Below, piece by piece: positions 1 through 22,461 of a DNA stretch of 22,461 bases. Below the pieces are notes generated by a model. The model had not been told where the DNA came from. It saw only the letters and a program-made list of their open reading frames with translations, and did not search any database. Each line of letters opens with the position of its first letter. Within the stretch, counting starts at the first letter, position 1. The position numbers were made by a program, and so were the translations under genes. Source of the DNA: a virus; IMG/VR virus record IMGVR_UViG_3300025137_000326, positions 1 through 22,461 of that record; one strand, 5' to 3'.

Positions 1-98
1 AAATCTCCTAGTGCTTTAATAACAAAAGGCGGAGTTAACCACTCATCATTATTTTTTGTATTAGTATTAAAATTTTTCTTATTTTTTACGTTACTCAT
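1..98 (-). CDS. DNA adenine methyltransferase (Dam-like), N-terminal fragment
   Basis: Only the first 32 codons are inside the window; the gene runs off the left edge. After a low-complexity Asn/Lys-rich leader the translation reads DEWLTPPFVIKALGDF. This is the characteristic opening of phage DNA N6-adenine methyltransferases of the Dam (PF05869) type, where an E-W-x-T-P-P motif precedes the F-D-L-D-P-C core that would lie just outside. The start codon overlaps the end of the upstream gene by 8 bases (ATGAGTAA), so the two are translationally coupled on the - strand. Such enzymes methylate adenine in phage DNA, probably to evade host restriction or mark the genome. The catalytic motif is not visible here, so the call rests on the N-terminal motif alone. 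Confidence 0.7.
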   Translation of the reverse strand, partial: MSNVKNKKNFNTNTKNNDEWLTPPFVIKALGD

Positions 99-687
99 CT
101 TTATCTATACCTAATTCTTCGTCTATATCTATAGATTCCCCGTCTATAACGATAGCTTCTTCGGTTCCTTCTTCAGGATTTACTAATTTTGTTAACTTTG
201 ACCTTAGTTTTTCTCTCAAATCATCTGTAGACTGATGTGTTATCGTCACTTCGGACTTTTCGGCAAACAATCCTACGTCTGATATCTTACCAAGAAGCTC
301 TAAAGCACGTATTCTTACCCTTGGATCGGGGTTATCGGTCTCTAAAAGCAGTTTATTTGTTACGAGATGCCGAATTTGTAAGGAATTTTCTACTACAGAC
401 CGTCCAAACTCCTGTATAATACTGTTTGTTAGTATAATTGAAGCGGGTGTTAGGGTTGCCAGCTTCTTATGGGACACTTTCTTTGAAGTTTTACTAGGGT
501 TCTCTGCATAAGCTGTTGATATCTTAGAGGCAATATCCTTGGCTTCCTTATTAACAGTGGTATCTAACCCGTGTTTTTCTAGTTCTTTAACCGTATTAGC
601 AGCGGTAGCGGTACGTTCCTTCAAATCAATAGAAGGTTTTACAGCATCTAACGGAACTCCCATTTCGGGTTCTACTGTTATAGTCAT
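91..687 (-). CDS. Probable terminase small subunit
   Basis: A 198-aa, highly charged protein. The middle to C-terminal part (about residues 115-165) reads like the C-terminal half of phage small terminase subunits: a helix with NPDPRVRIRALELLGKISD, then a G-x-F/L-x-E-x-S-E-V-x-I-T-H segment and a basic L-R-x-K-L helix. Small terminases recognise the packaging site and load DNA onto the large subunit at the procapsid portal. The N-terminal 100 residues are alanine/lysine rich and would hold the DNA-binding part; I see no clear helix-turn-helix. The C-terminal tail is strongly acidic (about residues 170-198). It is the first gene of the leftward transcription unit and overlaps a methyltransferase gene by 8 bases. 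The ribosome site before the ATG is weak (GAG, 8 bases upstream). Recognition is from memory of family patterns. Confidence 0.55.
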   Translation of the reverse strand: MTITVEPEMGVPLDAVKPSIDLKERTATAANTVKELEKHGLDTTVNKEAKDIASKISTAYAENPSKTSKKVSHKKLATLTPASIILTNSIIQEFGRSVVENSLQIRHLVTNKLLLETDNPDPRVRIRALELLGKISDVGLFAEKSEVTITHQSTDDLREKLRSKLTKLVNPEEGTEEAIVIDGESIDIDEELGIDKDE

Positions 688-774
688 TTTTACTCGCAGG
701 TTATAAACCGAGGTATTGGTGCGCAGCTGTGGCTCAAATTAAATGCGAATCTCTCTGAAACAACTACGCAACTC

Positions 775-804
775 AATATATAGCGAAAAAAAAATTTTTG
801 TAAA
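775..804 (-). promoter_or_regulatory. Candidate leftward sigma-70 promoter
   Basis: On the - strand, TTTACA (804 to 799) is followed after 18 bases by TATATT (780 to 775). It would start transcription near 768, about 80 bases before the terminase-like gene. The same CTTTACAAA word recurs on the - strand at 925 to 917, followed by TATGTA 16 bases later, which could be a second, tandem leftward promoter. This is read by eye only. Confidence 0.4.
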
Positions 805-954
805 GCGATTTAGAATTGCTATGGGGGGTCTCCCTATATAGGGGGTGTGGGGGCAAACTCAGGGAAAACGAAAATATTTGAGTAAATTAGTATATATACA
901 TACGCGTACACACATATTTGTAAAGTGGGGCATGGGGGTGGGGTATGGTCTTTT

Positions 955-973
955 GTTAGGGATTTTCCCTAAC
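955..973. repeat. TTAGGG-type hairpin, copy 1
   Basis: A perfect 8-bp stem, GTTAGGGA (955-962) and TCCCTAAC (966-973), with a TTT loop. Related hairpins lie at 5878-5891 and 8087-8108. This is the only copy in a long intergenic region rather than at a gene junction. Its right arm overlaps a TAACAAGTTA-type word (970-979, reverse orientation). Confidence 0.7.
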
Positions 974-991
974 TTGTTATTGTATCTAATG

Positions 992-1020
992 TCACTTGAT
1001 AATATCTAATGCCATATAAT
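992..1020 (+). promoter_or_regulatory. Candidate rightward promoter for the 227-aa gene
   Basis: A perfect -10 hexamer TATAAT lies at 1015-1020. The best-spaced -35 candidate is TCACTT at 992-997 with a 17-base spacer, which is weak; TTGATA at 996-1001 is a better hexamer, but only 13 bases away. Transcription would start near 1027 and give a leader of about 115 bases containing the TCCCGTC hairpin at 1094-1110. Confidence 0.35.
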
Positions 1021-1093
1021 ACCAACTATCCATCCTGTACAGTAACAAGTTATGCTAGGTTGATCTTATCAGCAACACTGTTGGTACTTCAAG

Positions 1094-1110
1094 TCCCGTC
1101 TGGGACGGGA
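1094..1110. repeat. TCCCGTC hairpin, copy 1 (loop TGG)
   Basis: A perfect 7-bp stem, TCCCGTC (1094-1100) and GACGGGA (1104-1110), with a 3-base loop. It is flanked by AAG on the left and GTT on the right, as in copies 2 and 3. It lies in the leader of the first rightward gene, 30 bases before its start codon and just before the ribosome-binding site (AAAGGA). There are four copies in the window (see 1949, 2499 and 3562). Confidence 0.9.
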
Positions 1111-1140
1111 GTTTAACTCAATAAAATAAAGGAATATATT

Positions 1141-1824
1141 ATGTCTAATACTACATCAGAATTCGATCCTAAGAAGCCATTGCCAGCTCGCATTGTGACG
1201 GCAATTAAGAACTCGGCAAAGCTTTTTAATAATGCCGATAAAGTTAATGATAACTTAGCATCAAATGTTAGCAATATTGCTAGGCTAATGTTTAATGAGG
1301 GTATTACCGCGAATCAACTAGGATCTGATGGTGGTAATGGCTCAAATGCCAAACCTTATACATTACTAAAGGCTACGGCAAGGGATGCGGTTATTGCTAC
1401 GTTCCACCCTAAAGCACAGTATCTTATTAACCTAGATCGCAAAACCGCTGAAAAGATTCTTAGTGGTAAAGCAAAAGATCCTACTAGTAAAAGCGGACTA
1501 GCTAAAACTAAGGCCGATCGAGATCGTCAAAATAGCAATCTTAGTTCTAGAATAGGTAAGATTATGACAAGCTTACGAGGATATGAGGCGGGCGGTAATG
1601 GCACTAATAATGGAGCTAATGCTTCTAGCAAGGGTAAAAAGACTACCATATCCAAGCAGAATGCGAGCTGCACAGTTCAAGCAAAAACAGTTGATGAAAA
1701 GATTTTGATTACACTTATAACTTTGCAAAAGTTAGTGCAAAATAAAGATAGTGCAAAATGGTCTATTGAGGATGTTCAAGATCATCTAGGTAAAATCATT
1801 ACAATCATATCCAATAAAAAATAA
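1141..1824 (+). CDS. Unknown protein, isolated first rightward gene
   Basis: A 227-aa protein I do not recognise. The N-terminal half is helical and hydrophilic. Residues about 60-70 (GSDGGNGSNAK) and about 152-170 (GGNGTNNGANASSKGKK) are Gly/Asn/Ser-rich linkers, which suggests three compact parts: about 1-58, about 70-150 (very basic, with a K/R-rich stretch around 100-135 that could bind nucleic acid), and a C-terminal helical part about 175-227. There is no membrane segment and one cysteine. The start is supported by AAAGGA upstream. The gene stands alone between two long non-coding regions and is followed 9 bases later by a strong terminator, so it is probably transcribed as a single-gene message. 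Its position beside the putative origin array makes a DNA-binding or early regulatory role plausible, but that is inference. Confidence 0.8.
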   Translation: MSNTTSEFDPKKPLPARIVTAIKNSAKLFNNADKVNDNLASNVSNIARLMFNEGITANQLGSDGGNGSNAKPYTLLKATARDAVIATFHPKAQYLINLDRKTAEKILSGKAKDPTSKSGLAKTKADRDRQNSNLSSRIGKIMTSLRGYEAGGNGTNNGANASSKGKKTTISKQNASCTVQAKTVDEKILITLITLQKLVQNKDSAKWSIEDVQDHLGKIITIISNKK

Positions 1825-1833
1825 TACTACGAG

Positions 1834-1865
1834 GGGCAATCATTAATTTGGTTGCCCTTTTTTTT
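1834..1865 (+). terminator. Rho-independent terminator after the 227-aa gene
   Basis: The stem is GGGCAATCA (1834-1842) with TGGTTGCCC (1849-1857), nine pairs including one G-U. It has a 6-base TTAATT loop and is followed directly by eight T (1858-1865). It lies 9 bases after the stop codon of the preceding gene. Confidence 0.9.
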
Positions 1866-1877
1866 GTCTCAAAAATT

Positions 1878-1941
1878 GATACCAGTTAATTGTGTTGCGT
1901 TGAGCCTTTGATACCAGTTAATTGTGTTGCGTTGAGCCTTT
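1878..1941. repeat. Tandem duplication, 2 x 32 bp
   Basis: Two perfect, directly adjacent 32-base units (1878-1909 and 1910-1941), each starting GATACCAGTTAATTG and ending GAGCCTTT. They lie between the terminator of the 227-aa gene and the TCCCGTC hairpin. No ORF covers them. Perfect identity suggests either recent duplication or active maintenance, for example as a binding site. Confidence 0.95.
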
Positions 1942-1948
1942 CACTAAG

Positions 1949-1965
1949 TCCCGTCTGGGACGGGA
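1949..1965. repeat. TCCCGTC hairpin, copy 2 (loop TGG)
   Basis: TCCCGTC (1949-1955), loop TGG, GACGGGA (1959-1965), with the same AAG and GTT flanks as copy 1. It is followed at once by the first TAATGTGAC copy (1970). It stands at the junction of the 32-bp duplication and the iteron array and is not near a start codon. Confidence 0.9.
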
Positions 1966-2169
1966 GTTGTAATGTGACTTTTTAAGTTATTGAAAACATT
2001 GCAATGTTACTTTTTTAGGGCCTAATGTGACCTAATGTGACTTAATTTTTAGGTAAAAAGTCACATTATGTTTCGTGGTAAATGGTGGTAAATGGTGGTA
2101 GGCAGTAATGTGTAGTAACAGAAAAAAAGCTTATATATATATATATTATATAATGTGACTTTTTTAAAA

Positions 2170-2254
2170 AGGTCTGAAGCAATTATTGAGCGACAAGGTT
2201 TTTGCTATCCGTTGTGACTTTTCTTGTAAAAGTTTTTTACCCACGTTCAGACCT
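2170..2254. other. Inverted repeat with nested hairpin
   Basis: AGGTCTGAA (2170-2178) pairs with TTCAGACCT (2246-2254), nine perfect pairs enclosing 67 bases. Inside lies a smaller stem, ACTTTT (2217-2222) with AAAAGT (2228-2233). If transcribed it would form a long hairpin, and if not it may be extruded DNA or a paired protein site. It sits between the two halves of the iteron array, where iteron orientation switches from mostly forward to reverse. Confidence 0.55.
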
Positions 2255-2399
2255 CCAAAAAAAGGTCACAAAGTAACATTACTTTATTTTCAAGCACTTA
2301 CAAGCAAAGTGAAAGTCACATTAGGTCACATTAGGTCACATTACACTCTTTACCATCAAAAACCACCACATGACACTATAAAGAAATATTTACTCAGAT

Positions 2400-2428
2400 T
2401 TGACATTACATGATACTTGTGGTACACT
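2400..2428 (+). promoter_or_regulatory. Strong sigma-70 promoter for the MoxR-VWA operon
   Basis: The -35 box is perfect, TTGACA (2400-2405). A 17-base spacer leads to TACACT (2423-2428), which has four of six consensus bases, including the key TA at the start and the final T. Transcription should begin near 2435, giving a short leader before the ATG at 2472. Three reverse TAATGTGAC copies (2315-2343) lie upstream, where an activator or repressor could act. Confidence 0.75.
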
Positions 2429-2471
2429 GTAAGTACGATCAAAAGACTAACAACATACAGGAGAACACGTT

Positions 2472-2648
2472 ATGATACAGAAAACCACCAAAGCCAAGTC
2501 CCGTCTTGGACGGGAGTTCAACGGAACAGACAAGGAGAACGTGAAGAAAGCAGAGTTCTTTAACTACTTGAACGAAGTTCTTGATAACAAGTTAGTCAAG
2601 CCAAGTATTATAATAGAATACGTCAACCAATACCAGAGAGGGGAATAA
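2472..2648 (+). CDS. Small unknown protein (58 aa) carrying a hairpin in its coding sequence
   Basis: The ORF begins MIQKTTKAKSRLGREF and ends in VNQYQRGE; it is hydrophilic and probably helical. The start is well supported: AGGAG at 2459-2463 lies 8 bases before the ATG, and the strong promoter at 2400-2428 lies just upstream. The stop codon is one base before the ATG of the next gene, so the two are coupled. Codons 10-15 (S-R-L-G-R-E) are made of the TCCCGTC hairpin repeat seen in non-coding positions elsewhere, so either the repeat inserted in frame or the mRNA start folds to control translation. I do not recognise the family; a leader-peptide role is possible. Confidence 0.65.
   Translation: MIQKTTKAKSRLGREFNGTDKENVKKAEFFNYLNEVLDNKLVKPSIIIEYVNQYQRGE
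2499..2515. repeat. TCCCGTC hairpin, copy 3 (loop TTG), inside a CDS
   Basis: TCCCGTC (2499-2505), loop TTG, GACGGGA (2509-2515), with the AAG and GTT flanks conserved. It lies 25 bases after the start codon of the 58-aa ORF, close enough for the mRNA hairpin to touch the initiation region. The loop TTG is the exact complement of the CAA loop of copy 4. Confidence 0.9.
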
Positions 2649-2649
2649 C

Positions 2650-3549
2650 ATGGAATACGCAATCGAAAACATATCAGCACCGAACCTAAGTTCTAGTGCT
2701 ATTCTAATTGACTTCAGTGTCTCGCAGTGGACTGGCAGAAAGCTAGACAGACGTGCAAGTGAGGAAGTCGAAGTATCTAACTCAGCATCTCTTGGCGTTG
2801 CCAACGTACACAAACGCATCATGGGCAAGTGTTCAGAGCTAGACGCTATCCACAAGTTTGTCGGTAACTTACGCAATGCACATTACTCAATGACTTTACC
2901 TTGGTCAGATCAAGGGTTGCGTATCGTAACAACAATGGGTCTAGAGAAGTACACCAAAGCCATGACCGAGAAACAACAGCAGTTTGAGAAGTTGGTCGAT
3001 AACTTCATGCGGGTGTACGCTACCCGTATTGGTGAAGCTGAGACTACTCTTGGTAACTTGTTTGAGAGAGACGATTACCCTAGCCTTGAGATGATGCAGA
3101 GTAAGTTTGGTTGGCGATTAAACTTTATACCCATTCAAGAGAGTGGTGACTTTCGTGTCGATATTGGCAACGAGCAAGCAGAAGTATTGAAAGAACAATA
3201 CACGAAGTACTATGACACACAGTACACAAACGCCATGAAAGACTTGTGGGATAGACTGTATAAACCTCTATCCAGAATGTCAGAACGGCTAGACTATCCA
3301 GAAGATGCAGACAGAGACACAAAGAAAGTGTTTACCAAGACGCTTGTGTCTAACGTCACAGAAGTACTTGACCTTCTTAAAGCATTCAATGTCAGTGATG
3401 ATCGTGACATGGAGATGGCTCATAAGAAGTTAAGACACGCACTCAATGGTATAACGCCAGAAGCATTGCGTGAAGATGATCACTTACGATTGGATACCAA
3501 GCGTTCTGTTGATGAAGTGATTAAAACATTACCGACTATCGGTATATAA
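2650..3549 (+). CDS. Uncharacterised protein partnered with MoxR-VWA (possibly DUF3150-like)
   Basis: A 299-aa soluble protein with a well-spaced AGGGG ribosome site before the ATG. It opens with a beta segment around LIDFSVSQWTGRK. Largely helical, charged sequence follows (about residues 95-145 and 170-275), containing a hallmark segment FERDDYPSLEMMQSKFGW and then SGDFRVDIG near residues 140-172. I recall proteins of this kind beside AAA+ and VWA genes in phages and integrated elements, perhaps DUF3150, but I cannot verify the family. There is no enzyme motif. It lies directly before the MoxR-type ATPase, separated by a TCCCGTC hairpin, so it is likely a structural or adaptor subunit of the same complex. 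The role is unknown. Confidence 0.8.
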   Translation: MEYAIENISAPNLSSSAILIDFSVSQWTGRKLDRRASEEVEVSNSASLGVANVHKRIMGKCSELDAIHKFVGNLRNAHYSMTLPWSDQGLRIVTTMGLEKYTKAMTEKQQQFEKLVDNFMRVYATRIGEAETTLGNLFERDDYPSLEMMQSKFGWRLNFIPIQESGDFRVDIGNEQAEVLKEQYTKYYDTQYTNAMKDLWDRLYKPLSRMSERLDYPEDADRDTKKVFTKTLVSNVTEVLDLLKAFNVSDDRDMEMAHKKLRHALNGITPEALREDDHLRLDTKRSVDEVIKTLPTIGI

Positions 3550-3561
3550 TTGAAACCCAAG

Positions 3562-3578
3562 TCCCGTCCAAGACGGGA
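3562..3578. repeat. TCCCGTC hairpin, copy 4 (loop CAA)
   Basis: TCCCGTC (3562-3568), loop CAA, GACGGGA (3572-3578), in the 50-base gap between the 299-aa protein gene and the AAA+ ATPase gene, just before the AAGGA ribosome site. The stem is unchanged while the loop is the reverse complement of copy 3. The left flank AAG is conserved, and the right flank GTA differs from GTT in one base. Confidence 0.9.
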
Positions 3579-3599
3579 GTATGACATAAAGGAAACGAA

Positions 3600-4694
3600 A
3601 TGACTAATTCAGCTAAAACAATGTATGCAGTTACTCTTGATCAAAGTGTTGATCTTATCAGTGCAATCGGTGACAAACAAACTGTGTTACTTCAAGGTGA
3701 CATGGGCAACGGCAAGTCAGCAGTTGGTTACATGCTTGAAAAGAAAATGCCAACGCACAAGTATTACTACTTTGACTGCACAACTAAAGACCTTGGTGAT
3801 ATCATGTATCCTAAGTTCAAAGATGCAGATGGTGGCGAGTGTGTTACAATGGTAACTAATGAAGAACTAGGGTTTCACTCAGATAAACCTGTTATCATAA
3901 ACCTAGACGAGTTCGGTAAAGCACTACCACCAGTAAAGACGGCTTTGCTACGTGGTATCTATGAACGCAAGATGGGTAAGTACACACTGCCAAAGGGTAG
4001 CATTATATTTGCTACAACTAACAAGGGTAGCGAGGGAGTTGGTGACATACTACCACCACATGCACGTAATCGTATGACAGTGGTGCAAGTAAAGAAAACA
4101 GACCACATGACGTGGATAGAGTGGGGTATCAGCAATGACATTGACCACGCAGTTCTTGGTTGGGTCAAAGACAATCCACAGACATTCCACAGTTTTGAGG
4201 ATATCAAAGACCCAGAAGAGAACCCATACATCTTTCACCCACAAGCCCAGAGAGATGCGTTTGTTACGCCACGATCACTGGAGTTAGCGTCTAACATTGT
4301 AAAGATGCGTGATGTTATGGACACTACCACGTTAACAGGAGCATTGATGGGTACTATAGGTGATCGTGGTGCTATGGACTTGGTATCACACATCAAACTA
4401 TCAGATCAACTACCAAGCTTGGAAAGTATCAAGACTGATCCAAAGAATGCTAAAGTGCCAGACAGTGCAAGTGCAATATGTATGGTGGTCTATCGTACCT
4501 TGGGATCTATTGAGCGTGATTGGTTGGACAAGTGGATGGACTATATGGTCAGACTAGATACAGAGGCACAAGGTCTATTTGCTAATGGTATCAAGTCACC
4601 TAAGTATTCCAAGCGTTCAATGGTGATGACGAACAAGAAGTTCACCGATTGGGCTAGAGTAAACAACTATATGTTTTCAGCAGATAAGAAGTAA
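3600..4694 (+). CDS. MoxR-type AAA+ ATPase
   Basis: A 364-aa ATPase. Walker A is GDMGNGKS (residues 33-40), Walker B is VIINLDE (98-104), sensor 1 is FATTN (137-141), and a candidate arginine finger lies in HARNRM (154-159). The order and spacing fit the MoxR/CbbQ/NorQ/CobS class, which forms hexameric rings that remodel or activate partner proteins, usually together with a VWA protein encoded next door. That partner is indeed the following gene, 10 bases downstream. The C-terminal 160 residues are mainly helical and specific to this protein. The start is supported by AAGGA six bases before the ATG. The substrate cannot be told from sequence. In phages the best-known relatives are CobS-like genes, but I do not infer cobalt chelation here. 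Confidence 0.88.
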   Translation: MTNSAKTMYAVTLDQSVDLISAIGDKQTVLLQGDMGNGKSAVGYMLEKKMPTHKYYYFDCTTKDLGDIMYPKFKDADGGECVTMVTNEELGFHSDKPVIINLDEFGKALPPVKTALLRGIYERKMGKYTLPKGSIIFATTNKGSEGVGDILPPHARNRMTVVQVKKTDHMTWIEWGISNDIDHAVLGWVKDNPQTFHSFEDIKDPEENPYIFHPQAQRDAFVTPRSLELASNIVKMRDVMDTTTLTGALMGTIGDRGAMDLVSHIKLSDQLPSLESIKTDPKNAKVPDSASAICMVVYRTLGSIERDWLDKWMDYMVRLDTEAQGLFANGIKSPKYSKRSMVMTNKKFTDWARVNNYMFSADKK

Positions 4695-4704
4695 GGGGGA
4701 GTAA

Positions 4705-5880
4705 ATGCTTAGTATTGGACAAAAACTAACTGTCGAACAACGTGTATCTAAATGTGTTGTTGGCATCATGGAGAACCCAAAGTACGTTGCACTCGCAGGA
4801 GTTTTGATGATCGGTGATCGTTCTGTTGATGATGACGTACCAACGGCTTGTACTGATGGCAAGAACGAGCAGTATGGGCGAGCGTTCTGTGAAAAACTAA
4901 ATGATGCAGAACTAAGGTTTCTTATACTACATGAGAACTATCACAAGTTATACAGGCACTTGATAACGTGGCAACACTTGCAAAAAGACAATCCAGAGTT
5001 GGCGAACATGGCTATGGACTATGTTATCAATCTCAAACTTGTTGCAGATAACGACGATAACTTTGCTACTATGACAGGTGAGTTAGCCAAGGGTTGTTTT
5101 GACGTGAAGTACAAGGGTTGGGATACCGCCAAGGTATTTCACGACCTCAAGGAGAACCCACCACCAGAGGGTGATAGCCTAGATAAACATGATTGGGATA
5201 GTGCCAAAGACATGACAGCCGAAGAAGCTAACGAGCTTGCTAAAGAGATCGACGAGGCAATACGCCAAGGTGCTATGATCGCAGGTAAGATGGGCAGTGG
5301 TGGTGATCGTGAGCTTAACGAGTTACTGCAACCACAAGTAGATTGGAAGCAGGTATTACGTGAGTTTATCACTGAGACTTGTGCAGGGCGAGACTACTCT
5401 AGTTGGCGTAAACCTAACAGGCGATACATAAGTATGGGTATCTATATGCCTAGTGGTGTATCAGAGAAAGTCGAGGAGTTAGTGCTTGCCATTGACACGT
5501 CGGGCAGTATCGGTAACCGCGAACTATCGGTGTTCTTATCCGAAGTCAAAGCTATCGCAGAAACAGTCAAGCCTAGTGCAGTACGCATACTCTATTGGGA
5601 TACAGAAGTATGTCGAGCAGAGAAGTATGAGATGCACGAACTAGACAATATAATTAATTCAACCAAACCAGAAGGCGGTGGTGGCACAACGGTTGAATGT
5701 GTTCCTCAATATATGACGGACAATAACGTGTCACCACAAGCATGTATTGTGCTAACTGATGGATACCTTGGTGGTAGTTGGGGTCAATGGACTTGTCCTA
5801 CCATGTGGTGTGTCCTTGACAACAAGAGTGCTAAACCAGACGTGGGTAAAGTTGTTCACGTCAATTCAAACTTAATGTAG
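4705..5880 (+). CDS. Metallopeptidase-like and VWA domain protein (MoxR partner)
   Basis: A 391-aa protein in two parts. The N-terminal part carries a zinc-peptidase-type motif HENYH (residues 76-80, HExxH) followed by a MDYVIN segment (about 104-109) that could supply the third ligand; this is the pattern of the DUF2201-type putative metallopeptidase domain. A charged linker (about 150-200) leads to a VWA domain with a complete MIDAS: DTSGS (264-268), Thr 328/329 in GGGGTT, and Asp 352 in LTDG. VWA proteins of this kind bind a MoxR AAA+ ring and present the substrate. AGGGGGAG precedes the ATG. The stop codon TAG forms part of a hairpin (5878-5891). Whether the peptidase motif is active is unknown; in related proteins it may only bind metal. 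Confidence 0.87.
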   Translation: MLSIGQKLTVEQRVSKCVVGIMENPKYVALAGVLMIGDRSVDDDVPTACTDGKNEQYGRAFCEKLNDAELRFLILHENYHKLYRHLITWQHLQKDNPELANMAMDYVINLKLVADNDDNFATMTGELAKGCFDVKYKGWDTAKVFHDLKENPPPEGDSLDKHDWDSAKDMTAEEANELAKEIDEAIRQGAMIAGKMGSGGDRELNELLQPQVDWKQVLREFITETCAGRDYSSWRKPNRRYISMGIYMPSGVSEKVEELVLAIDTSGSIGNRELSVFLSEVKAIAETVKPSAVRILYWDTEVCRAEKYEMHELDNIINSTKPEGGGGTTVECVPQYMTDNNVSPQACIVLTDGYLGGSWGQWTCPTMWCVLDNKSAKPDVGKVVHVNSNLM

Positions 5881-5891
5881 GGAAATCCCTA
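5878..5891. repeat. TTAGGG-type hairpin, copy 2, containing a stop codon
   Basis: TAGGGA (5878-5883) and TCCCTA (5886-5891) form a short, tight inverted repeat; at least five pairs can form with a 4-base loop. Its first three bases are the TAG stop of the VWA gene. The AAGGA ribosome site of the next gene follows within 10 bases, so the hairpin separates the two cistrons. Confidence 0.65.
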
Positions 5892-5912
5892 ACAAACTAA
5901 AGGAAACTAAAA

Positions 5913-6977
5913 ATGGCATATAGATATCAAAGCCCAACACTTAATACCTTTGCTGAAGTTGATTGGTTATACCACACAGTAAAGCCCATAATCAGTAAGA
6001 ACCACAGAAAAGAAGATGACCTTAGACCGATAGGCAGTCGTGGTAGAAAGCATGAACGTATTATCAAGGTCAACGACCAGAAGTACATTCTCAATGATGG
6101 GGAGTGCGATACAATATCATTTTGGAAGTTTTATTACTCCCAACCAAATAATAAATTACCGACCACGCAACAAATTGAAGCACTTGCACCGATAGTGTGG
6201 TCTATTGATGACGAGGGTAACGAGTTTATCAAGATACGTAATGGGTCTGGTACACAGTCACATCAAACACGATACACATTCCTTGAAAATACTTTACCTC
6301 AGTGTATGAGTTTTATTATTACTAGTGGCAAGCAGTATATACAAGTGAGATCGGGTGTTGAACCAAATTCAAAACTCTCTGAATACTTCCTACCAAAGAG
6401 TGAATACTACTGGAGTAATGAAACTTCCAAAGATGATTTTAGGCAGTTGCACTTAACCAAACCAGCCAACTCTAAGTTTTGGTTACCGCAGGGTAATACG
6501 TTTACGTTTAGTCCACCAAAGAAGAGGATTGACAAGAAACGTAAGGCTGACCTCAAAGATGCTATCGAAGGTATGTGGGATTACATTAGTGCCATGTGGA
6601 CACTTATTGATGTTGTTGATGGGGGATATAGTTGGAACAAGCACCAAGAAAACAAAAAAGAGATGGATACACACTACCATGCTTGGCTTGGTCAACCTTC
6701 TGAAAATCTCACTCATTGGTGGGATTGGAAAGGTAAGGGTGACTTTATTGCTCACGTGTTTGGAACTGAAGAGCATCCATGTCGTGTTACCATACTTGAT
6801 ATGTTTGTATATGACAGTGACTTGGTAAATATTAAACTTGGAAGGCTTACTAATTTTGACGAGAGAGAACAACTATCTAGATTGCGTAGTCAATACAACC
6901 GTTGGGTAAACAAGGCTTTGGAGTTGGACTACATACACTCTGAAAAATCAATAGTAGAAGTAAAAGGAGAAAGATAA
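5913..6977 (+). CDS. Unknown protein (354 aa), MoxR-VWA operon
   Basis: A soluble protein rich in Trp, Tyr, Lys and Asp that I do not recognise. The first half (to about residue 200) alternates short beta-like segments, for example ERIIKVNDQKYILNDGE and EFIKIRNGSG. A basic helical stretch (about 205-230, KKRIDKKRKADLKDA) follows. The last third has a Trp cluster (HWWDWKGKGDFIAHVFG, about 270-286) and a charged C-terminal helix. There is no nucleotide-binding or metal motif and no membrane segment. AAAGGAAA supports the ATG. It follows the VWA gene through a short hairpin and overlaps the next gene by one base (TAATG). Location suggests a partner or target of the MoxR-VWA machine, or simply a co-transcribed early gene. 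Confidence 0.8.
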   Translation: MAYRYQSPTLNTFAEVDWLYHTVKPIISKNHRKEDDLRPIGSRGRKHERIIKVNDQKYILNDGECDTISFWKFYYSQPNNKLPTTQQIEALAPIVWSIDDEGNEFIKIRNGSGTQSHQTRYTFLENTLPQCMSFIITSGKQYIQVRSGVEPNSKLSEYFLPKSEYYWSNETSKDDFRQLHLTKPANSKFWLPQGNTFTFSPPKKRIDKKRKADLKDAIEGMWDYISAMWTLIDVVDGGYSWNKHQENKKEMDTHYHAWLGQPSENLTHWWDWKGKGDFIAHVFGTEEHPCRVTILDMFVYDSDLVNIKLGRLTNFDEREQLSRLRSQYNRWVNKALELDYIHSEKSIVEVKGER

Positions 6978-7855
6978 TGAGTAAAGTACACACAAGAGTT
7001 AGTAAAATAGCTGATAAAACATGGTTAAAGTACTGCACCGAACAAGATATACTATCGGGGGTAATTACAGAGGTACAGAATTATGCTAAAGAGTTGCTAT
7101 CGTATTCGCCTGGGCTGAAGTTTGCACCTAAGAAAGATAACGAGTTATGGGTGTACCTTGAAGATAACCCCTACGTCTTGGGGTTTATCGGTTACGATTG
7201 CTACCAACAACACGTTAGCGGTGTAAACAAATATATGGTTGCATCACGCAATATTGTTAACGAGAAATACGCTAGTTACAACAAACAACGCAATATGCAT
7301 ACAAGCTCCAATCTTAAAACTATACTTGGTAAAGCAAGGAAAGCTATGCGTCCTATACCTCATGCTGAGATAGCAAAGATGGAAAGGCGAGACATACAAG
7401 CTAAATTTAAAGGTGATGTTGCAAGAAAAGAATACGCAGTAGATGAAGTCCTAACCAGTGTAAAAAAGAGTACGGCTCTACTACAAGAACTACGTCATAT
7501 GCTAAACAGTGAGTACGAGTTTAAAAGTTTATGGCTTAAAGAACAAACGCAATTATATTTTGATAACTTGAAGCTACGAGATGAGGCTAAAGCGAAAACT
7601 CTACACACATATTTTGTTCGTGCATATGACAAGTATGGGGATGGAGAACTACACTTTAATATTGTTGGCGTTAACGATTTACAAACACATATGCCAACTG
7701 TTGAGCCAGAAGTATTTTACTGCACTGAACAAGATGTACCAGAAGATATCTTGGGTAAAGTTAGTGTTCTCAATATAACTGAAGTTGATGAGTACGTGGA
7801 AGATGTTGGCTATAACACAGGGGATGGTATGTTCTATGTCGTTAAGCAATCCTAA
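6977..7855 (+). CDS. Unknown protein (292 aa), MoxR-VWA operon
   Basis: The start overlaps the stop of the previous gene by one base (TAATG), with AAAGGAGAA upstream, so translation is coupled. The protein is soluble, Lys/Tyr rich and not recognised. There is a compact N-terminal part (about 1-85, including ELWVYLEDNPYVLGFIGYDCY). A long basic helical region follows (about 90-215), with KARKAMRPIPHAEIAKMERR and a likely short coiled coil. The C-terminal part is acidic and beta-rich (about 225-292). No catalytic motif is visible. It belongs to the same transcription unit as the MoxR and VWA genes, and its function is unknown. Confidence 0.8.
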   Translation: MSKVHTRVSKIADKTWLKYCTEQDILSGVITEVQNYAKELLSYSPGLKFAPKKDNELWVYLEDNPYVLGFIGYDCYQQHVSGVNKYMVASRNIVNEKYASYNKQRNMHTSSNLKTILGKARKAMRPIPHAEIAKMERRDIQAKFKGDVARKEYAVDEVLTSVKKSTALLQELRHMLNSEYEFKSLWLKEQTQLYFDNLKLRDEAKAKTLHTYFVRAYDKYGDGELHFNIVGVNDLQTHMPTVEPEVFYCTEQDVPEDILGKVSVLNITEVDEYVEDVGYNTGDGMFYVVKQS

Positions 7856-8093
7856 ACTAAACACTGACACGTTATACCGCGTTTCAATATCAAATGATAA
7901 CAATAACGCTATTGTGGTATGTGTAGGCATGGAATGTGTTGACAGTGGTGATGTAGGGTGCTACGATTCTGTGGATGCTTTGCCAGATTGGATGCAAGGC
8001 AAGATAGCTTTATTGATGATATATAAAGAAATATCTGGCGTGGGTTGGAGATCAGATGAGGATACATTCTGGTTATCAAAGGAAAAGGGTTAG
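7836..8093 (+). CDS. Small unknown phage protein (85 aa)
   Basis: The chosen start (MSLSNPKLNTDTLYR) overlaps the end of the previous gene by 20 bases. The frame is open further upstream to 7785, but those codons lie inside the 292-aa gene and look like a shadow; an ATG at 7824 is also possible. The protein is acidic, with beta-like segments and a motif DALPDWMQGKIALLMIY near residues 46-62, a pattern I recall in small uncharacterised phage proteins. The TAG stop codon is embedded in the left arm of the hairpin at 8087-8108. Confidence 0.6.
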   Translation: MSLSNPKLNTDTLYRVSISNDNNNAIVVCVGMECVDSGDVGCYDSVDALPDWMQGKIALLMIYKEISGVGWRSDEDTFWLSKEKG

Positions 8094-8108
8094 GGGTTTC
8101 CCTAACCC
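8087..8108. repeat. TTAGGG-type hairpin, copy 3, containing a stop codon
   Basis: A perfect 9-bp stem, GGGTTAGGG (8087-8095) and CCCTAACCC (8100-8108), with a GTTT loop. The TAG at 8091-8093 is the stop codon of the preceding gene. The AAAGGAGAG ribosome site of the next gene follows at once. No T-run follows, so it is unlikely to be a terminator. Confidence 0.75.
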
Positions 8109-8125
8109 AATAAAGGAGAGACACA

Positions 8126-8311
8126 ATGGGTGCGATGAAAGAACTACTAATGCAAATGGAAGAAGACGTGTTTTCCACAGACAAAGATAGGTGGATATCT
8201 AAATGGGGTTCTCATAACCTTGACGTTTGGGATAGACTTATGAGCGAAGAAACTTTTGAATATGATACCAGTTTTTTAGGGAGTCGTGATGGTTCTAACA
8301 CCAGAAGCTAA
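8126..8311 (+). CDS. Small unknown acidic protein (61 aa)
   Basis: AAAGGAGAG five bases before the ATG gives a near-ideal start. The protein opens MGAMKELLMQMEEDVF, a helical pattern I recall in many short phage proteins of unknown function, and continues with an acidic, aromatic middle (DRWISKWGSHNLDVWDRL). It overlaps the following nuclease gene by 23 bases. No motif indicates a function. Confidence 0.65.
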   Translation: MGAMKELLMQMEEDVFSTDKDRWISKWGSHNLDVWDRLMSEETFEYDTSFLGSRDGSNTRS

Positions 8312-8573
8312 AGTAAAAAAGAAAGTTGTAGCACAACTAAAAAGTTTGGGGGCTTATTACTTTTACCCAGTAACAGGTGGTTATGGGATGAGTGGAGTGC
8401 CAGATATAGTAGCGTGTTATCGTGGTAAGTTTTTTGGAATAGAATGTAAGGCAGGTAAAAACAAACCTACCGCATTGCAGGAGAAAAATTTAAAAGACAT
8501 AGCTAAAGCAGGTGGAGTTGCAATAGTTATAAACGAAGAGAATATGGATGAGGTTGAGTTGTTACTAGGGTAA
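8289..8573 (+). CDS. VRR-NUC nuclease
   Basis: The 94-aa length and sequence fit a stand-alone VRR-NUC (PF08774) domain of the PD-(D/E)XK nuclease superfamily. Catalytic residues are visible: Asp 39 in SGVPDIV, then Glu 52 and Lys 54 in GIECKAG; GGYGMSG (30-36) is the typical glycine-rich approach, and the conserved Gln lies in ALQEKNL. Family members cleave branched or structured DNA and may act as Holliday-junction-type resolvases, which in phages would trim replication or packaging intermediates. The ATG at 8289 is preferred over the GTG just before it because AGGGAG lies five bases upstream. It overlaps the 61-aa gene by 23 bases and ends the first operon. Confidence 0.88.
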   Translation: MVLTPEAKVKKKVVAQLKSLGAYYFYPVTGGYGMSGVPDIVACYRGKFFGIECKAGKNKPTALQEKNLKDIAKAGGVAIVINEENMDEVELLLG

Positions 8574-8648
8574 GCAGTGAGAGTCCTAGACATGGAAACA
8601 TCTACTGCAACAAGAGGTAATTTTTAAATTTTAGATTCCTTTCGATTA

Positions 8649-8678
8649 TTGATCTTGTCGGATAAAGTACGATACACT
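8649..8678 (+). promoter_or_regulatory. Candidate sigma-70 promoter before the Cys-rich protein gene
   Basis: TTGATC (8649-8654), an 18-base spacer and TACACT (8673-8678). The -10 hexamer is identical to that of the strong promoter at 2423-2428. Transcription would start near 8685, inside or next to the GC-rich hairpin at 8683-8699. Confidence 0.45.
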
Positions 8679-8682
8679 TAGA

Positions 8683-8699
8683 CCCCCTCTAAAAGGGGG
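8683..8699 (+). promoter_or_regulatory. GC-rich hairpin at a predicted transcript 5' end
   Basis: CCCCCT (8683-8688) and AGGGGG (8694-8699) form six pairs with a CTAAA loop. It falls at the predicted start of transcription and 20 bases before the ATG. A 5'-terminal hairpin like this would protect the message from decay. No T-run follows, so it is not a terminator. Confidence 0.5.
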
Positions 8700-8719
8700 C
8701 AACCAAAAGGGAGAGAAAG

Positions 8720-9007
8720 ATGATAACGACTTACAGTATACTTATGATTATGAGTTTTTCCACGCCAGAACAATGCACTACATGGTCTAACGATATGTAT
8801 GGATACGAAGCTAAATGCTTTAACACTGGCGATGATTACAGCCAGTTTGTAGTTTTTGACTACGCCACAGAAAAAGAGTGCCGTGAAAAGTCTCATAGGG
8901 CTTACGGAGAATATACTTGTTTTAAAAGTTTCACATATTCCCCCCCTAGAATATTAACTACAGCCCCCCCATTACACAGGCCAGATAATTTAGGAAAAGC
9001 CCAATGA
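8720..9007 (+). CDS. Small four-cysteine protein (95 aa)
   Basis: Not recognised. The first 14 residues (MITTYSILMIMSFS) are hydrophobic but lack the usual positive charge of a signal peptide. Cysteines at 19, 33, 54 and 67 are spaced widely and could form two disulfides, which would suit an exported or periplasmic protein. The last 25 residues are Pro-rich. GGGAGAG before the ATG supports the start. The gene has its own promoter candidate and leader hairpin and overlaps the next gene by four bases (ATGA). The export idea is an inference. Confidence 0.65.
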   Translation: MITTYSILMIMSFSTPEQCTTWSNDMYGYEAKCFNTGDDYSQFVVFDYATEKECREKSHRAYGEYTCFKSFTYSPPRILTTAPPLHRPDNLGKAQ

Positions 9008-9264
9008 ATTATAAAGGAAAACCTCCGAAATATTCTTCTTATTATAAAGGTTTCAAAGAAGTGACATTACCAGAAGCTAAATATAAGGGTAAATTAACCC
9101 CTGCGTTAGAAGAAGAATTAAAATTTTTAAGGTCGCAACTAGATCGTTTTGAAGAAGATTATTTCAGAGTAGCTTCTTCTCAAAACAGTACTAAACGTAA
9201 AAAAGCGAGAGAAGATTTATCTTTGTTTGTTAACAAGTTAAGACGTGAAGGATACTCACTATGA
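9004..9264 (+). CDS. Small charged protein (86 aa)
   Basis: The start overlaps the previous stop as ATGA. The protein is Lys/Tyr rich at the N-terminus (MNYKGKPPKYSSYYKGF). The rest (about 30-80) is strongly helical, with alternating charges and heptad-like leucines (LEEELKFLRSQLDRFEEDYF), consistent with a short coiled coil. It is not recognised. It ends with another ATGA overlap into the zinc-ribbon gene, so it is part of a tightly coupled cluster of small genes before the polymerase. Confidence 0.65.
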   Translation: MNYKGKPPKYSSYYKGFKEVTLPEAKYKGKLTPALEEELKFLRSQLDRFEEDYFRVASSQNSTKRKKAREDLSLFVNKLRREGYSL

Positions 9265-9461
9265 ATAAATCTTTATGCCCTAGATGTGGGCAACAAACTA
9301 TGATGGTGGTTGTGCATGGGCATTACCAATGCCAGATGTGTAAATCAGTTGTTGATGATTGTTGCAGTGGACTTACATCCCAGAAGCTTAGTCTAACAGA
9401 AGAATTTAAACTGAAGCCTATAGATAAAGCTAATTACGCAGGGAGAAAATTACATGACTAA
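9261..9461 (+). CDS. Zinc-ribbon protein (66 aa)
   Basis: CPRC (Cys 6 and 9) and CQMC (Cys 24 and 27) form a classical CxxC-x14-CxxC zinc ribbon; two more cysteines follow at 34 and 35 (VDDCC). The pattern CPRCG, VVHGHY, C..CKSVVDDCC recurs, as I recall, in small phage proteins next to replication genes. The ribbon probably binds nucleic acid or a replication protein. The C-terminal segment SLTEEFKLKPI (44-54) resembles the N-terminus of the 67-aa protein two genes downstream (SIADEFKLKSI). The gene overlaps both neighbours (4 bases upstream, 8 downstream). Confidence 0.75.
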   Translation: MNKSLCPRCGQQTMMVVVHGHYQCQMCKSVVDDCCSGLTSQKLSLTEEFKLKPIDKANYAGRKLHD

Positions 9462-9741
9462 GAAGAAATTAAACCGTTGTGACTTGTTATCAGAAGCATC
9501 TGCACTGACTTCAGGTGATAGACGTGATGACTATGGTAGCCCTGTGGATAACCACAAACATATTGCTCGTATCTTCAATGCCATAACAGGTAACAAGTTA
9601 ACAGCAAGAGACATAGCTATAGTTCACCAAGCTACTAAGTTAGCAAGGCGGATGACTAGCCCTACTAAGAAAGATCACTACATAGATAACATGGCATACG
9701 TAGGCATTGAGTACGAGTGTGTTATGGAGGGAGAAAAATGA
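9454..9741 (+). CDS. DUF6378-like phage protein (95 aa)
   Basis: The sequence matches, from memory, the small phage family now called DUF6378: GDRRDDYGSPVDNHKHIARIF near residues 21-41, then TARDIAIVHQATKLARRM (about 50-67) and a closing DHYIDNMAYVGIEYE. The all-helical pattern with conserved R-x-D-D-Y-G and D-N-x-x-D/Y is reminiscent of MazG-like folds, but I see no clear ExxE metal motif, so nucleotide pyrophosphatase activity should not be assumed. The function is unknown. It is often found near phage replication genes, as here just before the polymerase. It overlaps the zinc-ribbon gene by 8 bases. Confidence 0.75.
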   Translation: MTKKKLNRCDLLSEASALTSGDRRDDYGSPVDNHKHIARIFNAITGNKLTARDIAIVHQATKLARRMTSPTKKDHYIDNMAYVGIEYECVMEGEK

Positions 9742-9941
9742 GTATAGCAGACGAGTTTAAATTAAAGTCAATCCCTAAAAGTAAACAAGGTAATAGAAGA
9801 AAAGCAACTAGGAATTTGAAGAGAATATCTGAGTATAAAGATGTTAGAGAGATATTAACAAAGGGGCATAGATTTGCATTAGATAGCACTTGGGGTAAAT
9901 TGTATTTTCCAAATGCATTAAAAAAAGGAAGTATGAGGTAA
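9738..9941 (+). CDS. Small basic protein (67 aa) before the polymerase
   Basis: The ATG at 9738 is chosen because GGAGGGAG lies just upstream and the start overlaps the previous stop as ATGA; the frame is open a little further upstream but inside the DUF6378-like gene. The protein is Lys/Arg rich. Its first residues MSIADEFKLKSIPKSK echo the tail of the zinc-ribbon protein at 9261-9461, suggesting a shared docking peptide. The last residues (HRFALDSTWGKLYFPN) look folded. Its stop overlaps the polymerase start by one base. It is not recognised. Confidence 0.65.
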   Translation: MSIADEFKLKSIPKSKQGNRRKATRNLKRISEYKDVREILTKGHRFALDSTWGKLYFPNALKKGSMR

Positions 9942-11761
9942 TGAACTTAATTACATTAGACTTTGAAACATACTACGACAAAGATTATTCATTGAAGAAG
10001 GTGACAACCGAAGAGTATATTCGCAGTCCTTATTTTGAAGTGGTAGGTGTAGGGGTCAAGTTAAACAACGATCCTACAGAGTGGGCGAGTGGTACACATA
10101 AACAACTTAGAGAGTATCTATGTAGCCTTCCTTGGTCGTCTACTATACTAAATGCACATAACACCATGTTTGATGGGGCAATTCTTAATTGGATTTTTGG
10201 TATTAAACCCAAGCTATATACTGACACGTTATGTATATCTAGGGCCGTGAACGGTGTAGAGGTTAGTAGTAGCCTTGATGCTTTATCTGAGAGATACAAT
10301 ATTGGCACAAAAGGTAAAGAGATATTAAACACTTTAGGTAAAAGACGAGAGGACTTTACCGAAGAGGAGTTATCTAAGTTTGGTGACTACTGTATCAATG
10401 ACGTGGAGCTAACGTACAAATTGTTTTCTAATATGGCGAGGGGGTTTCCTAAGAAAGAACTTAGGTTAATAGACCTTACTCTACGTATGTTTATAGAGCC
10501 TATGTTAGATTTAGATGGCACTTGGTTAGAGGGCCACCTCACAGAAACACGCAACCGTAAAGAAAAACTACTAACAGATGCAGGGTGTTCTAAAGAAGAT
10601 TTAATGAGTAACCTCAAGTTTGCAGAGCTGTTAGAAACTTTGGGCGTAGCCCCTCCTAAAAAAATAAGTGCTACCACTGGTAAAGAAACTTTAGCATTGG
10701 CTAAGTCTGACGAGGGATTTAAGAAGTTATGTAAGCATCCTAACGAACAAGTACGAGTGTTAGTCAATGCCAGACTAGGTAACAAAAGTACCTTGGAAGA
10801 AACAAGAACGCAAAGATTTATTAATATATCTAAACGTGGGTTACTGCCCGTACCTATACGATATTATTCTGCACACACAGGGCGTTGGGGCGGTGATGAC
10901 AAGATTAACCTACAGAATCTACCTAGCCGTGGGATCAACGGTAACAAGTTAAAGTGTAGCATTGTACCTCCACGCGGGCATTCTTTGATTGACGCAGATT
11001 CAGCACAAATAGAAGCGCGGGTGTTAGCTTGGCTTGCAGGTCAAGATGATTTAACTCAAGCGTTCAGAAATGGCGAAGATGTTTATAAGAAAATGGCTTC
11101 ACGAATTTATGGAGTTAAAGAAGAAGATGTTACTAAAGACCAAAGGTTCGTGGGAAAGACTACAATCTTAGGTGCAGGGTATGGCATGGGTGCTGTTAAA
11201 TTTCAAAATCAATTACAAACATTTGGGTTTGATATGAAATTAGAAGAAGCAAGACGCGTTATCACGATATATCGTGAAGCTAACTCTAACATTAGTAAAC
11301 TATGGCGTGAGGCTCAACACTATTTAGTTAGTTGTTCAAACAATGATGACGTTCCCTTTGGGTTGCGTTGCGTCTTACCTGTAAAAAATAAAGCAATCAT
11401 TCTACCGTCTGGATTGCAATTACGCTACGAGGATTTAAAATACGAACAGGGCGAAAAAGGTCTTGAGTTTGATTATAAAGTTAGGCGTGGTCGTAACAGG
11501 ATATACGGTGGAAAAATTATAGAGAACGTGTGCCAAGCTATAGCACGTTGCATAATTGGTGAGCAGATGTTGCAAATAGCTAAGAAACATAGGGTCGTTT
11601 TGACAGTTCACGATTCTGTGGTATGTTGTGTAAAAGATGAGGACGTAGTGGAAGCTCAAGAATATATCGAAGAGTGTATGCGTTGGACACCCGATTGGGC
11701 AAAAGGCTTACCAGTAAATTGTGAAAGTGGAAAAGGCAAATCATATGGGGAGTGTGAATGA
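9941..11761 (+). CDS. Family A DNA polymerase with 3'-5' exonuclease domain
   Basis: This 606-aa protein is the replicative polymerase. The N-terminal DEDDy exonuclease shows Asp 7 and Glu 9 in LDFETYY, Asp 78 in AHNTMFD, and Tyr 150/Asp 154 in YCINDVE. The polymerase domain shows motif A DSAQIEAR (Asp 353, Glu 358), motif B R402-x3-K406-x3-L410-G-x2-Y414-G, and motif C with His 557-Asp 558-Ser 559. Two features stand out. The residue matching E. coli Pol I Phe762 is leucine (Leu 410), a known phage variant reported to correlate with slower, more accurate synthesis. Motif C is HDS rather than HDE. There is no 5' nuclease domain. The C-terminal tail GKGKSYGECE is encoded within a 36-bp repeat copied at the end of the next gene. 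Confidence 0.95.
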   Translation: MNLITLDFETYYDKDYSLKKVTTEEYIRSPYFEVVGVGVKLNNDPTEWASGTHKQLREYLCSLPWSSTILNAHNTMFDGAILNWIFGIKPKLYTDTLCISRAVNGVEVSSSLDALSERYNIGTKGKEILNTLGKRREDFTEEELSKFGDYCINDVELTYKLFSNMARGFPKKELRLIDLTLRMFIEPMLDLDGTWLEGHLTETRNRKEKLLTDAGCSKEDLMSNLKFAELLETLGVAPPKKISATTGKETLALAKSDEGFKKLCKHPNEQVRVLVNARLGNKSTLEETRTQRFINISKRGLLPVPIRYYSAHTGRWGGDDKINLQNLPSRGINGNKLKCSIVPPRGHSLIDADSAQIEARVLAWLAGQDDLTQAFRNGEDVYKKMASRIYGVKEEDVTKDQRFVGKTTILGAGYGMGAVKFQNQLQTFGFDMKLEEARRVITIYREANSNISKLWREAQHYLVSCSNNDDVPFGLRCVLPVKNKAIILPSGLQLRYEDLKYEQGEKGLEFDYKVRRGRNRIYGGKIIENVCQAIARCIIGEQMLQIAKKHRVVLTVHDSVVCCVKDEDVVEAQEYIEECMRWTPDWAKGLPVNCESGKGKSYGECE

Positions 11762-11762
11762 T
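11727..11762. repeat. 36-bp direct repeat, left copy
   Basis: The left of two perfect 36-base copies (the other is 11987-12022), 260 bases apart. It begins GTGGAAAAGGC and ends GAGTGTGAATGAT. It encodes the last residues of the polymerase and also contains a GGGGAG ribosome site and the ATG of the next gene. Confidence 0.95.
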
Positions 11763-12021
11763 ATCAAAAGCAGTAAAAAAACTTTGGAAAGGCAAGTATG
11801 TTTCTGTACGTGATTATGAGGTGCTAGACGCTATTAATAGTGGAGGTATGTGCATAACACATAATGGGGATAGCATGAAACTTACCCCCGATCAGCTAAA
11901 AGATTTAGAATCCCAAGAAAACGTTTTTAAATCTCAATTTAACAATCGTAAATACAGACTTGTAGATATAGTTTGGGAACCACAATGTGGAAAAGGCAAA
12001 TCATATGGGGAGTGTGAATGA
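11758..12021 (+). CDS. Small unknown protein (87 aa) with a polymerase-derived tail
   Basis: The start overlaps the polymerase stop as ATGA, with GGGGAG upstream. The N-terminal part, MISKAVKKLWKGKYVSVRDYEV, is basic and helical; then come GMCITHNGDSMKLTPDQLKDL and a YRLVDIVWEP strand. The last ten residues, GKGKSYGECE, are identical to the end of the polymerase because the DNA is a 36-bp direct repeat. In family A polymerases of this kind a tail like GKSYG is native, so this gene most likely acquired it when it was inserted or duplicated between the polymerase and the next gene. The body is not recognised. Confidence 0.7.
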   Translation: MISKAVKKLWKGKYVSVRDYEVLDAINSGGMCITHNGDSMKLTPDQLKDLESQENVFKSQFNNRKYRLVDIVWEPQCGKGKSYGECE

Positions 12022-12022
12022 T
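11987..12022. repeat. 36-bp direct repeat, right copy
   Basis: This copy is identical to 11727-11762. It carries the C-terminal codons of the 87-aa gene, a GGGGAG ribosome site and the ATG of the 72-aa gene, so both gene junctions are the same sequence. Confidence 0.95.
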
Positions 12023-12236
12023 GGATAGAAATATTGATGACGAGTTATTTGAAGCAACAGACGCAAGGCTAGATATGGCTGTGAAATTATATAAGCAACG
12101 AAACAACTTCTTTTCTGATGAGCCAGAAGTAAGTATGGAGGGTGTGTTGTTAGCTATGTTGGGAGCATCAATCGAAGAAGCCCAAGGTGTTTATATTAGC
12201 AGATGTGTTGAAGTAGATAAGAGAGAGCGTAAATAA
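12018..12236 (+). CDS. Small acidic protein (72 aa)
   Basis: Starts MMDRNIDDELFEATDARLDMA; either of the two adjacent ATGs (12018 or 12021) could be used, the first overlapping the previous stop. It is acidic and mostly helical, with EVSMEGVLLAMLGASIEEAQ in the middle and a charged tail. Its ribosome site lies inside the 36-bp repeat. It is not recognised. Without the inserted 87-aa gene it would directly follow the polymerase. Confidence 0.65.
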   Translation: MMDRNIDDELFEATDARLDMAVKLYKQRNNFFSDEPEVSMEGVLLAMLGASIEEAQGVYISRCVEVDKRERK

Positions 12237-12238
12237 TA

Positions 12239-12904
12239 ATGAGCGTAACCCCTTGGTCATTTAGTAGAATTAAATCCTTTGAGCAATGCCCGAAGCAGTT
12301 CTACCATATGAAAGTAGCTAAAGATTACCATGAAAGTGAGACTGAAGCCATGCGATATGGGACGGAAGCTCACCTTGTTGCTGAAGAATATATACGAGAT
12401 GGGAAACCAGTTCCTTCAAGATTTTCTTACATGAACGAAGTTTTGGAAGCACTTAATCGTAGACGTGGTAACAAGTTAACAGAGATAAAGATGGGGTTGG
12501 ACGTTAACTTAGAGCCATGTGAGTTTAAAGCTAAAAATGTTTGGTGGCGAGGTATAGCAGACTTAGTTATCTTAGATGGTGAGAAGGCTTGGGTTGTGGA
12601 TTACAAGACTAGCAAATCAGCTAATTATGCAGATAAAGGACAGTTAGAGCTTATGGCTATGGCTACATTTAAACATTTCCCAAATGTAACAAAAGTGTAT
12701 GCAGGATTATTTTTTGTGATAGCTAAGAAAGTAGTGAAAGAAGTATACAAAAAAGAAGATAGTGATTCACTGTGGGCTAAATGGTTTTTTAAATATGATC
12801 GCATGAAAACCGCATACAAAGAAAACATATGGAACGCACGGCCTAGTGGGTTGTGTAAAAGATACTGTGCTGTAGTTGAGTGTGTGCATAATGGAAGTAA
12901 CTAA
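12239..12904 (+). CDS. RecB/Cas4-like PD-(D/E)XK exonuclease
   Basis: A 221-aa nuclease of the PDDEXK_1 (PF12705) group. It has SFSRIKSFEQCPKQFY at the N-terminus, a conserved His in YGTEAHLVAEE (about 40-50), Asp 108 in RGIADLVI, Asp 121 and Lys 123 in VVDYKTSK, and the QLE motif in GQLELMA (about 133-139). Cys 17 near the N-terminus and Cys 206, 210 and 215 at the C-terminus follow the one-plus-three layout of the iron-sulfur cluster in Cas4 and AddB, although the spacing (Cx3C, Cx4C) differs slightly. Such phage enzymes act in recombination or in degrading DNA ends. It sits with polymerase and helicase genes and shows no link to a CRISPR array. The next start overlaps its stop by one base. 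Confidence 0.88.
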   Translation: MSVTPWSFSRIKSFEQCPKQFYHMKVAKDYHESETEAMRYGTEAHLVAEEYIRDGKPVPSRFSYMNEVLEALNRRRGNKLTEIKMGLDVNLEPCEFKAKNVWWRGIADLVILDGEKAWVVDYKTSKSANYADKGQLELMAMATFKHFPNVTKVYAGLFFVIAKKVVKEVYKKEDSDSLWAKWFFKYDRMKTAYKENIWNARPSGLCKRYCAVVECVHNGSN

Positions 12905-12990
12905 TGACAGTATTAGAAATTTTATTTTATGTACTTTTATTAGTAGGGTTAGTTGTTATTATAAGCGGATTATTATGGGCATCCAAATAG
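12904..12990 (+). CDS. Single-pass membrane peptide (28 aa)
   Basis: The ORF begins at a TAATG overlap with the nuclease gene. It reads MTVLEILFYVLLLVGLVV followed by IISGLLWASK. Residues 3-25 form one uninterrupted hydrophobic helix, with a single Lys at the C-terminus. The next gene starts 9 bases after the stop, with GGAGAA made of the stop region. The close packing and clear membrane helix support a real gene despite its size. The role is unknown; short membrane peptides in phages include lysis, superinfection or host-modifying factors. Confidence 0.55.
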   Translation: MTVLEILFYVLLLVGLVVIISGLLWASK

Positions 12991-12999
12991 GAGAAGTTA

Positions 13000-13239
13000 A
13001 TGGCTTACACAAAAACTAAAAGACCATATAAAAAAGAATATGAAAAACAGAAAGAACGTGGGGAGCATCCAGATCGCATGGAGCGTCAACGTGCCAGACG
13101 TTCTTATGACAAGAAAGGTATCAGTCGCAAAGGTAAAGATGTGTCTCACAATAAGATGTTAAGCAAGGGGGGATCAAACAAGGACGGAACTAAATTAGAA
13201 AGCCCTTCAAAAAACCGTGCAAGGAACGGGAAAAAATAA
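13000..13239 (+). CDS. Small basic HNH-like protein (79 aa)
   Basis: Very rich in Lys and Arg. The second half, RRSYDKKGISRKGKDVSH then KGGSNKDGTKLESPSKNR, follows the outline of a reduced HNH domain seen in many phages: GKDV-x-H (normally DH), then a GG-x-N turn and a final N-R. The canonical Asp-His is replaced by Ser 48-His 49, and one zinc-binding pair usual in full HNH enzymes is missing, so activity is doubtful; it may be a DNA-binding or packaging-related relic. GGAGAA supports the start. It precedes the helicase gene. Confidence 0.6.
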   Translation: MAYTKTKRPYKKEYEKQKERGEHPDRMERQRARRSYDKKGISRKGKDVSHNKMLSKGGSNKDGTKLESPSKNRARNGKK

Positions 13240-13249
13240 GGGAAAACAA

Positions 13250-14785
13250 ATGCAGATTATAGACAACAAGTCTTTATTGCTTAGACTACGTGAACCTAAC
13301 AGAGTTACTTCAGTTATACCAAGCAGTCATAAAGTAAGTGATAATGAGGTCATGGTAAAATGGGGGCTAGAGCAAGTACAAACACTTAATAAACTCAACA
13401 TTAACGTGCCATCACCAATACAAGCACTCTATCAATGGCCTGGAGAGCATAAACCTTTTAAACACCAGATATCCACCGCGTCCTTTTTAACAAAGAATAA
13501 AAAAGCTTTTTGCTTCAATGAGCAAGGAACAGGAAAAACCGCTAGTGCAATATGGGCATCAGATTATCTACTGAACATAGGAGCAATCAAGCGTGTACTT
13601 GTCATATGCCCTTTGTCGATTATGGATAGTGCGTGGCGTGATGACTTCTTTACCTTTGCACCACATAGAAGCGTTTCGGTAGCGTATGGCCCATCAGATA
13701 AACGTAAAAAAATAATTGAAGAAGGCGCAGATTATGTGGTTATAAACTATGATGGCGTTGCCATAGTACGTGACGAGATAAAAAAGGGTGGCTTTGATTT
13801 AATAATAGTTGATGAAGCAACACATTACAAAAATGTACGCACTACAAGATGGAAAATATTACATAGTATATTAAAAGAAGATACGTGGCTATGGATGATG
13901 ACAGGTACACCTGCGTCTCAAAGCCCTGTTGATGCTTACGGTTTAGCTAAGATGATAGATAGAAATAAAGTACCTAGATTTCATGGTGCTTTCAAAGACA
14001 TGGTAATGTATAAAGTATCTAAATTTACTTGGAAGATAAGAGACACCGCCACTGATATAGTGTATAGAGCTTTGCAACCTGCCATAAGGTTTACAAAAGA
14101 ACAATGCTTAGACTTACCTGATATGGTCTACACGAAAAGAATGGTTGAATTAACGGCTCAACAAAAGAAATACTATAAGAAGCTGAAAGACCAAATGGTG
14201 ATGGAGATAACAGGAGAACAGATTACCGCTGTAAACTCGGCTGTATCTATGAACAAACTACTGCAAATATCCGCAGGGGCAGTATACACAGACGATGGGG
14301 CAGTGCTAGAGTTCGACACGAAAAATAGGTATAAAGTATTACGAGAAGTGATAGATGAGTCTAGCCAAAAAGTTTTAGTCTTTGTTCCATTTAAACATGT
14401 TATAGATATATTAACAAATAAACTTAGATCAGAGGGTATATCTACAGAAGTAATACGAGGGGACGTACCTGCACACAAACGAACTGAGATATTTAAAAAG
14501 TTCCAAACCACTGATGATCCACAGGTACTCGTGATACAACCACAAGCAGCAGCACATGGTGTTACGTTAACAAGAGCAAACACAGTGGTGTGGTGGGGAC
14601 CTACGAGTAGCCTTGAGACTTACGAGCAAGCTAACGCTAGGGTGCATAGATCAGGACAAAAACACAAAACTACTGTTGTGCAGTTACAAGGATCTAACGC
14701 AGAAAGACACGTTTACAAATTATTAGATAACAGAATAGACGTACACACAAAGTTAATTGATCTTTACAAAGAAATACTTGACTAG
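13250..14785 (+). CDS. SNF2-like superfamily 2 helicase
   Basis: A 511-aa protein; the ATG at 13250 is preferred over an upstream GTG because AAGGGAA precedes it and the upstream codons lie within the previous gene. Helicase motifs are complete: motif I GTGKT (93-97), motif II DEAT (188-191), motif III TGTPASQ (about 222-228), a C-terminal half with LVFVPFKH, motif V around AAAHGVTLTRANTVVWW, and motif VI QANARVHRSGQ (460-470). The R-x-x-R-x-G-Q ending is diagnostic of the SNF2/Rad54 group. It probably translocates on double-stranded DNA to remodel forks, recombination intermediates or bound proteins. Phage genomes of this type often carry it beside family A polymerases. The stop lies within the promoter candidate for the next operon. 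Confidence 0.92.
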   Translation: MQIIDNKSLLLRLREPNRVTSVIPSSHKVSDNEVMVKWGLEQVQTLNKLNINVPSPIQALYQWPGEHKPFKHQISTASFLTKNKKAFCFNEQGTGKTASAIWASDYLLNIGAIKRVLVICPLSIMDSAWRDDFFTFAPHRSVSVAYGPSDKRKKIIEEGADYVVINYDGVAIVRDEIKKGGFDLIIVDEATHYKNVRTTRWKILHSILKEDTWLWMMTGTPASQSPVDAYGLAKMIDRNKVPRFHGAFKDMVMYKVSKFTWKIRDTATDIVYRALQPAIRFTKEQCLDLPDMVYTKRMVELTAQQKKYYKKLKDQMVMEITGEQITAVNSAVSMNKLLQISAGAVYTDDGAVLEFDTKNRYKVLREVIDESSQKVLVFVPFKHVIDILTNKLRSEGISTEVIRGDVPAHKRTEIFKKFQTTDDPQVLVIQPQAAAHGVTLTRANTVVWWGPTSSLETYEQANARVHRSGQKHKTTVVQLQGSNAERHVYKLLDNRIDVHTKLIDLYKEILD

Positions 14786-14818
14786 TGTATAATTAGTAAC
14801 TATATGTAATTATATAAT
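14778..14818 (+). promoter_or_regulatory. Candidate internal promoter
   Basis: TTGACT (14778-14783), a 17-base spacer and TATATG (14801-14806). Two further perfect TATAAT boxes lie at 14788-14793 and 14813-14818. A 7-bp inverted repeat ATAATTA (14789-14795) and TAATTAT (14807-14813) overlaps them and could be an operator. It would drive the coiled-coil, HTH and SSB genes. Confidence 0.45.
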
Positions 14819-14835
14819 AAACAAAGGGTAGAGAA

Positions 14836-15228
14836 ATGGTGGACGTGACTCCAGATAAGCTTACCAAAGCTTTTATAAAAATAAGAACCGAGCGCGCTTT
14901 GCTTCAAGCAGAGTTTAAAGAGAAAGAGGCGAAGCTTGTGAGACAACAGGATCGCGTCAAACAGGCAATGCTTGATCATTGTGAAAGGCACAATGCAGAA
15001 AGCGTAAGAACCTCAGAAGGTTTATTCTTTAGGTCTAGACGTATTAAGTACTGGACTAGTGATTGGGATGCTATGCACAACTTTATTCTTGAGCATAATG
15101 TTCCACAGTTGTTAGATAAACGTATTAATCAGTCTAACCTTAAAGAGTTCCTTGAGGAGAACCCCGATACAACACCAAGGGGTTTAGAAACTGAAACCGA
15201 AGTAGTAATTTCTGTGAGGAAAAAATGA
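14836..15228 (+). CDS. Conserved phage protein with N-terminal coiled coil (130 aa)
   Basis: Residues about 5-50 are a heptad-patterned charged helix (KLTKAFIKIRTERALLQAEF, then KEKEAKLVRQQDRVKQAML). The C-terminal part contains GLFFRSRRIKYWTSDWDAMHNF, then PQLLDKRINQSNLKEFLEE and a PRGLETETEVVISVRKK strand. I recall this architecture in many phages near replication genes, always annotated as hypothetical. A scaffold or adaptor role is possible. It overlaps the HTH gene by four bases (ATGA). Confidence 0.75.
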   Translation: MVDVTPDKLTKAFIKIRTERALLQAEFKEKEAKLVRQQDRVKQAMLDHCERHNAESVRTSEGLFFRSRRIKYWTSDWDAMHNFILEHNVPQLLDKRINQSNLKEFLEENPDTTPRGLETETEVVISVRKK

Positions 15229-15479
15229 CAACAAACTCAGAACCATTTGTACCTATAGAGGACTTAGCCAAACACTTTAATGTTTCTATATCTACAGTCC
15301 GTGCATGGGTGCGCCAAGAACACATACCGAAAGATACTTATATAAAAATAGGTAGTACTTATCGGTTTCGTGTGGGAGATGTGGCAAACGCATTGACCAA
15401 AACCAGAGTCGAGAAGCGTATAGACACTGCTATGGATACTATACCTATTCTAGATGACCTTGTCGATGAAGACTATTAA
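15225..15479 (+). CDS. MerR/excisionase-like HTH DNA-binding protein (84 aa)
   Basis: VPIEDLAKHFNVSISTVRAW (residues 9-28) is a winged helix-turn-helix of the HTH_17/MerR-like type, followed by a wing-like segment around IPKDTYIKIGSTYRFRVGDV (35-54). The tail is acidic (ILDDLVDEDY). No integrase is present in the window, so excisionase activity is not implied. It could be a transcriptional regulator acting on one of the palindromic sites seen here, or an accessory replication protein. The start overlaps the previous stop as ATGA. Confidence 0.75.
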   Translation: MTTNSEPFVPIEDLAKHFNVSISTVRAWVRQEHIPKDTYIKIGSTYRFRVGDVANALTKTRVEKRIDTAMDTIPILDDLVDEDY

Positions 15480-15505
15480 CAACTATAACCTCTTAGGAGA
15501 GCGAA

Positions 15506-16186
15506 ATGACTGATACTTATAAAATTTCTAATGTAGAAGCCTTATGGCCTAAAATTAATACAACTTATGCTTTTGATCAGAAAGCAAATAAGTCTATGCC
15601 GTGTAATGCTACGGATAACAACGCTGAATATTCTATACAGTTTCGTATGAATAACGATCAAGCGAAAGAGTTATTTTTAGCTATGTCTAAATCGTACCAA
15701 GCTAACAAACAATCCAGTTGGGCAGAAAAATTAGAACGCCCTTTTGTAAAAGATGATGATGGTACTTTTACTTATAAGGCGACTCTTAAAGGGGCATACA
15801 AAAGTGGGCCTACAACGAAGCCCCTGCAAGTAGACGCGAAGGGTAACAAACTACCTGATGACTTCTTATTGACTACAGGTAGCACGGTAAATATTGCCGT
15901 TCAATTTTACCCATATGATTTTGGAGGGAAGCAAAACATATCTTTAAGGTTAAAGGCTGTGCAAGTTGTTAAGCACGTGCCTATGGAAGATAGAAATCCT
16001 TTTGACGTTGTAGAAGGATTTGATATTACGGACTCTAACCCTTTTGCTAACGGTGCTGTAGTTAACGTCACCGCTGAAGATGCAGAGATCGTAGAAGAGC
16101 CGAAGAAAGTCGTCAAGAAATCAGCCCCACCACCCACCGAGACTGATGATGACTTGAGTGCTATAGTCGATAATTGGGATGACTAA
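15506..16186 (+). CDS. Single-stranded DNA-binding protein
   Basis: A 226-aa protein with the outline of phage ssDNA-binding proteins of the DUF2815/gp2.5-like type. An OB-fold-like body (about 1-155) includes YSIQFRMNNDQAKELFLAM, TFTYKATLKGAYKSG and QFYPYDFGGKQNISLRLKAV; an unstructured Pro/Lys/Glu linker follows, and then a strongly acidic, aromatic-ending tail TDDDLSAIVDNWDD. Such tails contact polymerase and helicase in known SSBs. AGGAGAG precedes the ATG. It lies between the HTH gene and the primase-helicase, separated from the latter by a structured 100-base gap. Confidence 0.82.
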   Translation: MTDTYKISNVEALWPKINTTYAFDQKANKSMPCNATDNNAEYSIQFRMNNDQAKELFLAMSKSYQANKQSSWAEKLERPFVKDDDGTFTYKATLKGAYKSGPTTKPLQVDAKGNKLPDDFLLTTGSTVNIAVQFYPYDFGGKQNISLRLKAVQVVKHVPMEDRNPFDVVEGFDITDSNPFANGAVVNVTAEDAEIVEEPKKVVKKSAPPPTETDDDLSAIVDNWDD

Positions 16187-16201
16187 TTATTAACTGCGCT
16201 C

Positions 16202-16275
16202 CACCGTGGCTAGGGCATTGCGTCCTCTGAATTGCGTCCCGAAAAGAGTATAATGCAAATACTCCTGCCACGGTG
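16202..16275 (+). promoter_or_regulatory. Structured intergenic element before the primase gene
   Basis: CACCGTGGC (16202-16210) pairs perfectly with GCCACGGTG (16267-16275). After a one-base bulge, AGG (16212-16214) pairs with CCT (16264-16266), and GCATT (16215-16219) could pair with AATGC (16252-16256). Inside are two copies of ATTGCGTCC (16217-16225 and 16231-16239) and a TATAAT (16249-16254) that could be a -10 box lacking a good -35. The ribosome site of the primase gene starts 15 bases after the stem. It could be an RNA structure controlling primase expression or a DNA operator, and I know no family that matches it. Confidence 0.6.
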
Positions 16276-16301
16276 TCTTCAAATTTTTATAGGTGGGAAT
16301 T

Positions 16302-19052
16302 ATGGAAACAAAAACATTTTTAAAAGGAGTTTTAGACGACAGTGGACATTACTGTGTGTGGGCTTTTAAGGATGATCGTACAATACAAAAGTTTTACGAC
16401 TCAATAGATGCTCTAGTAGATGCCTCTAATAATTTAGATAAGGAGGGCTATAACACTTATTTCGGTTTAGCCACGTTTGAAACCCCTCAATCTCGTAAAG
16501 TAACTAACATAAAATCTCTTAGCTCTTTCTTTTTAGATTTAGATTGCGGTGAGGGTAAGGACTACCCTAATCAGAAGGAAGCTTTAGTTGCGGGCCAGGT
16601 GTTCTGTAAGAACGTAGGTCTACCAAAACCTGTTATGATAAACTCAGGTAATGGGGTACATGTGTACTGGGCGTTAGAAGAAAGCATACCCTATGATGAT
16701 TGGTATTCGGTAGCATTGAGGCTTAAACAATTATGCACAGAAAATAATTTGTTAGCTGACCCTGTGGTAACGGCTGATGGCGCTAGGGTGTTACGTATTC
16801 CTAACACGCATAATTATAAAAACGGTAATAAGAAACAAGTGCTATTTATTGGCAATGAGGCAATTACTCCAATAAGTTTTGAGAAGTTTTCTAATCTACT
16901 AGGTGGAGGTATAAAAGTACCATCTAAGGTAGAACCTGACGAAAGAGTAAGTTCGTTAGAAGAAGCTATGATACGCAACTCTGAATATAAATTCAAAAAC
17001 CTGTTAGTGAAAATACAGAAGGGTGTTGGGTGTGGGCAAATAAAGCACATAGTTGAAAACAAAGAAACTTTGAGTGAACCTATGTGGAGGGCAGGGTTAT
17101 CCATAGCTAAGTTTTGTGAAGATAAAGATAAAGCTATAGCTTTTATATCTATGGGGCATGATGGATATGATAATACGTTAACAGAGGAGAAGGTTAGTCT
17201 TATAAAAGGCCCTTTTCTTTGCACTACATTTGATGAGCATAACCCAAAGATATGTGCAGACTGCTCTCACTGGGGGAAGATAAAGTCACCTATCGCTCTA
17301 GGTAAGGTAATTAAACAAGCCCCAAAACAAGACGGTATACCTGAGTATCCAAAGCCATACTTTAGAGGTGCGAATGGTGGCATATACATAAGAAATATAG
17401 ACGGTGATGGTGAGCCAGAAGACAAGATGATATACCAAAACGACTTATACGTTACCAAACGTGTGCGTGATTCAGAGATAGGGGAAGCCATTGTGATGCG
17501 ATTGCACTTACCTAAAGATGGGGTAAGAGAGTTTACTATACCTCTAACTGCGGTAACTTCAAAAGAAGAACTAAGAAAACAACTGTCTATGCAAGGCATA
17601 GCTGTAACTAGAACGGAGGAACTAATGAAATATACAACAACATGGGTTAATGAACTGCAAAGTCAGAGTGAAGCTGATGAAGCGCGTAGACAATTTGGGT
17701 GGGTAGATGATGAACTCACAGGGTTTGTGTTAGGTAAGGAAGAAATACAAGCAGATAGAATAAAATCTAACCCTCCATCTACAGCGACAACAGGGATGTT
17801 TTCTTATTTTGAACCAAGGGGGACTTTAGAGGGTTGGAAAAAAACAGCAAACTTTTACAACCGTGAACATTTTGAACTGCATCAATTTGTTGTTGGCACA
17901 TCTTTTGGTTCCCCACTAGTAGCATTAACTCCTATAAATGCTGTAACTTTACATTTGCATGGGCTTACAGGTGTAGGTAAGACAACGGCTATGAAAACAG
18001 GGTTAGCTTTATGGGGCGACCCAATGGAGTTAATTACAGATAGATATGATACACTTAACCACAGGATGAACAGAGGAGAGGTCTATCACAGCTTACCTCT
18101 CTACATGGATGAACTTACGGAAATGAAAGGCCCTGAGTTTTCTTCATTAGCTTATCAGTTAACAGGTGGTAAACAAAGAGGCAGAATGTCTGCAAATAGT
18201 AACGTAGAGCGTCAAAGAGGTAAACCTTGGAGACTGATCTGTGTTTCATCAGCAAACGCAAGCATGATAGAACAAATAAGCATGGTTAAAGCCATGCCCA
18301 CAGCAGAAGCGCAAAGAGTGTTAGAGTGCCGTGTTAAAAACTTAAAAAGTATACTAGAAGATAAATCGGAGACCGATAGACTCGCGCAAGAAGTAGATGT
18401 GAACTACGGTCATGCAGGTAAGATATACATACAGTACGTGATGAATAACTTAGAGGAAGTAAAAAAACTTCTTCTTCAGGTGCAAGCATCCGTAGATCAA
18501 AAGGCAGGGCTTTCCGCAGAAAACAGATTTTGGTCTGTATTAGTTTCTTGCACAATGACAGGATTAATATTAGCAAAACGTATTGGTCTTGTAGATTACG
18601 ATATTAAGAATTTATTTACGTGGGCAGTAGATTTGTTGGAAAGCAACAAAAGGGGTGTGAATGATATGAGTGTATCTGTAGAGGACACGTTAAACGACTA
18701 CATACATGAACACTGGAGTAATGTGCTGTGGATAAAAAGCACAGACGATGTTCGTGCAGGAGCAGAGGAAGTTACAGATTTGGTCATTCCAGAATCTTTA
18801 GCTAGAGGACAACTTGTTGCACGATATGAAACAGATCTAAAGAAAGTTTATCTTTTACCTAAACCGTTAAAGAAGTGGTGTGGGGATCAACAGATAAATT
18901 ATAGTTCTTTTGTGCAAGACCTTATATCTAAATTAAATGGAAAAACATGCAGGGCAAGATTGAGTAAAGGCACGAAAATGAATTTACCTCCAACATACGT
19001 GATAATAGTGGATTGTTCTTTAGATAATGAATCAAGGAATACTAAAAATTGA
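16302..19052 (+). CDS. Bifunctional primase-helicase (AEP-like primase and DUF927-like helicase)
   Basis: A 916-aa protein. The ATG at 16302 is chosen over a GTG nine bases upstream because AGGTGG then lies five bases before it. The N-terminal domain shows archaeo-eukaryotic primase motifs: Asp 79/Asp 81 in FFLDLDCG, His 120 in SGNGVHVYW, and Arg 165 in VLRIPNTHNYK. A small zinc-site candidate follows (Cys 307, Cys 318, Cys 321, His 323, then GKIKSPIALG). The C-terminal half is a DUF927-type helicase with Walker A GLTGVGKTT (554-562) and Walker B YMDE (Asp 603, Glu 604), then SANASM. It would make primers and unwind DNA for the family A polymerase. It overlaps the next gene by 26 bases. Confidence 0.9.
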   Translation: METKTFLKGVLDDSGHYCVWAFKDDRTIQKFYDSIDALVDASNNLDKEGYNTYFGLATFETPQSRKVTNIKSLSSFFLDLDCGEGKDYPNQKEALVAGQVFCKNVGLPKPVMINSGNGVHVYWALEESIPYDDWYSVALRLKQLCTENNLLADPVVTADGARVLRIPNTHNYKNGNKKQVLFIGNEAITPISFEKFSNLLGGGIKVPSKVEPDERVSSLEEAMIRNSEYKFKNLLVKIQKGVGCGQIKHIVENKETLSEPMWRAGLSIAKFCEDKDKAIAFISMGHDGYDNTLTEEKVSLIKGPFLCTTFDEHNPKICADCSHWGKIKSPIALGKVIKQAPKQDGIPEYPKPYFRGANGGIYIRNIDGDGEPEDKMIYQNDLYVTKRVRDSEIGEAIVMRLHLPKDGVREFTIPLTAVTSKEELRKQLSMQGIAVTRTEELMKYTTTWVNELQSQSEADEARRQFGWVDDELTGFVLGKEEIQADRIKSNPPSTATTGMFSYFEPRGTLEGWKKTANFYNREHFELHQFVVGTSFGSPLVALTPINAVTLHLHGLTGVGKTTAMKTGLALWGDPMELITDRYDTLNHRMNRGEVYHSLPLYMDELTEMKGPEFSSLAYQLTGGKQRGRMSANSNVERQRGKPWRLICVSSANASMIEQISMVKAMPTAEAQRVLECRVKNLKSILEDKSETDRLAQEVDVNYGHAGKIYIQYVMNNLEEVKKLLLQVQASVDQKAGLSAENRFWSVLVSCTMTGLILAKRIGLVDYDIKNLFTWAVDLLESNKRGVNDMSVSVEDTLNDYIHEHWSNVLWIKSTDDVRAGAEEVTDLVIPESLARGQLVARYETDLKKVYLLPKPLKKWCGDQQINYSSFVQDLISKLNGKTCRARLSKGTKMNLPPTYVIIVDCSLDNESRNTKN

Positions 19053-19254
19053 TGATCTAAACCCTGATGGTGTGAGGATTATAGTAAACTGGGATAGCAT
19101 GGTAACAAGTTACTCTGTGTTCATCTTGTGTATCAACACAGAAAAGTGTATAGGGCAAGTGGATAAGGTAGCTAAACGTAAGGGGTGGACTATAGAAACT
19201 CAGGTTAGAGAAGAAAATAAAAAATTAGGTGTTCGTGTTTGGAGAATATTATGA
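19027..19254 (+). CDS. Small conserved phage protein (75 aa)
   Basis: Begins inside the primase gene (26-base overlap), without a good ribosome site at the ATG, so it may depend on translational coupling; an AAGGA lies seven bases inside the frame. The sequence has SMVTSYSVFILCINTEKCI, then VAKRKGWTIETQVREENKKL and a closing GVRVWRIL, a pattern I recall in short uncharacterised phage proteins. The fold is probably small alpha/beta. It is the last gene of the rightward arm, with a strong terminator 35 bases downstream. The function is unknown. Confidence 0.7.
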   Translation: MNQGILKIDDLNPDGVRIIVNWDSMVTSYSVFILCINTEKCIGQVDKVAKRKGWTIETQVREENKKLGVRVWRIL

Positions 19255-19288
19255 TACAGTGTTGAAGTACACTATTTCTCCCCCAACT

Positions 19289-19312
19289 AACCCCCTTCGG
19301 GGGGTTTTTTTT
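19289..19312 (+). terminator. Rho-independent terminator at the convergent junction
   Basis: AACCCCC (19289-19295) and GGGGGTT (19300-19306) enclose a TTCG tetraloop, and the T-run covers 19305-19312. C(TTCG)G is an exceptionally stable loop. It ends rightward transcription between two converging units. Read on the - strand the tail is TTAGTT, a poor T-run, so leftward termination is less certain. Confidence 0.93.
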
Positions 19313-22300
19313 ATTCGTACTCTTGTTGTAATTCTAAAAAAGTTTCTTGCAAAAGAGGGTTTATAACCACACCATTATACATTTTTGTTGTAGTCCTCTG
19401 ATGCGTTTTTATAGATTGTTTTTCAGTTTTTGGACTAATAATTGCTCCAGGAAATCTATTAGATACTCTATCGTTAAATTCATTTATCTTATTTCTAACT
19501 GCATCTTCCCCTTCAAAATCAAAATTTGTTATTGTTATGTACAGTTCTTTTAGTAGCTTTGACCTTTTACTAGAGAGAGCTTTACCTAGTGCAACTATAT
19601 CTTGGTTCTTTTCTTGTCTGAAAGTATATTCTGTAGGTGGAAATCCAAACATTGAAAAGATAAGTTGTCCACTAGTAACATCATCATAGATAGGATCACC
19701 ACGTCTTGTAAGATAGCCCTCGCGCCCAACTCTACCAAAAGGAGACGATTTTACAAAATTAGCTACACCCGTAGGAGCAAGGCTTTCAAAAGCGCGTTCA
19801 TATTCACCTCCACGAATATCGTTAACCCCTCTACCTAGCTTCTTCATAACACTTAAAAATGGCCCTCCGATTGCACCACCTATAACTTCTTCTGCGGATT
19901 GGTCTGTGTTATACCTGTTTTCCTGAAACAACAACCCAGTCATTTTTATACGATCAGATATGTCTATACCTGCAAATTCTGCTATGACTCCTTTGTATCC
20001 TAACTCACCAAACTGTTTTCTAACCAAAGTATCAAAGTCATCCTCATCATCATCCAAAAACATATTAGATACTACTTTTATTGCCCCATACAATGGCAAC
20101 CCATGTATACCCGCAACAAAGAAAACTGCGCCATGTAGACCTATAAGTTGTTTGAACGCTATACGTCTTTCCTCTGAAGATAAAGATTTGTCGCTATCTA
20201 ACGCAATTTTGGCAGTCTTGAGCATAGTGTGGTACATTCTCATACCAAACGTTTTATACATCATAGCCACACGCCCTAGCCCCTGTTGTGCTATACGAGG
20301 AGCAGTTTCTAATACTGCACCGCCATTTGTTTGTTGAGTCATATATAAGGCTTCTTTTGCTGCCAACTCTTGAATTTCTGTTTTAGACATTTTTTTAGGA
20401 AAAACTGTTTTGCCTTCGTACATACTAGGAAAAGGCTTACCTGTTTCTAATCTATCTAATACTAAACTATGACTTGCTAACATGGTAACCTGTCTATTAA
20501 GACGTTCAGCTGCATTAAACATAAGTGCAGATAGCCCAGATATTTTATCTAAAAGAGAACCTTGTTGCTTCCTGCCTCTTTCATTAAGACCTAAAACATC
20601 AGCCATAAAACTCCTGTTTAAAAGACCTCGTTGTAACGCCATCTTCACAAGAGGTTTTATTTTTTCTAAATTTTCTTTTTTAATTCGACCATCTAAATCT
20701 TTACGAATAGTTAGTTCTCCAGTTTCAGAGTTTAAATCATAAAAGCTATCTAAAGATATACCTGATTGTTGCACTAATTTATAAGCTTTACCTAGCTCTA
20801 CTACGGAATTTTTTACCCCGAACTGCCCCTGCAAATAAGAGAATACAACGATTGGTATTTGAGAAAGATTAACTACGGCAGATGATGGGTTAAAACCTAT
20901 GGTATAAATAAATGCTGTTTGGTTCGCGGTCTTAACAAACCGTTCAAAATTTTTGTTACCTGCACCTGCACTAGCAAATTTAATTCTTTCTAGTAATTCA
21001 TTACCCACGGCTTCAAAAGTAGGCTCAAAGCTTTTTGCAAATCTACCTACAATACTTTTTGGTATTTTTGCATTCTTCGCCCCCTCTTTCATAACGGCTC
21101 TTATCTCTGCTTCTTTCTGGCGTAACTTTGCACCATTTGATATACGTGCTATCTGTCTGCCTAAATCAAAACCCTTTGTTCTAAAAGCTTCTAACGTGTC
21201 AGTGTTGTAACCTGGATTACCTTTACGTGGTTGCAACGATCTAGCAAAAGATGTTTCTGGTAGGGTATTTATATACAGGCTTATAAACTGATCGGTTATC
21301 GTTTTTTTAGTTTCAGAATCGCCTTTTAATCCTGCATCCAATATATTTAATACATCACTTATAAATGAACCACTAGGGGCGTTATTAAATATTTTACGAT
21401 CAATATCTAAAGTATCGCTTGTTTTTATTTCTCCTACAGCTATATTGTTGTCTTTTATTCTTTTCATCTCAATATCTCGTTGTTCTTTAGTTTGAAACAA
21501 CTGTACAACGTATGGGTCTATACCCTCTTTATCTTTAAGTTCGTAACTTAATTTATACTTACCATCTCTCATTAAAGGGAAGTACACGTTCAATTTATTT
21601 TTATCAAACAGCTTCTTAAATATATCATTTTTCAACGCATCTTTAGATTCTTTATCCATGTCAGTGCTGTCTATTTCACTATAAAGAACTTGTTGTAGCT
21701 TATCAAACTGCTTTGTGTAGTAATCTCTCATCCTGTTATATACGTCTTGTCCTTTTTTACCTAACTTGTTCCAATCCTGTTGTCCTCTTCTCCAAGCTTC
21801 TACTTTACTGTTACCGTCTATAGTTTGAGGATTGCCGTCTTTATCTACATAGTTACTTTCTTTTTTGTTAGGGTCTACCTGATACAACGTAGAACCATAC
21901 TCTGGATGATAAACAAGATTATCTAAATGTTTTACTAGTTTAGGGTTATCTTTAAACCACTTAGATATTTTTTCTGCTTCAGCAGCAAAGGTTTTGTCTA
22001 CACTATCCATATCCCCACGTTGATTTTCAAACGCCTCGTGAGTTTCCAAACCTAGTTGTTTATATCCTGCATCTCTTGCAACATCCCCTAAACCTTGAGA
22101 ATCTAGAACTTGCAAAGATAAAGCTCTAGCTGTTCTACTCATTTCATAAAGTGCATTTCTACCTCTTTGCCCTAGACTTGGATCTGCGCCTTTACCAGTA
22201 TAAACGTCTTTTATGTTTTCACTCCAAGTTTTCATGTACTTTAAAGCACCCTCTTTTGTAGAGAGCATGTTTAGTTTGTTTGCATCTCTGTACTTCGGGG

Positions 22301-22461
22301 CTGGAGCTATGATAGCTTCTATATGGTCGCTAAATTCTGATAGAGCATCTGTTTGTTTTAGTTTTAATTTACCACCCGTCATACGTTTTATGAAATTAGC
22401 AACTGCATTAATAAATCTTTGTAACGCATTTATGGGGTCGCCTTTTGGATTAACTGATGCC
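19311..22461 (-). CDS. Giant virion-type polyprotein, C-terminal part
   Basis: The frame is open across the right edge: 26 further codons lie upstream of the internal ATG at 22382 with no stop, so the true start is outside. The visible 1049 residues are mostly helical and charged. Two hydrophobic stretches stand out: FIYTIGFNPSSAVVNLSQIP with following residues (near 20830-20920), and LHGAVFFVAGIHGLPLYGAI (near 20085-20150). The end contains IDISDRIKMTGLLFQENR and IGGAIGGPFLSVMKKLGRG, which I associate with large polyvalent protein-associated (LPD) domains at the C-termini of giant phage proteins. Such proteins are packaged in the virion and often injected with the DNA. Structural location and - strand placement fit. 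No enzymatic motif is seen in this part. Confidence 0.75.
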   Translation of the reverse strand, partial: ASVNPKGDPINALQRFINAVANFIKRMTGGKLKLKQTDALSEFSDHIEAIIAPAPKYRDANKLNMLSTKEGALKYMKTWSENIKDVYTGKGADPSLGQRGRNALYEMSRTARALSLQVLDSQGLGDVARDAGYKQLGLETHEAFENQRGDMDSVDKTFAAEAEKISKWFKDNPKLVKHLDNLVYHPEYGSTLYQVDPNKKESNYVDKDGNPQTIDGNSKVEAWRRGQQDWNKLGKKGQDVYNRMRDYYTKQFDKLQQVLYSEIDSTDMDKESKDALKNDIFKKLFDKNKLNVYFPLMRDGKYKLSYELKDKEGIDPYVVQLFQTKEQRDIEMKRIKDNNIAVGEIKTSDTLDIDRKIFNNAPSGSFISDVLNILDAGLKGDSETKKTITDQFISLYINTLPETSFARSLQPRKGNPGYNTDTLEAFRTKGFDLGRQIARISNGAKLRQKEAEIRAVMKEGAKNAKIPKSIVGRFAKSFEPTFEAVGNELLERIKFASAGAGNKNFERFVKTANQTAFIYTIGFNPSSAVVNLSQIPIVVFSYLQGQFGVKNSVVELGKAYKLVQQSGISLDSFYDLNSETGELTIRKDLDGRIKKENLEKIKPLVKMALQRGLLNRSFMADVLGLNERGRKQQGSLLDKISGLSALMFNAAERLNRQVTMLASHSLVLDRLETGKPFPSMYEGKTVFPKKMSKTEIQELAAKEALYMTQQTNGGAVLETAPRIAQQGLGRVAMMYKTFGMRMYHTMLKTAKIALDSDKSLSSEERRIAFKQLIGLHGAVFFVAGIHGLPLYGAIKVVSNMFLDDDEDDFDTLVRKQFGELGYKGVIAEFAGIDISDRIKMTGLLFQENRYNTDQSAEEVIGGAIGGPFLSVMKKLGRGVNDIRGGEYERAFESLAPTGVANFVKSSPFGRVGREGYLTRRGDPIYDDVTSGQLIFSMFGFPPTEYTFRQEKNQDIVALGKALSSKRSKLLKELYITITNFDFEGEDAVRNKINEFNDRVSNRFPGAIISPKTEKQSIKTHQRTTTKMYNGVVINPLLQETFLELQQEYE

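Follow-up and report, generated by a model that had tools for sequence, protein, structure and literature searches.

What use might a phage make of a MoxR-type ATPase and a metallopeptidase-VWA protein encoded, together with several less familiar partners, ahead of its replication genes? The question is raised by an IMG/VR virus record of 22,461 bases, the whole of which was analysed and is called the window below.

The cassette and its surroundings

A first-pass annotation had described six genes lying on one strand at 2472-7855 behind one strong promoter. In the ORF list the six (58, 299, 364, 391, 354 and 292 aa) are all there on the + strand, and a seventh gene, b, has to be added to the set (Table 1). 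The promoter claim could not be upheld: the site in question is a 10/12 consensus match, of which the region holds 18 with 18.2 expected, and it is therefore not above chance.

Table 1. Features of the cassette region, with positions in the window
Feature	Position	Strand	Basis or remark
Promoter-like site, TTGACA-N17-TACACT, TG before second hexamer	2400..2428	+	Consensus scan only
58-aa ORF	2472..2648	+	Conservation confined to last ~34 residues, in close relatives only
D, 299 aa, probable divergent DUF3150, proposed third core subunit	2650..3549	+	PF11348 in relatives; profile match to plasmid proteins
M, 364 aa, MoxR/AAA_5-type AAA+ ATPase	3600..4694	+	phrog_1297
V, 391 aa, DUF2201_N metallopeptidase domain (HExxH 76-80) and VWA with full MIDAS	4705..5880	+	phrog_1314
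A, 354 aa, lineage-specific, fast-evolving	5913..6977	+	Confident model, without PDB fold match
B, 292 aa, lineage-specific, fast-evolving	6977..7855	+	N-terminal domain weakly DUF1801/YdhG-like (Z 6.6)
b, 102 aa, small paralogue repeating C-terminal module of B	7785..8093	+	

Downstream, on the same strand, follow genes for a VRR nuclease, PolA, a RecB-like exonuclease, a SNF2 helicase, a Gp2.5-like SSB and a primase-helicase, and the opposite strand encodes a large protein with relatives among the giant phage proteins that carry a DarB-like annotation. Among isolates, Rhizobium phage RHph_TM3_14A, Pseudomonas KPP25 and Rollin come closest in their DNA polymerase and primase-helicase, but none of them reaches 40% identity. 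A 61-kb relative (G001) gives a wider view: its replication arm begins with the cassette, and its terminase, portal and head genes run divergently. Rfam and tRNA searches returned no matches, and PADLOC found no anti-phage defence system, its sole match being a chance-level one of Csm3 to A (E 0.03).

A known gene pair and a proposed third component

The assignment to the MoxR-VWA systems, i.e., a complete MoxR ATPase next to a protein joining an HExxH motif to a VWA domain with a full MIDAS, is well supported. M matches the PHROG family 'ATPase' (E 2.9e-45), and among PDB entries a profile built from M and its relatives picks out NorQ and Midasin AAA modules. V has Pfam matches to a metallopeptidase family (PF13203, E 1e-23) and a VWA family (PF09967, E 9e-17). 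Loss of Walker or MIDAS residues in relatives was looked for, and the catalytic residues proved to be kept: in 127 homologues of M, Walker A (33-40), Walker B D103/E104, sensor N141 and R225 show little or no variation, and in 147 homologues of V there is none at H76, E77 and H80 or at MIDAS D264, S266, S268, T328 and D352. CbbQ_C (PF08406), which is carried by a chromosomal DUF3150-linked ATPase, was not found in M with Pfam at E<=1, and AAA_3 (PF07726), without a match in the window, was set aside as the wrong branch of the family. V, for which neither Pfam nor NCBIfam gives a CobT match, is of the DUF2201 type. PHROGs and RefSeq label it 'HNH endonuclease', a domain that Pfam does not find in it; the label is apparently an annotation error.

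Taken alone, this pair is not new but a common, known phage gene pair, since relatives of V occur in 756 of 50,697 phage records and the pair is found both among the core genes of N4-like phages and in jumbo phages. M and V are homologous to gp24 and gp25 of N4 (~24% and 26% identity, respectively), which are core genes of N4-like phages (PMC4193335; see also PMC7650795), i.e., of Schitoviridae. There, as in the cassette, a MoxR-type ATPase gene is followed by a metallopeptidase-VWA gene, and the two are middle genes ahead of the replication genes; M-V is kept in N4-like phages, but neither a DUF3150 protein nor A, B or b was detected. The jumbo-phage MoxR/metallopeptidase-vWA pair of group 2.2 shares, according to its authors, the two-domain VWA architecture and the ATPase partner; they mention neither a third subunit nor adaptor genes (PMC7824862). 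NorQ-NorD and CbbQ-CbbO likewise combine an AAA+ ring with a VWA partner that has a MIDAS, and in NorQ-NorD the VWA protein inserts a finger into the pore of the ring and depends on its MIDAS for the target (PMC13036017, PMC9976466). Unlike in these two systems, M is without CbbQ_C, V has a metallopeptidase domain and a putative DUF3150 protein is added; the targets of both are known enzymes, in contrast to the cassette.

The 299-aa protein, previously listed as uncharacterised, is, judging from profile matches, probably a divergent DUF3150 protein. The window's own D reaches PF11348 under the gathering score (E 0.0038), and 44 of its 54 relatives match that family at E<=0.1 (best 1.2e-7). A profile of D strongly matches plasmid proteins in the DUF3150 position, adjoining MoxR and VWA genes, and genes of all three types occur together on 5/5 plasmids examined (from Burkholderia, Cupriavidus, Caballeronia, Rhodovastum and Simplicispira). 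To these may be added pCAR1, with AAA-DUF3150-VWA as ORF101-103, where the gene between the MoxR and VWA genes is annotated DUF3150; the MoxR and VWA genes were noted as early as 2009, inside a co-transcribed operon, by authors who suspected a role in conjugation (PMC2642839). The plasmid triads resemble the cassette in content, and the Rhodovastum VWA protein belongs, like V, to the DUF2201 type; they differ from it in gene order, mostly adjacent as M-D-V instead of D-M-V, and come without A, B and b. In phage MinM2, too, a DUF3150 gene adjoins the MoxR-VWA pair. Canonical DUF3150 genes are rare in two samples of bacterial genomes (9/369 from the class and 11/300 from the order of a Xenophilus), and among 17 chromosomal DUF3150 regions an ORF with DxSGS (MIDAS) lies within a few kb in 15, mostly directly adjacent, and a Walker-A ORF lies nearby in at least 12; two of the neighbours are named by Pfam, as a CobT-type VWA and AAA_5.

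Because DUF3150 turns up next to MoxR-VWA in bacterial chromosomes, plasmids and a second phage, gene context suggests that D is probably a third core subunit and not a target. This modifies the first-pass annotation, in which the three large proteins without assignment were all proposed as targets or adaptors: the 354- and 292-aa proteins (A and B) stay candidates for either role, though the gene for the former is missing in some relatives, whereas the 299-aa protein is likelier part of the core. What is new here is thus the organisation, in which a putative DUF3150 subunit and phage-specific partners are arranged around a known MoxR-VWA pair.

Lineage-specific partners, gene order and selection

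The group of bacterial viruses that carries this gene set is uncultured but widespread. Outside this lineage and its kin, A, B and b were not encountered. None of the 50,697 phage records contains a match to A or B, and every carrier that came up is a contig, either from IMG/VR or phage-like and binned with a genome; the carriers probably form one broad lineage. The two proteins are related neither to each other nor, by hhalign, to the flanking proteins of MinM2, RHph_TM3_14A, SBP1 and N4. The fold of A is predicted with confidence (pLDDT 92.8) and a search with it against the PDB gave nothing above background, so that A may have a new fold, of which a missing PDB match is no proof; in BFVD, A has one homologue from an uncultured phage (E 3e-20), and a match to a Caulobacter phage is doubtful. 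B is also predicted well (pLDDT 90.4), and against the PDB it too gave nothing above background, save for the weak resemblance of its N-terminal domain (Table 1). That the C-terminal module shared by B and b is a general recognition tag was considered and dropped, since it occurs only in B/b-type proteins at that position.

D-M-V-A-B stand in this order on one strand in 69 of the 126 loci with distinct V, the remainder being mostly cut by contig ends, and in no locus does any cassette gene lie on the other strand. Conversely, wherever the upstream sequence of loci found via A or B reaches far enough, V is present, and A or B without V is confined to contigs starting within ~1.1 kb upstream; the 354- and 292-aa families were thus never seen apart from the VWA protein where the sequence allows this to be judged, an outcome that, like the retained catalytic residues, favours the first-pass annotation. 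A is not obligatory, since it is absent in some loci, in which V is directly followed by B (e.g., L109 and L111). In a 66-kb relative (G003) the order is A'-M-V-D-B, A' being a distant homologue of A (hhalign prob 93.6).

Selection differs between the proposed core and its partners. In three pairwise comparisons, D (dN/dS 0.04-0.13) and M (0.04-0.10) are under strong purifying selection, and V has 0.10-0.20; A (0.33-0.59) and B (0.21-0.35) are under much less, and b has 0.24-0.65. Fast evolution of this kind in A, B and b could mirror tail proteins instead of a host factor. When 36 loci are compared pair by pair, the identities of D, M and V vary in step (rho 0.73-0.77), with almost no relation to those of PolA (rho 0.04-0.20). 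In two loci (L011 and L012) PolA is 78-79% identical to that of the window, but D only 34%, M 46% and V 56-57%. It is plausible, not proven, that D-M-V are exchanged as one block, because leaving out five deeply divergent loci lowers the coupling to rho 0.40-0.49 and the M tree has supported splits that disagree with the D and V trees; a clean block exchange is thus supported only in part.

What the machine may do

The reading that we prefer, and consider reasonably probable, is that the cassette encodes a three-subunit remodelling machine together with phage-specific adaptors or dedicated clients. Judging from its family, M would build an AAA+ ring on which V would dock, holding the client via its MIDAS by analogy with NorQ-NorD, and the N-terminal zinc-peptidase-like domain of V may cut the client too. 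As a constant third subunit, D would couple M and V or regulate them, and A, B and b may either present the client to the motor or be the client themselves. The fast evolution of A, B and b suggests that their partner changes as well; the simplest candidate is a host protein, to which they would link the motor and which would be encountered early or midway in infection, in host takeover or counter-defence. That machine and adaptors do act on a host target is a more tentative proposal, to which we give a little less than an even chance.

The serious rival, which we think possible though rather unlikely, is that the machine is a chaperone of virion assembly, acting in the maturation or assembly of a tail protein or an internal virion protein, with processing by the peptidase, and that A and B are virion parts or their chaperones. 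Such a role was proposed by Iyer et al. for the jumbo-phage pairs (PMC7824862), and roseophage RPP1 encodes four virion proteins near its homologues of N4 gp24/gp25 (PMC4193335). In ATV, MoxR p618 and VWA p892 are thought to act in tail development (PMC4124505); like the cassette, this is a viral MoxR-VWA pair, but it belongs to an archaeal virus, its peptidase domain is reported missing (PMC7824862) and no DUF3150 partner is reported. However, in G001 the cassette is part of the replication arm and points away from the genes for terminase, portal and head, and relatives of A and B have no convincing match among the PHROG structural families. The triad is also carried by plasmids, which make no virion, and assembly is therefore less likely as its general role.

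Position in the replication arm speaks for another explanation, namely that the machine loads, activates or dismantles complexes of phage DNA or RNA metabolism. The cassette lies just upstream, on the same strand, of the replication genes listed above, it lies upstream of the DNA polymerase also in RHph_TM3_14A and SBP1, and the plasmid versions are near recombination or partition genes. Yet the divergence of D, M and V does not track that of PolA, and the dN/dS of A and B is several times that of PolA, which is unusual in replication partners; we therefore place this explanation third and regard it as doubtful.

It might also be argued that the genes merely travel together within one phage lineage, A and B having no shared function. 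Their carriers, as noted, are probably of one broad lineage, and the identities of A and B do track PolA (rho 0.42-0.48) more than D or M (rho 0.20-0.31). On the other hand, the cassette genes are kept despite the rearranged order in G003, their order is otherwise strict though protein identities fall to ~20-30%, and it is kept in L011 and L012 although D-M-V diverge far more than the flanking genes, all of which makes mere hitch-hiking improbable. Last, an auxiliary metabolic cobaltochelatase of the CobST type, using host CobN, is rejected on domain content as highly improbable: tailed viruses commonly carry cobST pairs, and wrong annotations of cobT are frequent (PMC8651126), but V matches DUF2201 and not CobT, M has no CbbQ_C match and no cobalamin gene was seen in the window.

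Within the preferred reading of a remodelling machine with adaptors or clients, a bolder version can be formulated, which we hold to be unlikely as a whole. The cassette would be a mobile counter-defence chaperone common to plasmids and phages, with (i) a three-subunit MoxR-VWA-DUF3150 motor, (ii) swappable, fast-evolving adaptors A, B and b, (iii) host defence or takeover targets that are remodelled or cut and (iv) a new fold in A.

N4-like phages count the MoxR-VWA pair among their core genes, and a proposed DUF3150 third component together with fast-evolving partners makes its role testable, in a setting that connects phages and conjugative plasmids via one machine.

Repeated DNA upstream of and within the cassette

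Immediately upstream of the cassette, in AT-rich non-coding DNA, lie exact copies of TAATGTGAC, which are perhaps origin iterons or operators, and the window also holds a 32-base unit that is perfectly duplicated in tandem. A palindrome, TCCCGTC-NN-GGACGGGA, occurs once within the 58-aa ORF that opens the cassette and again in the gap between D (the divergent DUF3150 protein) and M (the MoxR-type ATPase); exact copies were found in none of the 307 other loci fetched.

Coordinates of repeats and genes (window positions unless a locus is named)
Feature	Coordinates	Copies	Expected
TAATGTGAC	1970-2343, both strands	8, exact	0.25 (entire window)
32-base unit	1876-1939	tandem duplication	
TCCCGTC-NN-GGACGGGA	1094-1110, 1949-1965, 2499-2515, 3562-3578	4	0.01
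V	4705-5880		
V family, related locus L003	6165-7307		
B	6977-7855		
b	7785-8093		

Cassette proteins and their names

The family of V, the metallopeptidase-VWA protein, is labelled 'HNH endonuclease' in PHROGs (phrog_1314) and in RefSeq entries. This name looks like a propagated error, since a Pfam search finds no HNH domain anywhere in the window V protein. As for B, its C-terminal ~50 residues are repeated in the small adjoining gene b, and this module was seen in no other protein type among the loci surveyed.

Related records

Three phage records, MinM2, Pag-Yong1 and Pra-JY27 (locus L001 and search hits H61-H63), bear differing host names; each is 65,014 long, with identical match scores, and they look like one virus. 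In Spiribacter salilacus (locus L185), a large (619-kb) bacterial contig carries a MoxR-VWA pair near the phage type, with a B-like C-terminal fragment behind it, and this locus is possibly an integrated element.
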